This document shows positions 1 through 64,000 of a stretch of 64,000 nucleotides of DNA, in pieces. Made by a program: the position numbers and the translations under genes. The stretch comes from Paenibacillus pabuli (GTDB lineage: Bacteria; Bacillota; Bacilli; Paenibacillales; Paenibacillaceae), in NCBI RefSeq assembly GCF_039831995.1, contig NZ_JBDOIO010000003.1:1674001-1738000 (forward strand). The letters are read 5' to 3'. The notes under the pieces were generated by a model. The model saw nothing but the letters and a program-made list of their open reading frames with translations. It ran no database searches and was not told the DNA's origin. Within the stretch, counting starts at the first letter, position 1. Every line of letters begins with the position of its first letter.

Positions 1-155
1 AAGTATATGGCAAATGCCTGCAGCTCTACATTCCCTTGCTTCATCCGCTCCCGATTGACATCCAGTGTTGAACCATCCTCGAAGGACAGGGCAGATTGCA
101 ACAACATCTTGCTGAGCGCATCACAGTGAAAATCGGCTACGTGCCACTTGGCCAT
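1..155 (-). CDS. M19 family (membrane) dipeptidase, N-terminal fragment
   Basis: Only the first 51 codons lie in the window; the gene runs off the left edge. The start is an ATG preceded by a GGGAGG ribosome site. The protein opens MAKWHVADFHCDALSKM; the HxD inside DFHCD is the typical first zinc-binding motif of M19 renal-dipeptidase-like enzymes, which cleave dipeptides with two zinc ions. It lies just downstream of spoVS and its terminator, so it probably has its own transcript. The family call rests on the N-terminal motif and gene context alone; the rest of the active site is outside the window. Confidence 0.7.
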   Translation of the reverse strand, partial: MAKWHVADFHCDALSKMLLQSALSFEDGSTLDVNRERMKQGNVELQAFAIY

Positions 156-206
156 GATTAACCCTCCCTATGTATTTCCTTTACTTAATTAGCCTATAGA
201 CAGAAT

Positions 207-238
207 GCAAAAAAACCTGTCTACTCTGTAAACAGGTT
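207..238 (-). terminator. Intrinsic terminator after spoVS
   Basis: On the minus strand a 7 bp stem (AACCTGT / ACAGGTT, arms 232-238 and 214-220) with an 11 nt loop runs straight into a T tract at 207-213. It sits 20 bases after the spoVS stop codon. Confidence 0.85.
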
Positions 239-257
239 CAATGCATCATCACATGTA

Positions 258-518
258 TTATCTGGGCTCCACAATCAGCTTAATGGCCGTTCGGTCCTCA
301 CCGTCTATCACAATGTCTGTAAAAGCTGGAATACAAATCAAGTCAACTCCGCTTGGTGCTACAAATCCCCGGGCTATCGCTACCGCTTTAATGGCTTGGT
401 TCAGTGCTCCCGCTCCAATGGCCTGCAGTTCAGCATTTCCACGTTCACGAAGAACTCCTGCAAGTGCGCCGGCTACGGAATTAGGATTGGACTTTGCTGA
501 AACTTTTAATACTTCCAT
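258..518 (-). CDS. spoVS: Stage V sporulation protein S
   Basis: An 86-residue protein that matches SpoVS over its whole length (MEVLKVSAKSNPNSVAGALA at the N-terminus). SpoVS is a small Alba-like, probably nucleic-acid-binding protein needed to progress through stage V of sporulation in B. subtilis; its exact target is unknown. The ATG at 518 has an AGGGAGGT ribosome site 10 bases upstream; the longer reading frame that starts at 620 has no such site and would overlap the promoter. It lies downstream of ymdB, as in B. subtilis, and has its own terminator. A SigH-like promoter is visible at 571-597, matching the known SigH control of the B. subtilis gene. Confidence 0.95.
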   Translation of the reverse strand: MEVLKVSAKSNPNSVAGALAGVLRERGNAELQAIGAGALNQAIKAVAIARGFVAPSGVDLICIPAFTDIVIDGEDRTAIKLIVEPR

Positions 519-570
519 GGTAAGTACCTCCCTGGGAATGTTGAATGTTTGTTTCCACTTACTAGATGTT

Positions 571-597
571 ATTCGCGGGAGGTAAAAAAATTCCTTC
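571..597 (-). promoter_or_regulatory. Putative SigH promoter of spoVS
   Basis: Minus strand: -35 GAAGGAATT (589-597) fits RnAGGAwww at every position. After an 11 bp spacer comes CGCGAAT (571-577), which fits RnnGAAT except for the first base. It lies about 55 bp before the spoVS ATG. SigH control of spoVS is established in B. subtilis; the assignment here is by sequence match only. Confidence 0.6.
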
Positions 598-635
598 TTT
601 TTAGACGGGTTTCCTTGCAAAATGGGACGATACCC

Positions 636-1430
636 CTATTCCATGCGCCACTCGTCTTCCATCAGACGGATTTTTTCAATTTTGGTTGCTGCACCTGTGG
701 ACTCATCAATTTCAACGAAAACACCGTGGAAATGCCACTTGCCGTCATCCACTACAAAGCGTACCGGCAACTGGGTATAGAATTTTCGCAGTACCGCTTC
801 ACGCTCCATTCCCAGGATACCATCACGCGGTCCAACCATGCCCGCATCCGTTAAGTATGCTGTTCCACCAGGTAAAATACGGTCATCATTACTTTGTACA
901 TGCGTATGTGTACCTACGACCAGTGATGCACGCCCATCCAGATGCCAGCCCATGGCAATTTTCTCTGAAGTCGCCTCGGCATGCATATCGACCAATATAC
1001 ATTTGTGATCCTGGCGCAGCTCATCCACAATCTCATCCGCAACGCGGAACGGGCAATCGAGTGCTGGCAAAAACGTACGACCCTGCAAATTAACGATGGC
1101 TAGCTCCTTGCCTTCACCTTTGACCACCGTGTATCCTCTGCCTGGTGTTCCTGCTGGAAAGTTGGCAGGTCGGATCATCCGTGGTTCGTCATCTATAAAA
1201 TCAAAAATGTCCTTATTGTCCCATGTATGGTTGCCAAGCGTAATCCCGTGCACACCCCAGTTGAAAAATTCATTGGCAATAGCCCCCGTGATTCCACGGC
1301 CAGCTGCTGCATTTTCTCCATTTACAATAACCACATGTGGTTTATATTTCGTTTTCAGGTACGGCAAGTTCTCCTTCAAAGCCTTACGTCCTACGTTACC
1401 CACAATATCACCGATAAACAGTACTTTCAT
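636..1430 (-). CDS. ymdB: YmdB-type metallophosphoesterase (2',3'-cyclic nucleotide phosphodiesterase)
   Basis: 264 residues, TIGR00282 family. The metal ligands of the B. subtilis enzyme are all present at matching positions: D8 in FIGDIVG, E39-N40 in VNGEN, N67-H68 in LGNHTW, a His in VDMHAE, and two His in VGTHTHVQ. YmdB is a dinuclear-metal phosphodiesterase that hydrolyses cyclic nucleotides in vitro and influences the switch between motility and biofilm in B. subtilis. The ATG has an AAGGAGG site. It follows rny directly, as in other Bacillales, with a long hairpin at 1547-1579 between them that may separate or merely stabilise the transcripts. Cytoplasmic; no signal peptide seen. Confidence 0.93.
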   Translation of the reverse strand: MKVLFIGDIVGNVGRKALKENLPYLKTKYKPHVVIVNGENAAAGRGITGAIANEFFNWGVHGITLGNHTWDNKDIFDFIDDEPRMIRPANFPAGTPGRGYTVVKGEGKELAIVNLQGRTFLPALDCPFRVADEIVDELRQDHKCILVDMHAEATSEKIAMGWHLDGRASLVVGTHTHVQSNDDRILPGGTAYLTDAGMVGPRDGILGMEREAVLRKFYTQLPVRFVVDDGKWHFHGVFVEIDESTGAATKIEKIRLMEDEWRME

Positions 1431-1546
1431 TGCATTGCCTCCTTAATTCCCCGCAAGTTTTGCTTGGTGTAATCAGTCTCAAGTCTTTGCGGCGTTCCTA
1501 ACCCATCAATTCTTCTTCTTAAAATGCCCCTACTGGGCTATCAACA

Positions 1547-1579
1547 GGAAAAGTGGCCCACTACAGCGGCCACTTTTCC
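1547..1579 (-). terminator. Perfect 12 bp hairpin after rny, weak T tract
   Basis: Arms 1547-1558 and 1568-1579 pair perfectly (GGAAAAGTGGCC with its complement) around a 9 nt loop, 8 bases after the rny stop codon. On the minus strand it is followed by CTGTTGATAG, so the usual T run is missing apart from the TTTT inside the stem. It could be a leaky terminator, or a 3' stabilising or processing hairpin between rny and ymdB. Confidence 0.5.
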
Positions 1580-1587
1580 GTAAAGCT

Positions 1588-3129
1588 CTATTTAGCGTAT
1601 TCAACCGCCCTGGTTTCCCGGATGACGGTGACTTTGATATGACCCGGATAATCGAGTTCATTCTCGATCATCTTGGTGATGTCACGTGCGAGACGGAATG
1701 CTTCCGCATCGTCGATTTTCTCAGGCTGCACCATAACGCGAACTTCGCGTCCAGCTTGAATGGCATACGATTTCTCGACACCTTCGAACGATTCCGAAAT
1801 CTCTTCCAGCTTCTCCAGTCGTTTGATATACGTTTCCAGTGTTTCGCGGCGTGCACCCGGTCTTGCTGCAGACAGCGCATCTGCTGCGCCAACCAGCATG
1901 GCAATGACCGAAGTGGCTTCGCAATCCCCGTGATGGGACGCGATACTGTTGATTACTACCGGATGTTCTTTGTATTTCTTCGCCAGCTCCACGCCGATTT
2001 CAACGTGTGATCCTTCCACTTCGTGATCCAGCGCTTTACCGATGTCATGCAATAGACCTGCACGTCTTGCAAGTGTAACATCTTCTCCGAGTTCGCCAGC
2101 CATCAGTCCAGCCAGATAAGCGACTTCCATCGAATGCTTCAAGACGTTCTGACCGTAGCTTGTACGGAACTTCAACCGGCCCAGTATTTTGATCAGATCT
2201 GGATGCAGACCATGTACACCCACTTCAAAGGTAGCTTGCTCACCGTATTCACGGATGCGCTCGTCCACTTCTTTGCGGGATTTCTCCACCATCTCTTCAA
2301 TGCGTGCCGGGTGAATGCGTCCGTCAGCCACCAATTTCTCGAGGGCAGTACGGGCAATCTCACGACGGATCGGGTCAAAGCCCGACAGAATAACTGCTTC
2401 TGGCGTATCATCGATAATAAGGTCAATCCCCGTAAGGGTTTCAAGCGCGCGGATGTTACGTCCTTCACGACCGATAATACGGCCTTTCATTTCTTCATTA
2501 GGCAAGGTTACAACCGATACCGTTGTCTCTGCCACATGGTCAGCTGCACAACGCTGAATGGCAAGGGTAATAATTTCGCGGGATTTTTTGTCCGCCTCTT
2601 CCTTCGCCTGCTGTTCAATGTCCTTGATCATTTGAGCCGTCTCATGACGAACTTCCTGTTCTACGTTGGACAGTATGATACTGCGTGCATCTTCCATGGT
2701 GAGGTTGGATATACGCTCCAGCTCCGTCACCTGATTTTTGTAGATCATTTCGATCTGCTGCTGTGTCTCATCAATTCGTTTCTCTTTGTTGGCCACTTGC
2801 TCTTCTTTACGTTCGAGTGACTCCATCTTTTTATCCAGCGACTCTTCTTTTTGCAACAATCGTCTTTCTTGTCGTTGAATTTCATTACGACGTTCACGAG
2901 TGTCTTTTTCAGCTTCGGCCCGAATGCGATGAATTTCATCCTTCGCTTCCAGCACCGTCTCTTTTTTCTGTGCTTCTGCCTCTTTCTTCGCGTTCTCAAC
3001 GATCTGTACGGCAGCTTGTTCCGCACTGGAGATTTTAGCCTCTGCAAGAGATTTGCGAATAAAATATCCGACTCCGAACCCAATAACGAGCGCGGCCACA
3101 ACGAGAACGATCGTGATTGCAGGATTCAT
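1588..3129 (-). CDS. rny: Ribonuclease Y
   Basis: 513 residues. An N-terminal membrane anchor (about residues 3-24) is followed by a long charged coiled coil (about 30-200), a KH RNA-binding domain with IIGREGRN (about 205-270), and an HD domain with [12 protein letters not shown] near residue 360 that supplies the metal-dependent phosphodiesterase site. RNase Y is the membrane-bound endoribonuclease that starts much of mRNA decay in Firmicutes. The ATG at 3129 is preferred: GGAGG lies 8 bases before it, and the GTG at 3138 is part of that ribosome site. It is preceded by a 250 bp leader with a SigA-like promoter and followed by ymdB. Confidence 0.97.
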
Positions 3130-3377
3130 ACTGTTCACCTCCTCGTTGGTTCCTCCAAGGCACTCCTTGGGTCAATTTGCTGTTTTCAGACTTACATATG
3201 TTTGGGAATAACGATACCTACGGCGATCCCCCGCCGATTTTCATTTCAAGTGTACATGTTACCACGTACTATTCGCTGTCTTCAGCGAATCCATAATCAT
3301 GAAGGGTAAATCCAAAGAAACCGAAACCGCTTTTTTGGAAGGAAAAAGGGTTGTCCATTTCTTACAGACTCATGTCC
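3130..3377 (-). other. Long 5' leader region of rny
   Basis: The gap between recX and rny (3130-3436, just over 300 bp) holds no convincing ORF. Its left 248 bp would be the rny leader if the promoter at 3378-3407 is used. I see no terminator or recognised RNA motif in it. A long untranslated leader would leave room for the mRNA autocontrol seen for some RNase genes, but that is inference. Confidence 0.4.
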
Positions 3378-3407
3378 ATTTTAGTATTTGACGAAAGAAA
3401 TTGTCAA
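3378..3407 (-). promoter_or_regulatory. SigA-like promoter of rny
   Basis: Minus strand: TTGACA (3402-3407), an 18 bp spacer, then TAAAAT (3378-3383). This is a perfect -35 and a 5/6 -10, and it is the only strong match in the recX-rny gap. Confidence 0.65.
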
Positions 3408-3436
3408 GAGAATGCAGGCACACTGTGTAGTCTCTG

Positions 3437-4174
3437 TTAATCCCATGGCAATAACTCGTCATCTTCAGAATCTTCGGCTTCATCTTCTTCAATTAAACAA
3501 TTCACAACTTTACGTACCATATCCATAGGAAAACCGCGTCGCATCAGGAAAGGAAGCGTTTTACGTTTTTTCTCCGCAACGTCCCCTTTGACCTGATTCC
3601 ACTTCTTTCGCCCTGCGGTCAAAGCTGTCTCAAACTCCACATCCGAATCCACGCCTTCAAGCGCTTCAACGATGAGCTCATTGGCAATGCCCTTTTGACG
3701 CAGCTCTTGCCTTATCCACAGTTTTCCCTTCCTCTGGCCTGTCATACGCTGCCTTGTCCATTCCTTCGCAAACCCTTCATCGTCCACCAGCTTCTCCTGC
3801 TCAAGCCGATCCAGGACTTCTTCAATTAACGGTCCGGCGAATTCTTTCTGACGGAGCCGCTGGCTTAATTCATGCCTAGTACGCTGTTTGTGCTCTAAAT
3901 AGCGCAACGCCTGCACATAGGTCTGCTGCCGCTCATCCGCTACTATGATCTCCTCGAGATCCTTCTTCACAAACGTGTTGCCCCGGGTCATTCGATACTT
4001 GATCATTACATCTTCCAGAACAGTAATCGAGTACAAACCAAACGTGATCCGGTACCGGGCCTGCCTGCTTTTTGTTCGTTCTACCCGTGTAATGGTGAGT
4101 TCTTCGTTATCCGGGAATTGAGAGATTCCCTCCAGTTCTGCTTTTTCGTACAAGTCATCATCATGTTGATCCAT
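3437..4174 (-). CDS. recX: Recombination regulator RecX
   Basis: 245 residues with the alpha-helical RecX repeats in the middle (RALRYLEHKQRTRHELSQRL and the following LVDDEGFAKEW stretch), an extended acidic N-terminus and an acidic C-terminal tail. RecX binds RecA filaments and modulates strand exchange and SOS induction. The ATG has a GAGGAGGG site. It lies just downstream of recA, an arrangement common in bacteria, but a terminator-like hairpin at 4258-4284 stands between them, so recX expression probably depends on read-through or an unseen promoter. B. subtilis keeps recX elsewhere. Confidence 0.9.
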   Translation of the reverse strand: MDQHDDDLYEKAELEGISQFPDNEELTITRVERTKSRQARYRITFGLYSITVLEDVMIKYRMTRGNTFVKKDLEEIIVADERQQTYVQALRYLEHKQRTRHELSQRLRQKEFAGPLIEEVLDRLEQEKLVDDEGFAKEWTRQRMTGQRKGKLWIRQELRQKGIANELIVEALEGVDSDVEFETALTAGRKKWNQVKGDVAEKKRKTLPFLMRRGFPMDMVRKVVNCLIEEDEAEDSEDDELLPWD

Positions 4175-4257
4175 TCAGGTCTCCCTCCTCTTTGTTCAAT
4201 TCTTTATCTCCTGATTATGAAACACCTATCTGCTTAAAGAAAACAGCAGACCAAAAT

Positions 4258-4284
4258 GCAAAAAGCCGGGAATCCAACCCGGCT
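4258..4284 (-). terminator. Intrinsic terminator downstream of recA
   Basis: Stem AGCCGGG / CCCGGCT (arms 4278-4284 and 4264-4270) with a 7 nt loop, followed on the minus strand by TTTTTGCATTTT. Confidence 0.85.
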
Positions 4285-4306
4285 CACAGCTCTCTCAATA
4301 AATGTG

Positions 4307-4341
4307 CTAACAGCCCCTGTCCAATGGACAGGAGCTGTTAG
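4307..4341. repeat. 35 bp inverted repeat between recA and recX
   Basis: Near-perfect palindrome: arms 4307-4322 and 4326-4341 pair at 15 of 16 positions around a 3 nt loop. It lies between the recA stop and the recA terminator and has no T tract of its own, so it is more likely an mRNA 3' protective hairpin or a protein site than a second terminator. Confidence 0.6.
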
Positions 4342-4453
4342 ACAGCACCAGAACACGAGCCATCTCCCCAAACACGATCGGATCAATTTCATTCACACCA
4401 ATCCGGGAAGTCCAGTAAGTGAACACCTTCTGGAACCTCCCTGCTCGGAAGAA

Positions 4454-5518
4454 TTACTCGTTGATTTCAAACAATTCTTGTTCTTCTGCTTCTTCTTTTT
4501 GTTGATCTTCACTCGTTGGAGCTGGAACAACCGTCGTCAGATTGCTTGCTTCACGGATTTTTTGCTCAATCACTTGTGCAATCTCTTTATGCTCTTTCAT
4601 GAACTGCTTCGCATTTTCACGACCTTGGCCCAAGCGTTCGCCTTCGTAAGAATACCAAGCACCACTTTTATTAACGATATCCAGTTCTGTACCAATATCA
4701 ATGATACTGCCCTCTCTGGAAATACCTTCACCATACATGATATCTACTTCTGCTTGTTTGAACGGTGGTGCAACTTTATTTTTGACAACCTTCACACGCG
4801 TACGGTTCCCGATGATGTCATTGCCTGATTTAATACTCTCAATACGACGTACATCCAGACGAACTGTAGAGTAGAATTTCAGGGCACGGCCACCAGGTGT
4901 TGTCTCAGGGTTACCAAACATTACGCCCACTTTTTCACGAAGCTGGTTGATAAAGATAGCGATAGTTTTAGATTTGCTGATTGCACCAGACAGTTTACGC
5001 AACGCCTGAGACATCAGACGTGCTTGCAAACCGACGTGGGAATCCCCCATCTCGCCTTCGATCTCAGCTTTTGGTACCAAGGCAGCTACAGAGTCGACAA
5101 CGATAATGTCAACAGCACCACTGCGCACAAGTGCTTCGGCAATTTCCAATGCTTGTTCGCCCGTATCCGGTTGGGACAAAAGCAATTCATCAATGTTAAC
5201 ACCCAGTTTACTTGCATACGCTGGATCAAGAGCATGCTCGGCGTCGATAAATGCAGCTTGTCCACCGACTTTTTGCACTTCAGCAATTGCATGCAACGCT
5301 ACAGTTGTTTTACCTGAAGATTCAGGTCCATATATTTCAACAATCCGGCCTTTTGGCAAGCCGCCTGTTCCAAGTGCTATATCCAGAGCCAAGGATCCGC
5401 TGGGTATGATTTCCACTTGCATGTGAGTTGACTCACCCAGTTTCATGATAGATCCTTTACCAAATTGCTTCTCTATTTGACGGAGCGCCATATCAAGCGC
5501 GGCACGACGGTCTGACAA
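4454..5518 (-). CDS. recA: Recombinase RecA
   Basis: 354 residues. Walker A is GPESSGKT at residues 64-71; the [18 protein letters not shown] and L2-loop [20 protein letters not shown] signatures are all present, with an acidic C-terminal tail. RecA forms filaments on single-stranded DNA, catalyses strand exchange and triggers LexA self-cleavage. The start is taken as the TTG at 5518 (protein MSDRRAAL), which sits 10 bases after AAAGGG. The GTG at 5527 would add three residues but has almost no spacing from that site. It has its own SigA promoter and a LexA box upstream, separating it from cinA. Confidence 0.97.
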
Positions 5519-5549
5519 TATGCTCACACCCTTTACTGTTTATAAGATA

Positions 5550-5578
5550 ATGATACCTTGTTTTAACACGTTTGCCAA
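5550..5578 (-). promoter_or_regulatory. SigA promoter of recA
   Basis: Minus strand: TTGGCA (5573-5578), 17 bp spacer, TATCAT (5550-5555). Each hexamer matches 5/6 of consensus. Transcription would start near 5543, giving a leader of about 25 bases. Confidence 0.8.
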
Positions 5579-5587
5579 GCTTTTTTT

Positions 5588-5601
5588 CGAACATACATTC
5601 G
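5588..5601 (-). promoter_or_regulatory. LexA (DinR) SOS box of recA
   Basis: Minus strand CGAATGTATGTTCG: a CGAA(T/C)-N4-GTTCG palindrome with one deviation from the Gram-positive consensus CGAACN4GTTCG. It ends 9 bp upstream of the recA -35 box, so bound LexA would block polymerase. Confidence 0.85.
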
Positions 5602-5654
5602 TTTTTTTGTAAAAGGCCGAGGCGCCTCTTCCTGGGCAAAACTTGCAATAAAAC

Positions 5655-5702
5655 AGAAAAAAGAACCGCAAATAAGGCTGAATGCCTAATTCTACGGTTC
5701 TT
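5655..5702 (-). terminator. Intrinsic terminator after cinA
   Basis: Long two-part stem: AAGAACCG (5695-5702 on the minus strand) pairs with CGGTTCTT (5661-5668), with an inner TTAGGC / GCCTTA helix. It is followed by TTTTTTCTGTTTT. It lies about 60 bases past the cinA stop, upstream of the recA promoter. Confidence 0.85.
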
Positions 5703-5763
5703 CCGTCTGCTTTGATTATACTTGATTATCCCTGTAAAAGCAATTCTAGGTATGCCTAGTCAC

Positions 5764-7020
5764 CTAGTCCATAGCAACAAGTTTCCGCCATAGACGGTAT
5801 AAAATAGCCTTGGTTGAACGGATGCGGACCGTCTCCCGATTTCCATTGATACGCAATTCGTGAATCTCCGTCTCTTTTCCCCGCTCAGCGAGAGCGATAA
5901 AAACCAGACCTGGTGGCTTGCGTTCAGAGTAACCTGGACCAGCCACCCCTGTAACGGCCAGACCAAAATCGGAATCACCGATCATGCGTACCTGCTCAGC
6001 CAACACTTTCGCAACTTCAGGGCTAACAGCCCCAGGAGCATCTTCCCCCTCCAGATAGTCATGAGGAACATTCAGCAGCTTTTCCTTTATTTCGTTGGAA
6101 TAACATACGATTCCGCCTTTAAGCATGGATGCACTGCCAGGAACCGAAGTCAGACTCTGCATGACAAGCCCTCCTGTACAGCTCTCAGCCGCGCTTAGAG
6201 TCAGACCCATATCAGACATCATCGTTACGATAGTGTACTCTATAGGCACATCCTCGTTCGCGTAGAGGTGTTCTGGCAACCGTTCCCGTATGAGTACCTC
6301 CATGGCATCCAGCTTCTGCTTAGCCTCATTCTCACTGGGGGCTTTGGTGGACACCCGTACCGTTACTTCTCCCTCACTTGCATAAGGTGCAATCGTAGGA
6401 TCGGTTTGGCTATCAATCAAATCAAGCAGACGGTCTTCCAATGCCGACTCGCCGATCCCGGCAAATTTCAGCATTTTCGAATAGATTGGCATCTCTTTCG
6501 TAAGTACATGCTGGAACAACCAAGGTTTGACTTCTTGCTCAAACATGGGAATCAGTTCTTTTGGTGGCCCAGGCATGACAATATAATGCTTTCCGTTATC
6601 CGAGATGGCATTCCCCGCCGCAAGGCCTGTTTCATTAGCCAGCGGGGTCCCTCCTTCAACCACGATGGCTTGGCGCCGATTGTTCTCTGTCATCTCCACA
6701 TTGCGATCCCTGAAGAAGCTTTCGATTTTATCCATTGCCATCCGATCGATATGTAGGCTGCGTCCCAACACTGCCGCTATGGCATCCTTGGTTAGATCAT
6801 CCTGCGTGGGTCCGATACCGCCCGAAAAGAAAATGACGTCAGCTCGCCCTTGGGCAATTTGAATGGCTTCACTAAGACGATTCAGATTGTCCCCTACCAC
6901 AGTTTGAAAATAAACGTCGATCCCGATAGCAGCCAATTCGCGGGATAAATATCTGGCATTCGTATTTACGATCTGTCCGAGCAGCAACTCTGTTCCGACT
7001 GCGATAATTTCTGCCTTCAT
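5764..7020 (-). CDS. cinA: CinA family protein (MoaB-like domain plus nicotinamide-nucleotide amidase)
   Basis: 418 residues. The N-terminal half is a MoaB/Mog-like molybdopterin-binding fold (AEIIAVGTELLLGQIVNTNA, then FSGGIGPTQDDLTKDA); the C-terminal half (from about 255) carries the amidase signature LSAAESCTGG and VTGVAGPG. CinA proteins recycle pyridine nucleotides by deamidating NMN or clear ADP-ribose derivatives, and the gene is linked to recA and competence in many Gram-positives. The ATG follows GGAGG by 7 bases. It is downstream of pgsA, with a perfect 12 bp hairpin between them and a strong terminator behind. Confidence 0.93.
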   Translation of the reverse strand: MKAEIIAVGTELLLGQIVNTNARYLSRELAAIGIDVYFQTVVGDNLNRLSEAIQIAQGRADVIFFSGGIGPTQDDLTKDAIAAVLGRSLHIDRMAMDKIESFFRDRNVEMTENNRRQAIVVEGGTPLANETGLAAGNAISDNGKHYIVMPGPPKELIPMFEQEVKPWLFQHVLTKEMPIYSKMLKFAGIGESALEDRLLDLIDSQTDPTIAPYASEGEVTVRVSTKAPSENEAKQKLDAMEVLIRERLPEHLYANEDVPIEYTIVTMMSDMGLTLSAAESCTGGLVMQSLTSVPGSASMLKGGIVCYSNEIKEKLLNVPHDYLEGEDAPGAVSPEVAKVLAEQVRMIGDSDFGLAVTGVAGPGYSERKPPGLVFIALAERGKETEIHELRINGNRETVRIRSTKAILYRLWRKLVAMD

Positions 7021-7054
7021 TCAGCATCCTCCTGTACACAATGTGAGTGATCAA

Positions 7055-7083
7055 AGGGCAATAGGATGTTTTCCTATTGCCCT
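7055..7083. repeat. Perfect 12 bp inverted repeat between pgsA and cinA
   Basis: Arms 7055-7066 and 7072-7083 (AGGGCAATAGGA and its complement) enclose a 5 nt loop. On the minus strand only TTTGATC follows, so it is at best a weak terminator; it may tune cinA relative to pgsA. Confidence 0.6.
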
Positions 7084-7125
7084 GAGCGCAAGCTGTTCAT
7101 AAATTACCCGTTTTACCTTAAACTT

Positions 7126-7713
7126 TTACGCTTTTGATAAATTAAGCAAATTTTTGTTTTTGATGAAATAATCAATGCCAGACCAAATTGTAATAATCGC
7201 CGCGGCCCAAACTGCTATAACATCAACATGAACCCCGGTATAAGAGAACGGGAAGTTGTTAAGCAGAAGCAAAACGATCGCTATGATCTGCACGACGGTT
7301 TTCAGCTTGCCCCAGCTGCTGGCCGCAACAACCGATCCATCCAGCAAAGCAATTTGGCGAAGACCCGTCACCGCAAACTCCCGACTGATGATGACGACAG
7401 CAATCCATGAATCCAGCTTACCCATCTCAACAAGTGAAATGAGCACTGCAGTCACTAACAGCTTGTCAGCCAGAGGGTCAAGCAGCTTGCCCAAATTGGT
7501 GACCATATTGTTTTTTCGTGCCAGATATCCATCAATTCCATCCGTACTGGCTGCAATGATGAAGATAATGGCAGCGATCAGCTGATTATACGGAAGCGAT
7601 AAACTTCCAATCTGCAAAGGCTCCGGATAAAATGGAAAGTCCACGAGCAGAAACACCATTAAAAAAGGGATTAAGCAAATTCGTGCAAGCGTAATCCGGT
7701 TGGGTAAATTCAC
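7126..7713 (-). CDS. pgsA: CDP-diacylglycerol--glycerol-3-phosphate 3-phosphatidyltransferase
   Basis: 195 residues, a polytopic membrane enzyme. The CDP-alcohol phosphotransferase motif is complete: D61-G-x-x-A-R66, G75, D79 and D83. It transfers the phosphatidyl group from CDP-diacylglycerol to glycerol-3-phosphate, the committed step to phosphatidylglycerol. The start is a GTG 7 bases after GGAGG. A near-consensus promoter about 260 bp upstream (7971-7999) implies a long leader. It precedes cinA as in B. subtilis. Confidence 0.95.
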   Translation of the reverse strand: MNLPNRITLARICLIPFLMVFLLVDFPFYPEPLQIGSLSLPYNQLIAAIIFIIAASTDGIDGYLARKNNMVTNLGKLLDPLADKLLVTAVLISLVEMGKLDSWIAVVIISREFAVTGLRQIALLDGSVVAASSWGKLKTVVQIIAIVLLLLNNFPFSYTGVHVDVIAVWAAAIITIWSGIDYFIKNKNLLNLSKA

Positions 7714-7963
7714 AAGACGCCCTCCCTCTTATCCTCCAATACTCCAAACAATCATCTTAATCCCGTATCCATCATCCGGAAGGTGAACATGTAAAATTCA
7801 CTGAGTACACCACTGATCTCATATGTAAAAACGCAAAAAATAAAGTCAACCGTTCAAACGCAAAATCGTTTTAAACGTTCCGGCGACCTCCAAAAGGTGT
7901 ACTGCTTTTCACAAAGTCAGCAAAACGATGATGACTGGGCTTTATGCTTGATTGCTAGCAATG
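7714..7963 (-). other. Long 5' leader of pgsA, no gene seen
   Basis: With the promoter at 7971-7999 the pgsA transcript would carry an untranslated leader of about 250 nt. The gap from 7714 to 8036 holds no credible ORF, and I recognise no known riboswitch. An isolated GGAGG near 7885-7889 lacks a nearby start codon. Confidence 0.45.
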
Positions 7964-7970
7964 CACACTT

Positions 7971-7999
7971 AGTATAATATACGCCAATTGCAGTGTCAA
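7971..7999 (-). promoter_or_regulatory. Near-consensus SigA promoter for pgsA
   Basis: Minus strand: TTGACA (7994-7999), exactly 17 bp, TATACT (7971-7976). It is one of the best promoter matches in the window and lies just after the yajQ stop codon. Confidence 0.8.
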
Positions 8000-8036
8000 A
8001 ACACGTTTTTCCACAACAAAAATGGACGTAACAAAC

Positions 8037-8528
8037 TTATTTGAAATTGGTATATTGCAAATCAAGAGGCAGATTGGCACCATTCAAAAGCTGCATAACG
8101 GCTTGCAAATCATTTTTACTCTTACCAGTTACCCGGAGCTGGTCCCCTTGAATCTGACTCTTCACCTTCATTTTGGAATCCCGAATCAGAATATTGATCT
8201 TTTTCGCGATATCCTGATCAATTCCCTGTTTAAAACTCAGACGCTGGCGTACTGTGCCGGATGAAGCTGGCTCCACTTTGCCATAGTCAATGTTTTTGAG
8301 CGGCAGATTCCGCTTAGCCATTTTGGATTGAAGTACATCAATGACAGCCTTAAGTTTGGTTTCATCATCGGATACAATTGTCAATGCATCCTTGTCCAGT
8401 TTTAAGCTGCTTTTGCTGCCCTTAAAATCGTAACGTGTGCTGATTTCCTTTTCCGTCTGTGTAACGGCATTCGTTAATTCCTGCAAGTCCATTTTGGACA
8501 CGATATCGAACGAATTTTCTGAGCTCAA
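8037..8528 (-). CDS. YajQ family nucleotide-binding protein
   Basis: 163 residues, the normal family length, beginning MSSENSFDIVSKMDLQEL. YajQ proteins have two RNP-like folds and have been reported to bind nucleotides including cyclic-di-GMP in Xanthomonas; the role in Firmicutes is unknown. The start is set at the TTG at 8528, 8 bases after AAAGGG; a GTG at 8537 overlaps that ribosome site and would add three residues. It has a promoter of its own at 8568-8597 and an upstream terminator, so it appears to be monocistronic, with the pgsA promoter directly after it. Confidence 0.9.
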   Translation of the reverse strand: MSSENSFDIVSKMDLQELTNAVTQTEKEISTRYDFKGSKSSLKLDKDALTIVSDDETKLKAVIDVLQSKMAKRNLPLKNIDYGKVEPASSGTVRQRLSFKQGIDQDIAKKINILIRDSKMKVKSQIQGDQLRVTGKSKNDLQAVMQLLNGANLPLDLQYTNFK

Positions 8529-8567
8529 TCTGGTCACCCTTTCAATTAATCATTTGTTCTGTGTAAC

Positions 8568-8597
8568 ATTATAGAGGATTCGCCCCGGAAAAGTCTA
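8568..8597 (-). promoter_or_regulatory. SigA-like promoter of yajQ
   Basis: Minus strand: TAGACT (8592-8597), 18 bp, perfect TATAAT (8568-8573), about 40 bp before the yajQ start. Confidence 0.65.
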
Positions 8598-8614
8598 ATT
8601 TTGAAGGGGTAAAT

Positions 8615-8666
8615 AAACGAAAAAGCATTTTCGACCACCGCTTTTTGCAGTAGCCAAAAATGCTTT
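8615..8666 (-). terminator. Intrinsic terminator ending the ymf-rodZ transcript
   Basis: Ten base-pair stem AAAGCATTTT / AAAATGCTTT (arms 8657-8666 and 8622-8631) with a 25 nt loop, followed on the minus strand by TTTTTCG and TTTATTT. Confidence 0.75.
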
Positions 8667-8679
8667 AACGCACAGCAAT

Positions 8680-8844
8680 CTAATATCGGCTGCGGTTGGG
8701 CTGTCTGAACATATCGAGCACGCCCAAAACGACGTGTGCAAGTCCAAAGCCCAAAATTCCGTAACCCCAAGCGCTTGGAGTCAAATAATAACCCAGGAGG
8801 CTGACAATGATTCCCAAACCTGTGACGATCCAGCTGACTGTCAT
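8680..8844 (-). CDS. Small two-helix membrane protein of unknown function
   Basis: 54 residues from the ATG at 8844 (MTVSWIVTGLG), which is 9 bases after GAGG; an ATG at 8850 would add two residues but lies too close to the ribosome site. Two hydrophobic segments (about residues 3-20 and 26-44) are separated by a short turn, and the tail is basic and polar (FRQPNRSRY). I do not recognise the family. It is the last gene before the terminator that closes the ymf-rodZ operon. Coding is supported by the ribosome site, the membrane-protein composition and its place in the operon. Confidence 0.65.
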   Translation of the reverse strand: MTVSWIVTGLGIIVSLLGYYLTPSAWGYGILGFGLAHVVLGVLDMFRQPNRSRY

Positions 8845-8917
8845 AGCCATCCACCTCGCTTTACCGAAAGTTAACTGCAAGTGAAGACAATCTTATTGTC
8901 TCCCGCAGTTAATACCC

Positions 8918-9976
8918 TTATTCGCCGCCTGTGGCAGAGCCTTCGGTTCCTGCTTCGGATCCTTCGACAGAGCTTGAGTTCGTTTCGGTAGATGTGCCTG
9001 CACTTTCATCTCCTAATTGAAGACGAATCCGGTTGGTGGCCTTACCATCCGTTACGACTTGACCTCCAACTTCAATGGTCGTAGCAGCAGCATATCCAGA
9101 CTTAATGTACAAGCCGGTACTATCCAGATCAAAAGACATACTGTCTCCATCAGCTGTCATACCAAATTGCAGTTTTTCTCCGCTTGAATTTTCACCTTTA
9201 TACACTTCGAGCCAGCTCTGACCCGAAGCATTAATGGTAACCTTAACCGGTTGACCTGCACTTCCATTTACTTTGAAATTCGTAATATTACCCGATTTAC
9301 CATCTTCAGCAACCGTTACTGCCCCAGCATTATCTGCAGGCTCTTGATCTTCGGCGTCATTCGGGGTTTGTTCATCCGTTTGGCCTTCGGTATCCGTCTC
9401 ACCAGCAGCATCGTTACCACCACCATTGCCACCTGCTTCTCCTTCTCCCTGACCGGTTTCTTGACCTGTAGAGTCGTTATCCGGTGGAGTGGACGCTTGC
9501 CCGTTGTCCGTCGTCTCATCAGGTTGGTCATTTGGCGTTTGCTGACTGTCTGTAATTTTGGTTTGATCCACACCTTGCGTATCTGCATCATCTCTGTTCA
9601 TGACTACATACACGTACAGCAAGGCAACAATCAGAATCGGAAATGTCCACATTAACGCTACAGACATCCATCGATTACTGCGCTCTACTGGCCGACTCGA
9701 ACGTTTTTGAATCACGGGCTCCATCGTCGCTTCCGTTTCCTCTGCCGGTACATCTTTTTTGTGTCCCTCCAGCAGCTCATCAGGGTTTAGTCCCACCGTC
9801 TCCGCATAGGTTTTAATGAAAGCTCGCACGTAAAAGCTGCCAGGCAGCACCTTATAGTCCCCAGCCTCTATAGCTTCCAGATACCTCTTGCGAATTTTAG
9901 TCATTTCCTGTACATCGTCGAGACTCATCCCTTTTTGCAGCCGGGCCTCTCTTAACTGCTGACCCAGTTCAGACAT
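8918..9976 (-). CDS. rodZ: RodZ/YmfM-like membrane protein with N-terminal helix-turn-helix
   Basis: 352 residues. An N-terminal HTH_25 domain (LREARLQKGMSLDDVQEMTK, residues 8-27 and on to about 75) is followed by a single membrane span (about 103-126), a long acidic Asp/Glu/Asn/Gln/Thr/Gly-rich linker (about 130-225) and a C-terminal DUF4115-type beta domain (about 230-330). RodZ links MreB to the cell wall elongation machinery and controls rod shape. The ATG has an AAGGAGG site. The order ymfK-rodZ-(pgsA-cinA) is that of B. subtilis. The linker is much longer and more low-complexity than in E. coli RodZ. Confidence 0.85.
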   Translation of the reverse strand: MSELGQQLREARLQKGMSLDDVQEMTKIRKRYLEAIEAGDYKVLPGSFYVRAFIKTYAETVGLNPDELLEGHKKDVPAEETEATMEPVIQKRSSRPVERSNRWMSVALMWTFPILIVALLYVYVVMNRDDADTQGVDQTKITDSQQTPNDQPDETTDNGQASTPPDNDSTGQETGQGEGEAGGNGGGNDAAGETDTEGQTDEQTPNDAEDQEPADNAGAVTVAEDGKSGNITNFKVNGSAGQPVKVTINASGQSWLEVYKGENSSGEKLQFGMTADGDSMSFDLDSTGLYIKSGYAAATTIEVGGQVVTDGKATNRIRLQLGDESAGTSTETNSSSVEGSEAGTEGSATGGE

Positions 9977-10046
9977 GCCATCTCCTCCTTATGTTGATCA
10001 TTTCTCTTTGGTTGTTGCTATCTATTCCATGATTCCGTACGGAGCC

Positions 10047-10814
10047 TTACAGTTCGTCGGTGTAGCTGGCCGTAAACGTATCATAAATAATTTCCTCATT
10101 CGGACTGTTGCGAAGTTCAATAATAATATCAAAATCATTATAGTCATATTCCGATTCCTGCACAAAAATATCAGGATGCTCAATGACTTTGGTGCTCGGC
10201 ATCGTCATAATATCCTGCAACAGATTATAATGCCGTTCACTTGAACGAATCGTACTTACAATGCCATCAATGATAAACACATTGTTTGGGTTCATTTCGT
10301 CCTCGGAGAGCTGGCTCCTTATGGTTTGACGAAGCAAAGTAGACGAAACAAACGTCCATCGTTTCATTGCACAAACGCTGCCAGCGATTATTGATTCCGT
10401 TTTACCGACACGAGGCATGCCCCTCAGGCCGATAACCTGATTGCCTTCCCTTTTAAATACTTCACCCAAAAAGTCCACAAGTAACCCAAGTTCATCCCGG
10501 GTGAAACGAAAAGTTTTGCGATCATCGGAATCGCGGTCAATGTATCGGCCATGACGCACAGCCAAAATGTCGACCAGTTTGGGCTGGCGCAGCGCAGAGA
10601 CGGTAATGCTGTTCACTTTTGCAAGCATCTCACCCAGCAAACGAATCTTCTCATCGTCATCGGATTCAAGCAGCATTCCCCTTGTCTTGCCTTCAACACC
10701 GTTAATGGTCAATATATTCACTTCAAGCATCCCCAGCATGGAGGCAATGTCCCCCAACAAACCGGGTCTGTTCTTATGTATTTTGTATTCCATATACCAT
10801 TGTTTAGATTCCAT
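10047..10814 (-). CDS. ymfK: DUF3388 family protein (YmfK)
   Basis: 255 residues, matching the conserved YmfK family found next to ymfJ and rodZ in Bacillales. The first 75 residues look like an ACT-type regulatory fold (YKIHKNRPGLLGDIASMLG, then ILTINGVEGKTRGMLLE). The rest contains MPRVGKTESIIAGS, which resembles a P-loop although it lacks the full GxxxxGK[ST] spacing. Function unknown. The start ATG follows GGGGTG. A terminator-like hairpin separates it from ymfJ upstream. Confidence 0.8.
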   Translation of the reverse strand: MESKQWYMEYKIHKNRPGLLGDIASMLGMLEVNILTINGVEGKTRGMLLESDDDEKIRLLGEMLAKVNSITVSALRQPKLVDILAVRHGRYIDRDSDDRKTFRFTRDELGLLVDFLGEVFKREGNQVIGLRGMPRVGKTESIIAGSVCAMKRWTFVSSTLLRQTIRSQLSEDEMNPNNVFIIDGIVSTIRSSERHYNLLQDIMTMPSTKVIEHPDIFVQESEYDYNDFDIIIELRNSPNEEIIYDTFTASYTDEL

Positions 10815-10963
10815 TTAAACACCCCGTAATGCAATATTCCACATTGTTCGACAGCAACAGAACGTGTCCGAAGGACACCGAACTGAGACATCTTCTAAAA
10901 ATGGGTCACGTTAATGATATATAAAAAGAAAATGAATTACAAGAACAGGTCTGTAATCATTAG

Positions 10964-10988
10964 AGAAAAGCCCCCTTGCGGGAGCTTT
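10964..10988 (-). terminator. Terminator-like hairpin after ymfJ
   Basis: AAGCTCCC / GGGGGCTT stem with a GCAA loop (10968-10987) and a short TTTTC tail. It lies just past the ymfJ stop codon and may be partial, since ymfK follows with no clear promoter. Confidence 0.7.
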
Positions 10989-11001
10989 CCATCGGTGCAG
11001 C

Positions 11002-11265
11002 TTATGCGTTTTGTTTGGCCAGTTTGACCATCAGGCGCGCAATCGTACGACGCTCTTCGGCATCGCCGACATCCCATATTTCTTTCAATGCCCGGTTGGA
11101 ATGGTTCGCTGGATCCACTTTCTCATCCAGAAAGTCACCAATCTCATACGCAAGTTTGTTGATGGTATCTTCACTCATCCCCATCTTCTCGGCTTGCTGT
11201 ACGCGATCACCCAAGAACTTTTTCCATGTGTCAAAACTGCTGAGCACCGTTTTATCTGTTGACAT
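11002..11265 (-). CDS. ymfJ: DUF3243 family protein (YmfJ)
   Basis: 87 residues, a short soluble helical protein matching DUF3243 in length and sequence (LSSFDTWKKFLGDRVQQAEKMG, KLAYEIGDFL). In B. subtilis it sits in the same place between ymfI and ymfK; its function is unknown. The ATG follows AAGGAGG. A 120 bp gap separates it from ymfI. Confidence 0.85.
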   Translation of the reverse strand: MSTDKTVLSSFDTWKKFLGDRVQQAEKMGMSEDTINKLAYEIGDFLDEKVDPANHSNRALKEIWDVGDAEERRTIARLMVKLAKQNA

Positions 11266-11386
11266 GATAAATCCTCCTTAGCTGTCGCATGAGATTTAAA
11301 ATCAACAGTTGTAATATGTGCCTACCGGGCAATTAATATACAGGATAAATCATCCAGCAAGCCGGGAGCCGTCAAACTGCCACACT

Positions 11387-12136
11387 TCAGGTAAGCCAGC
11401 CTCCATTAGGGCTAATGATCTGGCCGTTAATATAACCAGATTCCGGTAGCGCGAGAAAATAAACAAGTGACGAAATTTCATCAGGCTGAGCAAGTCGCCC
11501 GGCTGGAATTTCCTCCTCCAGCATTTTCAGTTCATCCTGATCCAGGTGATTCAGCATTGAAGTTTGTACAGCTCCGGGGGCTACCGCATTTACGGTAACA
11601 CCTGAAGGCGCAAGCTCTTTCGCAAGAGCTTTCGTAAAGGCATTTACGCCACCTTTCGTGGTGGAGTATAACACCTCACAAGATGCGCCTGATAATCCCC
11701 AGATGGAGGATACATTAATAATTCGTCCATAACGCTGCGAAATCATGTGTGGCATCATGATCTGAGTACACATAAATGTGCCTTTCAAGTTAATGGCCAT
11801 CACTTCATCCCATATTTCTTCAGTCACGTCAGACAACAACCCATAATGTGAAATACCTGCGTTATTTACCAGAATGTCAGGCATCAATCCATGGGACTCC
11901 AGTTTTTCACGCATACGTTCAATCTGTTCCCGGCTGCGAAGATCTGCGGACACCGTCATTACTTTGCCGCTGCCCTTTTCCATGCACCTTCTCGCCGCCT
12001 CGTTGGCTGCCTCATGGGATTTCATATAGTGGATTACCACGTTCATGCCAACCATGGCAAACCGTTCTGCAATAGCTGCCCCTATACCTCCGCTTGCTCC
12101 AGTAACAAGTACTGTCATGTCTCCAATCGGCTTCAT
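11387..12136 (-). CDS. ymfI: SDR-family reductase, EF-P 5-aminopentanone reductase (YmfI)
   Basis: 249 residues, classical short-chain dehydrogenase: the cofactor loop TGASGGIG, the NNAG motif, and the catalytic Ser and YSTTK (Tyr/Lys) are all present. It resembles FabG, but by gene order it is the YmfI orthologue, which in B. subtilis reduces the 5-aminopentanone group on Lys32 of elongation factor P. The start is set at the ATG at 12136, preceded by GAGAGGGGAACAGG. An ATG at 12157 adds seven residues but has no ribosome site and abuts the ymfH stop. Assignment of the EF-P role is by synteny. Confidence 0.85.
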   Translation of the reverse strand: MKPIGDMTVLVTGASGGIGAAIAERFAMVGMNVVIHYMKSHEAANEAARRCMEKGSGKVMTVSADLRSREQIERMREKLESHGLMPDILVNNAGISHYGLLSDVTEEIWDEVMAINLKGTFMCTQIMMPHMISQRYGRIINVSSIWGLSGASCEVLYSTTKGGVNAFTKALAKELAPSGVTVNAVAPGAVQTSMLNHLDQDELKMLEEEIPAGRLAQPDEISSLVYFLALPESGYINGQIISPNGGWLT

Positions 12137-12158
12137 TTGTCCTGTTCCCCTCTCCATT

Positions 12159-13439
12159 TTACGGACTCACGACAAGCGATACAGCCAGTTGTTCCCAGCG
12201 AATATGCTCTTCCAGTCTGCGATTTACTTCCTCCAGTGTGATTGATTCATATATGGGAACCATGTTGAAAAAATCACCGCCACGGAACTGCTCACGGGTA
12301 AATTCATGTGCAATATTCTCCGGTGAATTAAGCATGCGCAAATATCCCCCGATTTTCTTTTTGCGGGCACGCTCAAAGTCTGAAGCTTCGAATCCCTTCT
12401 TAACAATGGCATCCACCTCTTCCCGTATGCGAGCCAGCAATAGATCCGGGTCTTTAGTATCACCACCGACGACAGAAAACGCATACTGCGGCGAACTGAT
12501 GTATTCATGCCCGAAGCTGTCCGAGATGAGATCTTCGTCATACAGTTTTTGAAACAGGGCCGTGCTGGAGCCGAATAAAAGATCCAGCATTAACTTGGTC
12601 GTCATATCGCGCCGCAGCAGATTTTCCCCCGTGAATCCAACATCCGTTTCCTTAAAGCCAAACAGACACTTCGGCAATGAAACCGCGAGCCGTGCTTCTC
12701 GTCTGGCTTCCACGACCCCAGCAGGTTCCTCTTCAAATATCCGTTTGATCTCACCTTGAGGTTCGTAGTTTTTCTCCGCCTGGTTCGAACGAACCATGTC
12801 CATGACTTCTTGTGGTTCGACTCCACCTACTACAAATAAAAGCATGTTACTTGGATGATAAAAGGCATTGTAACACGTGTACAGCGTTTCTTTGGTTATC
12901 GTGCCGATTGATTCAACCGTTCCCGCAATGTCTATATGCACTGGGTGTTTTTGGTACATCGCTTCGATCAATCCAAAATAGACACGCCAGTCCGGATTAT
13001 CGGCATACATATTAATTTCTTGTGCAATAATACCTTTTTCCTTGTCCACATTCTGGTCCGTAAAATAAGGGTTTTGCACAAAGTTGACTAATGTTTGTAT
13101 ATTTTCATTCACATGTTCTGTCGCAGAGAATAAATAAACGGTCTGGTCAAAACTCGTAAAAGCATTGGCCGACGCTCCATTGGACGCAAAAGTAGCAAAA
13201 ATATCCCCTGTCGGCTCCTCAAACATTTTATGTTCCAGAAAATGAGCAATACCGTCGGGAACCTGCACTTCTTCCTGACCTTCCACCTGAAAATGATTGT
13301 CTACAGAGCCGTATTTGGTTGCAAACGTGGCAAAGGTTTTCTGGAATCCGGGTTTGGGCAATACATAGACATGAAGCCCATTATCCATGACTTCGTGGTA
13401 CAGCGTTTCCTGCAAATGCTCGTAATGTATGCTCTCCAC
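12159..13439 (-). CDS. ymfH: M16 peptidase YmfH (active subunit type)
   Basis: 426 residues with the inverted zinc motif HFLEH (H66, E69, H70) of pitrilysin-family M16 metallopeptidases, followed by the usual second inactive domain. The start is a GTG 8 bases after GGGGG, 3 bases after the ymfF stop, so the two are translationally linked. Pairs of M16 proteins in which one subunit carries the zinc site and the other does not are a known family theme. The physiological substrate of the YmfF/YmfH pair is not known to me. Confidence 0.9.
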   Translation of the reverse strand: MESIHYEHLQETLYHEVMDNGLHVYVLPKPGFQKTFATFATKYGSVDNHFQVEGQEEVQVPDGIAHFLEHKMFEEPTGDIFATFASNGASANAFTSFDQTVYLFSATEHVNENIQTLVNFVQNPYFTDQNVDKEKGIIAQEINMYADNPDWRVYFGLIEAMYQKHPVHIDIAGTVESIGTITKETLYTCYNAFYHPSNMLLFVVGGVEPQEVMDMVRSNQAEKNYEPQGEIKRIFEEEPAGVVEARREARLAVSLPKCLFGFKETDVGFTGENLLRRDMTTKLMLDLLFGSSTALFQKLYDEDLISDSFGHEYISSPQYAFSVVGGDTKDPDLLLARIREEVDAIVKKGFEASDFERARKKKIGGYLRMLNSPENIAHEFTREQFRGGDFFNMVPIYESITLEEVNRRLEEHIRWEQLAVSLVVSP

Positions 13440-13442
13440 CAG

Positions 13443-14723
13443 TTATTCCCCCTTCTCATCCCGCAAGAAGTAGATCGTGTCCAGCCGGAATTGCTCTGCC
13501 GCCTCACGAACGTTTTCTTTGCTGATTTGCTCAACCTGAGCGAGCAGCTCGTCAGCGGTCCGCTCTTTGCCTGATAACTGACGATTAAAGTCATAAGCTA
13601 TCATCTCAAAAGCAGAATCCTGCATTTCTTTGAGCAAATTGCGGATCATTGCTTTGGTCTGAGACATTTCCAGATCACTAATGTTTCCGTTTTTCATTTC
13701 ATCTAACTGCTGCTTGATGATCGTAACAGCTTTTTCGTAATTGGGAATTTCAATTCCGGATTGAATCGTAGCGATGCCTTTATGTCCGTCATATCGGGAG
13801 GAAGCATAGTACGCCAGACTCTCCTTTTCACGAACATTAACGAACAATTTGGAATGCGGATACCCTCCAAGAATGCCGTTGTACATTAATGCTGCTGCAT
13901 ATTGCGGGTCTCCATACGTAATGGAGGTGCGAAGTCCCATATTTAGTTTGCCTTGGTTAACATTTAGTCGTTCAACGACCGTCTCCACTTCTTTGTCACC
14001 ACGGACGGCCTGGTTTGTCACATAATTAGAGGAATGTGCACGATTTACATCAAAGTGTTTTTGAACTAGACTTTCTACTTCTTCGAGGGTCGTGTCGCCT
14101 ACTACATACAGATCCATACTTGCCTGCTGCAGCCACGTCTGATAAGCGGTAGTTAAGGCATCGGGTTCAATTCCCGGCAAATCCTGACGTTTCCCTAATG
14201 GATGCAGGCGATACGGCTCGTTTTTACACATTTCCTCGATACTGCGCTCTGCCGCATAACGCATTTTATCATTTACAACAGACTCCAGCTGTTTGCGGAC
14301 AGTCTCACGTTCTGACTGCACATAGGCTGTCCGGAAATGCCCATCTTCCAGAGCCGGCCGAGTAAGTACCTCTCCCAAAAACGCAAAGGAACGATCCAGA
14401 AGCTGTTCATCCCCGCCTACAAAGGAATCATTAATCGTGTCCATCCGGAATTGCACGATCTGGTAATCTCCGCGCTTGTATACGTCAAACCCGAAACCAG
14501 CCCCATACAAATGTTCCAATTGCTCACGAAACTCCGTTGTTTCAGGATAAGACTGGGTTCCACGACGAAGCACAAATGGCGTAAGCGCTACTTTGGTGAC
14601 CGTTTCCTCTTGCAGCGGGACTCCTGCATACAACGAGATAGCAAAAGTCTTGAAACGTTTAGTGGGCATTACATGGATACGAAACTCCTTTTGGCTGCCC
14701 CGTTCAAATCCTGATGTATTCAA
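13443..14723 (-). CDS. ymfF: M16 peptidase-like YmfF (no zinc motif)
   Basis: 426 residues, M16-fold, the same length as its neighbour YmfH. At the place where HxxEH should stand (about residue 55) the sequence reads RRGTQSYPETTEFREQLEH, so the zinc ligands are missing and the protein is probably a non-catalytic partner. It starts at TTG 14723, 9 bases after AAAGGGG. It is the first gene of the ymf cluster after the terminator of the sleB-like gene. I found no convincing promoter in the 90 bp gap upstream. Confidence 0.87.
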   Translation of the reverse strand: MNTSGFERGSQKEFRIHVMPTKRFKTFAISLYAGVPLQEETVTKVALTPFVLRRGTQSYPETTEFREQLEHLYGAGFGFDVYKRGDYQIVQFRMDTINDSFVGGDEQLLDRSFAFLGEVLTRPALEDGHFRTAYVQSERETVRKQLESVVNDKMRYAAERSIEEMCKNEPYRLHPLGKRQDLPGIEPDALTTAYQTWLQQASMDLYVVGDTTLEEVESLVQKHFDVNRAHSSNYVTNQAVRGDKEVETVVERLNVNQGKLNMGLRTSITYGDPQYAAALMYNGILGGYPHSKLFVNVREKESLAYYASSRYDGHKGIATIQSGIEIPNYEKAVTIIKQQLDEMKNGNISDLEMSQTKAMIRNLLKEMQDSAFEMIAYDFNRQLSGKERTADELLAQVEQISKENVREAAEQFRLDTIYFLRDEKGE

Positions 14724-14804
14724 ATGTCAAAACCCCTTTACGGCGTCATTTGTTATGCATGATCTCGGTAACTCTCAAGTGCAACAACCATTTTAACCCA
14801 TGCA

Positions 14805-14845
14805 AAAGGCAAGAAGCAACCGAAGACACCTCTTCTGGTTGCTTC
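14805..14845 (-). terminator. Intrinsic terminator after the sleB-like gene
   Basis: GAAGCAACC / GGTTGCTTC stem (arms 14837-14845 and 14813-14821) with an inner GAAG/CTTC pairing, followed by TTGCCTTTTG. Confidence 0.75.
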
Positions 14846-14853
14846 CAACATCA

Positions 14854-15681
14854 TCACATACAAAAGATATGCTGACCGATTGTTTTCACCTGAGGACGGG
14901 TCCAGATCCATTTGGAAGTGGCCGTCTTGGGATTAAAGTAATACAGGCAACCGCCTGATGGGTCCCAGCCATTCATTGCCTGCTCAACTGCTTTACGTGC
15001 CTGAGCATTGGGTTCCAGATAGATCTGCCCATCAGCTACGGCAGTAAATGCACCTGGCTGGAAAATGACACCGGATGGTGTATTTGGAAAACTCGGTGAT
15101 TTTACGCGATTCAATATGACTGCTGCTACAGCAACCTGACCTTCAAAAGGTTCTCCCCGGGATTCTCCATATACCGCGTTGGCCATAATCTTAATTTCAT
15201 TCTCAGATAAGCCCATGGAGTTTGCGGAACCCATATTATCCTGCTCTTTATCCGCATTGTTGTTTTTGTCCTCACCCTGGCCTGATGATTCTTTGTGCAG
15301 TGGCGGCTCGGTCGGGGACCATTGTTTGGTGGCATTGTACAACTTCAGCTTAGTTTTAGCGCCAACCACACCATCCGCCTTCATGCCGAATTCAGATTGA
15401 AACCACTTTACGGATTTTAGCGTGCTGCTGCCAAAGTTACTGTCGATTTTACCATTGTAAAAACCTAAGTACTTCAGTCTGCCTTGGAGTTCGTATACAT
15501 CCTGCCCATAGCTTCCATACTGCACGGTGTTGCTACTGAAGGTGGGCAGCGTCTTCTCTTCCACTTGGGAGATATTTGGTTTGGATTCTTGGGTTGCCGA
15601 ATGATCCGGGAGCAAATAACGAATTCCCAATGCAGACATCAGCAAGATCGCAGTGAAAAGCCATATGTTCATTTTTCGCAT
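14854..15681 (-). CDS. SleB-like spore cortex-lytic / cell wall hydrolase
   Basis: 275 residues: an N-terminal signal or anchor helix (about 5-22), a peptidoglycan-binding type 1 domain (about 52-110, LQGRLKYLGFYNGKID), a low-complexity hinge and a C-terminal Hydrolase_2 (SleB/CwlJ) domain (about 160-275) with the catalytic Glu in VYGESRGEPF. This is the SleB architecture: a lytic transglycosylase-type enzyme that attacks muramic-lactam cortex during germination. The SigG-like promoter at 15730-15759 supports forespore expression. No ypeB follows, unlike the B. subtilis sleB locus, so it may be a SleB paralogue. Confidence 0.83.
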   Translation of the reverse strand: MRKMNIWLFTAILLMSALGIRYLLPDHSATQESKPNISQVEEKTLPTFSSNTVQYGSYGQDVYELQGRLKYLGFYNGKIDSNFGSSTLKSVKWFQSEFGMKADGVVGAKTKLKLYNATKQWSPTEPPLHKESSGQGEDKNNNADKEQDNMGSANSMGLSENEIKIMANAVYGESRGEPFEGQVAVAAVILNRVKSPSFPNTPSGVIFQPGAFTAVADGQIYLEPNAQARKAVEQAMNGWDPSGGCLYYFNPKTATSKWIWTRPQVKTIGQHIFCM

Positions 15682-15729
15682 CGACTGTGCTCTACCTTTC
15701 TCTTGTGGGATTAACAGAATCGCTAACGT

Positions 15730-15759
15730 TATTATGACAAGCCTGCTTGCTTCCTATGC
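15730..15759 (-). promoter_or_regulatory. Putative SigG promoter of the sleB-like gene
   Basis: Minus strand: GCATA (15755-15759) fits GnATR, 18 bp spacer, CATAATA (15730-15736) fits CATnnTA exactly. It lies about 50 bp before the start codon, after the ftsK terminator. SigG drives sleB in B. subtilis. Confidence 0.65.
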
Positions 15760-15812
15760 ACCAAATCACCCGATCATTGGACAACATGGCAAAACTTCAA
15801 CGCCCATCAACA

Positions 15813-15841
15813 ACAAAAAAGCCCCCAACTTATCGTTGGGG
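15813..15841 (-). terminator. Intrinsic terminator after ftsK
   Basis: CCCCAAC / GTTGGGG stem (arms 15835-15841 and 15823-15829) with a 5 nt loop, then GCTTTTTTG on the minus strand. Confidence 0.88.
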
Positions 15842-15870
15842 TCTGCACAGATACATATACTCGATTCTGC

Positions 15871-18600
15871 TTAAGAACTTATTTTATTTTGTTGATATTG
15901 TTCCAGCGAGATTAAAACCTCCCTAGGCTTACTGCCCTCATACGGGCCAATAACGCCACGAGCCTCCATAGAGTCAATCAGACGTGCAGCGCGGGTATAA
16001 CCCACTCTCATTCGCCGCTGAAGCAAGGATACGGAAGCTTGCTTCGCTTCCAATATAATTTGCACAGCCTGCTCGTACAGTTCATCCTGTACTTCATCTG
16101 CCGCTTGAACGGAATCATCGACTTCAGGCACAATGGATTCATCATACTGTGCTTCACCTTGGCCACGCACATAATTAACAATATTCTCAACTTCTTCATC
16201 ACTCATAAAAGCTCCCTGCACACGTACTGGCTTGGAAGCTCCCATTGGCATGAAGAGCATATCGCCACGGCCCAGCAGTTTCTCTGCTCCCCCCATATCT
16301 AAGATCGTCCGGGAGTCCACCTGTGAAGACACACCGAATGCGATCCGGGAAGGGATATTCGCTTTGATGACACCAGTAATGACATCAACGGAAGGCCGCT
16401 GCGTAGCAATAATGAGATGAATCCCCGCAGCACGTGCCATTTGGGCAAGACGCGCAATGGCATCTTCTACATCCCCTGCAGCAACCATCATCAGATCCGC
16501 AAGCTCGTCCACAATAACAACGATGTATGGCAATACAGCTGCCGGATTGTCCTTCATCAGGTTGTTGTAACCTTCGACATTCCGTGTACCCGATTTGGAG
16601 AACAGCTCATATCTCTTCTCCATCTCCACCACAATTTTTTTGAGGGCAAGCGAAGCTCTCTTGGGATCCGTCACTACCGGAGCCATCAGATGAGGAATGC
16701 CATTGTATACATTAAGCTCAACCATTTTCGGGTCGACCATCAGAAATTTCACTTCATCCGGCTTGGCTTTGTATAGAATACTGGTGATAATCCCGTTAAT
16801 ACATACCGATTTACCAGAACCTGTAGCACCCGCAACAAGCAAATGGGGCATACGGGCGAGGTTGCCGATGATGGTCTGACCAGAAATGTCCCGTCCAAAT
16901 GCAATAGTCACTTTGGATTCTGCATCCTGGAACGTGGATGTTTCCATAACCTCACGCATCGTTACAACTGAAACTTCACCGTTAGGCACCTCGATACCGA
17001 TCGCTGACTTACCAGGAATCGGTGCTTCCATCCGGATATCCTTGGCAGCTAATGCCAGTGCGATATCATCAGTCAAACTTACAATTCGGCTAACTTTCAC
17101 ACCAATATCCGGTTGAATTTCATATCGCGTAACCGCTGGTCCTCTAACCACTTCAAGCACTTTTGCCCGCACACCGAAGCTTTCTAGTGTGGCTTCAAGC
17201 TTACGGGCAGTCTGCATATAATCTTTTTGGTCCCCGCCCTTGCCGCCGTTGTTTGGCTTCGCAAGCAGGCGGAACGAAGGAAGCTTGTACGGCTTCGGAG
17301 GTGGAGGAGGCGGTTTAATGGGCTCCATATCCTGTCCCTCGGCACTTCCACTGTCCATCCCCGAAGATGTATCGTTTAACCCAGGTTGTCCTTCCAGGCT
17401 ATTCTCCATCTCACTCAGGTGATCAGTACCGGCCTCGTTTATAGGCCAACCGGCTCCATCCACCAGTTCATCACTAACCTTGATCGGAATGTCGTCTCCT
17501 TGGCTGGAGTCTGAAATGTCCTCAGGGAATGGATACGCATCGTCCAGATCATCATCCTTGACATGATCCTCTGCTCTGACATGTTCGAAGAAATCACGGA
17601 TAATTGGAGCTGAACTGGTTTTCTGTGGAGCAGCCCCTCCAACAGGAGAGGGAACATCTGAGACAAATGACGGCTCTTCATTCCAGGATTCAGCAAAATG
17701 ATCCGGCTCTGCTCGATATAACACCTGCTCCGCTGCCGTTGGCTGCTCTTGCTCCATCTCTCGGTCAGATTTTATCTTCTCCCGATCCGCACCCCACTTA
17801 CCAAACAATTGAAAGAAAATGGGCGCTTTTCGTTTGGGAAGCTGCATCTCTTCCAAGTCGTCCTCTTCATCATCTTCGATATCCGCGGGAATAGGAACCA
17901 CTTTACGAGCAGCTCCACCTTTTTTCCCCGAGGATGTTGCAGCAGAACGCGCTGACGGTCTGGACTCCAGCTTTTTGTAGATCGAACTGCCGGCATCCCA
18001 TACCTTGGTTCTGAAAATGCGTACCAGATCGACATAGGACAGATTCGTAATCAGCATAAAACTAATAATAAACATCACGATCATAATCAAACGGGCACCT
18101 AGACTGCCGAACAGCCACAGGAACAGAGCAAATTGAGCAGCCCCAATGTAGCCGCCACTTATGTCCTTATTTAACATGGAATCACGTTCACCAGGCGCGG
18201 GTTGAAGCAGTTCGGTCTGCATATCGTTATGTACTTGTGTAATAACCGCTCCAGGCTCGAGAGCTCCAACAGGGATAAGCTTCTGATGCATTGCAGATAC
18301 GGTACTCATCAAGGTTAACGCAAACACCAGAAGGACAAGCCCTGTCTTGCGAGTTGTCCACCCGCTCGGCCACTTTCGGTGTATCATAACCATCAATCCG
18401 TAGTAGATCCCAACCAGCGGAATGGCAAAATAGAATTTTCCGAGCATTAATCCGAACATTTTGGATAGTGAACGCCCTACGGTTGCTTCTCCAGATAAAG
18501 CGATAACCGCAAGGGTAATGAGCACAATCCCGTAAATCTCATATTTTAAAACGCCGCTGAACGCAGCGCCTTTTTTCTTCTTCTTTTTTCTTCTGGCCAA
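15871..18600 (-). CDS. ftsK: DNA translocase FtsK/SpoIIIE
   Basis: 909 residues. A very basic start ([11 protein letters not shown]) is followed by about four membrane helices (about 20-190), an acidic Pro-rich linker (about 210-450) and the FtsK alpha, beta and gamma domains. Walker A is GATGSGKS near residue 590, and the C-terminal gamma winged helix contains [15 protein letters not shown]. It pumps chromosomal DNA through the septum during division and sporulation. By gene order (after tepA and ylzJ) it is the SpoIIIE counterpart. The start is a TTG 8 bases after GGGGGTG. It is longer than B. subtilis SpoIIIE mainly because of the linker. Confidence 0.95.
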
Positions 18601-18690
18601 AATCAGGTCACCCCCAGAAGAATATTATACCATACAAATATAATCCGTACATATGTTCTTTTCTTGCCCTATTTGTCTTTTTTCGTCGTG

Positions 18691-18921
18691 TTATGTTGGT
18701 CCCGCGTTACCTGAAAGAGGAACTTTAGAGCCAGGCATATTGGCGGGATCAAGATACGCTTCAAGCGGGCAGTCAAGCAAACGCACAATAACCGCTTCAC
18801 TATCACTAACCGGTCTGATCTGCATCAATAAACCATTAATCTTGACTTCACGCGTATCTTCCCCTTCATTCCACATCCCCGACCAGAGATGCTCCGGTGG
18901 CATTACAGTATACATGGTCAT
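18691..18921 (-). CDS. ylzJ: YlzJ-like protein
   Basis: 76 residues. It starts [13 protein letters not shown] and matches the small YlzJ family that lies between tepA and spoIIIE in Bacillales; function unknown. The ATG overlaps the tepA TGA (ATGA) and has GGAGG 9 bases upstream, so the pair is coupled. No membrane segment or known domain is visible. Confidence 0.85.
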
Positions 18922-19691
18922 TGTGTAAGTCCTCCTGCGTGCAGAGTCTGTCTCTTGTCTCCCATGAGCTTGTTCAACTGGGCAATGGCTTGACCAATGC
19001 CGCCAACCGCATCCATTAATCCGTATTTGACTGCATCAGCACTCCCAACAGCCGTACCAATATCCCGGTTCAATTCCCCTGTTTTAAACATGAGTTCTTT
19101 GAACATATCCTCTGAGATATTCGAATGTGTGGTGACAAAGCGAACAACCCGTTCCTGCATTTTCTCCATGTATTCAAATGTTTGAGGGACACCAATAACA
19201 AGTCCGTTCATACGGATGGGATGAATCGTCATTGTTGCACTTCCGGCAATTAATGAATATGTGGAAGCCACTGCGATTGGAACTCCTATGCTATGTCCTC
19301 CGCCAATAACAACGGTAACGGTAGGCTTGCTCAGAGAAGCTATCATCTCAGCGATCGCCAAACCTGCCTCCACGTCTCCTCCCACGGTGTTCAGAATGAT
19401 CAGGATACCTTCAATCCGGGGATTCTGTTCTGCAGCAACCAACTGCGGAATAATATGCTCGTACTTGGTTGTTTTGTTTTGCGGGGGCAGAATCAAGTGA
19501 CCTTCAACCTGTCCAATAATCGTCATACAAAAAATATTGGACTCCCCTGCAGGTGACTGAGTCTGTCCGAACTGCTGGATTGCCTCTGTAACGGGAGCGA
19601 GGCCTTTGTCCTCCTGGGCAGGCATGTTGGGTGTCTCCGTCTCGGGTTGATTCGACTTGGATGTCTGCTTGCCGTTTATATACTCACTCAT
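18918..19691 (-). CDS. tepA: ClpP-fold protease TepA (translocation-enhancing protein)
   Basis: 257 residues. A ClpP/crotonase-like serine protease fold: the nucleophile region [15 protein letters not shown] is followed by the His region [11 protein letters not shown]. TepA is reported to assist protein translocation or degrade peptides and to influence spores in B. subtilis, but its mechanism is not settled. The start is the ATG at 19691, 9 bases after AAGGGG; the longer frame from 19718 starts inside that leader. The gene is flanked by rnjB upstream (with a strong terminator between) and coupled to ylzJ downstream. Confidence 0.88.
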
Positions 19692-19815
19692 TATGTTAAT
19701 CCCCTTCCCCATAACCATTTTAATGTATTCCTTAGTATGGGGAATTTTCCAGCCTACTTATACCCGAAGACCTGCCAAAAATCCCTTACATCGTCCACGC
19801 CAATTCGTAAAAAGC

Positions 19816-19870
19816 AAAAAAAGCCCCTGATCTACGAGGAACCGTCCAATATTACTCGTAGATCAGGGGC
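19816..19870 (-). terminator. Strong intrinsic terminator after rnjB
   Basis: A perfect 16 bp stem (arms 19855-19870 and 19823-19838, starting GCCCCTGATC), 16 nt loop, then TTTTTTTGCTTTTT on the minus strand. It is the longest perfect terminator stem in the window. Confidence 0.95.
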
Positions 19871-19904
19871 GACTGTGTGCCTGAATATATGATTTTAGTT
19901 TATT

Positions 19905-21584
19905 TTAAACTTCCATGATAATTGGCAAAATCATCGGTCTGCGACGAGTTTGCTCATACAGGAAGCGTCCCAGTGCATCTTTTACATTGGTTTTGAGTGA
20001 AGCCCATTCGTTTACATTCTCACTCATCAACTTTTGCAGTGTGCTGCTGACAATACGGTTGGCTTCGTCAAGCAATCCTTCGGATTCCCGTACGTATACA
20101 AATCCGCGGGAAATGATATCCGGACCGGATACAATTTTACCATCTTGTTTGCTGAGGGTTACTACAACGACAAGAATTCCATCCTGGGATAACAGTTTGC
20201 GATCGCGCAATACGATGTTACCAACGTCGCCTACACCCAATCCGTCGATCAGTACGTTACCTGCAGTAACTTTACCAGCCTTGCGAGCTGCTCCACCTTG
20301 AATCTCAACCACTTCACCGATATCCGTGATGAAGATGTTGTCAGGATCGATACCTACAGATTCAGCAAGAACTGCGTGACGGCGCTGCATACGGAATTCC
20401 CCGTGAATTGGCAGGAAGAACTTAGGTTTCATCAGGTTAAGCATCAGCTTGAGCTCTTCCTGGCTACCGTGTCCAGATACGTGTACACCGCTGTTCGCAC
20501 CACTGTAATGAACATTAGCTCCGAGACGGAACAATTCATCAATGGTACGGCCTACATACTTCTCATTACCCGGTACCGGTGTTGCTGCGATAATAACTGT
20601 GTCACCAGGAAGAATGTCTACTTTACGGTGAGTAGAACGAGCCATCCGAGTCAATGCAGACATTGGCTCGCCTTGACTTCCTGTGCAAAGAATAACAACA
20701 CGGTCTGCAGCCATTTTACCTACTTCTTCAGGTTCAATGATCATACCGTCCGGAATTTCCAGATAACCCAGATCCGAAGCAATACCTACAACATTCACCA
20801 TGCTGCGTCCAATAACAGCCACTTTGCGGCCAGTCACATCTGCTGCATTAATGACCTGTTGAATCCGGTGTACGTTGGAAGCAAAAGTAGCTACAACTAC
20901 ACGCTGGCTCGCTTTACGGAAGATATCTTCCAAAACGATCCCAACATTTTTCTCAGAAGGCGTGAAGCCTGGTTTCTCAGCATTGGTACTGTCAGACAAA
21001 AGTGCGAGAACGCCATTTGTACCGATCTGTGCCATACGCTGAAGATCTGCATATTGACCATTGACTGGTGTGTGGTCGAATTTGAAGTCACCTGTATGAA
21101 CTACAGCACCTTCTGGAGTTTCAACACATACACCAACGGAATCCGGAATACTATGGTTAGTAGCAAAGAATGTTGCTTTCAATACCGATCCAAGTTGGAT
21201 CTCGGAATCAGCGTCAATCAGAATGCGTTTTGTTTCACCCAGCAAATTGGCTTCTTTCAGTTTGTTTTCAACCAGTCCGAGTGTAAGCTTGGTTCCATAT
21301 ACAGGAACGTTAAGGTGTTTCAGAACATACGGTAATCCACCGATATGATCTTCGTGACCGTGAGTCAAAATAATTCCTCTTACTTTGTCACGGTTCTCAG
21401 TCAAGTACGAAATGTCAGGAATGACAATGTCAATTCCAAGCATATCTTCTTCAGGGAATTTAAGACCAGCATCTACGACTACAATGTCGTTAGCGTATTG
21501 GATGACGTACATATTTTTACCAATCTCGCCTACGCCGCCCAGTGCAAAAATCATCAGTTTATCGTTATTATTTTTCTTAGACAA
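19905..21584 (-). CDS. rnjB: Ribonuclease J (RnjB by position)
   Basis: 559 residues, metallo-beta-lactamase/beta-CASP family. It has the zinc motif THGHEDHIGG (HxHxDH), VHTGDFKFD, the beta-CASP ATFASNVHRI region, and PIHGEFRM near the C-terminal third. RNase J combines 5'-to-3' exonuclease and endonuclease activity in mRNA turnover. Two paralogues usually occur in Bacillales; the place between dapA and tepA is that of RnjB. The start is a TTG 12 bases after AGGAGG, a rather long spacing, but no better start exists. Its leader is about 280 nt. Confidence 0.93.
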   Translation of the reverse strand: MSKKNNNDKLMIFALGGVGEIGKNMYVIQYANDIVVVDAGLKFPEEDMLGIDIVIPDISYLTENRDKVRGIILTHGHEDHIGGLPYVLKHLNVPVYGTKLTLGLVENKLKEANLLGETKRILIDADSEIQLGSVLKATFFATNHSIPDSVGVCVETPEGAVVHTGDFKFDHTPVNGQYADLQRMAQIGTNGVLALLSDSTNAEKPGFTPSEKNVGIVLEDIFRKASQRVVVATFASNVHRIQQVINAADVTGRKVAVIGRSMVNVVGIASDLGYLEIPDGMIIEPEEVGKMAADRVVILCTGSQGEPMSALTRMARSTHRKVDILPGDTVIIAATPVPGNEKYVGRTIDELFRLGANVHYSGANSGVHVSGHGSQEELKLMLNLMKPKFFLPIHGEFRMQRRHAVLAESVGIDPDNIFITDIGEVVEIQGGAARKAGKVTAGNVLIDGLGVGDVGNIVLRDRKLLSQDGILVVVVTLSKQDGKIVSGPDIISRGFVYVRESEGLLDEANRIVSSTLQKLMSENVNEWASLKTNVKDALGRFLYEQTRRRPMILPIIMEV

Positions 21585-21866
21585 ATGAATCTGAACCTCC
21601 TATGGTAGTTGGACGTCGTACCTTATTATTTTATTTATTGTAAGTTAAAAAAGTAATCTCCACATTACAAACCAATACATAGGCATGTATGCAAAAGAAC
21701 ACCTTTATTCACGATATTTGGAAGAAGTTCCTCGAAGCAATTCCCCTTCTCCAACAAGTTGGATTTGAAATGATTCCTTCTTAGCCGTTCCTTCCCTTTT
21801 CACCGCAAAGCCACATCTCGAAACGATGTCGCTTTCAATTTCAAAAAAATACCGCACCCAGTCACT
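21585..21866 (-). other. Long structured 5' leader of rnjB
   Basis: The gap 21585-22060 contains the dapA terminator (21965-22005), the rnjB promoter (21874-21903) and this 280 nt leader. There is no credible ORF. Small inverted repeats, such as ACATC/GATGT around 21813-21829 and CCAACTTGTTGG around 21751-21762, are the only structure I see. Nothing matches a riboswitch I know. Confidence 0.4.
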
Positions 21867-21873
21867 TGACATC

Positions 21874-21903
21874 ATTATACATGATTAAAAACAAAAAAAA
21901 CAA
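21874..21903 (-). promoter_or_regulatory. SigA-like promoter of rnjB
   Basis: Minus strand: TTGTTT (21898-21903), an 18 bp T-rich spacer, perfect TATAAT (21874-21879). Confidence 0.6.
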
Positions 21904-21964
21904 GTCACTCTGTCGTTAAGCCTTAGGTTTCCCTCTGACAGCAAGGATGAAACAACTCTAAAAA

Positions 21965-22005
21965 GCAAAAAAAGAACCGCTTCTTCTTTCTCTGAAGAGC
22001 GGTTC
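21965..22005 (-). terminator. Intrinsic terminator after dapA
   Basis: GAACCGCT / AGCGGTTC stem extended by CTTC/GAAG (21974-22005), then TTTTTTTGCTTTTT on the minus strand. Confidence 0.9.
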
Positions 22006-22060
22006 CTGTTTGTTTGTATATGTTATAAAAATTAATAATTTTTAGACAAGAGCATGCTTG

Positions 22061-22939
22061 CTATTCATTAAGCAAGGCACGGATAAAGCCCTGCTCCTCG
22101 TCGGTTGGAGCAATCAGCGGAAGACGCACTGAACCAACGTTTAATCCACGCAACGTCAGAGCGTATTTCACTGCAACCGGGTTCGGCAAAGGCTGCGGAC
22201 ACTCAAATAAACCTTTGAACACTGGGAAAAGTTGCTGATGCAATTGGGTTGCTTTTTGTGTGTCTCCCCCAACGAATGCATCAATCATCTGTTTCATCTC
22301 CGCACCGACTATATGACTCGCAACACTGACAATGCCATATGCTCCCACCGTGATTGCTGGTAAACCTGATGCGTCATCTCCCGAGTAAACTTTGAAGTGA
22401 TCGGGTGCACCTGCAGCAACCAGTGTCACTTGCTCCAAGGGAGCACATTCCTTCGTAGCCACGATATTCGGAATCTGAGCCAGGCGAAGCGTAGTGGCAG
22501 TAGACAGGCTTGCTGCGGTACGGCCTGGTACGTTATATAGCATTACAGGCAGCTTGGTTGAGCTCGCAATGGCTTCAAAATGTTTGAACATGCCTTCTTG
22601 GCTTGGTTTGTTGTAATAAGGAACGACCAAAAGGACCCCATCCACACCGACACGTTCAGCTTCTTGTGTCAGATGGATCGAATGGGCAGTATTGTTAGAC
22701 CCTGTTCCGGCAATGATTTTGCATCTTCCTGCAGCATGCTTCACTGCAAACTCAAAAAGCTGCACCTTCTCACTGTCGCTAAGTGTAGGAGATTCACCGG
22801 TCGTACCGGACACCACAAGTGCTTCAGATTTTTGATCTGCAATTAAATAGTCTATAAGCCTTGCAGTTTCCTCCCAATGAATCTCCCCCTGTTCGTTGAA
22901 CGGAGTGACCATTGCTGTAATCAATCTTCCAAAGTCCAA
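22061..22939 (-). CDS. dapA: 4-hydroxy-tetrahydrodipicolinate synthase
   Basis: 292 residues. The class I aldolase signatures are GTTGESPTLS (residues 45-54), YYNKPSQEGM, MLYNVPGRT with the catalytic Tyr, and the Schiff-base Lys in VATKECA. It condenses aspartate semialdehyde with pyruvate, giving the precursor of both diaminopimelate and dipicolinate. The TTG at 22939 (MDFGRLITAMVTPF) is preferred: AAGGAGG lies 8 bases before it, whereas a TTG at 22957 would place the ribosome site inside the protein. It is the last gene of the dpa-dap run, 45 bases after dapG. Confidence 0.95.
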   Translation of the reverse strand: MDFGRLITAMVTPFNEQGEIHWEETARLIDYLIADQKSEALVVSGTTGESPTLSDSEKVQLFEFAVKHAAGRCKIIAGTGSNNTAHSIHLTQEAERVGVDGVLLVVPYYNKPSQEGMFKHFEAIASSTKLPVMLYNVPGRTAASLSTATTLRLAQIPNIVATKECAPLEQVTLVAAGAPDHFKVYSGDDASGLPAITVGAYGIVSVASHIVGAEMKQMIDAFVGGDTQKATQLHQQLFPVFKGLFECPQPLPNPVAVKYALTLRGLNVGSVRLPLIAPTDEEQGFIRALLNE

Positions 22940-22984
22940 TTCGATTTCCTCCTTCAAAACAGGTCTGGCTCCGCACGCTTCAAA

Positions 22985-24202
22985 TTACAAATGAAGTTCG
23001 AACGAGGTGTGAAGCGCCCTCAGGGCCTGAACCATATCTTCTTTTTTTACAAGTACCCAGATGGTTGTGTTCGAATCTGCCGATTGCAAGATCTGAATGT
23101 CAGCCAGTGTTAACGATTCAACGATTCTTGCCATGATACCAGGCACACCGTTAATTCCACCGCCGATCACCGAAACTTTGGCACAGCCGGACAGACTTTG
23201 AGGTTTAAGACCAATCTCTTGCAAAACTTGAATTGCTTTTTCAGAGTCACTGTCGAACACAGTATAGACGACTCCTGAAGGGGTAACATTAATAAAATCA
23301 ACACTAATCGAATTTTCAGCCATTGTTTTGAAGACTTTCAGCTGCAGCCGATCCGCGCCTCCCGGCACATCTACTGTGATCTGGGTTACGTTGCTAACGT
23401 AAGCAATACCCGTCACATAACGATCTACTATGCCTGTCTGCACATCCTGGAATCCTTCCGGATGGGTAACAAGGGTTCCTTCACTGTCTGCAAAAGTGGA
23501 TCGTACGCGTACAGGAATTTGGGATTGCATTGCAATTTCAACTGCTCGGGGGTGAATGACTTTGGCCCCGTGATGCGCCATATTACAGATCTCGGCATAA
23601 CTCACCACAGTTAACGGACGTGCATCCTCCACAATCCGCGGATCAGCGGTCAAAATGCCGTTTACATCGGTATAGATATCCACCATCTCCGCCTGAAGAG
23701 CAGCACCCAATGCTGTAGCTGATGTATCACTGCCGCCACGGCCTAATGTGGTAAAGTCTCCGCTCTCTGTCTGCCCTTGGAAACCCGTAACAATAACAAC
23801 ACGGTTTTTTTGAAGCTCCTCCAGCACACGAACAGGACGGACATCCAAAATCCGGGCATTCCCGAAATTGTCGTCCGTCACAAAGCCTGCCTGCGCACCA
23901 GTCAGCACAGTTGTGGGGATGTTTTCATGTTCAAGCAGACTGCTGAGTGTTGTAGCCGATATGATCTCACCACAGCACAACAATAAATCCTTTTCACGTG
24001 CAGACAGTGAATTACCATTTTGCGCTGCCCAGTCGAGCAATGTATCCGTAGCATATGGTTCGCCCCGGCGGCCCATAGCCGACACAACAATGACAAGACT
24101 CAGTCCTGCCTCAAGTTCACGTTTAATATGACGGAGCACGTGCTCTCTCGCCTGAACCGTAGAAAGCGACGTGCCTCCAAATTTCTGTACCATGATACGC
24201 AT
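22985..24202 (-). CDS. dapG: Aspartate kinase I (DapG type)
   Basis: 405 residues. It begins MRIMVQKFGGTSLS, the kinase signature, with GRGGSDTSA in the catalytic domain and two C-terminal ACT domains (about 265-400). It phosphorylates aspartate, the first step to lysine, diaminopimelate, threonine and methionine. By position next to dapA and the DPA synthase genes it is the DapG isozyme, which is diaminopimelate-sensitive in B. subtilis. The ATG at 24202 follows GGAGG by 7 bases; the longer frame to 24298 runs through remains of asd and has no ribosome site. Confidence 0.94.
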   Translation of the reverse strand: MRIMVQKFGGTSLSTVQAREHVLRHIKRELEAGLSLVIVVSAMGRRGEPYATDTLLDWAAQNGNSLSAREKDLLLCCGEIISATTLSSLLEHENIPTTVLTGAQAGFVTDDNFGNARILDVRPVRVLEELQKNRVVIVTGFQGQTESGDFTTLGRGGSDTSATALGAALQAEMVDIYTDVNGILTADPRIVEDARPLTVVSYAEICNMAHHGAKVIHPRAVEIAMQSQIPVRVRSTFADSEGTLVTHPEGFQDVQTGIVDRYVTGIAYVSNVTQITVDVPGGADRLQLKVFKTMAENSISVDFINVTPSGVVYTVFDSDSEKAIQVLQEIGLKPQSLSGCAKVSVIGGGINGVPGIMARIVESLTLADIQILQSADSNTTIWVLVKKEDMVQALRALHTSFELHL

Positions 24203-24281
24203 CTTAATTCCTCCATTTGTGTACGCAAGAAGACTGGACACGGTCAAATCAACAAATGGATCAACCCAGGGAGCGTTCCGA

Positions 24282-24600
24282 TGCAATAAATTCAGCAATG
24301 ATTACGACATTATATGCCGTTTTTCCTCTGTAGATTGCTTGCTCTAAGCAATTCACTAACTGAAGGTCGGTTTATCACCGATCACGACATGCATATCTCC
24401 ATGAACGCATCCCGCTTGCGATCAATTCGGTGCAAGCAGGAATGCCCTTCAACGACAGGAACGCGTACACAGGAAGCTGTTAAACTTCCGACGTATCGTC
24501 CCCCATGATTTTCTTTGTCTAACCTAACCAAGTTCATTTCTTCATGCGTATAACCGTTATCCTGGAACTTCTCCACAGCGAAATCCAACCCGTAAACAAA
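24282..24600 (-). pseudogene. asd: Decayed remnant of asd (aspartate-semialdehyde dehydrogenase)
   Basis: The 420 bp gap between dpaB and dapG is where asd stands in B. subtilis. On the minus strand 24600-24385 reads VEKFQDNGYTHEEMNLV, then TASCVRVPVVEGHS, then IDRKRDA. These match the Asd segments DKFQDNGYTFEEM, ATCVRLPIQTGHS and IDRDDA as I recall them. After a stop at 24382-24384 the same frame continues with SVSELLR (cf. VSDNLLKG). A shifted frame at 24335-24282 then reads IYRGKTAYNVVIIAEFI (cf. KGAAWNAVQIAE). About 220 N-terminal residues, including the catalytic Cys, and roughly 55 internal residues are gone. A short 68-codon ORF here is therefore not a gene. A working asd must lie elsewhere. 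Confidence 0.78.
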
Positions 24601-24623
24601 CGTTAAACTTGGTCAATAAACGA

Positions 24624-25220
24624 TTAAGCCTGTGCAGAGCGTTCTACGATCATCGGCTGTAACTGTTGACCTTCCAGTGCACTCCAGCATGCCTCCGGAA
24701 TAAGTTCCATCTTTGCCACTAACGAGTTTGGTTTCTTCACCGGATCATCCTGCCCGAACGGTACAAAGTAAATATATTTTGCTACAAGCAGTTTGGCGAT
24801 GTTCGCGGCATTCAGTCCCAGGCCATCATTTGTGGAGATGGCAAGCACTACCGGACGCTGATTCCGCATCTGGGCTTTGGCTGCCATCAGCACAGGGCTA
24901 TCGGTCATCGCATTAGCCAGCTTACTCGTTGTGTTCCCTGTGCAGGGAGCAATTACGAGCACATCAAGCAATTTGGATGGCCCCAGCGGTTCCGCCTCAA
25001 CAATTGTAGAAATAATATCATTCCCAGTTATATCTTTCAACTGTTTTTGCCAGTTCTGAGCCGTACCAAAGCGCGTATCCGTTGTTAAAACCGAATTGGA
25101 AATAATCGGAACGACATTCGCACCCTCAGCCACAAACCGGCTAATTACCGGCATAACCTCTTCAAACGTACAATGAGAACCTGTAATCGCATAACCTACC
25201 GTTTTACCCTTCCAGTTCAT
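24624..25220 (-). CDS. dpaB: Dipicolinate synthase subunit B
   Basis: 198 residues, a flavoprotein-like fold (VGYAITGSHCTFEEVMPVIS, VIAPCTGNTTSKLANAMTDS). With DpaA it oxidises the tetrahydrodipicolinate intermediate to dipicolinic acid in the mother cell; the product is loaded into the spore core with calcium. The ATG overlaps the dpaA TGA (ATGA) and has GGGAGG upstream, so the subunits are translationally coupled. It is followed by the asd remnant and dapG. It is also known as spoVFB. Confidence 0.95.
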   Translation of the reverse strand: MNWKGKTVGYAITGSHCTFEEVMPVISRFVAEGANVVPIISNSVLTTDTRFGTAQNWQKQLKDITGNDIISTIVEAEPLGPSKLLDVLVIAPCTGNTTSKLANAMTDSPVLMAAKAQMRNQRPVVLAISTNDGLGLNAANIAKLLVAKYIYFVPFGQDDPVKKPNSLVAKMELIPEACWSALEGQQLQPMIVERSAQA

Positions 25221-26116
25221 TGTTCAACCTCCCGTGCGTTTTGTTCTTCCAAAAGCAAACGGATCAACGCGTCGGCAATAATGCCGCCAGCCGTTTTGGG
25301 AGCAACAATGCCGGGGAGGCCTGGCGCTAGAAGCGCTTTAATGCCGCGTTTTTCAGCATATCTGAAATCACAGCCGCCAGGAGCGGATGCGAGGTCGATA
25401 ATGACTGCTTTTTGAGGCATTCTGGACAGGATTTGTGCTGTGATTATCATAGTCGGTATCGTATTAAAAAGCAAGTCAACTGCCCCGGTTTGAGCGGCCA
25501 AATCCGTTGTCATGAAAGGCTTCCAGCCCATGATGTTAGCCCGAGCCGCATCCTCTTCCCGCCTGATTCCCACCCGTACATTTGCCCCAAGACCCTGGAG
25601 CGTTTTGGCCATTGTGAATCCTGTTCGGCCGAGCCCAAGCACAATACATTCCGAGCCGTGGATCGTGAAGTCCGTCTCCCGAATCGCCATCGCGACCGCT
25701 CCCTCAGCTGTCGGGATCGAGTTGAAGAGCGCGATGTCATCACGATCCAGCACTTCAATCAGCCGTAAGCCGTTATCCACGCACAACTCACGCAAAAATG
25801 GCTTTGCCATTCCTGTGAAAACAATACAATGCTCTGGCAATGCCGCTATCTGTTCTTTTTTCAGGAAAATCGGCTGGTCACTGAATGAGGTGCTCACTTT
25901 CCCCTGATCATCACAACCAACTACGGGGAGCACCACCACATCCGCGGATGCCAACACCTCATCCTCCAGCTCATGATATTCGATCCCCGAAATAGGACGC
26001 TCCAGCTTGTCGAAACCGACCACACTTACCGTGGCATCCAGCTCTGCGCATTTTTGAATGACTTCAAGCTGCCGCGCATCTCCGCCCAGGACTACTATCC
26101 GGACTCCGGTCAGCAT
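25217..26116 (-). CDS. dpaA: Dipicolinate synthase subunit A
   Basis: 299 residues with two Rossmann-like halves: VRIVVLGGDARQLE at the N-terminus and the NAD(P)-binding CIVLGLGRTGFTMAKTLQGL from about residue 155. It is the dehydrogenase subunit of DPA synthase. The ATG at 26116 follows GGAG by 10 bases and gives the usual family length; the longer frame to 26185 would read through the promoter. A SigK-like promoter at 26150-26178 fits the known mother-cell control of spoVF. Also known as spoVFA. Confidence 0.95.
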   Translation of the reverse strand: MLTGVRIVVLGGDARQLEVIQKCAELDATVSVVGFDKLERPISGIEYHELEDEVLASADVVVLPVVGCDDQGKVSTSFSDQPIFLKKEQIAALPEHCIVFTGMAKPFLRELCVDNGLRLIEVLDRDDIALFNSIPTAEGAVAMAIRETDFTIHGSECIVLGLGRTGFTMAKTLQGLGANVRVGIRREEDAARANIMGWKPFMTTDLAAQTGAVDLLFNTIPTMIITAQILSRMPQKAVIIDLASAPGGCDFRYAEKRGIKALLAPGLPGIVAPKTAGGIIADALIRLLLEEQNAREVEQ

Positions 26117-26149
26117 CGGGACGTCACTCCTTTCACCACATGTATGCCT

Positions 26150-26178
26150 TATCGTATGCAGTGGCCCACAGGGGGGTG
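26150..26178 (-). promoter_or_regulatory. Putative SigK promoter of dpaA-dpaB
   Basis: Minus strand: CACC (26175-26178) fits the SigK -35 mACm, 16 bp spacer, CATACGATA (26150-26158) fits CATAnnnTA at every fixed position. It lies about 35 bp before the dpaA ATG. SigK control of spoVF is established in B. subtilis. Confidence 0.72.
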
Positions 26179-26203
26179 AAAACATTTCCTTTCTCTTCTC
26201 TAA

Positions 26204-26231
26204 ACAAAAAAGCCTTCCCGTATGGGAAGGC
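26204..26231 (-). terminator. Intrinsic terminator after dut
   Basis: GCCTTCCC / GGGAAGGC stem (arms 26224-26231 and 26212-26219) with a 4 nt loop, then TTTTTTG on the minus strand. Confidence 0.92.
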
Positions 26232-26254
26232 CCTTCATCATTCGTAGCAGCTTA

Positions 26255-26701
26255 TTATTTTCCGGTATGACCGAATCCGCCTTCGCCACGAACTGTTTCC
26301 GAGAGTTCGTTCACTTCGGTTAGTTCAACAGCAGGCACAGTCTGAAACACGATCTGAGCAATGCGTTCACCCCGTACAATCGTGAATGGCTCTTGGCCCA
26401 GATTAATCAATAGCACCTTAACCTCACCCCGGTAATCCGCATCAATGGTACCCGGTGTGTTTAAACAGGTAATGCCGTGTTTGAACGCCAGACCGCTGCG
26501 TGGGCGGATCTGTGCTTCAAGGCCAGCAGGCATAGCCATGGCCAAGCCAGTCGGAATCAGCGTGCGCTGTCCCGGCTGCAATACAACGTCCTCCTGAAGC
26601 GCAGCAACTACATCAAAGCCTGATGCAAGCTCCGACATTTTTTGAGGCAGCTTAATATCTTCATTGCCCGGTAGCTTTTGAATTTGAACGTAATGCAACA
26701 A
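26255..26701 (-). CDS. dut: dUTP diphosphatase
   Basis: About 148 residues with all five trimeric dUTPase motifs: GFDVVA (motif 1), RPRSGLA (2), [11 protein letters not shown] (3), [10 protein letters not shown] (4) and the Gly-rich [10 protein letters not shown] tail (5). It hydrolyses dUTP to dUMP and keeps uracil out of DNA. The start is uncertain: AAGGG at about 26708-26712 is adjacent to an ATG at 26707 but well spaced from TTG codons at 26701 and 26698. TTG 26701 ([12 protein letters not shown]) is used here. It overlaps the end of the upstream M16 peptidase gene by about 40 bases and is closed by a terminator. Confidence 0.92.
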
Positions 26702-27944
26702 AATCATCCCTTCTTAATCCAGCAATGGTGCGATCGGAAGCACCGACCATAGCAAGCGCAAATGGCTCCGCGAACATCAGGTCAAGTACAGCATCGATAT
26801 CATCCATCGTTACTTGTTCAATTTTGGCTATCATTTCATCCAGCGTATGGTGTCTGCCCAGCATCAGTTCGTTTTTACCCAAACGATTCATCCGGCTTCC
26901 CGTACTCTCCAAACTGAGAATCAGACTTCCTTTCAGCTGTTCTTTTCCTTTGCGCAGTTCATCTTCTGTCAGACCGTTCACGGCAAGATCCTGCAGAACC
27001 TCTTTGGTCAGATCCAACACTTCTTTCGTTTGTTTCGGTGCAGTACCTGCATATATCGTGAACAATCCGCTGTCCGCATGAGAACTGTGATAGGAATATA
27101 CGGAGTATGCCAGTCCGCGCTTTTCACGAATTTCCTGGAACAGTCTGGAGCTCATGCCGCCACCAATGGCATTGTTCAATACAACCATGGCAAACTGCAG
27201 GGGATCTCCGATTTTGCAGCCTGGAAACGAAATACAGATATGATTCTGTTCGGTTTTCTTCTTGTGAAAGAGCTGTCCACTTTGGAATTTGGGAACGGTA
27301 ATCTGTTCAGCCGCACCGTGAACGTCAAATGATCCAAAATGTTTTTCCATCAAATCAATCACACTGTCATCAATATTGCCTGCAATACTAATGACTGTAT
27401 TCTCAATGGTATAGTGCTCCTTCATGTATGCGCGCAGATCGCTGGAATCCATCGCTTTAAGCCGTTCCTCCGTACCCAGAATCGGGTACGCCAGCGGATG
27501 TTCTCCATAGGCAGCCGTAGCCATCAAATCGTGAACCATATCATCCGGTGTATCCTCGTACATTGAAATCTCTTCCAGGATGACGTTTTTCTCCTTGATG
27601 AGCTCGCCATCATCCATTTTGGAACGGAAAAACATGTCAGACAATACATCTACAGCGATAGGCAGATGCTCATCCAATACTTTAGCATAATAACACGTGT
27701 ATTCTTTCGAAGTGAACGCGTTCACGTTACCGCCAATAGCATCAAACTGTTCCGCAATTGCCTTGGCGTCGTAACGATCCGTTCCCTTGAACAACATGTG
27801 TTCAATAAAATGTGATACTCCATTGTTTACAGGCTGCTCGTTACGCGATCCTGTCTTGACCCATATACCAAAAGACACGGAACGACAGGTCGGAATCTGT
27901 TCCATGACTACCCTGAGGCCATTGCCCAGCTGAATTTTTTTCAC
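26661..27944 (-). CDS. mlpA: M16 zinc peptidase (YmxG/MlpA, processing-peptidase-like)
   Basis: 427 residues. The zinc motif HFIEH (H45, E48, H49) is intact and followed by the family's [16 protein letters not shown] segment; the C-terminal half has [20 protein letters not shown]. It is a pitrilysin/mitochondrial-processing-peptidase relative. The B. subtilis orthologue lies in the same pnp-ylxY neighbourhood and has been linked to regulation of extracellular protease production. The start is a GTG 7 bases after GGAGG, 96 bases after ylxY. Probably in one transcript with ylxY and dut. Confidence 0.9.
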
Positions 27945-28040
27945 GGTTGGCCCTCCTACATCTCTATAATTGCCTTGATCTCCAAAAAAACGAAATCGAC
28001 ATTTGGTTCCAACTGTTTGATATTAACAAAAAAACGCCGC

Positions 28041-29036
28041 TCACTCAACCGCTGGAGCTTTTATGCGTTCCGAAGATAACGTCTCACTCACTGTCCCCAG
28101 AACGAGTCCTTTCGCTCGAACCGACTCAATCATGCCTTTTAGTGCTCCCGACGAGGACGCTGTGGGATGCATCAAAATTAACGTACCAGCTTCCACCTTC
28201 GCCTCAATTTTATTGACAATTGAAGCGGAACTTGGCTTTCTCCAGTCCACGGTGTCCAGTGTCCATAGGACCGTTTGCAATCCCATGCTTGAAGCAATGT
28301 CCACTGTTTTCTGATTAAAGTCACCTGACGGGGGAGCAAACCACCGGTTTTCCACCCCTAGCGTTTCCTTGAGGAGATCCTCTGTTTTGCTTATCTCCAG
28401 TCTGGCGCGTTCTGCACTCAAACGACTCATGTTTGGATGGGAGTAGGCATGGTTGGACAGTTCATGACCTCGTTTCTGAATCTCTTTGGCGAGCTCTGCA
28501 TTTTTCTTTAACCAGCTTCCATCCAGAAAAAAGGTTGCCTTCACCTTCTCGGCATCGAGAGTGTCAAGCATCGGGATAATATACTCATTGCCCCAGGCCA
28601 CATTAATCATGAACGAAACCATCGGCTTTGCCGGATTGCCCCGGTATATCGGGTGAGCCCCGAGATCCTTAAGCTGGATTTCCGGTTCAACCTGACGGTA
28701 AACGTATGCAATCTTGGTATTGAGGTTACCACCAAGTGCCTTGCGATACGTGGCTTCCACATCAATCTCAAGGCCGTTATACCCCGGTATTGCCTTCCAT
28801 ACCCGGTCCACTTTCGCATTGACCGGAGCTATTTTTGTTTCGGCCGCTTTATCCCGGATCGCCGACAACAAGGCATCCTCTCCAGTCGCCTCCTGAAACA
28901 TATCGAATGCATTTTGTGTCCCCGGGCCATCCCGAATCTCCGTAATGTATGTACGTACACTGCCTACTTGTCCGACCAGTATGACAGCCGCCACACCCGC
29001 CAGAACTGCAACCAGCTTTTTAGATTGGTTTTTCAC
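28041..29036 (-). CDS. ylxY: YlxY, sporulation-associated polysaccharide deacetylase-like protein
   Basis: 331 residues: a signal or anchor helix (about 8-27), an N-terminal extension of about 110 residues, and a NodB-homology domain (about 138-320). The usual NodB motif 1 with its catalytic Asp pair (TFDDG) reads SFMINVAWGNEY here. The second motif, SNHAYSHPN, keeps its His residues. The catalytic Asp is therefore absent, as I recall also for B. subtilis YlxY, so deacetylase activity is doubtful. The start is a GTG 8 bases after GGAGG. A SigE-like promoter at 29066-29094 suggests mother-cell expression. Confidence 0.87.
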   Translation of the reverse strand: MKNQSKKLVAVLAGVAAVILVGQVGSVRTYITEIRDGPGTQNAFDMFQEATGEDALLSAIRDKAAETKIAPVNAKVDRVWKAIPGYNGLEIDVEATYRKALGGNLNTKIAYVYRQVEPEIQLKDLGAHPIYRGNPAKPMVSFMINVAWGNEYIIPMLDTLDAEKVKATFFLDGSWLKKNAELAKEIQKRGHELSNHAYSHPNMSRLSAERARLEISKTEDLLKETLGVENRWFAPPSGDFNQKTVDIASSMGLQTVLWTLDTVDWRKPSSASIVNKIEAKVEAGTLILMHPTASSSGALKGMIESVRAKGLVLGTVSETLSSERIKAPAVE

Positions 29037-29065
29037 AGTTCCATCCTCCCGCCGTCTTTGTCCCC

Positions 29066-29094
29066 ATCATATGAGGACAAGGGCAAGAATATGA
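29066..29094 (-). promoter_or_regulatory. Putative SigE promoter of ylxY
   Basis: Minus strand: TCATATT (29088-29094) fits KMATATT, 14 bp spacer, CATATGAT (29066-29073) matches CATACAMT at 6 of 8 positions. It is 30 bp before the GTG start and after the pnp terminator. Confidence 0.55.
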
Positions 29095-29150
29095 ACAACA
29101 AATTCAGGCGGCCTTTTGAAATCCATTAACGTTAACCGATTTTAGGCGTT

Positions 29151-29184
29151 AAAAAAAGAGCCAGAAATACACATTCTGTCTCTT
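29151..29184 (-). terminator. Intrinsic terminator after pnp
   Basis: A stem of about 11 bp with one mismatch (AGAGACAGAA / TTCTGGCTCT), then a run of seven T on the minus strand at about 29151-29157. Confidence 0.88.
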
Positions 29185-29217
29185 CATTCAATGGATCTGT
29201 ACAGATTTAAGCAGGAT

Positions 29218-31320
29218 TTAGGATTGTGCCGGAGCTTCAGCCGTCAATACTGCTTTGCGGGACAAGTTGATGCGACCTTGTTGGTCAATTTCCGTTACTT
29301 TAACTGTAATGGAATCACCTATGGCTACAACATCTTCTACTTTGGCAACACGTTCTGTCGACAGTTGCGAGATGTGAACCAGACCCTCTTTGTTTGGAAG
29401 AACTTCAACAAATGCACCGAATTTCTCCACACGTTTTACTTTGCCGACATAGATCTCGCCGACCAGCACTTCACGTACGATTCCTTCGATAATCGATTTT
29501 GCCTTATCGTTCATGTCCTGGTTGGAAGAAGCGATAAATACGCGTCCGTCCTGTTCAATATCAATCTTAACACCGGTTTCTTCGATGATTTTATTGATAA
29601 TCTTACCACCAGCACCGATAACATCACGGATTTTATCCGGATTAATATGCATTGTCGTAATCTTAGGAGCATATTGAGACAATTGCTCACGCGGAGTTTT
29701 CATTACTTCGGTCATTTTGCCCAAGATATGCATGCGGCCTTCTTTAGCTTGAGCCAAAGCTTCAGACAAAATTTGACGATCAATTCCATCAATTTTAATA
29801 TCCATTTGGATCGCTGTTACACCTTCCGGTGTTCCTGCCACTTTGAAGTCCATGTCTCCCAAGTGATCTTCCATACCTTGAATATCACTGAGAATGGACA
29901 CATGCTCTCCATCTTTGATCAGACCCATAGCTACCCCAGCAACCGGAGCCTTAATTGGCACACCTGCATCCATCATGGCAAGTGTACTTGCGCAGATACT
30001 TGCCTGTGAAGTCGAACCGTTAGATTCCAGTACTTCTGATACCAGACGAATCGTGTACGGGAAGTCAGTTTCCGATGGAATAACTTTAGCAAGAGCACGT
30101 TCACCCAATGCACCATGTCCAATTTCACGACGACCTGGAGCACGCAATGGACGAGCTTCACCCACGCTGAATGGCGGGAAGTTGTAATGATGCATGAAGC
30201 GTTTGGTTTCTTCCAAGCTGATTCCGTCCAGAATCTGAACATCACCCAATGCACCCAGGGTACAAATGCTGAGCGCTTGTGTTTGACCACGTGTGAACAA
30301 ACCGGAACCATGCGTACGCGGCAGCAAAGATGTATCACACTCAATTGGACGAATCTCAGCAAGACCGCGTCCATCCGGACGAACCTTATCATGGGTGATC
30401 AAGCGGCGTACTTCTTCTTTGACGATATCATGCAGCACTTCTTTCACGTCTTTGAGCAGTTCAGGAGTCTCGATGTATTGCTCTTCAAAATGAGCAACGG
30501 TTTCGTCATTCACTGCATCAATTGCGTCTTGACGTGCATGCTTCTCGGCAATTTTAACCGCTTCTACCAAGCGAGCACTCGCAAATTCACGTACAGCACT
30601 GTTCACTTCAGCGTTTACAGCGTGCAGTTTTACAGCCATTTTTTCTTTGCCGGCCACTTGAACCAGTTGTTCAATGACAGCCACAATGTTTTTGATTTCA
30701 TCATGTCCGAACATGATAGCTTCAAGCATAACTTCTTCCGGAACTTCGTTGGCTTCTGCCTCTACCATCATGATGGCATCTTTGGTTCCTGCAACAACGA
30801 GTTCAATTTCACTGACTTCAAGCTGTGCAATTGTTGGGTTAATGATGAATTCGCCATCAATACGTCCAACTTTCACGCCACCAATCGGTCCGTTGAATGG
30901 TACGTCCGAAATGCTCAGTGCAGCCGATGTACCGATCATCGCAGCAATCTGTGGTTCACAGTCCTGATCAACACTCATAACGATGTTGAGCACTTGTACA
31001 TCATTACGGAAACCTTCAGGGAACAGTGGACGAATTGGACGGTCTGTCAGACGACTAGCCAGAATGGCTTTCTCGCTTGGTCTTCCTTCCCGTTTAATGA
31101 ATCCGCCTGGAATTTTACCTACGGCATACAATCTTTCCTCATAGTTCACCGTCAGCGGGAAAAAGTCCAGATCCTTCGGTTCGCTTGATGCTGTAACGGT
31201 ACACAAAACAACCGTATCTCCGTATGTTACTTTAACGGCAGCATTTGCCTGTTTAGCCAAACGTCCTGTTTCAAGCACAAGCGTTCTTCCACCAAGCTGC
31301 ATTTCAACACGTTTTTCCAT
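29218..31320 (-). CDS. pnp: Polyribonucleotide nucleotidyltransferase (PNPase)
   Basis: 700 residues: two RNase PH-like domains (about 1-230 and 310-540) joined by a helical segment, then KH (about 555-615, [20 protein letters not shown]) and S1 (about 620-690, [21 protein letters not shown]) RNA-binding domains. It degrades RNA 3' to 5' by phosphorolysis. The ATG has GGAGGG upstream. It follows rpsO, separated by the rpsO terminator and about 110 bp, and is followed by its own terminator. Confidence 0.98.
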
Positions 31321-31404
31321 GAAATCCCTCCTTCTAATCGTTCCTTACACAATGGATTCTGCATTTTATCAGTATTTCCTGCTTGTCCTGCATTCATTAA
31401 CTTG

Positions 31405-31429
31405 CAAAACAAAAGCCCCTTGCGGAGCT
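31405..31429 (-). terminator. Terminator downstream of rpsO
   Basis: AGCTCC / GGGGCT stem with a GCAA loop (31414-31429), then TTTGTTTTG on the minus strand. It probably lets some transcription pass into pnp, for which I see no strong separate promoter. Confidence 0.75.
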
Positions 31430-31553
31430 ATCATCTACAAATATATGGCAACATGTTCATCTACAAAACAACCCAGCTGTAAACTCCGCTTGTCCCTCTA
31501 TACAGAGGAACGACGGAAAACAGCCAGGTTGGTTTTGAAAACATGTACGATAA

Positions 31554-31823
31554 TTAACGACGCAATCCGAGTTTCTCGATCAATGCGCTGTAACGTTTAA
31601 CATCTTTGTTTTTCACGTAAGCCAAAAGCTTACGACGTTGACCTACCATTTTCAAAAGTCCACGACGTGAGTGGTGGTCTTTCTTATGCGTACGCAAGTG
31701 GTCTGTCAAACTTCTGATGTTTTCCGTAAGGATAGCAACTTGCACCTCAGGTGATCCAGTATCGGACTCATGAGTTTTGTGCTCGTCGATCAGTTGTTGT
31801 TTACGTTCTTGAGTCAATGCCAT
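31554..31823 (-). CDS. rpsO: 30S ribosomal protein S15
   Basis: 89 residues, full length ([20 protein letters not shown] to EKLGLRR), with the [13 protein letters not shown] and [11 protein letters not shown] signatures. It binds the 16S rRNA three-way junction and nucleates the 30S platform. The ATG at 31823 has AAGGAGGTG 7 bases upstream; the longer frame to 31928 covers the untranslated leader. Promoter and leader hairpins precede it. Order ribF-rpsO-pnp as in B. subtilis. Confidence 0.98.
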
Positions 31824-31880
31824 CCTATTCACCTCCTTCATTATAATCGCCATTAGCCTCGTTACCGCCGGTGAGAGCGT

Positions 31881-31919
31881 GCAACCAAGCCAAGGTTGTC
31901 TGTTGTCTATGACGACAAC
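31881..31919 (-). promoter_or_regulatory. Tandem hairpins in the rpsO leader, possible S15 autoregulatory site
   Basis: On the minus strand GTTGTC-N6-GACAAC (31902-31919) is followed by ACAACC-N7-GGTTGC (31881-31899). S15 commonly represses its own mRNA through leader structure in bacteria. These two hairpins lie between the promoter and the ribosome site, but I cannot show that they match a known S15-binding leader. Confidence 0.4.
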
Positions 31920-31926
31920 GTAGTAC

Positions 31927-31956
31927 ATTATATCATAGTTGCCTAACCAAAGTAAA
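31927..31956 (-). promoter_or_regulatory. SigA-like promoter of rpsO
   Basis: Minus strand: TTTACT (31951-31956), 18 bp, perfect TATAAT (31927-31932). It is just downstream of the ribF stop codon. Confidence 0.7.
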
Positions 31957-31982
31957 TGTAAACATGCATTTTACTCGGAATT

Positions 31983-32921
31983 TCAACCTAAGAGTCTTGC
32001 AGCAGTCAAGGCATCTTCCCGAATCTGGCGAATCAGAGCGTCGATGGAGTCAAACTTGCGTTCTTCACGAATATAGTGAACCAGCTCTACCTTCAGTTCC
32101 TCATCATAGAGATGTCCTTCAAAATCAAGTACATGTACTTCAAATGTAGGCTTCATCCCGCTATCGTGGAACGTAGGTTTCACACCGAGGTTCATTACCC
32201 CTCGTAACGACCGCTCGCCATGATATACACGTACAGCATACACACCTTTCGCAGGTGCCACATAATGATCAGTCAATTCGAGATTGGCAGTTGGGAAACC
32301 AATGGTCCGGCCGCGTTTCTCTCCGTGGATAACCGTGCCTCTAATACTGTATGGACGTCCCAGCCACTGACTCGCTTCATCCATTTCTCCACGTTTAAGC
32401 AAACCACGGATCAAAGAACTGCTGACCTTCTCGCCATTAAGCAGGAATGGAGGTACCGTTTCTACAGACATCTCATTGCTGCCCAGCGAACGAAGCATCT
32501 GCTCATCACCCGCTCCCTTGTGACCAAAACGGAAGTCAAAACCAACTACCGCCGTTCGTGTCTGAAGTGGAATCAGCAGATCATGTACAAACTGCTCCGG
32601 TGTCAACTGTGAAAATTCTTCATTAAACTCCACAACGTATAACACGTCAACGCCCATCTCTGCCAAGATATCTTCCTTATCTCTCAGGGGCGTCAGATAA
32701 CCTTCGTAATCTCCTTTGCGCATGACTTCCTTCGGATGCGGATGGAAGGTCATTACCGCTGATTGCACGCCCTTTTCACGAGCAATGCGGACAGCTGACA
32801 GAATGACGCTTGCATGTCCGAGATGCATTCCGTCAAATTGGCCAATGGCCAGCACCTGGGGTTGTCTACGCAATTCATCGGAAGTTAATGTCTGCGGATA
32901 CGTTAGCATTACGGTTCTCAT
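31983..32921 (-). CDS. ribF: Bifunctional riboflavin kinase / FAD synthetase
   Basis: 312 residues. The N-terminal FAD synthetase has the nucleotidyltransferase motif IGQFDGMHLGHASVI; the C-terminal flavokinase (about 180-310) has GRTIGFPTANLEL and LRGVMNLGVKPTF. It converts riboflavin to FMN and then FAD. The ATG at 32921 is chosen because AGGTG lies 9 bases before it; an ATG at 32939 has no ribosome site. It is the last gene of the rimP-nusA-infB transcript. Confidence 0.95.
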   Translation of the reverse strand: MRTVMLTYPQTLTSDELRRQPQVLAIGQFDGMHLGHASVILSAVRIAREKGVQSAVMTFHPHPKEVMRKGDYEGYLTPLRDKEDILAEMGVDVLYVVEFNEEFSQLTPEQFVHDLLIPLQTRTAVVGFDFRFGHKGAGDEQMLRSLGSNEMSVETVPPFLLNGEKVSSSLIRGLLKRGEMDEASQWLGRPYSIRGTVIHGEKRGRTIGFPTANLELTDHYVAPAKGVYAVRVYHGERSLRGVMNLGVKPTFHDSGMKPTFEVHVLDFEGHLYDEELKVELVHYIREERKFDSIDALIRQIREDALTAARLLG

Positions 32922-32991
32922 ACAATCATTCACCTGCATTTCACTTGATAGACCGAGCTTAGCATCACATCAACCTAAACTCAAGGTCTCT

Positions 32992-33915
32992 TTATTCCGG
33001 TAAAAAAACCTTAACAGCTCGAACTGTTGGTTTAAGTTCATCCCGTTCGAAGATACCGAGAAATGTGCCATCCTGTGCATATAACCGCAAAAGCCCTGGC
33101 TGTTCCACAGGCGGCTCCAATAAACGTGCGGACAATTTCTGTCCTTGGAGAGCTCCTTTGGTGTGGTCCTCTGGAACTTTATGTGCAGGCATGTAGTCAA
33201 CGGCGTCATCTACCGGAATCAGAACTTCAGCCAGCGTACCTGCGGCCATGTGCTGTTCCACATCCTCAAATCGCAGGCACCGATCCGCTGTGATTCCTGC
33301 GGAAATCGTACGCTCGAGCCGTACCATAGTAGATGGGTATCCCAGTTCGCGGCCAATATCCACGCACAACGTTCGAATATACGTCCCTTTGGAACACAAT
33401 GCCCGGAAGGAAATATCCGTGGTGTCGCCATGCGTTTCCATTCCGGTCAGTTCAATCTCGTAAATCGTAACTTCGCGGCTCTTACGCTCCACTGTTTTGC
33501 CTTCACGTGCAAGCTCATACAGACGTTTACCGTCGACTTTAACCGCAGAATACATGGGTGGAACCTGGGAAATCGTACCCTTAAACTGATTCAGGACCTG
33601 AAGTACCTGTTCTTCAGTAACGTGGACTGATTCTTCCGAACACTCAATAACCTCACCCGTCATATCTTCTGTGTCCGTGGACAGGCCCAATCGTAGTGTT
33701 GCCAAGTACTCTTTCGGAAGTTCCTGCATGTATTCGACTACCCGTGTGGCTCTTCCGAGGCATAGTGGAAGTACACCCGTAACCTGTGGATCCAATGTTC
33801 CAGTGTGACCTATACGTTTCATTTTTAGAATGCGTCGCATTTTGGCTACAACATCATGTGAGGTGAATCCCGCCGGCTTGTATACAGGTAGAATTCCTTC
33901 AAGTGGTTTTACCAT
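32992..33915 (-). CDS. truB: tRNA pseudouridine(55) synthase
   Basis: 307 residues: GILPVYKPAGFTSHDVV, the catalytic Asp in KRIGHTGTLDPQVTGVL, and the YELAREG / SKGTYIRTL motifs, with a C-terminal PUA-like region. It makes pseudouridine 55 in the T-loop of tRNAs. The start codon overlaps the 3' end of nrnA by 7 bases with AGGTG upstream, so translation is coupled. It lies 70 bases before ribF. Confidence 0.96.
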   Translation of the reverse strand: MVKPLEGILPVYKPAGFTSHDVVAKMRRILKMKRIGHTGTLDPQVTGVLPLCLGRATRVVEYMQELPKEYLATLRLGLSTDTEDMTGEVIECSEESVHVTEEQVLQVLNQFKGTISQVPPMYSAVKVDGKRLYELAREGKTVERKSREVTIYEIELTGMETHGDTTDISFRALCSKGTYIRTLCVDIGRELGYPSTMVRLERTISAGITADRCLRFEDVEQHMAAGTLAEVLIPVDDAVDYMPAHKVPEDHTKGALQGQKLSARLLEPPVEQPGLLRLYAQDGTFLGIFERDELKPTVRAVKVFLPE

Positions 33916-34886
33916 TGCGCATTCACCTGCTTCAGCACCTTGGCTACAATCTCTTCTAACTCACCTTCAACACGGCACCCGGCAGCCAGTACGTGGCCCC
34001 CTCCGCCAAATGTCTGTGCAAGCGCAGCGACATCGACTTTACCAGCAGACCGGAGAGACACTTTTACAGCATTATTATTGATGACTTTGAAAAAGATCCC
34101 CACTTCTACGCCTTGAATATTCCGGGGGTAGTTTACAACCCCTTCAAGATCCTCATTGGCCGCTCCACAAGCAATCATATCTTCTGGTGTAATAACCACC
34201 CAAGCAATTTTTCCATCCGCTGTCATTTGCAGACTCGAAAGTGCCTGATTTAATATACGAACTTGGGGAAGTGTAACCTGTTCAAGCAAAATTTGCGCAA
34301 GGTACGGTCCATCCACACCATGCTCAAGCAATTTGGACGCAGTCGTCATTACATTTGGACTGGTATTCGCGTACCGAAACCCGCCTGTATCCGTCAGCAA
34401 CCCTGTATATATAGCCATTGCAGCATCTTGATTCAACGTCACCGGGAACAAGTTTACAAAATCAAACAAGATTTCCGCAGTAGCTGCTGCATCCGGTTTA
34501 ATGATATTTACCGTTCCATAAGCATCATTGGTGGGATGGTGATCAATATTTAGAATAACAGCATCTTCTTCGAAATAATGGCGAGTTAGGCCCACTCTTG
34601 CAAAGTCTGCACAGTCTACACAAATCACTGCTTTATATTTACGCTGCGGTGGTTGTTCGGTCATGTTCACGATTTCATCTGCTCCCCACAAAAAACGCAT
34701 TCGCTGCGGGATCTCACCTTCATTAATCATCGTGAATGTCTTCCCCAGACATGACAGCAGCCAGCCCACTGTTACCGTCGAGCTGACTGCGTCACCGTCC
34801 GGCTGTACATGCGACACGACCAGGTAATCATCATGCTCCAGCAGAAATTGCTTTCCCGCCTGAAGCGCCTGTTCATAAGTGTGCAT
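33909..34886 (-). CDS. nrnA: Bifunctional oligoribonuclease / PAP phosphatase
   Basis: 325 residues, DHH/DHHA1 family. The metal ligands are seen in VSHVQPDGDAVSS (H26, D30, D32), VCVDCADF and NIDHHPTND, and the DHHA1 motif is GGGGHVLAAGC near the C-terminus. It degrades nano-RNAs and dephosphorylates 3'-phosphoadenosine 5'-phosphate. The ATG at 34886 follows AAAGGAG. In B. subtilis nrnA is elsewhere; here it is placed between rbfA and truB, as in several other Firmicutes. Confidence 0.94.
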   Translation of the reverse strand: MHTYEQALQAGKQFLLEHDDYLVVSHVQPDGDAVSSTVTVGWLLSCLGKTFTMINEGEIPQRMRFLWGADEIVNMTEQPPQRKYKAVICVDCADFARVGLTRHYFEEDAVILNIDHHPTNDAYGTVNIIKPDAAATAEILFDFVNLFPVTLNQDAAMAIYTGLLTDTGGFRYANTSPNVMTTASKLLEHGVDGPYLAQILLEQVTLPQVRILNQALSSLQMTADGKIAWVVITPEDMIACGAANEDLEGVVNYPRNIQGVEVGIFFKVINNNAVKVSLRSAGKVDVAALAQTFGGGGHVLAAGCRVEGELEEIVAKVLKQVNAQW

Positions 34887-34905
34887 TGCCGTCTCCTTTA
34901 TGCTG

Positions 34906-35265
34906 TTACTGGGATTCGTTCTTGTCGGTACCAATGTCGCCAAGCAGCTTCTCAATCCGGCTGCCATACGCGATCGATTCGTCGATCTTGAATATCAATT
35001 CAGGTACATGGCGAAGTCTAATTCGCTTGCCCAGCTCGGAACGCAAAAATCCATTTGCTTTATCGAGTGCTTTAAGCGAGTTATCCTTTTGCTCCTGTTC
35101 ACCGAAGACACTCAGATAAACTTTGGCTTGCGACAAGTCATTAGTCACGTCGACACCTGTTACGGTAATGAAGCCGATACGTGGATCTTTCAGTTCAGAC
35201 TGGATGAGCATACTCAATTCTTTCTTGATCTGCTCGCCCACTCTACCTGTACGAATCTTGGCCAT
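34906..35265 (-). CDS. rbfA: 30S ribosome-binding factor A
   Basis: 119 residues, KH-like fold with the conserved [28 protein letters not shown] and [14 protein letters not shown] segments. It helps mature the 5' end of 16S rRNA and aids cold adaptation. The ATG follows GAGGTG. It comes 25 bases after infB; the small ylxP gene found between infB and rbfA in B. subtilis is missing here. Confidence 0.95.
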
Positions 35266-35290
35266 AGTTGTTCACCTCATGCTTCCTTGC

Positions 35291-37894
35291 TTATCGTTGT
35301 ACCGTCTCCATAACAAAGGCTTCAATAACGTCGCCTTCTTTGAGATCGTTATAGTTATCAAGAGTAATACCACATTCGTAGCCTTGAGCTACTTCTTTGG
35401 CATCGTCTTTGTAACGTTTCAGTGAATCAAGCTTACCTTCGTAAAGGACAATGCCATCACGAATCAAGCGTGCTTCCGCTGAACGTGTAATTTTACCAGA
35501 GGTAACCATACATCCAGCGATGGTACCCACTTTACTGATTTTGAACGTGCTGCGAACTTCAGCATGACCGATTACATTTTCTTTGTAGATCGGATCAAGC
35601 ATTCCTTTCATCGCCTGTTCAATCTCTTCGATAACGCTATAGATGACACGGTGAAGACGAATGTCTACTTGCTCTTGATCTGCAGTTATTTTCGCCTGGT
35701 TATCAGGACGAACATTGAAGCCAATCACGATGGCATTGGATGCAGCAGCCAAGATGATATCGGATTCGGTAATTGCACCAGCACCGCTATGAATGATCTT
35801 CACGCGTACGCCTTCAACCTCGATTTTTGCAAGTGAACCCTTCAATGCTTCAACCGAACCTTGAACGTCACCTTTGATAATGACATTCAGATCTTTGATT
35901 TCACCATCTTTGATGTGTTGGAACAGATCGTCCAGTGTTACGCGTGTGTTGGTACCCAGATCGGACTCACGTTGCGTAATCGCACGTTTGTCAGCGATCG
36001 AACGAGCTTTACGCTCATCTTCAAATACCATGAACGGATCTCCCGCACCTGGAACTTCAGTCAAACCTGTAATTTCTACAGGAGTAGAAGGTCCAGCTTC
36101 TTTCAGACGGCGACCTTTGTCATTCACCATCGCACGAACGCGACCGAAGCAGTTACCTGCAACAAAGGCATCTCCAACTTTCAACGTACCGTGCTGTACC
36201 AAAATACGGGCAACTGGGCCGCGTCCTTTATCCAGCTCGGCTTCGATCACTGTACCACGGGCACGTTTGTCCGGGTTCGCTTTGTACTCGTTCACTTCCG
36301 CAACGAGCAGGATCATTTCAAGCAGACCTTCTAGACCCATTCTTTGTTTCGCCGAAACGTTAACAAAGATCGTGTCACCGCCCCATTCCTCCGGAACGAG
36401 TTCATAGTTGGTCAGTTCTTGTTTTACTTTGTCCGGATCTGCACCAGGCTTATCGATTTTGTTAACCGCAACGATAATTGGAAGACCCGCTGCTTTTGCG
36501 TGGTTAATGGCCTCAACAGTCTGTGGCATAACGCCGTCATCCGCAGCAACAACGATGATGGTAATATCCGTTACTTGTGCACCACGAGCACGCATCGCTG
36601 TAAACGCTTCGTGACCCGGTGTATCCAAGAATGTGATTTTTTTGTTGTTGATTTCTACCTGATACGCACCGATATGCTGTGTGATTCCGCCAGCTTCGCC
36701 GCCCGTTACATTCGTGGAACGAATAGCATCAAGCAGTGTTGTTTTACCATGGTCAACGTGACCCATAATCGTTACAACTGGAGGACGGGATTGCAGATCT
36801 GCAGGATCATCATTTTCTTCCACAGTCTCGAAACGATCGTCTTCAACTACAATCTTCACTTCGACCTCAACACCAAATTCACCTGCGAGCAGAAGAATTG
36901 TATCGATATCGAGCTCTTGGTTAATTGTAGCCATAACACCCATACCAATGAGTTTTTTGATAACTTCGGAAGCATCTTTGTGAAGAAGCTTCGCTGTTTC
37001 ACCCACAGTCATATCACCACGTACAATGATTTTCTTTGGTGTATTATCAATTTTCTCGCGTTGTTGGTACTGTTGTTGGTTTCTGTTACGGTTGTTCTTG
37101 CCACCACGGTTGCCGCGGAAGTTGCCGCCACGGTTGTCGTCATAACGACGTCCGCCACCGCCACTGTTTGAACGGTTACCACTGTTGTTATTACCGGAAT
37201 TTCCTTGTCCGCCTCTGCGTTGGCCTTGACCTTGACTCTGTCCTTGGCCGCCGCTGCGGTTGCCGCCATTACCAGTGTTGCTTGGTCCAGCGCTTCTCAC
37301 TTGACCGCCACCACTTGTGTTAGGGCGTTGTCCCGAACCTTGTGGACGTGAAGCTGTGCTGCTTTGTCCGCCTTGTGGACGTGAAGCTGTACTACTTTGT
37401 CCGCCTTGCGAAGGTCTGGAGCGATTACCTGTTTGTCCTCCCTGGCTGGAGCCTTGGGAAGAGTTCGTTCTGTTGCGGCTATCTTGGCCGCTGGGTCTTT
37501 GGGAGCCGTTGTTATTGTTTGAATTTGGTCTATTGTTCATACCTACCTGCTTTTCCTGTTGTATTTTTGTTTGTACGGGACTACCGGATGAATTACTGTT
37601 GTTCGGCGTGTTCGCTCCGCCGGCCGGCTTACTGCTGTCCACTGTTTTTTCACTGCGCACGGAGGAAGTAGCGACTGGTTTTGCCTCGCTGTTCTGTTTG
37701 GATGCTGCAGTGGATTTTATATCTTTAAAAAATTGTTCCACCTTACCCACTGAACCATTCTCCATGACACTCATATGATTGTTTACGGGAATATCCAGTT
37801 TTTTAAGAATGGTTATAATTTCTTTACTGCTCATATTAAGGGACTTCGCATATTCATAAACTCGCAATTTATCCTTGTTTTCCTGTTTACTCAA
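35291..37894 (-). CDS. infB: Translation initiation factor IF-2
   Basis: 867 residues. Two IF2_N modules (about 1-55 and 285-340) flank a Ser/Gly/Asn/Gln/Arg-rich disordered linker (about 60-280). The GTPase core has GHVDHGKT (G1, about 375), DTPGHEAF (G3), NKID (G4), then domains II to IV. It delivers fMet-tRNA to the 30S subunit and promotes subunit joining. It starts at a TTG 9 bases after GGAGG and overlaps the end of ylxQ by 8 bases. The linker contains a 33 bp tandem duplication (37338-37403). Confidence 0.97.
37338..37403 (-). repeat. 33 bp tandem duplication inside infB
   Basis: Two adjacent 33 bp copies (37338-37370 and 37371-37403) differ at two positions and encode the 11-residue unit [11 protein letters not shown] twice. 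The duplication is in frame and lies in the disordered linker. Confidence 0.9.
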
Positions 37895-38216
37895 TATACT
37901 CCACCTCCGACATTATACCGACTTGCTTGGAGATCATTTTTGCAAACCCACGGTCCGTTACCGCAAGAACAACCCGCGTTTCTTTACCGATACTTGAACC
38001 CAGACTATCCCGGTCAAATCCGATCACCAGTGGAACTTTGTAGGTTCCACATTTGTCGCGAAATTTCTTCTGTGTATTGGCCGAGGCGTCACCCGCAACA
38101 ATAACCATTTTAGCTTCGGAAGAACGGATCGCCTTGAGCACGATTTCTTCACCTGTCACCAGCTTGCCTGCACGCATGGAGAGTCCCAGATAAGACAATG
38201 CTTTGTTATTCATCAT
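37887..38216 (-). CDS. ylxQ: L7Ae/L30e/S12e-family RNA-binding protein YlxQ
   Basis: 109 residues, a ribosomal protein L7Ae-like fold ([36 protein letters not shown]). Members bind kink-turn RNA; the role of YlxQ is not established. It starts at the first of two adjacent ATGs (38216), 7 bases after AGGAG, overlapping the end of ylxR. Its stop overlaps the infB start, so ylxR-ylxQ-infB are translationally coupled. Confidence 0.92.
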
Positions 38217-38514
38217 GATCACGCTCCTGCGCTGCGATGAAATCATCTTCAACAGAAGCGAAATCAGCAGCCAATTGCTCGTAAATTTCAGGTGAAACCT
38301 TGCCTTTGAGCGCCCGATCTAAAGACCGGTTTTTGAGTGCAAGCTTAAAACAGGATTCCTTGCCGCATAAATAAGCGCCACGTCCGGACTTTTTGCCAGT
38401 CAAATCGATCAGCACTTCATCCTCTGGCGTTTTAACGATACGGATCAGTTGCTTTTTGGGCATCATTTCTTGGCACGCCACACATTTGCGCAGCGGCACT
38501 TTTTTCTGTTTCAT
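38206..38514 (-). CDS. ylxR: YlxR family RNA-binding protein (RnpM)
   Basis: 102 residues with the family's CVACQEMMPKKQLIRIV and SGRGAYLCGKESCF signatures (DUF448). B. subtilis YlxR was recently described as RnpM, which binds RNase P RNA and modulates its activity, and it also influences gene expression. The ATG follows GGGGGG. It lies between nusA and ylxQ with minimal gaps, as in nearly all Firmicutes. Confidence 0.93.
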   Translation of the reverse strand: MKQKKVPLRKCVACQEMMPKKQLIRIVKTPEDEVLIDLTGKKSGRGAYLCGKESCFKLALKNRSLDRALKGKVSPEIYEQLAADFASVEDDFIAAQERDHDE

Positions 38515-38539
38515 ACGTTAGCGCCCCCCGTGCTTTACT

Positions 38540-39637
38540 TTAATCGACGGAGACGGAATCTTGGTGCATTTCCGAAGAAGAATCTTTTTCTCTGCCGAAT
38601 TCCTGTTCCGCCTGGCTCTCGCTCTTGATGTCGATTTTCCAGCCGGTCAGCTTCGCTGCCAGGCGGGCATTTTGGCCCTTGATGCCGATAGCGAGGGACA
38701 GTTGATAGTCCGGTACGATAACCCGAGCCATCTTTTCTTCTTCAAACACTTGAACTTCCAGCACTTTGGAAGGACTCAATGCATTAGCCACATATTCGTC
38801 TACCTGTTCGGAGTAACGAACGATGTCAATCTTTTCACCGCGCAGCTCACCCACAATGGTCTGCACGCGCATGCCTTTAGGGCCTACACACGATCCAACC
38901 GGATCAACTTCCTCATTGCGGGAATGAACAGCAATTTTGGAGCGGAAGCCCGCTTCACGTGCAACAGAGCGAATCTCAACGACTCCATCAAAGATTTCAG
39001 GAACTTCCAGTTCAAAGAGACGTTTCAATAGACCCGGATGTGTACGGGACAGAATGATTTGCGGCCCTTTGGTCGTATTCTCGACCTTGGTGATGTATGC
39101 CTTAATACGGTCACCATGAACAAACTTTTCGTTCGGCATCAATTCGGTTAACGGCAATGCCGCTTCGATTTTGCCCAGATCGATGTAGATATTGCGCAAA
39201 TCCTGACGCTGCACCACTCCCGTAACGATATCCTCTTCCTTGTCAACGAAAGCGTTGTAGATCAGTCCGCGTTCGGCTTCACGAATCCGCTGGGTCACTA
39301 CCTGTTTGGCAGTCTGTGCGGCGATACGTCCGAAATCGCGCGGCGTAACCTCGATCTCCGCAATATCTTCCAGCTGGAAGTGTGGGTTAATCTCACGTGC
39401 AGCAGGCAACGAAATTTCGGTGCGTGAATCCAGGACTTCCTCCACGATCAATTTGCGTGCATAGACCCGAATAACTCCAGTATTGCGATTCATGTCAACA
39501 CGCACATTCTGGGCGGTGTTGAAATTGCGTTTGTAACTGGAGATTAATGCCGCTTCAATCGCTTCAAACAGCACATCCTTGCTGATCCCTTTTTCCCGCT
39601 CCAATTCATTCATTGCTTCAATAAAATCCATACTCAT
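38540..39637 (-). CDS. nusA: Transcription termination/antitermination factor NusA
   Basis: 365 residues: an N-terminal RNA polymerase-binding domain (about 1-125), S1 (about 130-200), KH1 (RSKIAVHSRNEEVDPVGSCVGP) and KH2 (LAIGIKGQNARLAAKLTGW), then a short acidic tail. The usual E. coli C-terminal repeats are absent, as in other Firmicutes. It modulates pausing and intrinsic termination. The ATG at 39637 follows GGGGG by 10 bases. Between rimP and nusA lies a large imperfect hairpin (39665-39728), an unusual feature inside an operon. Confidence 0.96.
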   Translation of the reverse strand: MSMDFIEAMNELEREKGISKDVLFEAIEAALISSYKRNFNTAQNVRVDMNRNTGVIRVYARKLIVEEVLDSRTEISLPAAREINPHFQLEDIAEIEVTPRDFGRIAAQTAKQVVTQRIREAERGLIYNAFVDKEEDIVTGVVQRQDLRNIYIDLGKIEAALPLTELMPNEKFVHGDRIKAYITKVENTTKGPQIILSRTHPGLLKRLFELEVPEIFDGVVEIRSVAREAGFRSKIAVHSRNEEVDPVGSCVGPKGMRVQTIVGELRGEKIDIVRYSEQVDEYVANALSPSKVLEVQVFEEEKMARVIVPDYQLSLAIGIKGQNARLAAKLTGWKIDIKSESQAEQEFGREKDSSSEMHQDSVSVD

Positions 39638-39664
39638 GAATGTTGATCCCCCTTTCAAACATGG

Positions 39665-39728
39665 CATCTCATACGTAAAACGGCGAAAGGCTCAGAACTC
39701 ATGAGCACCTTGCCGTTATCGTGAGATG
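39665..39728 (-). promoter_or_regulatory. Large imperfect hairpin in the rimP-nusA intergenic region
   Basis: Minus strand: CATCTCA and AACGGC arms at 39717-39728 pair with GCCGTT and TGAGATG at 39665-39684; an inner AAGG / GCTCA helix extends it. There is no T tract, so it is not a simple terminator. It ends about 27 bases before the nusA start and could be a processing site or a NusA feedback element. Confidence 0.5.
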
Positions 39729-39760
39729 TGTCTTTTTCATTAATAAAGTGAACAAGGCAC

Positions 39761-40222
39761 TTAAAACAGAATGGCCAAGCGCGCACTGGCAACCTTATCA
39801 TAAGGAACCGTGTACTGCTTCTTACCTGCTTCGATCACAAGTTCCCCGTTATCAAAGGAAAGCAGTTTGCCTTCAAATTCCTTCATTCCATTCACCGCTT
39901 CATAGGTAGTAACAAAGACGTTTTTACCTACGGATTTCGCAACATCCTCCGCTTTTTTCAGTGGACGTTCAGCTCCCGGAGAAGACACTTCAAGGAAATA
40001 GACGGTTGGAATCGGATCGTTCTCATCCAGCTTGGCGCTCAGCTGTTCGCTGATCAAGACGCAATCGTCGATGTCGATGCCACCCTCTTTGTCGACATAC
40101 ACCCGTAAAAACCAGTTGCTGCCTTCTTTGACGTAATCGATGTCAACCAGCTCGAAGCCTTGTTCATTCAAGTAGGGTTGGATCATTTCTTCCACGGTAG
40201 ATTTAATCTTCGTTGTGCTCAA
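39761..40222 (-). CDS. rimP: Ribosome maturation factor RimP
   Basis: 153 residues, with VEEMIQPYLNEQGFELVDIDY and LEVSSPGAERPLKKAEDVAK. It is needed for 30S subunit maturation. The TTG at 40222 (MSTTKIKS) has GGAGG 9 bases upstream; the longer frame to 40300 runs through the leader without a ribosome site. First gene of the operon rimP-nusA-ylxR-ylxQ-infB-rbfA-nrnA-truB-ribF, driven by the promoter at 40361-40389. Confidence 0.95.
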   Translation of the reverse strand: MSTTKIKSTVEEMIQPYLNEQGFELVDIDYVKEGSNWFLRVYVDKEGGIDIDDCVLISEQLSAKLDENDPIPTVYFLEVSSPGAERPLKKAEDVAKSVGKNVFVTTYEAVNGMKEFEGKLLSFDNGELVIEAGKKQYTVPYDKVASARLAILF

Positions 40223-40303
40223 AACCGATAACCTCCAACTTAGGTTACGCCGACGTGTTAAGCCGACAATTTCGTAATACCCAAGATTCTTGTATACCAA
40301 AGA

Positions 40304-40331
40304 CTAAAGAGTGGGTTTCCCCACTCTTTAG
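40304..40331 (-). promoter_or_regulatory. Perfect GAAA-loop hairpin at the start of the rimP transcript
   Basis: Arms 40304-40315 and 40320-40331 (CTAAAGAGTGGG and complement) form 12 perfect pairs around a GAAA tetraloop. It starts about 20 nt after the likely transcription start and 80 nt before rimP. On the minus strand TCTTTGG follows, too weak a tail for a normal terminator. It is probably an RNA-stability or attenuator element of the rimP-nusA-infB mRNA. Confidence 0.6.
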
Positions 40332-40360
40332 AAATTCGTACTATCTCGTTCACTTCAGAA

Positions 40361-40389
40361 ATTATAACATAGTCTGGTAATAGTGACAA
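40361..40389 (-). promoter_or_regulatory. SigA promoter of the rimP-nusA-infB operon
   Basis: Minus strand: TTGTCA (40384-40389), exactly 17 bp, perfect TATAAT (40361-40366). Confidence 0.85.
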
Positions 40390-40478
40390 GTAAGCGATCT
40401 TTCAGGTCAATAGCGTACTAATGAAGAAAAAATTACGCAACCATCTGACAGGCAGTTTTTAAACCGCTAGAGCGTCCC

Positions 40479-43400
40479 TTAAAACAGGGATAATTGATTG
40501 CTCTCCGGCAAACCACGGAAACAACCCATGCCCGACAATAGTTCGACAATCGTTTTACTTGCCTTGGATTTTTGCTGAAAATCTTCAACGGACAGGAACT
40601 CACCATGATCTCTTGCCGCAGCGATATTACGTGCTGCGTTATCACCGATTCCGGCCAATGCAGAAAATGGAGGAATCAGTGCTTTTCCGTCTACGATAAA
40701 CTTCGTAGCTTCAGAACGATACAGATCAATCGGCTTGAGTGAGAATCCGCGAGCCGTCATTTCCAGAGCCATCTCAAGCACAGGAAGCATGTTTTTTTCT
40801 TTTGGCGGTGCCTGGAAACCCAATTGCTCTATTTCAACAATTTTCCGATAGATGGCATCGTATCCCTGACATACCAGTTCAATGTCAAACTCATCTGCGC
40901 GTACTGTAAAATAGGTTGCGTAGAATTCGATGGGATGATACAGCTTAAAGAATGCAGTACGAACTGCCGAAATAACATAAGCGGCCGCGTGGGCCTTCGG
41001 GAACATATACTGGATTTTGAGACAAGAGTCAATATACCATTGTGGCACTTTGCAGTTTTTCATCTCGTCAATCCATTCCTGAGGCAACCCCCGTCCTTTA
41101 CGCACACTCTCTGTAATTTTAAAGGCCAGGCTTGCATCCATACCGGCTTTATAGATGAGGAACAACATGATATCATCCCGACAACCAATTACGGTTTTAA
41201 TGTTACATGTACCATTCTTGATCAACTCTTGTGCATTGCCAAGCCATACCCCTGTTCCGTGGGAAAGGCCCGAAATCTGCAATAAATCGGCAAAAGACGA
41301 CGGCTGGGATTCGACAAGCATCTGGCGTACGAACTTCGTCCCCATCTCCGGCACACCAAAGGTTGCAACAGGCGAACGGATCTGTTCAGGAGTCACTCCC
41401 AGTGCATCCGTAGAGTTGAACATGCTCATGACTTTCGGATCATTCATCGGAATGGTGGTTGGATCGATCCCTGTCAGATCCTGCAGCATCCGCATCATGG
41501 TCGGATCATCATGTCCTAGGATATCCAGTTTCAACAAATTCTCTTCAAATGCGTGATAGTCAAAGTGCGTTGTCTTCCACTCCGCTGTAACGTCATCCGC
41601 AGGATATTGGACCGGAGTGACATCTTCCACTTCAATATAATCCGGCACAACGACAATACCCCCGGGATGTTGTCCCGTACTCCGCTTAACTCCGGTACAA
41701 CCTGAAGCCAGACGATTCAGCTCTGCTCCGCGCCATTTCTTATGATGCTCTTCCTCATATTTCTTGGCGAAACCAAAGGCTGTCTTCTCGGCAACGGTAC
41801 CGATGGTCCCTGCCCGAAACACGCTTTTCTCACTAAAGAGTACTTTCGTGTAGTTATGAGCATGCGGCTGGTAATCACCCGAAAAGTTCAAGTCGATATC
41901 GGGAACCTTGTCCCCCTTGAAACCAAGGAACGTCTCAAACGGTATATCTTGACCTTCTCCTTTCAATCTGCCGCCGCAGTCGGGACATTCCTTCTCCGGA
42001 AGGTCGAATCCACTTGGCACACTTCCGTCCAGGAACCATTCGCTGTGCTTGCACTCCGGGTTTACGCAGATATAGTGTGCAGGCAGCGGATTAACTTCCG
42101 ATATGCCAAGGAATGTAGCCACGACTGATGAACCAACGGATCCCCGGGAGCCGACTAGATAACCGTCCTGATTTGATTTTTTAACCAGTCTCTCCGAGAT
42201 CAAATAGTTGGCTGAAAAACCATATTTGATGATCGGGTTCAACTCTTTCTCAAGCCTTGCCACGATGACTTCAGGCAGGTCTTCACCATATATCGACTTT
42301 GCCGTATTGTAGCAGGTGTTCCGAATTTCTTCGTCCGCACCCTCCAGGATCGGCGTAAATAGCTTGTCCGGGAATAGTTTGATTTCCTCAAAACGATCGG
42401 CGAGTTCAATCGTATTGGTGACAACAACCTCATAGGCTTTATCCTGACCCAAGAACTGGAATTCCTCCAGCATTTCTGCCGTGGTTCTAAAATGAGCATC
42501 CGGCTTGCGCTGGTCTTTAAGCGGACTGAATCCGGTAATCCCGTGGATGGTAATGTCCCGATAGATTTTGTCCCTCGGCTCCAGATAGTGCACATTACCT
42601 GTAGCTATAACCGGTTTGTTCAATTTGGCTCCGATATCAACCACTTTACGAACCGCAAGTTTCAGTTCCTCCGGTGTTGCAACAAGCCCCTTGTCCACAA
42701 GATGCATATACATCGTCAGAGGTTGAATCTCCAGAATGTCGTAAAACTCAGCGATTTCTTCGGCCTCTTCCAGTGATTTATTCAGGACTGCCTCAAAGAA
42801 CTCCCCTTTTTCACAGCCGGAAATAATCAACAGTCCTTCACGCAAGCCTACCAGTTTGGACTTCGGAATACATGGGACACGTTTGAAATATTCCGTATGA
42901 GACAAGGACACCAGCTTATACAGGTTCTTCTTGCCGATATCATTTAATGCGTAAATCCCGCAGTGGAAGGGACGAGTATTCGACAGATCAACTCCGACGT
43001 AATCGTTCAACCGGTCCAGCATGGTTAAACCTTTTAACTGGGCTGCATCATTTACAAGTCCATTGAGGATACCAGCGAGCGCAATCGTATCATCAATCGC
43101 CCGGTGATGGCTTTCCAGTGCGACTTTGTATTTATCAGCCAGTGTGTTGAGTCGGTGGTTTTTCATTTTTGGATACAAAAGCCGTGCCAGTTCCAACGTA
43201 TCCAGCACAGGGTTTGGCAGTTCAGGCATGCCCAAATTTTTAAGCGACGCCTGGATAAAGCCCATATCGAATCGTGCATTGTGCGCGACCAATACGCCAT
43301 CACCCGCAAACGCAACAAAGTCGCGAATCACCGGTTCAAGCTCTGGCGCGTCTTTGACCATCTCATCCGTAATGTTAGTCAATTGCTGAATGTTGTACGG

Positions 43401-44801
43401 AATCCGTTCATGCGGGTTTACAAATGTGGCAAATCGGTCGATCTCTTTGCCCTCTTGTACTTTGACCGCAGCAATCTCAATAATTTTGTTCTGAGTAACG
43501 GACAGACCCGTTGTCTCGATATCGAACACGATATAGGTTGCTTCTTTCAGATCAATCGGCTGTGGTGCCAAGACAACGGCAACGGAGTCATTTACTACAT
43601 TGGCCTCTAGGCCGTATATCATTTTAATGCCGTTTTTCTTCGCTGCTTTGGCTGCCTCCGGATAGACCTGTACACCGCCGTGATCAGTAACAGCAATTGC
43701 CTTGTGTCCCCACTCTGCAGCAGTTTTCACGTATTTATCAATGGAGGTTACAGCGTCCATGGTACTCATGGTCGAATGCAGGTGGAATTCCACCCGCTTC
43801 TCCTGTGCTGTATCTTTCCGTGATGGAGGTGCTTTGATTTCGGTCAGATCCGAAGGAATCATGGCCAGTTCAGGAATTTGCATAAACCGATCGTACTCTA
43901 CGCGTCCACGGACCTTAACCCATTTTCCATTGGCTAGGAGGCTCAGAATTTTAACGTCCTCTTTTGTCTTCGCAAACATCTTCATCTGCATCGAATCTGT
44001 AAAGTCAGTCAGATAGAAGGTGAACAGCGTATTTCCGTTCCGCAGCTCCTTGCGGTCCAGACCAAAGATCGATCCCTGAAGCGTAATTTTCTTCTCTTCA
44101 TCCTGAACTTCCTGCATCGGTACAGCCGGCTCTTTGATCTCATAGCCCATCTGCAAGCGTACATCGCCTTGATCTTCGTCTTCCGGAGCTTCCATTTCGG
44201 TGACTTCGCTCATCATCTGTTCGATGACCTGTCGCTCCTCAACCTTCTTCTGAGCCTGAAACTGCTCCATCGCTTCCTTATTACTTCCCACTTCACCAAC
44301 TTGTAGTTTGATACGCAGCGGAAGGTGGAAATACTTTTCATAGAATGTTGTAATCGCCTGGTCAATCTGTTTCTTGCGAGCCAGCTCCATCGATGTAGAA
44401 TCACTCATGGTCAATTGCAGCAAGTCTGCTTCACATTCAAAGGTAGCCCGGTTCATCCACCCGTTAACGGATGGAATCTCACGAGTGACCCACTCCAGAA
44501 ACAGGTTCCAATACTCACTGACGATATCACCTGCCTGAACCTGCTCTGTATATTTAAAACCAAATGTAATTTTGGCGATATGATTCATCTTCTCCTGAAT
44601 ATGCAAGCTGAACGTACGATAGATCGGTGCAGGGACCAACGTATCCTTACAGATCAGGATATGCCATTCCCGGTTGCTGCGATTCGTCTCTACCTGTTCA
44701 ATCCATCCATCCAAAAAATAGGGATCGGTCAGACCTGCAGGAAGCTCTGCCTGTTTCATCAACAATTCAAACCGTTTTCGTTTCTCCTCGAATCCACTCA
44801 T
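40479..44801 (-). CDS. polC: DNA polymerase III subunit alpha, PolC type
   Basis: 1440 residues, the normal size for Gram-positive PolC. In order: an N-terminal tau-binding region, an OB fold (about 235-330), a PHP domain (about 335-420 and continuing after the exonuclease), an embedded DEDDh proofreading exonuclease (about 425-590, FDIETTGL), and the C-family polymerase palm with a four-cysteine zinc knuckle (CVNPECKHSEWF and CPDCGG, near residue 915). It is the main replicative polymerase of low-GC Gram-positives. The ATG follows AAGGAGG. It is downstream of proS with a terminator between. Confidence 0.98.
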   Translation of the reverse strand: MSGFEEKRKRFELLMKQAELPAGLTDPYFLDGWIEQVETNRSNREWHILICKDTLVPAPIYRTFSLHIQEKMNHIAKITFGFKYTEQVQAGDIVSEYWNLFLEWVTREIPSVNGWMNRATFECEADLLQLTMSDSTSMELARKKQIDQAITTFYEKYFHLPLRIKLQVGEVGSNKEAMEQFQAQKKVEERQVIEQMMSEVTEMEAPEDEDQGDVRLQMGYEIKEPAVPMQEVQDEEKKITLQGSIFGLDRKELRNGNTLFTFYLTDFTDSMQMKMFAKTKEDVKILSLLANGKWVKVRGRVEYDRFMQIPELAMIPSDLTEIKAPPSRKDTAQEKRVEFHLHSTMSTMDAVTSIDKYVKTAAEWGHKAIAVTDHGGVQVYPEAAKAAKKNGIKMIYGLEANVVNDSVAVVLAPQPIDLKEATYIVFDIETTGLSVTQNKIIEIAAVKVQEGKEIDRFATFVNPHERIPYNIQQLTNITDEMVKDAPELEPVIRDFVAFAGDGVLVAHNARFDMGFIQASLKNLGMPELPNPVLDTLELARLLYPKMKNHRLNTLADKYKVALESHHRAIDDTIALAGILNGLVNDAAQLKGLTMLDRLNDYVGVDLSNTRPFHCGIYALNDIGKKNLYKLVSLSHTEYFKRVPCIPKSKLVGLREGLLIISGCEKGEFFEAVLNKSLEEAEEIAEFYDILEIQPLTMYMHLVDKGLVATPEELKLAVRKVVDIGAKLNKPVIATGNVHYLEPRDKIYRDITIHGITGFSPLKDQRKPDAHFRTTAEMLEEFQFLGQDKAYEVVVTNTIELADRFEEIKLFPDKLFTPILEGADEEIRNTCYNTAKSIYGEDLPEVIVARLEKELNPIIKYGFSANYLISERLVKKSNQDGYLVGSRGSVGSSVVATFLGISEVNPLPAHYICVNPECKHSEWFLDGSVPSGFDLPEKECPDCGGRLKGEGQDIPFETFLGFKGDKVPDIDLNFSGDYQPHAHNYTKVLFSEKSVFRAGTIGTVAEKTAFGFAKKYEEEHHKKWRGAELNRLASGCTGVKRSTGQHPGGIVVVPDYIEVEDVTPVQYPADDVTAEWKTTHFDYHAFEENLLKLDILGHDDPTMMRMLQDLTGIDPTTIPMNDPKVMSMFNSTDALGVTPEQIRSPVATFGVPEMGTKFVRQMLVESQPSSFADLLQISGLSHGTGVWLGNAQELIKNGTCNIKTVIGCRDDIMLFLIYKAGMDASLAFKITESVRKGRGLPQEWIDEMKNCKVPQWYIDSCLKIQYMFPKAHAAAYVISAVRTAFFKLYHPIEFYATYFTVRADEFDIELVCQGYDAIYRKIVEIEQLGFQAPPKEKNMLPVLEMALEMTARGFSLKPIDLYRSEATKFIVDGKALIPPFSALAGIGDNAARNIAAARDHGEFLSVEDFQQKSKASKTIVELLSGMGCFRGLPESNQLSLF

Positions 44802-44825
44802 CGTGTTCCTCCTTGTACCCCCTTA

Positions 44826-44904
44826 AAACATGAAAAGCCTCTGCAATCAAAAATGTCCCCGATCCGAACCCGCACCGACTCATTTTATCCGACAGAAGCC
44901 TTTC
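44826..44904 (-). terminator. Terminator between proS and polC
   Basis: GAAAGGCTTCTG (44893-44904 on the minus strand) pairs over 12 bp, with two G-T wobbles, with CAGAGGCTTTTC (44832-44843) across a 49 nt loop. It is followed by ATGTTTTAAG. Its long loop makes it look more like an attenuator than a compact terminator. Confidence 0.55.
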
Positions 44905-44948
44905 ATTACTTACTCATACGGTGAATAGTCCTGATCGTTAATAATGAC

Positions 44949-46403
44949 CTAGTAGGCTCTTGCAAACACTACCGTGTTCTTCGCCTTTTCACCACAAGCC
45001 AGGCACGTATGCTTTTCTTCCGCAGGCTGGAACGGAATGTTCCGGCTTGTTGCACCTGTTACTTCTCTTACTTTATCTTCGCAAGCCTCAGAGCCGCACC
45101 AGCCAGCAAGCGTAAAGCCGCGTTTGTTTTCCATCAATTCCTTCATCTCATCAAGCGTATCAACTGAGTAGAAGTTGTCCGACATAAATGTGCGTGCACG
45201 TTCCAGCATATCAGATTGAACCTGGGTCAGCATATTCTGAATTTCTTCCACCAGATTCGCCTGCTCTACTACTTTTTTCTCGCCAGTGATCCGAGATACG
45301 AGCACACATACACCATTCTCCATATCGCGAGGGCCAATCTCGAGACGAACTGGAACTCCGCGCATCTCGTATTCATTGAATTTCCAGCCTGGACGAACGT
45401 CGCTGCGATCATCCATTTTAACACGAATGCCTGCTTTTTTCAGTTCGGCAAACAATTCGTCCGCACGACCGACAACCGCATCACGCGTTTTTGGCGGTCC
45501 AATTGGAATCATCACGACTTGGGTTGGCGCCACTTTTGGAGGAAGTGCCAGACCACGATCATCACCATGCACCATGATCAGCGCACCGATCAAGCGTGTA
45601 CTTACGCCCCACGATGTCGTATACGCATGCTCAAGCACATTTTCCCGGCTGAGATACTGAATTTCAAATGCTTTTGCAAAGTTAGTACCCATGAAGTGAG
45701 AAGTTCCGGCCTGTACGGCACGTCCATCTTTCATCATCGCTTCGATGGAATATGTATCCACCGCTCCTGCAAATTTCTCTGAAGGCGTTTTTTGACCAGT
45801 GATGACCGGGATTGCCAAATACTCTTCCACGACTTCGCGATAGATCTCAAGCATGCGCATAGTTTCTTCACGTGCTTCTTCTTCCGTTTCATGAGCCGTG
45901 TGGCCTTCCTGCCAGAGGAATTCGCTGGTACGCAGGAAAGGCAATGTTCTTTTCTCCCAACGAACAACGTTAGCCCACTGATTGATCAGCACAGGCAGAT
46001 CACGATAGGATTGAATCCACTTGGAATACATGTGACCAATGATCGTTTCGGAAGTCGGACGAATCGCCAAACGTTCTTCCAGCTTTTCACCGCCAGCTTC
46101 AGTAACCCAAGGCAATTCCGGATTAAATCCTTCAACATGCTCTTTTTCTTTTTGGAAAAAGCTCTCTGGAATGAACATCGGGAAGTAAGCATTCCGGTGG
46201 CCCGTTTCACGGAAGCGACGGTCAAGCTCATCCTTGATATGTTCCCAGATCTCAAATCCGTCCGGCTTGAACACGATACATCCACGAACCGGGGAATAAT
46301 CCATCAGATCGGCCTTTTTAATAACATCAATGTACCAACGGGAGAAATCCTCGCCCTGTGGTGTGATTTCAGTCACGAATTGTTTATCATTTTCCTTTGA
46401 CAT
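44949..46403 (-). CDS. proS: Prolyl-tRNA synthetase (ProS type 3)
   Basis: 484 residues. Class II synthetase of the archaeal/eukaryote-like group: it lacks the large insertion domain of the 560-residue bacterial type that B. subtilis uses, and it has the zinc-binding C-terminal domain ending FARAY with CGSEAC and CLACGEK. Motif 2 is around VVRWEKRTLPFLRTSEFLWQEGHT. It charges tRNA-Pro. The ATG at 46403 (MSKENDKQF) follows GGAG closely. It sits at the normal proS place between rseP and polC, so the canonical gene may have been replaced in situ. Confidence 0.95.
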   Translation of the reverse strand: MSKENDKQFVTEITPQGEDFSRWYIDVIKKADLMDYSPVRGCIVFKPDGFEIWEHIKDELDRRFRETGHRNAYFPMFIPESFFQKEKEHVEGFNPELPWVTEAGGEKLEERLAIRPTSETIIGHMYSKWIQSYRDLPVLINQWANVVRWEKRTLPFLRTSEFLWQEGHTAHETEEEAREETMRMLEIYREVVEEYLAIPVITGQKTPSEKFAGAVDTYSIEAMMKDGRAVQAGTSHFMGTNFAKAFEIQYLSRENVLEHAYTTSWGVSTRLIGALIMVHGDDRGLALPPKVAPTQVVMIPIGPPKTRDAVVGRADELFAELKKAGIRVKMDDRSDVRPGWKFNEYEMRGVPVRLEIGPRDMENGVCVLVSRITGEKKVVEQANLVEEIQNMLTQVQSDMLERARTFMSDNFYSVDTLDEMKELMENKRGFTLAGWCGSEACEDKVREVTGATSRNIPFQPAEEKHTCLACGEKAKNTVVFARAY

Positions 46404-46465
46404 AAGACTCCAGCGTCCTCCCATAACGACCATCTCTGCAAGTTCAGAGTGTAGTCAAACCATAA

Positions 46466-47737
46466 TTATCCGTTAATTAAACGTAGTATATCATTATATG
46501 TTACAGCCAGCATCAGTACAAACAGCATGGCAAAGCCTATAAAATGAACCATACCTTCTCGGTTAGGATCAACAGGCCGGCCTCTTAGCGCTTCAATCCC
46601 CAGGAACACCAACCGGCTGCCGTCCAATGCAGGTATTGGCAACAGGTTGAAGATCCCAAGATACAAACTCAAAATAGCCGCCCATCTCGTAAGCTGTTCA
46701 ATTCCCTGTTTGGCAATTTGACCTGTTACTTCAAATGTACGTACCGGCCCGCCAATGTCGTCCATGTTAAACTGATTAATCAGATGTTTGAAACCTTCAA
46801 AGATGACTTTCGTGGTATCCACCATGGCTATACCCGAAACTTTGAACGTTTCTGCAAATCCGACAGATCGGGTTGGCAGTGTAGGCACAATTCCTACCTT
46901 ACCGCCCTCTTGTCCCTCTACAGTACGGGGCGTTATCGTTATGTTAAACGTTTCCTCTCCCCGACGCAGCGTCCATTCCATCGGCTTGTCTTTCGACTCA
47001 GCAATCATAGCCACCATTTTTTGTGAATCAATACCTATAGCTGTACCATTGATGGTCTCAATGATATCTCCTTCTTTCAGGTTGGCCTGGTCGGCAGCGC
47101 CGCCCTCAAGCACTTCACCGATTTGCAGATTTTTCGGATTTTCCACTGGAACTCCGGCCATTTGTGCGTACACTGCAAACAAAACAAAAGCCAGAATAAA
47201 GTTCATCAATGGTCCAGCAAAAATCGCCATCGCGCGTTGTCCAACCGTCTTGCTGCCAAACTGCCGGTCTTTCGGTGCAATCTGTGTTTGTTTACCACGA
47301 CTTACGAGCATCGCCTGTGGATGAATGCGGTATTGTTGTACTTCTCCATCGACATCTAATTGCAATTTCAATGCATTCTCCATATCAATGGAGAGCACTT
47401 CACCACGTATTACATTTTTACGATTATCCAATTGGTCCAAATAAATCATTTTGACTTGATCATCCACCGGTCTAACCGCAATGGTTTGACCCTCTTGGAT
47501 TTCAACAAGCTCGGGGTCTTCCCCTGCCATACGTGCATATCCGCCAAATGGAAGTAAACGCAATGTAAACTGAGTCTCGTTTCTTTTATATGAGAACAAT
47601 TTGGGACCAAAACCGATCGCAAATTCCCTTACAAGAATACCGGCGCGTTTGGCAAAATAATAATGCCCCCATTCATGAACCGTCACGATGACAAAGAACA
47701 TGAGCACCGTTAAAAATACAACTTGTATGGTTTCCAA
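46466..47737 (-). CDS. rseP: RIP metalloprotease RseP/RasP
   Basis: 423 residues, a polytopic membrane site-2 protease: zinc motif HEWGH (H21, E22, H25) in the first helix, PDZ domain (about 205-280, IGEVLEGGAADQANLKEGD), and the second motif NLLPIPALDGSRL near residue 375. It cleaves membrane-embedded anti-sigma factors, cell-division and signal-peptide substrates. The start is a TTG 11 bases after AAGGAGG. It lies between dxr and proS, as in B. subtilis (rasP). A weak promoter-like GATAAT is present upstream. Confidence 0.95.
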   Translation of the reverse strand: METIQVVFLTVLMFFVIVTVHEWGHYYFAKRAGILVREFAIGFGPKLFSYKRNETQFTLRLLPFGGYARMAGEDPELVEIQEGQTIAVRPVDDQVKMIYLDQLDNRKNVIRGEVLSIDMENALKLQLDVDGEVQQYRIHPQAMLVSRGKQTQIAPKDRQFGSKTVGQRAMAIFAGPLMNFILAFVLFAVYAQMAGVPVENPKNLQIGEVLEGGAADQANLKEGDIIETINGTAIGIDSQKMVAMIAESKDKPMEWTLRRGEETFNITITPRTVEGQEGGKVGIVPTLPTRSVGFAETFKVSGIAMVDTTKVIFEGFKHLINQFNMDDIGGPVRTFEVTGQIAKQGIEQLTRWAAILSLYLGIFNLLPIPALDGSRLVFLGIEALRGRPVDPNREGMVHFIGFAMLFVLMLAVTYNDILRLING

Positions 47738-47850
47738 TCCCTATCCATCCTCCTTCATGGCACGAACCGAAGTCTGTCCCTTTAGATTATCATTATTCCA
47801 AGGTGCCGCACAAGAGAATCACTTCTTCCATATTTGTGATGAAAAAAGGA

Positions 47851-48990
47851 TCACAGACTAAAAGCAAGTCTACGACTTTCCTGGTCACATCGTGCAATTT
47901 GTTCGAGATCAGGATTGTCCACATTGTGGTGTGCATCCAGCACGGAAGCAATAATATCCTCTATTTTAAGGAACGAAATCTCTTTGCGCAAGAAGCGTGC
48001 TACAGCAACCTCATTCGCGGCATTAAATGCCGTCGTTGCAGTCCCTCCCATTTTACCACACTGATAAGCCAGTCTTAAACAAGGGAACCGTTCCATATCC
48101 ATCTCACGGAATTGCAGCTTGCCTGCTTGTGCCAAAGACAATCGCTGTGCTGGTGAAGGCAGCCGATCCGGATAAGTTAACGCATACTGAATCGGAACAC
48201 GCATGTCCGGATTACCAAGCTGAGCAATGATGCTCGTATCTTCAAATTCAACATAGGAATGTATGATGCTCTCTGGGTGAAGCAGCACGTCAATCTGATC
48301 ATACGTCAAACCGAACAGCCAATGAGCCTCAATAACTTCCAGGCCTTTATTCACCATTGTCGCCGAATCGATTGTAATTTTGGAGCCCATCGACCAATTG
48401 GGATGCTTCAGAGCATCTTCAACAGTAACATCCTGCAGTTGTTCACGTGTGAAATCACGGAAAGAACCCCCCGAGGCCGTAAGTGTAATTCCGGATACAC
48501 GGCTGCGGTTTTCTCCGTTCAAACATTGAAATATGGCAGAGTGCTCGCTATCAATCGGTAACAGAGAAACTCCTTTTTCTGCAGCTCTCGCAGTAACAAT
48601 ATGTCCTGCCGTCACCAACGTTTCCTTATTGGCAAGTCCTATTTGTTTGCCTGCATCAATGGCAGCCAGCGTTGATTCAAGCCCTACGCTCCCCATGACA
48701 GCTGTAACCACAGTGTCCGCGTCTGTCCCGGCTGCTACTTCTACCAAGCCCTCTTTTCCATAAAAGAGCTGCGTTCCCGCAGGCAGGTGCGGAGCAACCG
48801 TCTCAGCGAGTTCTTTGGTACCCACCGACACCTTTTTAGGCCGATAACGTTTGGCTTGCTCAATTAAAAGCTCAGTATTTCCTCCGGCAGCCAGTCCCTC
48901 CACCTGAAAAAGCTCAGGATGCATGTCAACGACATCCAATGTTTGAGTTCCAATTGAACCGGTGGATCCGAGAATTGCTATTTTCTTCAT
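47851..48990 (-). CDS. dxr: 1-deoxy-D-xylulose 5-phosphate reductoisomerase
   Basis: 379 residues. The NADPH site is ILGSTGSIGTQTLDVV; the metal and substrate region reads DSEHSAIFQCL, with ASGGSFRD and HPNWSMGSKITIDSATMVNKG. It makes methylerythritol phosphate, the committed step of non-mevalonate isoprenoid synthesis. The ATG at 48990 follows GAGGTG. It lies in the cdsA-dxr-rseP run, whose uppS neighbour uses the pathway product. Confidence 0.97.
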   Translation of the reverse strand: MKKIAILGSTGSIGTQTLDVVDMHPELFQVEGLAAGGNTELLIEQAKRYRPKKVSVGTKELAETVAPHLPAGTQLFYGKEGLVEVAAGTDADTVVTAVMGSVGLESTLAAIDAGKQIGLANKETLVTAGHIVTARAAEKGVSLLPIDSEHSAIFQCLNGENRSRVSGITLTASGGSFRDFTREQLQDVTVEDALKHPNWSMGSKITIDSATMVNKGLEVIEAHWLFGLTYDQIDVLLHPESIIHSYVEFEDTSIIAQLGNPDMRVPIQYALTYPDRLPSPAQRLSLAQAGKLQFREMDMERFPCLRLAYQCGKMGGTATTAFNAANEVAVARFLRKEISFLKIEDIIASVLDAHHNVDNPDLEQIARCDQESRRLAFSL

Positions 48991-49071
48991 GCTGCACCTC
49001 ATCTTTACTTATCCATTGCGTGCATAGTTAGAAATCCATTTCTTTTTTACACACGTTTATGTTCAAAAAAA

Positions 49072-49866
49072 TTAGTAGGGCAGAAGCATTAGTATATGTA
49101 CAAATGGAAACACAACAATCCAGCTGTCGCACCGATCCAGAATACCCCCATGCCCCGGAAGAAGGCTGCCGGAATCCTTGATATTGTACACACGTTTGTA
49201 AGCGGATTGGATTAGATCACCCATTTGGCCGACTACAGCACATGCGACCCCAATCCATATTGCTCTCTGCCAAGATAACAGGCCGTCCGACAACATGGAA
49301 AACACGACAGATGTTACAACGGCTATCACAATGCCGCCCAACGCACCCTCCACCGTTTTGTTAGGACTTATCGAAGGCCATAGTTTGTTTTTACCCATAA
49401 GCTTCCCAACAAAATAGGCACCTGCATCACTGGCCCAGATGGAGCCTAATAATAGGAATGTCCAAAAGAGCCCGTGATGCAGATGTCTGGACTCAGCAAT
49501 ATAATAAAATCCGATGCCTATATACAGCACACCCAAAAAGAGCATGGCTATCGTATTCACAGGAATCTTGTTCTTGCTGATTACCGAGGCCGTCATTAAA
49601 ACGAGCATAACCAGCCAACTGATCTGGAACAACGTTAGCGGCCTGCCCTCCCATACCATTTCCCAAGGAAAGACAAGTGCAAAAACACCTGCATACCCAA
49701 CTAGGGCTACACCTGAAAAAGGCTGTACCCCCGTCATTTTCACAAATTCATAATAACCGATGAGAGCCATAAGCAGTACCAGGCCATGATACCAAGGTCC
49801 GCCCAGCATGCAAAAACCCAAAAACAACACACCTGCTACTATCCCTGTCGTTAATCGCTGTTTCAA
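49072..49866 (-). CDS. cdsA: Phosphatidate cytidylyltransferase
   Basis: 264 residues with about seven membrane helices and the family signature SDAGAYFVGKLMGKNKLWPSIS followed by the C-terminal GHGGILDRCDSW. It makes CDP-diacylglycerol, the substrate of PgsA encoded elsewhere in this window. The TTG at 49866 (MKQRLTTGI) is preferred over an ATG at 49875 because GGAGG lies 9 bases before the TTG but directly abuts the ATG. It begins 17 bases after uppS. Confidence 0.94.
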   Translation of the reverse strand: MKQRLTTGIVAGVLFLGFCMLGGPWYHGLVLLMALIGYYEFVKMTGVQPFSGVALVGYAGVFALVFPWEMVWEGRPLTLFQISWLVMLVLMTASVISKNKIPVNTIAMLFLGVLYIGIGFYYIAESRHLHHGLFWTFLLLGSIWASDAGAYFVGKLMGKNKLWPSISPNKTVEGALGGIVIAVVTSVVFSMLSDGLLSWQRAIWIGVACAVVGQMGDLIQSAYKRVYNIKDSGSLLPGHGGILDRCDSWIVVFPFVHILMLLPY

Positions 49867-49882
49867 CGGCTTCATCCTCCAT

Positions 49883-50650
49883 CTATTTCAAACCGCCGTA
49901 ACGCCTTGTTCTGCGCTGATATTCGGCTACTGCTTCATGCAAGTGCTGTTTGCCAAATTCGGGCCAGTATATATCCGTAAACCATAACTCGCTATACGCA
50001 AGCTGCCAAAGCATAAAATTACTGAGCCTTAATTCTCCACTCGTCCGGATTAACAGATCCGGATCTGGCATATCCACAGTCAACATATGTTTGTCTATGA
50101 GCTCAGGTGTAATGTCTTCTGCCGAGAGTTCCCCCGACTGGACCTGCAACGCAATCTGCTTCACACAGTCCGTCATTTCTCTACGACTTCCATAATTCAT
50201 TGCAAAGTTCAATACAAGCCCCGTATTGTGTTCCGTAAGACGAATCGCTTCACGTAAGGCATTAACGGTATGTGAAGGTAACTTCTCTTCCTGCCCCATC
50301 ATGCGTATGCGGACATTCTTTTCTATAAGTTCATCTAACTCGATCGCCAGAAATTCTTGTGGAAGTCTCATCAGAAAATCCACTTCTTCTTTTGGACGTG
50401 TCCAGTTTTCTGTCGAAAAAGCATACATCGTCAGATATTTGATGCCCAGTTCATCCGCCGCGATGGTTGCACGTTTAACTGCCTTCATGCCATTCTGATG
50501 CCCAGCTATGCGTGGCAGACCCAGACGTTTGGCCCATCGTCCATTCCCGTCCATAATAATGGCAACGTGCTGCGGGATATTATCCTCGGATATAGTCAGC
50601 GTTTCCTGCTTTTCAGCCCCATTCCACCACGACCGAACCCGTTTGATCAT
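49883..50650 (-). CDS. uppS: Isoprenyl transferase (undecaprenyl diphosphate synthase)
   Basis: 255 residues, cis-prenyltransferase family: IIMDGNGRWAKRLGLPRIAG with catalytic D34, then YAFSTENWTRPKEEVDFLM and the C-terminal RTSGELRLSNFMLWQLAYSE. It builds the C55 lipid carrier for peptidoglycan and other wall polymers. The ATG follows GGAGG by 7 bases. A terminator-like hairpin separates it from frr. Confidence 0.96.
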   Translation of the reverse strand: MIKRVRSWWNGAEKQETLTISEDNIPQHVAIIMDGNGRWAKRLGLPRIAGHQNGMKAVKRATIAADELGIKYLTMYAFSTENWTRPKEEVDFLMRLPQEFLAIELDELIEKNVRIRMMGQEEKLPSHTVNALREAIRLTEHNTGLVLNFAMNYGSRREMTDCVKQIALQVQSGELSAEDITPELIDKHMLTVDMPDPDLLIRTSGELRLSNFMLWQLAYSELWFTDIYWPEFGKQHLHEAVAEYQRRTRRYGGLK

Positions 50651-50691
50651 TCCTGTTCCTCCAAAATCCCTGAAGTTTCTTCACCTGAAGA

Positions 50692-50728
50692 CTAGAAAAA
50701 GAGACAAAACCCCACCGTATCGGAGGGG
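50692..50728 (-). terminator. Intrinsic terminator after frr
   Basis: CCCCTCCG / CGGTGGGG stem with one mismatch and an ATA loop (50710-50728), then TTTTGTCTCTTTTT on the minus strand. It lies 12 bases past the frr stop. Confidence 0.8.
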
Positions 50729-50739
50729 CTGCGCTTGTC

Positions 50740-51293
50740 TTACACTTCCATAATTTCTTTTTCTTTGGCAGCGAGTACCTTATCGACTTCAGCAATAAAC
50801 TTATCGGTCGATTTTTGGATATCGTCCTGATGTCTCCGGGATTCGTCCTCGGAAATCTCTGACTTCTCCATTTTTTTGATATCATCATTCGCATCACGAC
50901 GAATGTTACGAATCGCCACTTTGCCTTCTTCGCCGAACTTTTTCGTCAGTTTCACGAGTTCTGTTCTGCGTTCCTCCGTAAGTGGCGGAATGGACAAACG
51001 AATCATGTTACCATCGTTGGCTGGCGTTAATCCCAGATCCGATTTCATGATCGCACGTTCGATTTCGCCCATAGAAGATTTGTCCCATGGCTGAATCATC
51101 AGTGTGCGGGAATCCGGTGTGCTAATATTCGCGAGTTGATTAAGTGGTGTCATTGCTCCGTAGTACTCTACCTGAACCCGGTCCAGAAGAGCCGGAGTTG
51201 CACGTCCTGCACGCAAAGTGGCAAGATCACGACGTAACGCTTGAATTGCTTTATCCATACGTTCTTCGGCATGTTTTTTAACCGCTTGTGGCA

Positions 51294-51294
<1 letters not shown>
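50740..51294 (-). CDS. frr: Ribosome recycling factor
   Basis: 184 residues, full length: [20 protein letters not shown], the [16 protein letters not shown] segment and the coiled helical arm at both ends. With EF-G it splits the post-termination ribosome. The ATG overlaps the pyrH TAA (TAATG) and has GGGAG upstream, so the two are translationally coupled. Confidence 0.97.
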
Positions 51295-52061
<767 letters not shown>

Positions 52062-52097
52062 TCAATCAACAAAACTTCTCGCGCATGGCCTCCTGCT

Positions 52098-52125
52098 TAA
52101 AAAGAAAGGAACACAACTGTGTTCC
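52098..52125 (-). terminator. Intrinsic terminator between tsf and pyrH
   Basis: GGAACACA / TGTGTTCC stem (arms 52118-52125 and 52108-52115) with a 2 base centre, then TTTCTTTTT on the minus strand. pyrH starts 75 bp further on and has no strong promoter that I can see in between. Confidence 0.82.
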
Positions 52126-52147
52126 ACTCTTTTAGGAAAAACGATTA

Positions 52148-52241
52148 ACCGGTAAGGAACTGTTTTCCTGAGATATAAGGGAGCTCTGCTTCGAAGTTTT
52201 ATCATTCTTATATCTTCGAAAACCAATTTTTGCTTGCCGGT
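52148..52241 (-). promoter_or_regulatory. Structured RNA region between tsf and pyrH with competing helices
   Basis: An outer helix ACCGGCAAG (52233-52241 on the minus strand) / CTTACCGGT (52148-52156) encloses two crossing pairs: TTCGAAG (52214-52220) with CTTCGAA (52190-52196), and GATATAAG (52207-52214) with CTTATATC (52172-52179). The crossing pairs cannot nest together, so they form a pseudoknot or alternate states. The terminator at 52098-52125 follows directly. Confidence 0.5.
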
Positions 52242-52252
52242 ATAAAACCGTC

Positions 52253-52903
52253 TTATTTGTTCACTTGGGACATAACTTCTTCTACGAAGTTATCCACTTT
52301 TTTCTCCAAACCTTCACCCAGTTCGTAACGAACGAAACGACGGATAGAGATGTTCTCACCGATTTGGCTGATTTTTTCGTTCAGCAATTGGGAGATTGTT
52401 TTGTCTGGATCTTTAACGAAGGTTTGTTCCATCAGGCAGTACTCTTCGTAGTATTTACCGATACGGCCTTCAACCATTTTTTCAACGATTTTTTCTGGTT
52501 TGCCTTCGTTCAGAGCTTGAGCTTTCAAAATTTCTTTTTCTTTTTCCAGCTCTTCTGCAGGAACTTCTTCACGAGTCACGAATTTCGGGCTAGCTGCAGC
52601 GATTTGCATAGCGATGTCTTTAACGAAATCTTTGAACTGGTCTGTTTTACCTACGAAGTCAGTTTCGCAGTTAACTTCTACCAGGACACCGATACGGCCA
52701 CCAGCGTGGATATAAGATTCTACAGTACCTTCAGTAGCTGCACGTCCTGCTTTGTTTGCAGCTGCGGAAAGACCTTTTTCACGCAGAATTTCAGCCGCTT
52801 TTGTGATATCACCATTTGCTTCTTCCAGTGCTTTTTTGCAATCGAGCATACCTGCGCCCGTTTTTTCACGAAGTTCTTTTACTGCACTCGCGTTAACTGC
52901 CAT
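52253..52903 (-). CDS. tsf: Elongation factor Ts
   Basis: 216 residues, the short Gram-positive form: [38 protein letters not shown], and [19 protein letters not shown]. It exchanges GDP for GTP on EF-Tu. The ATG at 52903 follows GGAGGG; the longer frame to 52990 covers the rpsB-tsf attenuator. It is preceded by rpsB and followed by the structured region before pyrH. Confidence 0.97.
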
Positions 52904-52942
52904 TATTAATTCCCTCCAAAATAAGTATTGTACGTACACTCT

Positions 52943-52986
52943 AAAAAAAGGGCAGTGAGAGGTTATCCACCTACCAACCACCCTTT
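52943..52986 (-). terminator. Attenuator-like terminator between rpsB and tsf
   Basis: Outer stem AAAGGG / CCCTTT (52981-52986 and 52948-52953) with an inner AGGT-N5-ACCT hairpin, then a run of T on the minus strand. As tsf has no separate promoter that I can see, it probably sets the S2:EF-Ts ratio. Confidence 0.65.
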
Positions 52987-53017
52987 TCATTTAGTTCATT
53001 CGTTATGTTCGAATCTA

Positions 53018-53716
53018 TTAAGCGGAAGTTTCTTCGCCTTGGTTAGCTTCGATTACGGCATCAGCCATTTTACCTGTCAACAGCTTAACAGCGCGGATTG
53101 CGTCGTCGTTACCTGGGATAACATAATCGATTTCGTCCGGATCGCAGTTAGTATCAACGATACCTACAATTGGGATACCCAATTTGCGAGCTTCAGCAAC
53201 AGCGATACGCTCTTTGCGTGGATCGATGATGAACAGGGCGCTTGGCAGGCCTTTCATATTTTTAATACCGCCGAGGAATTTCTCCAGACGATCTTTTTCT
53301 TTGCGAAGCAAGATAACTTCTTTTTTAGGCAATACAGCGAATGTACCGTCTTCTTCCCAAGCTTCCAGTTGTTTCAAACGATCAATACGTTTTTGAATGG
53401 TTTGGAAGTTAGTCAGAGTACCGCCGAGCCAACGTTGGTTAATGTAGAATTGACCAGCGCGTTCAGCTTCTTCTTTAACGGAATCTTGAGCTTGTTTCTT
53501 AGTACCCACGAAAAGAATTGTACCATTCTCTCCTGCGATTCCTTTAACGAAGTTGTAAGCCTCTTCGACTTTTTTCACCGTTTTTTGCAAATCGATGATG
53601 TAAATTCCGTTTCTTTCAGTGAAGATATAACGATCCATTTTTGGGTTCCAACGACGAGTTTGGTGACCGAAGTGTACCCCAGCTTCGAGAAGCTGCTTCA
53701 TGGAGATTACTGCCAT
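53018..53716 (-). CDS. rpsB: 30S ribosomal protein S2
   Basis: 232 residues: [33 protein letters not shown] and [20 protein letters not shown]. It is a late-binding 30S protein. The ATG at 53716 follows AGGAGGTG; the longer frame to 53776 covers the leader. It has an extended -10 promoter about 130 bp upstream, after the terminator of the motility operon. Confidence 0.98.
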
Positions 53717-53841
53717 CTTCACACACCTCCTAATATGGTTTTTATTGTGTCCTCCGCCGGCATCATTTTTCGCCAAGACTCTCCATCAGGAAAGCACCCT
53801 CAACAAAATTAGCACATGCGTGTGTTTTAACACCGTTATCT

Positions 53842-53870
53842 AATATAGCATAACTGCTTGACTGATGCAA
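53842..53870 (-). promoter_or_regulatory. Extended -10 promoter of rpsB-tsf
   Basis: Minus strand: TTGCAT (53865-53870), 17 bp, TGC-TATATT (TATATT at 53842-53847). The TGn extension compensates for the weak -35. The rpsB leader would be about 120 nt. Confidence 0.72.
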
Positions 53871-53959
53871 CAGTCTTTCAAAGCAAAAATACCTATACGC
53901 ACAACGTGTTCATGATATGTGAAAGTTACGGACTACAATAACTATCCGAATAGGCTCTA

Positions 53960-54007
53960 AAATAAAAGAACCGTCTTGCCTGAGTGTACTCAGCTTGACG
54001 GTTCTTT
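53960..54007 (-). terminator. Strong terminator of the motility/chemotaxis operon
   Basis: AAAGAACCGTC / GACGGTTCTTT stem (arms 53997-54007 and 53965-53975) with an inner CTGAGT / ACTCAG helix, then TTATTTT on the minus strand. One arm overlaps the last codons of the gene that ends at 53990. Confidence 0.92.
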
Positions 54008-54619
54008 TGTAATTTTCGCGATAATAGATTCGAAGCTTTCCCCTTTTTCAAGTGCGTAGGTACCTACCTGAATTTTGGTGTTGATTCGCTCTGCCTTTCC
54101 TGCCTTAATAAAGGCTTGGGCATCATCTACTATGCCAGCCTTTTCAAGATTTCCGGCGACAATCGCCAAACTGTTTCCGGAGCGTACTCGAAAAGTGACC
54201 GCTGCCTTTTGAGGCGTATTCGGTGACGATGGCTCTGTTGCTTTTGGTTCGCTCACATTATTCGGACTCTCATTGCCGCTTGAAGCTGGTTGCTGAGGCT
54301 GCTTGGGCGCTTCCGGATCACTTGTATCCTCTGCCTTCTCCGGAGCAGCAGCCGTCTCCCCTTGCATTTCACTGCTCTCCTGCTTCTTCTTTTCCACCCA
54401 TTCGGCTTCCGTATACAGTTCGTCCTCTGTACCTACAAGCTTCAAATCCATACTTTTGGCAGCCGACTCCAATTCTTCCTTGGTCATATTGGCTGTAGCC
54501 GGCTCCGTTTCCAAACTGCTGTCGGATAGAGCGTTTTGCCCCACTGTGGCAAGCTGAAGCAGCACTGCTCCAACGATCATGCCCGTTCCAATTCCGATCC
54601 ATAGGGAGCGCTTGTCCAT
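53990..54619 (-). CDS. Membrane-anchored protein with YceG/LysM-like C-terminal domain
   Basis: 209 residues: an N-terminal membrane anchor (about 6-27), an acidic Pro/Ser/Glu-rich linker (about 65-140) and a small C-terminal domain (about 143-205, VRSGNSLAIVAGNLEKAGIVDDAQAF and GTYALEKG). That domain resembles the N-terminal LysM-like part of MltG/YceG endolytic transglycosylases. The catalytic MltG domain is absent, so it is unlikely to cut peptidoglycan. The ATG is 11 bases after GGGAGG. It is the last gene of the motility operon, and its final codons form part of the operon terminator. Function unknown. Confidence 0.75.
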   Translation of the reverse strand: MDKRSLWIGIGTGMIVGAVLLQLATVGQNALSDSSLETEPATANMTKEELESAAKSMDLKLVGTEDELYTEAEWVEKKKQESSEMQGETAAAPEKAEDTSDPEAPKQPQQPASSGNESPNNVSEPKATEPSSPNTPQKAAVTFRVRSGNSLAIVAGNLEKAGIVDDAQAFIKAGKAERINTKIQVGTYALEKGESFESIIAKITKEPSS

Positions 54620-54622
54620 TTC

Positions 54623-55192
54623 TTAGCCTTCCTCCCGTTCTGCAAGCTGAAGAATCAGCTGTACTTCTCCACGCTGTATGCCTGTCTGTTTTGCGATCGT
54701 ATCCACTGATTTGCCTTGATCATACAAAAGAAATAATTCTGGATATCTATCCTTGATTGACTCTCGCTTATTGACAGGCTCTTTTGCAAGTTGTGGTGGC
54801 TCGTTTTCTAAGATCTGCTTGGCAGCATCATCTCTCACACTGGCTACAAGAGCCTGAGCTTGTAATCCATTGAATTGATCCTTTGAAACATGTGAAAAAT
54901 GGTTGGATTCAGAAGCTTTGTTTTTTTCAAGTTCATTGAGACGCTTCTGCAATTCTTCAAGCTGCATTTGCATGCGTTGATCTGCAGCTGCCGCCTCTCC
55001 CTTCATTTCAGCAACACGCTGAATAAGAGCATCATTATCGTTTTCAATTTCAGCCATATAGTGTTCAAGTGTAGACTCCATCTCTTGCACCAATTGTTGG
55101 CTCGGTTCCTGCGTCTTATTTTTCTTGGGCATGATGAATGCATATGCAATGGCACAGGCACCTAATATGACAATAATAACCCATGGTGACAA
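54623..55192 (-). CDS. SwrB-like (DUF6115) membrane protein
   Basis: 189 residues from the TTG at 55192 (MSPWVIIVILG), 7 bases after AGGAGAGG; the longer frame to 55231 has no ribosome site. It has an N-terminal membrane helix (about 3-20), a coiled coil (about 30-95) and a C-terminal helix-turn-helix-like segment (YPELFLLYDQGKSVDTIAKQTG). This architecture and the place after sigD match B. subtilis SwrB, which promotes assembly of the flagellar export machine. Sequence identity looks low, so orthology is inferred from layout. Confidence 0.72.
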   Translation of the reverse strand: MSPWVIIVILGACAIAYAFIMPKKNKTQEPSQQLVQEMESTLEHYMAEIENDNDALIQRVAEMKGEAAAADQRMQMQLEELQKRLNELEKNKASESNHFSHVSKDQFNGLQAQALVASVRDDAAKQILENEPPQLAKEPVNKRESIKDRYPELFLLYDQGKSVDTIAKQTGIQRGEVQLILQLAEREEG

Positions 55193-55258
55193 ATTGGTTC
55201 CTCTCCTTTGGATATCGCCTTCAAAGCTCAAGTTTTCATTTTTGTAATACGGAAAGGG

Positions 55259-55573
55259 TTACAAAGACAGATCAACATGCTTTCCTTTGTACGGATGCTC
55301 CGCAGGTTTGACTTGCTCCTGCATCTGGATTGTCTCCTGCTCCTGAGAACCACCTTGGTGCTCTCCATCACTGGATTGACCGTCACGTACACCTGTATGT
55401 GCAGTTTCTTCCATCGCCTCACTGCGCTGTCTTGCCTCTTCTGCTTCCTTGGCCGTTTGCACCGCCAGTAAATTCTGATCCGTGACCGGCCGCTGTTGAT
55501 ATTCGCTCTGATATCGACCGGCCTCACTGGTTCTTGGTACTGCAATCTGCAACTCTACTGCCTTAAAACTCAT
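55259..55573 (-). CDS. Hypothetical hydrophilic protein of the motility operon
   Basis: 104 residues, no recognised family. The N-terminal third is mixed (MSFKAVELQIAVPRTSEAGR); the rest is Glu/Gln/His-rich and probably disordered. There is no membrane segment. The ATG has GAGGTG upstream, and it lies between the FapA-like gene and the SwrB-like gene with short gaps. The operon position and ribosome site support coding. Its size and charge would suit a small chaperone or assembly factor, but that is a guess. Confidence 0.6.
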   Translation of the reverse strand: MSFKAVELQIAVPRTSEAGRYQSEYQQRPVTDQNLLAVQTAKEAEEARQRSEAMEETAHTGVRDGQSSDGEHQGGSQEQETIQMQEQVKPAEHPYKGKHVDLSL

Positions 55574-55624
55574 ACGCTCACCTCACGGTTTCGAATGGTT
55601 TTCTATCTGTGCCTCATGCTGTAC

Positions 55625-57034
55625 TTAAACGTATGGAGTCATCGTAATATCCCCATCATGATAATAAAATGAAATTCTGCTCACAGGATCTTTAATAAAT
55701 TTGGTGTATCTGCCGATAACTATCTTAGAGCCTCCATAAATCATCTTGAGAATATCCACTCGGGCTCTGCTCGTATCTTCCAATACTTTTTCAATCTCGA
55801 ATATACGTAATTTGGTTTCCTCGTTAAGACGAAGTGCCGACTTCTGTGTAGCTGTAAGCTTAACTCGCATTGCCATTTTGTCTGGACTCAGTTGTCCGGC
55901 AGCCGCTAATTGATCCAGCAATACCAATGCCTTTTTCGTTTTGTCCAAGGAATCCATCTGTTCCTTGAGCCCTTTACGCAATTCACTCAGTTCGTTACGG
56001 AGCTTGGGAAGAACACCAACTTCAATCGAAGTTACTGTCGACATGCTGTTACCCACAATACGTGCTGAGACATTTTCACCGGCTTGAATGGAACCACCAA
56101 CAATAAGGCCTTTGGTGCCTGCACAGATCACGCCCCTGCCTGCACGAATATTGGAATGCATAATACTTTGGGAGACGAGTACATCTTCACCTGCATCTAC
56201 ATTACCTTCCTGAATGAAGGTGCATTTGACATTATGACCTGCCTGAACATGCCCTTTGTTATATCCGATAATACCACCGGTGATTTCGACAGAGCCACCT
56301 GCTTCAAGCTCTGCGCCTTCAACTCCGCCGACAACGCGAATGTCACCCGCTGCTTTTATTTTAAAACCAGTCAGTACATTGCCGCGTATGACCACCGTGC
56401 CTACAAAATCGATATTGCCGATATTGTAGTCTACGTCGCCATTTATTTCATATACGGGGAATACATTCAGTTTATTTCCTTCCGTTTTGGTCACGAGTCC
56501 ATCCAAAGCGGCATACATTGCAGATCCATCCGGATTAATAACTACATTCTTCCCCACTTTGAATCGTGCGTCCTTCCCTGGACGAAAAGGAATTTCCTCG
56601 CCTGTAACGGCTTGGCCTACTGTACCATCCACGGGAGGAATGCGCTCGGCAATGATTTGACCTGATCTTACATTGTTTAACCGAGTTACTTCTTTGTAGT
56701 CCACCTTGCCATCTTCCGCTTCCAGAGGTCGACGCTCACTGGCATCATCCATACCAACCAGTACTTTGATGTATCCGTCCGTTCCAGGAACAGCGGCGAT
56801 GCCTTCGGCAATCTTCAACTGCGTATTTATATATGCTTCAGGTTGATTCACAAACACGAGCAGTGCTTCACGCAGCACACCATACTTAATGCCCTGACCC
56901 GCAATAAATTGTTCCAGTTCATCCAGCGTGCAGGCGAAACCTTCTTCCTGCTTGGAAAACTCAAGGTAGGCCGTACTTTTATCTTCCGATAAAACAACGC
57001 TAAGGCATTGTTCCAAAGCAATTCGCTGTGTCAA
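55625..57034 (-). CDS. FapA family protein (DUF342)
   Basis: 469 residues from the TTG at 57034 (MTQRIALEQC), 10 bases after AAGGAGG; the frame to 57064 would put this site inside the protein. After an N-terminal region (about 1-165) comes a right-handed beta-helix of short repeats (about 180-330, NVLTGFKIKAAGDIRVVGGV, HVQAGHNVKCTF), then a coiled coil (about 345-425). DUF342/FapA proteins sit in motility and polysaccharide loci; no biochemical role is established to my knowledge. Here it follows sigD, where B. subtilis has swrB, so it is an extra member of this operon. Confidence 0.82.
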   Translation of the reverse strand: MTQRIALEQCLSVVLSEDKSTAYLEFSKQEEGFACTLDELEQFIAGQGIKYGVLREALLVFVNQPEAYINTQLKIAEGIAAVPGTDGYIKVLVGMDDASERRPLEAEDGKVDYKEVTRLNNVRSGQIIAERIPPVDGTVGQAVTGEEIPFRPGKDARFKVGKNVVINPDGSAMYAALDGLVTKTEGNKLNVFPVYEINGDVDYNIGNIDFVGTVVIRGNVLTGFKIKAAGDIRVVGGVEGAELEAGGSVEITGGIIGYNKGHVQAGHNVKCTFIQEGNVDAGEDVLVSQSIMHSNIRAGRGVICAGTKGLIVGGSIQAGENVSARIVGNSMSTVTSIEVGVLPKLRNELSELRKGLKEQMDSLDKTKKALVLLDQLAAAGQLSPDKMAMRVKLTATQKSALRLNEETKLRIFEIEKVLEDTSRARVDILKMIYGGSKIVIGRYTKFIKDPVSRISFYYHDGDITMTPYV

Positions 57035-57094
57035 TGCAGTTCTTCCTCCTTTTAGACTTTCCACTCCCCGAAATCCGTATAATCAAGTTCTCTA

Positions 57095-57883
57095 CTAATC
57101 TTTGCGCATCAACAAATCCTTTTGTTTTTCCAACGTTCCCCGGAGCCTCAAAATGGCTTTGGAATGAAGCTGCGATATGCGCGATGGTGACAGGGACATC
57201 ACTTCAGCGATCTCACTAAGCGACAAGTCTTCATAATACAAAAGGGAGACAACCGTTCTCTCTTTAACCGTCAACTTATCGAGTCCCTGAACCAAAGCAT
57301 CCTTCAGATAAAACTCGTTCACCTTGTAATCAGGATTTTTGGCCTTTTCATCAACCATTAAGGAAAGACGAGTCTCAGACTCTTCTTCCCGAATCGGATC
57401 TTCAAGGGAACACAGTGACATTACAGCCACTTCCTGGAGCATATGTTGGAAGTCCTTTGTCGACACATCGAGATACTGACTCATTTCTTCATCGCTTACA
57501 GAACGTAAATAGGTTTGCTCCAACTGCTGATAAGCATCTTCGATTCGTTTCGCCTTCTCCCGCACGGAACGGGGAACCCAGTCTCCTTGACGCAAACCAT
57601 CCAGGATCGCTCCTCGAACTCGCCATGAGGCATAGGTTTCAAATTGAAGGCCTCTTTCATAGTCGAATTTCTCAAGAGCATCGATTAGTCCCATGACACC
57701 GTTGCTCTCAAGATCATCTTTTGGAACATTTTTGGGTAACCCAACAGCCAAACGACCGGATACATAATTCACAATGTGAAGATATTTTTCAATTAAAGAT
57801 TTTTTGGCTTCAAGATCTCCGTGTTCTTTCCACTTTTCCCACAGATCAGCATGGTTCAAATGTGAAGCTTTACGCTCGTCCAA
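57095..57883 (-). CDS. sigD: RNA polymerase sigma factor SigD/FliA
   Basis: 262 residues, FliA/WhiG class: region 2 (NGVMGLIDALEKFDYERGLQ, then FETYASWRVRGAILDGLR), region 3 and region 4 (LSLSEIAEVMSLSPSRISQL). It directs flagellin, motility and autolysin genes once the hook is complete and FlgM is exported. The start is a TTG about 9 bases after GGAGGG. It lies near the end of the che operon, the late position that limits SigD expression in B. subtilis. Confidence 0.96.
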   Translation of the reverse strand: MDERKASHLNHADLWEKWKEHGDLEAKKSLIEKYLHIVNYVSGRLAVGLPKNVPKDDLESNGVMGLIDALEKFDYERGLQFETYASWRVRGAILDGLRQGDWVPRSVREKAKRIEDAYQQLEQTYLRSVSDEEMSQYLDVSTKDFQHMLQEVAVMSLCSLEDPIREEESETRLSLMVDEKAKNPDYKVNEFYLKDALVQGLDKLTVKERTVVSLLYYEDLSLSEIAEVMSLSPSRISQLHSKAILRLRGTLEKQKDLLMRKD

Positions 57884-57898
57884 TTGCTTTCACCCTCC

Positions 57899-58345
57899 TT
57901 ATTTGTCTGTCAGGTGACGAACGGCCTGCGCCAATTCTTCCGGATCTTTCGTCCGTACCAGTTTAGGCGGATCCAATGGGGCGAAGCCCGTTGGAGCTTT
58001 CGTCTCGGATGGCGGAATTTCTTCCCCAGAGGAGGCGTTCTGTCCATTCTTGAGCAAGTCGTTCAGCTCTTGTCCATCGTCTTCGAGTTTAATGTCCACT
58101 TGCGAACCTCTCACTTCTGGACCAATTTGGGGATCATAATCGAATCCCTTACTTCCTGCGGACGGGGTCAGCAGCAACCCCAGCCCCCAGCGAAGACCAA
58201 AAGCAAGGGCATACCAGGCTACGAATCCGATTAACCCGCGAATTAAACTGGTCATCAACAAATTGCTGCTGTATGCTACAAAAAAAGTCAGAATAAATCC
58301 GACTATGCCTGCTCCAAGATTAATGCGGTAGTTTCCTATCATCAT
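57899..58345 (-). CDS. Hypothetical membrane protein between cheD and sigD
   Basis: 148 residues. Two membrane helices (about 9-30 and 36-60) are followed by a cytoplasmic acidic tail with no known domain (DYDPQIGPEVRG, PPKLVRTKDPEELAQAVRHL). The ATG is 9 bases after AAAGG, within the end of cheD. I do not recognise the family; B. subtilis has no gene at this spot. Its tight position suggests a motility-related role, perhaps as a membrane anchor or inhibitor acting near SigD, but nothing in the sequence proves this. Confidence 0.68.
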   Translation of the reverse strand: MMIGNYRINLGAGIVGFILTFFVAYSSNLLMTSLIRGLIGFVAWYALAFGLRWGLGLLLTPSAGSKGFDYDPQIGPEVRGSQVDIKLEDDGQELNDLLKNGQNASSGEEIPPSETKAPTGFAPLDPPKLVRTKDPEELAQAVRHLTDK

Positions 58346-58346
58346 T

Positions 58347-58844
58347 TTATAATTCCTTTACACCCATTTGTACACTTCTAATATTTAAAATCCCTGTTTC
58401 ACAGTCCATTTCAATGGTCCGGCCATAATTCCCACCTGTATCTTCAGCAAGAAGAGGAATATTAAGCTTTTGCAACCATTCACGGCAAGATTCCGCATTC
58501 CTCGGCCCAATACGCATCGTATCCCCAGCCCCTGAAAAAGCAAACATCTGAGCACCACCTGCCATCTTGGACACGATTCGTGAGCGAGATGCACCGAGTT
58601 TCAACATCTTTTCTAATAACTCAGGCAACGCGGTGTCCGCATATTTAGCCGTGTTCAACTTTCCTTCTCTAGCAATCTCTGAAGAAGGAAGCATGACATG
58701 CGCCATTCCAGCCAGCTTCAAATGCGGATCATACATCGTTAACCCCACACAAGAACCAAGCCCTGTCGTGCGGATTATGCCAGGAAGGTGAGCAATGTTC
58801 AAATCCGCCATACCGACTTTAACGACGCTTTTTTCTTCAATCAT
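58347..58844 (-). CDS. cheD: Chemoreceptor glutamine deamidase CheD
   Basis: 165 residues with the catalytic Cys and His in GLGSCVGLTMYD (C32) and MAHVMLPSS (H49). It deamidates receptor glutamines and, bound by CheC, adjusts adaptation; CheD binding also stimulates CheC phosphatase activity. Its ATG overlaps the cheC stop by 8 bases, matching the CheC-CheD partnership. Confidence 0.95.
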   Translation of the reverse strand: MIEEKSVVKVGMADLNIAHLPGIIRTTGLGSCVGLTMYDPHLKLAGMAHVMLPSSEIAREGKLNTAKYADTALPELLEKMLKLGASRSRIVSKMAGGAQMFAFSGAGDTMRIGPRNAESCREWLQKLNIPLLAEDTGGNYGRTIEMDCETGILNIRSVQMGVKEL

Positions 58845-59463
58845 GATCCAGAGGCACCCCTAAAGATTCAAATATCTTGGCAAATGACAATGGATCAGGA
58901 ATCAGGAAAAATTGACCTTCCACCTGATCTTCTCCTTCGAAGAACGATGTGTCAATTAAAAGTGCATCGTCTCCCATTTCGCCAAATTGCAGCAGTCCAT
59001 AGCTGAGTATTGCCCCTGCCATGTCAATGGCAAGTCCGGGAACCGTTGGATACATCGACAGTTTAGTAAAATCTGCAAGTGATGAAAGATATGAACCAGC
59101 CAAAATATTACCGATTTCTGATAACGCAGACTGTTCCATATCCGTAAACATGAGACCTTCCTTCAGATCAAAGCCGGCAAGCCGGTTCAGCAGCATTTTG
59201 GCGGCCTCCGGGGTCATCATGAAAAACAGATTACCTGGCGCCTCGCCTTCAACACGTAAAAAGACAGTCACCACGATTCGTTCGTCCCCGCCCACTTTTT
59301 CCGCTACTTCTTCAAAAGGGAGCATCTGTACTGTTGGCACGCCCATGTCAATCGGTCTATTTAGAAGCTGAGACAACGCCGTTGCGGCGTTGCCTGCTCC
59401 AATGTTACCGACCTCTTTGAGCACATCCATTTGGAATCCCTCAAATCGGTTGAACATCTCCAC
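58837..59463 (-). CDS. cheC: CheY-P phosphatase CheC
   Basis: 208 residues with both pseudo-symmetric active-site motifs of the CheC/CheX/FliY family: DVLKEVGNIGAGNAATALS and QSALSEIGNILAGSYLSSL, each with its Glu and Asn. It dephosphorylates CheY-P and binds CheD. The start is a GTG 7 bases after GAGGG, 3 bases after cheW; it is coupled to cheD downstream. Confidence 0.95.
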   Translation of the reverse strand: MEMFNRFEGFQMDVLKEVGNIGAGNAATALSQLLNRPIDMGVPTVQMLPFEEVAEKVGGDERIVVTVFLRVEGEAPGNLFFMMTPEAAKMLLNRLAGFDLKEGLMFTDMEQSALSEIGNILAGSYLSSLADFTKLSMYPTVPGLAIDMAGAILSYGLLQFGEMGDDALLIDTSFFEGEDQVEGQFFLIPDPLSFAKIFESLGVPLDHD

Positions 59464-59466
59464 GTG

Positions 59467-59928
59467 TTAGCCCTCGACACTTTCCAGCTGAACAACCTCG
59501 CTTTTATTCAATACTTCATGCAGATTAAGCATGATCAACAAACGTTCATTTTCCAATTTAGCCACACCGCGCAGATATCTCGCTTTAACTCCACCAACCA
59601 CTTCCGGCGGACTGTCAATGGCACTGCTCTTAATGTCAATTACGTCATTGGCTGCGTCGACGATGAATCCAACCTGCATGTCACCTACAGCTACAATTAC
59701 AATTCGAGTTTGATCCGTATATTCTGTTTCTGGCAGGGAGAAGCGACCACGCAAGTCGATAACAGGGATTACAACCCCTCGTAGATTAATAACCCCTTTT
59801 ACGAAGGAAAATGTCTTAGGAACACGAGTAATCGGCATCATGCGCTCAATTGTCTGAACCTTTTCAACCTCAATACCGTATTCTTCAGAACCTAATTTAA
59901 AGACAATGACTTTCAATTCTTCTTCCAT
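59467..59928 (-). CDS. cheW: Chemotaxis coupling protein CheW
   Basis: 153 residues, a single CheW (SH3-like) domain: KVIVFKLGSEEYGIEVEKVQ, GVINLRGVVIPVIDLRGRF, GFIVDAANDVIDI. It couples receptors to the kinase CheA. The ATG follows GGGAGG. It lies 41 bases after cheA and 3 before cheC. Confidence 0.97.
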   Translation of the reverse strand: MEEELKVIVFKLGSEEYGIEVEKVQTIERMMPITRVPKTFSFVKGVINLRGVVIPVIDLRGRFSLPETEYTDQTRIVIVAVGDMQVGFIVDAANDVIDIKSSAIDSPPEVVGGVKARYLRGVAKLENERLLIMLNLHEVLNKSEVVQLESVEG

Positions 59929-59969
59929 GGATAAAACCTCCCTATAAAGTGTAAGGCTTACGTAATTGT

Positions 59970-62048
59970 TTATTTAATGAATGCGTTAGGATCAACGATG
60001 AGAGCTACTTGTCCATCACCCAGGATGGTTGCTCCGGAGATTCCTTCAATGGAAGGAAGATAGGTTCCCATCGATTTGAGAACAATCTCGCTCTGTCCAA
60101 TGAATTCTTCAACGGAAACAGCTGCTAAACGATCTCCTTTGCGGATGACAACGATTTCTGTTTCCGACTCATCCTCATCATTGAAGTCAGGTACTCCAAA
60201 CACTTCGTTTAGCGACAAGTACGGAATGAGGGATTCACGGAACGTGATCATTTTATTACCATGAATATTGCGAACTTGTTCACGCTGTACAATAGCTGTC
60301 TCCACGATGGATGACAACGGAACTGCATATTTCTCCGAGCCTACGCGTACAAGCATTGCAGCGATAATGGACAACGTCAATGGCAGTTGAACCGAGAAAT
60401 TTGTCCCTTTGCCTGGTGTGGAATGAATGGTTACATTACCGCCAAGCGAAGTGATTTTGGATTTTACAACGTCCAATCCTACTCCGCGACCCGAGATATC
60501 CGAGATTTTGTCAGCTGTACTGAAGCCAGGAGCGAATAAAAGTTGATTCACTTCATCGTCGCTCATTTTCGCACCCTGTTCTTCCGTTACAACGCCGCGT
60601 TTAATGGCTGTTTGCAAAAGCTTCTCACGATAAATTCCTTTACCGTCATCTTCAATCTCAATGAAAACATGGTTGCCACTGTGGAAAGCCCGAAGGTTAA
60701 CTGTACCCATTTCCGGTTTTCCGGCAGCAACACGTTCTGCGATGGACTCGACACCGTGGTCCACCGCGTTACGCAGCAAATGCACCAGTGGGTCACCGAT
60801 CTCATCAATAACCGTACGATCCAATTCGGTTTCAGCACCGGTAATGACCAGATCAATTTTTTTATCCAATGTCTTGGCAAGGTCACGAATCATCCGCGGG
60901 AACCGGTTAAATACGGTATCCACAGGTACCATGCGCAGCTTGAGAACAATGTTTTGCAGGTCTGAGCTGACTCTGCTAAGATGAGCAACGGTATCGGATA
61001 GATCATTATTACCCGTTTCGCTTGCCAATTGCTCCAGGCGCGACCGATCAATCAGCAGTTCGCTGAATAAATTCATAAGTACATCCAGTCGCTCAATGTC
61101 CACTCGAATCGTACGCGAAGGTGCTGCTGCCTGTTTAGTTGGTGCAGCAGGCTTGGCTGCTGGTTTTTCTGCTGGTTTTTCTTCTGTTTTGACCGCAGTT
61201 GCGACCTCTTGTGATACAGCTGTAGCTATAGCGACTGTTTCAGCTTCAACTGCAGCTGCAGCCTGATTGGTCATCTGCTGAAGAGTTTCCTGATCCAGCT
61301 GAATGACTTTGGCACTTTCTATCTCTGAAATGCTTAAAATGCTTTTTTCCAGTTCCTGCGCTTCTTTGGTTGTTATGTAATACAACGAGAAACTGCGCTC
61401 AAACTTCTCTTGCTCAATATCCTGAACCGTAGGGAAAGACTTCACGACTTCACCCGAACGTTCCAAGAGATCGAATACCATGTAGGCACGAACGCCTTTC
61501 AGCTGACTATCCTCACTAACAAGCACATCAATGTAGAAGACTCGATGCCCTTCCGCGATCGACTGGTCCAGCACGGAATATTGGAATTCGTCTAGATCAA
61601 CTGCTGATGAAATGCTCTCTACCGGCTTAGTAGTTGCTGCAGCAGCTGGTGTTTTGCCACCTGTCCATTCACCACTTTCAATGGCTTGAAGGGAAGCGAC
61701 AATTGCGGAAACGTCAGCTTTACCTTCTCCACCACTGGTAATATCCTGAACCATGGATTCAAGCGCGTCCAAACTCTTAAACAGGGTATCAAAAATATAG
61801 TCCTGCATTTTCAACTTCTCATTACGTACAAGATCTAACACATTCTCCATTTTGTGTGTCAATGATGCCAAATCCTCAAAACCCATTGTTGCGGCCATAC
61901 CTTTCAAAGTATGAGCAGAGCGGAAGATGACTTGGACTATACCGAGATCCTCCGGATTGCCTTCGAGTTGAAGCATGTTTTCGTTAAGGGATTGCAGATG
62001 ATCATTAGACTCATCAATAAACATGGATAAGTATTGGTTCATGTCCAT
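59970..62048 (-). CDS. cheA: Chemotaxis histidine kinase CheA
   Basis: 692 residues: an HPt domain with phospho-acceptor H46 in FRSAHTLKGMAATMGF, a P2-like response-regulator docking domain (about 155-250), an Ala/Pro/Lys-rich linker, a dimerisation domain (about 315-375), the HATPase domain (N box LLRNAVDHGVES, G box ISGRGVGLDVV), and a CheW-like regulatory domain (about 550-690). It phosphorylates CheY and CheB in response to receptors. The ATG follows GGAGGAGGTG. Confidence 0.97.
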   Translation of the reverse strand: MDMNQYLSMFIDESNDHLQSLNENMLQLEGNPEDLGIVQVIFRSAHTLKGMAATMGFEDLASLTHKMENVLDLVRNEKLKMQDYIFDTLFKSLDALESMVQDITSGGEGKADVSAIVASLQAIESGEWTGGKTPAAAATTKPVESISSAVDLDEFQYSVLDQSIAEGHRVFYIDVLVSEDSQLKGVRAYMVFDLLERSGEVVKSFPTVQDIEQEKFERSFSLYYITTKEAQELEKSILSISEIESAKVIQLDQETLQQMTNQAAAAVEAETVAIATAVSQEVATAVKTEEKPAEKPAAKPAAPTKQAAAPSRTIRVDIERLDVLMNLFSELLIDRSRLEQLASETGNNDLSDTVAHLSRVSSDLQNIVLKLRMVPVDTVFNRFPRMIRDLAKTLDKKIDLVITGAETELDRTVIDEIGDPLVHLLRNAVDHGVESIAERVAAGKPEMGTVNLRAFHSGNHVFIEIEDDGKGIYREKLLQTAIKRGVVTEEQGAKMSDDEVNQLLFAPGFSTADKISDISGRGVGLDVVKSKITSLGGNVTIHSTPGKGTNFSVQLPLTLSIIAAMLVRVGSEKYAVPLSSIVETAIVQREQVRNIHGNKMITFRESLIPYLSLNEVFGVPDFNDEDESETEIVVIRKGDRLAAVSVEEFIGQSEIVLKSMGTYLPSIEGISGATILGDGQVALIVDPNAFIK

Positions 62049-62081
62049 TGTGAGGCACCTCCTCCATGAGTTACACTCCGT

Positions 62082-63494
62082 TTATTTCACTGCTTGAACA
62101 AGTTTTGGGGCAATCTCCTGCAAAGGCAGAAGATGACGTACGCATTGCAGCTCTACAGCAGAACGCGGCATTCCATACACAACACAGGTCTCTTCATTTT
62201 CCGCAAAGGTGGACGTGACACCCGCTTCATACAGTTTTTTCATCATTCGCGCTCCATCACTGCCCATACCCGTCAATAGAACCAAATGCCGCTGAAGCGA
62301 CGTAAATGGCAATAACGACTCAAACATCGTATCCACAGAAGGCCGATGACCATTCACCGGATGCTCCTCTGTAAGCTTCAGGATGTACTTTCCATCCGAC
62401 GTTTTACTTACTATGATGTGATATCCACCAGGAGCGATATATGCGGAACCTTTCTTTAGAACCATACCTTCTTCCGCTTCAACGACATGCAGCGGACTGA
62501 AGGTATTCAGTCTTTGTGCCAGAGACCGGGTAAAATTGGGCGGCATGTGCTGCACAATAATGACAGGTGCAGGCAAATCAGCAGGTAGTTCCTCAAGCAA
62601 AGTTTTAAGTGCTCTTGGACCTCCTGTAGAGCAGCCAATAGCGACAATTTTGTTGAATGCGCCCTCAGTTCCCGTTACTGCTTTTGGTAACGATTGACTT
62701 GAGGTTGCAGCCACCTGCTCCACTGCCGAGCGTAATGGTTCAGAATTCCTTAACTCCTTCGGAATAGGAAGGGGCTTAATATGTTTAGGCACCTTAGTCT
62801 CTTTAGGGTTAGGAATACGATCTGGACTCTTTGCAGCTTCCCGTTTTTTGTCTGACTGATCTTTTTTCTGATCCACCAGCGGCATGTTTCGCTGCAGCAC
62901 CTTGGACTGGAGTCGCTCACTTGGTTCACTGTTTGGCCGTGTAACTGGCTGTACAGGATCAATCCTTTTTTGAGCGGGTTCCTTACGAACTTGCGTAGGT
63001 GCATCTCGCTGTACCCGCTGAGATTGCCGCAAGAGATTATCTTGAATCTCTTCGCTCTTTTGCGTGGATGCCTCGCGGTCCGCTTTTCGCTTGATTTCGT
63101 TCATGGCAGCCCGCATTCGCTCGACGAGAGCCTTGCCTACCTGAGCTATATCCTGATCATGTGAAATGGAAGGCTTTCGTATAAAATCGAATGCTCCAGC
63201 CTCAAGCGCCATGATGGTTTCTTTCATACCTTGTTCATTAATACCTGATAGCATAATTACAGGTACCGATGATTGTTGCATGATTGACTTCAGTGCATCC
63301 AGCCCATTCATTTCAGGCATTTCTACATCCATCGTAATTACATCAGGCTTTAAATCCACTGCTTTTTGAATTGCTTCCTTGCCGGTTGAAGCTGTTGCCG
63401 CCACTTTGAATTCCGGATCCGCTTCAATTAAATCCGTGACAATTTTGCGCATAAAAGCGGAATCATCGACAACCAATACTTGATACACCGCCAT
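62082..63494 (-). CDS. cheB: Chemotaxis methylesterase/response regulator CheB
   Basis: 470 residues: a receiver domain with D10, D11 and phospho-acceptor D56, then a methylesterase domain (about 280-470) with catalytic Ser in IGCSTGGPRAL, His in VQHMPPNFTRSLAQRL and Asp in GMGSDGARMM. It removes methyl groups from receptors. The two domains are joined by a very long basic, Gln/Pro/Lys/Arg-rich linker (about 125-278), which makes the protein roughly 100 residues longer than the usual CheB. The ATG follows GAGGTGG. Confidence 0.94.
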   Translation of the reverse strand: MAVYQVLVVDDSAFMRKIVTDLIEADPEFKVAATASTGKEAIQKAVDLKPDVITMDVEMPEMNGLDALKSIMQQSSVPVIMLSGINEQGMKETIMALEAGAFDFIRKPSISHDQDIAQVGKALVERMRAAMNEIKRKADREASTQKSEEIQDNLLRQSQRVQRDAPTQVRKEPAQKRIDPVQPVTRPNSEPSERLQSKVLQRNMPLVDQKKDQSDKKREAAKSPDRIPNPKETKVPKHIKPLPIPKELRNSEPLRSAVEQVAATSSQSLPKAVTGTEGAFNKIVAIGCSTGGPRALKTLLEELPADLPAPVIIVQHMPPNFTRSLAQRLNTFSPLHVVEAEEGMVLKKGSAYIAPGGYHIIVSKTSDGKYILKLTEEHPVNGHRPSVDTMFESLLPFTSLQRHLVLLTGMGSDGARMMKKLYEAGVTSTFAENEETCVVYGMPRSAVELQCVRHLLPLQEIAPKLVQAVK

Positions 63495-63527
63495 GTTTTG
63501 TCCACCTCTGTTTCCTTTTTTCAGAAA

Positions 63528-64000
63528 TCATGTTGTCTTCCTAAGCCACTTTTTCATAAATCCCCTGATTCCTGTCAAGGTTCCGGCTTCGTTAACCGCA
63601 GGTTCAGCCAAATAGCGAAGGGCGAGCCGCTGTATATCTCTGGAAGCTTTTGAATGGGGATAAGCCAGGCTATAGGGCACCTGTCTCTTCACCGCTTTAA
63701 CGACATTCGGATCTTCAGAAACATACCCAAGCAGGGGGATATCCGTTTGCAAAAACCGCTTGGCTACTCCTGCTATTTTGTCCGCCACCTGTTCCGACTC
63801 CTGTTCATTTTCAACACGGTTAACGACCATCCGAAAAGGTGTAGCATTTTCCTGACCATGCATCACTTTGACCAGTGCATATGCATCGGTTATGGAAGTG
63901 GGTTCAGGAGTGGTTATAATCATACATTCGTCAGCTGCACCAATAAACTTCATATTTTCTCTAGAGAGCCCCGCCCCGGTATCAAATATGACATAGTCCA
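63528..64000 (-). CDS. flhG: MinD/ParA-like ATPase FlhG (YlxH), C-terminal part
   Basis: The gene enters from the right edge; 157 codons are visible. The visible part begins DYVIFDTGAGLSRENMKFI, the switch II region of MinD-type deviant-Walker ATPases, followed by CMIITTPEPTSITDAYALVK. FlhG controls flagellar number and placement with FlhF. Its position before cheB matches ylxH in B. subtilis. An ATG at 63953 is internal, not the real start. Confidence 0.88.
   Translation of the reverse strand, partial: DYVIFDTGAGLSRENMKFIGAADECMIITTPEPTSITDAYALVKVMHGQENATPFRMVVNRVENEQESEQVADKIAGVAKRFLQTDIPLLGYVSEDPNVVKAVKRQVPYSLAYPHSKASRDIQRLALRYLAEPAVNEAGTLTGIRGFMKKWLRKTT

Follow-up and report, generated by a model that had tools for sequence, protein, structure and literature searches.

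Pseudogenes in bacteria are commonly held to disappear quickly, and there are cases elsewhere in which bacterial pseudogene DNA has been re-used as regulatory sequence. Aspartate-semialdehyde dehydrogenase (ASADH, here Asd) falls into three branches, Gram-negative, Gram-positive and archaeal/fungal, the last of which has low activity (PMC3276109), and non-orthologous displacement in amino-acid biosynthesis has been described with over 100 alternative enzymes for 33 reactions (PMC9026213). Here we analyze a locus of Paenibacillus pabuli at which a dead asd gene of the Gram-positive type (asd_B), displaced by another enzyme, has probably been re-used in part as a cis-regulatory leader of dapG, a reading to which we give a probability of about 0.8.

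The P. pabuli genome (6.95 Mb, 5 contigs, completeness 100) carries dpaA, dpaB, dapG and dapA on the minus strand of the window, the stretch of 64,000 nucleotides that was analyzed and to which all positions refer unless a contig is named. In a profile search all four genes passed their curated models (Table 1), and the gap between dpaB and dapG measured 421 bp. Elsewhere in the genome there is another aspartokinase gene as well as another gene of the dapA type, both scoring over cut-off, and so dapG-dapA need not be vegetatively essential. Another distant match to the dapA family (G000:C3:356651-357496, 102 bits, below cut-off) contains an internal TAG and is possibly another broken gene.

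Table 1. Features of the dpaA-dapA locus of P. pabuli; ratios are changes per site relative to fourfold sites of dpaB and dapG.
Feature	Positions	Strand	Evidence
dpaA, dipicolinate synthase subunit A	25217..26185	(-)	TIGR02853, 383 bits, cut-off 320
dpaB, dipicolinate synthase subunit B	24624..25220	(-)	NCBIfam TIGR02852, 301 bits, cut-off 229
Spacer after dpaB	24570..24623	(-)	Ratio 0.89, 8 usable columns only
asd relic piece 1 (KFQDNGYTHEEM)	24535..24570	(-)	TIGR01296 match; constrained block 24563-24535 (block 1), ratio 0.225
asd relic piece 2, once ETKKIMGDD, now in another frame	24493..24521	(-)	Ratio 0.133, most constrained relic block (block 2)
asd relic piece 3 (CVRVPVVEGHS)	24436..24471	(-)	Constrained; ratio 0.244 over 24467-24436
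Hairpin TCCTGCTTGC - variable loop - GCAAGCRGGA	24410..24441	(-)	Found in 45/48 clade species
Small inverted repeat ACGGCAT-ATA-ATGTCGT over asd C-terminal codons	24304..24320	(-)	Weak; some species only
asd relic C-terminus (GKTAYNVVIIAEFIASER)	24264..24326	(-)	Constrained; ratio 0.187 over 24315-24265
dapG leader with inverted repeat TCCATTTGT (24260-24252) / ACAAATGGA (24220-24212)	24203..24264	(-)	Overlaps ribosome-binding site
dapG, aspartate kinase	22985..24202	(-)	NCBIfam NF006068, 593 bits, cut-off 474
dapA, 4-hydroxy-tetrahydrodipicolinate synthase	22061..22957	(-)	TIGR00674, 331 bits, cut-off 206

A preliminary description of this DNA had reported recognizable Asd pieces between dpaB and dapG, within 24282..24600, and had proposed a translated search with Asd. 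Such searches confirmed that, by sequence similarity, the gap contains the broken C-terminal part of asd_B. The Pfam Asd C-terminal domain matched at 24421-24573 (23.1 bits, whole-genome E 2.6e-4, below the curated cut-off), and a 68-aa frame at 24382-24588(-) matched positions 204-258 of TIGR01296 (E 6.3e-7; its 28.8 bits are those of a fragment, far under the full-length cut-off). When the 21 intact asd_B proteins of the genus were run by tblastn against 95 short gaps, without low-complexity filter or composition adjustment, the P. pabuli gap aligned to Asd residues 208-266 with an E value, relative to the 95-gap set, of 6.6e-14. None of the 95 gaps gave an Asd match at E 1e-2 once reversed, which rules out chance similarity. 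The sequence KFQDNGYTHEEM at 24570-24535 and CVRVPVVEGHS at 24471-24439 share one open frame, the stretch matching ETKKIMGDD sits between them in another frame, and GKTAYNVVIIAE followed by FIASER could be read directly at 24326-24273, where intact relatives have DKFQDNGYTLEEMKMVRETKKI and DNLQKGAAWNAVQIAEIIASER; in addition, the intact asd of G047, G030, G031 and G065 terminates with codons like those of the relic C-terminus. The remnant extends slightly past the span first proposed, to about 24264-24273. Similarity to the N-terminal half of Asd was not found in the P. pabuli gap. The similarity to asd_B lies at the place and in the order expected of a pseudogene, and coding capacity is destroyed, the pieces lying in different frames and the frames being broken differently across species.

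The preliminary description had also held that asd decayed in place with a functional copy elsewhere, and a full asd was indeed found about 370 kb from the relic, at C3:1325916-1326962. This sole intact Asd found in the genome, asd_EA, encodes a protein that scored 346.7 bits against the curated cut-off of 301.2 for TIGR00978 and so belongs to that family. The asd_B model matched just part of the asd_EA gene and the relic in this genome, and the remaining domain match is argC. The solved structures closest to the asd_EA protein are 3hsk, 5jw6 and 1ys4, and its stretches NCS, QAISGAG and RVPVxDGH, which we take to contain active-site residues, align with 3hsk. Given its family membership, asd_EA presumably supplies aspartate semialdehyde, and on the same family assignments the Asd swap in P. 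pabuli is one between the Gram-positive and archaeal/fungal branches. Internal stop symbols appear in 20 asd_EA alignment rows, 19 of them in the genus; since a whole-genome search gave an open 361-aa frame without stops for each of these 19 genes, the symbols were taken as the alignment reaching upstream of the start. Decay in place is borne out by the homology, by the complementary distribution given below and by the short gap common to relatives, but what stands elsewhere is no copy of the lost gene, being a putative Asd of another branch. That this other Asd was present before the decay, as had been implied, is suggested by 73 genomes from other parts of the order, in which both enzymes occur, a state not seen in this lineage.

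Across 75 genomes of the genus, 21 passed the asd_B model and 54 the asd_EA model, and none passed both. The other 324 genomes of the order, at E 1e-60, comprised 133 with asd_EA only, 118 with asd_B only, 73 with both and none with neither. Presence is therefore complementary within the genus; outside it no genome is without an Asd, but the 73 with both indicate that the two enzymes can live together. Four asd_B species (G030, G031, G047 and G065) have another intact asd_B (435-447 bits) away from the dpaB-dapG cluster. In the 74 genomes of the genus with dpaB, the dpaB–dapG gap spans 1194-1391 bp in the 21 species with asd_B, whereas in the remaining 53 it is 124-495 bp; the 75th genome, G038, is a 92% complete draft of an asd_EA species with no real dpaB match (none at E 1e-30). 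Among the short gaps, those with Asd relic similarity numbered 46 of 53 inside the genus and 9 of 42 in the family's other genera. Throughout the 55 relic-bearing gaps, Asd matches at E 1e-2 began only from residue 175 onward, of about 345, so that the dapG-proximal side of asd survives, also in separate losses, a pattern that would fit a requirement for some element beside dapG, at the 3′ end of asd. The wider comparison drew on 61 chosen genomes (16 with both enzymes and 44 with asd_EA only, plus G038), and 53 gaps (44 from asd_EA-only and 9 from both-enzyme genomes) were compared from the 60 with dpaB. Over the resulting 127 loci a Dollo count gave 17 losses of asd_B, 11 of them with a relic, and equal-cost parsimony, which allows regain, gave 9 changes; because the genomes were a chosen sample, these counts apply to the 127 loci rather than to the order at large. 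Judged from these comparisons, asd_B was displaced and the old gene decayed where it stood, and this happened in several lineages. Two loci in other genomes, L207 (G099) and L208 (G116), had been candidates for a near-intact asd on account of a 1155-bp dpaB–dapG gap; this gap was found to contain a 304-aa open frame that by eye is dpaA-like, with neither asd nor relic.

The order of events behind this distribution can be read in two ways. The genus may descend from an ancestor with both enzymes and have undergone reciprocal loss, rather than having received asd_EA in separate arrivals. Consistent with such an ancestor are the 73 of 324 genomes outside the genus that hold both enzymes, the position of asd_B between dpaB and dapG in 9/9 of the both-enzyme genomes of the family that were compared (16 such genomes in the family), and one near-asd_EA gene that G014 has in common with G000 and G010, albeit on the opposite side of asd_EA. 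Otherwise, however, the neighbors of asd_EA, compared in 11 genomes, differ among the four lineages of the genus that have it, and these four are not grouped in the asd_EA tree, whose deep nodes are, however, weakly supported. The asd_EA neighborhoods would thus lean toward several arrivals, and we regard reciprocal loss as a real possibility with somewhat less than an even chance.

Forty-eight asd_EA species, P. pabuli among them, form one clade both in the tree of dpaB and dapG and in the asd_EA tree (83 genes). The comparison with relatives that had been proposed at the outset showed a short relic-bearing gap common to them: gap length in the clade was 232-434 bp, and 45 of the 48 gaps gave an Asd match. 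A terminator-like hairpin after dpaB was found at 24 of 26 non-clade loci of the genus (21 asd_B species together with G044, G009 and G023; none in G014 or G074) versus 1 of 48 clade gaps, where it lies elsewhere in the gap. For asd_B loci the scan took in about 200 nt following dpaB, and for short gaps their full length; the expectation from shuffles, which preserve base composition only, was 0.9/26 outside the clade and 4.9/48 within it. In G017 and G022 the terminator-like hairpin lies about 130 nt after dpaB. Likewise, the dpaB-asd spacer of G047 is recognizable in G044 and G009, and no similarity to it was detected in the six clade species tested or at 24570..24623 in P. pabuli. By these comparisons the wreck of the clade included loss of the terminator region, the spacer and the N-terminal half. 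If instead the 48 species had each lost asd_B independently and recently, this would accord with the separate losses that do occur elsewhere (17 by the Dollo count over 127 loci), among them those of G044+G009+G023, of G014 and of G074; yet the 48 species form one clade, relic similarity is present in 45 of the 48 gaps, the species have blocks in common, and the G047 spacer is unrecognizable in all six species tested, and we consider such repeated loss highly improbable. Exact relic block 2 occurs in 20 database records, all labeled Paenibacillus and including P. amylolyticus, xylanexedens, taichungensis, tundrae, illinoisensis and polysaccharolyticus, and it lies between dpaB and dapG in 19 of them, the other (L264) being a short stretch that shows dpaB only. 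One record with this block of the 48-species clade, L265, is titled Paenibacillus polymyxa ISL-58, a label that would be wrong if P. polymyxa belongs, as we guess, to the asd_B group of the genus.

Because bacterial pseudogenes are thought to be short-lived, near-unchanged pieces across a clade of 48 species need explaining. Fitch changes per site were counted over 45 clade species and set against a mean of 4.91 at the 247 fourfold sites in dpaB and dapG, which are perhaps not strictly neutral, on a tree built from dpaB and dapG themselves; this count omitted G010 and G011 (strongly diverged) and G054 (short dapG), and a second count covered all 48. The results showed that the relic stretches (Table 1), the hairpin stem (arms 0.041 and 0.081) and the dapG leader (0.069; no change in 45 of 62 columns) all lie at 4–24% of the fourfold-site rate, and that the hairpin loop changes at 1.12 of it; the middle stretch 24400-24325 was intermediate (0.455, 17 usable columns). 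The picture was unchanged with all 48 species, where the blocks had 0.4-1.5, the spacer after dpaB 4.6-5.1 and fourfold sites 5.4 changes per site. Within block 2, 19 of 29 columns were without any change in the 45 species, and 40 of the 48 match their own consensus with at most 3 mismatches of 28. A plain neutral relic, in which displaced asd_B is simply rotting and seems conserved because it is young or the alignment is biased, the ribosome-binding region of dapG being the sole functional part, would account for the varying gap lengths (232-434 bp), for the loss of the middle in several species (for example G006, G005, G048, G051 and G069) and for the strong divergence of the blocks in G010 and G011, whose block 2 differs at 9 of 28 positions. 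It is nevertheless unlikely, since one and the same alignment has loop and spacer at about the fourfold rate and relic, arms and leader at 0.04-0.24 of it, in the 45-species and 48-species counts alike, and since block 2 is so widely kept.

The changes bear no mark of a kept peptide. By old codon phase they amount to 0.38/0.38/0.25 per site in block 2 and 1.33/0.56/1.22 in block 1, compared with 0.50/0.11/2.00 for the 28 codons over both blocks, and 1.00/0.33/1.56 for the block-2 codons, in the 21 intact genes (fourfold mean 3.24). Old third positions of block 2 thus change at 0.25 against a fourfold mean of 4.91, and the same codons in the living asd of relatives at 1.56 against 3.24. No reading frame is kept across the clade, the frames through block 2 being broken at different places. 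A new small protein gene could be imagined in the 68-aa frame at 24382-24588, which is open in P. pabuli, but the broken frames and the absence of codon phase in block 2 rule it out for practical purposes. Uneven rates, absent codon phase and variously broken frames together point to selection on DNA or RNA rather than on a peptide, and we take these rates to show that, in the clade of 48 species, constraint acts on parts of the relic at the level of DNA. The word fossil, used in the preliminary description, is accordingly apt for a relic of asd but tells half the story. As a genome-wide motif block 2 was found in one place in its own genome at up to 3 mismatches, and a regulon motif was rejected on this ground.

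The hairpin is a conserved stem around a neutral loop (arms 0.04-0.08, loop 1.12), as expected of a leader. Its 10-bp stem was found with at most 2/20 mismatches in 45 of the 48 clade species, being missing in G006, G010 and G011, and was not found in 30 intact asd loci, each of which had at least 5/20 mismatches. Pairing was complete (320/320 cells in 32 distinct rows), a figure that is partly so by construction because the 45 hairpin rows were picked by motif; the rates and the alifold rows were not motif-selected, and alifold recovered the hairpin unprompted from 27 non-redundant rows. Compensatory changes were not seen, 0/10 pairs varying on both sides and 5 varying on one side with the pair kept. 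The second stem, in the dapG leader, has 9-bp arms in 44 of the 48 species and 7-bp arms in 47, and is older than the wreck, because relatives that retain asd (G047, G030, G031 and G065) carry it as well. A scan of positions 23900-24900 against Rfam gave no family, its one match (E 2.3, below the gathering score) lying on the opposite strand inside dpaB, and a known riboswitch or leader family was therefore set aside. A scan for sigma-A promoters with a hand-entered weight matrix gave no convincing candidate in the 48 species, and a consensus tool found none in the gap. One weak candidate over the asd C-terminal codons (alignment columns 416-418) recurred among the four best in 30 of the 48 species, and the best gap score was reached by 59% of shuffles on average. 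In other genera, L222 (G284), L223 (G330) and L247 (G328) have a different G+C-rich inverted repeat before dapG, of the form GGCCAGGCT..AGCCGGCCGTTTC; dapG leaders seem to differ between genera.

These observations can be joined as follows. An asd_B gene once stood between dpaB and dapG, and asd_EA, at another locus, would have taken over the supply of aspartate semialdehyde. By comparison with relatives, the ancestor of the clade lost the N-terminal half of asd along with the dpaB-asd spacer and the terminator-like hairpin of dpaB, probably in one or a few deletions. The 3′ part of asd stayed, and pieces of it, as the rate differences show, came under selection as DNA or RNA and not as protein. 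Most likely this part now serves as control region and 5′ leader of dapG-dapA, which would consist of the relic blocks upstream, the hairpin born of the wreck and the older stem over the dapG ribosome-binding site, and mother-cell transcription of dpaAB probably also reads through into dapG-dapA. Whereas the constraint is seen directly in the rates, the regulatory role is what we infer from it. Speaking against re-use are the want of a convincing sigma-A promoter, of an Rfam match and of two-sided pair changes in the hairpin, the three species that lack the hairpin, the divergent block 2 of G010 and G011, and the intermediate rate of the middle stretch; the additional aspartokinase and dapA-type gene weigh against a simple argument from an essential promoter. 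In its wider form, in which a displaced dead metabolic gene was kept as the control region of its neighbor, with stretches of coding DNA frozen in 46 Paenibacillus species (the clade without G010 and G011) and a new hairpin in 45, the proposal is one that we favor by a narrow balance.

A limited literature search, short of a full-text survey, found no report of asd displacement in Paenibacillus, of such re-use for asd or dapG, or of leader control of dapG. Within one order the stages of an enzyme swap can be followed through co-residence, truncation, deep relic and erasure, and the locus offers a testable case of dead bacterial coding DNA taking on a regulatory job. Both the relic and the operon genes that 21 relatives keep intact fall within asd_B (TIGR01296, Gram-positive-branch ASADH), but the relic is without the N-terminal half and without an intact frame. 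The intact P. pabuli enzyme is a member of asd_EA (TIGR00978, archaeal/fungal-branch ASADH), and differs from that branch in that its gene is bacterial and located outside the dap cluster. As in the non-orthologous gene displacement treated in PMC9026213, a member of another branch fills the role and occurrence is complementary across genomes; unlike those cases, the relic of the displaced gene has here kept its position in the operon, and the order contains co-resident as well as truncated and deeply decayed stages. With the bacterial pseudogenes whose DNA has been re-used as regulatory sequence, this locus has in common that dead coding DNA is under constraint although no reading frame is kept.
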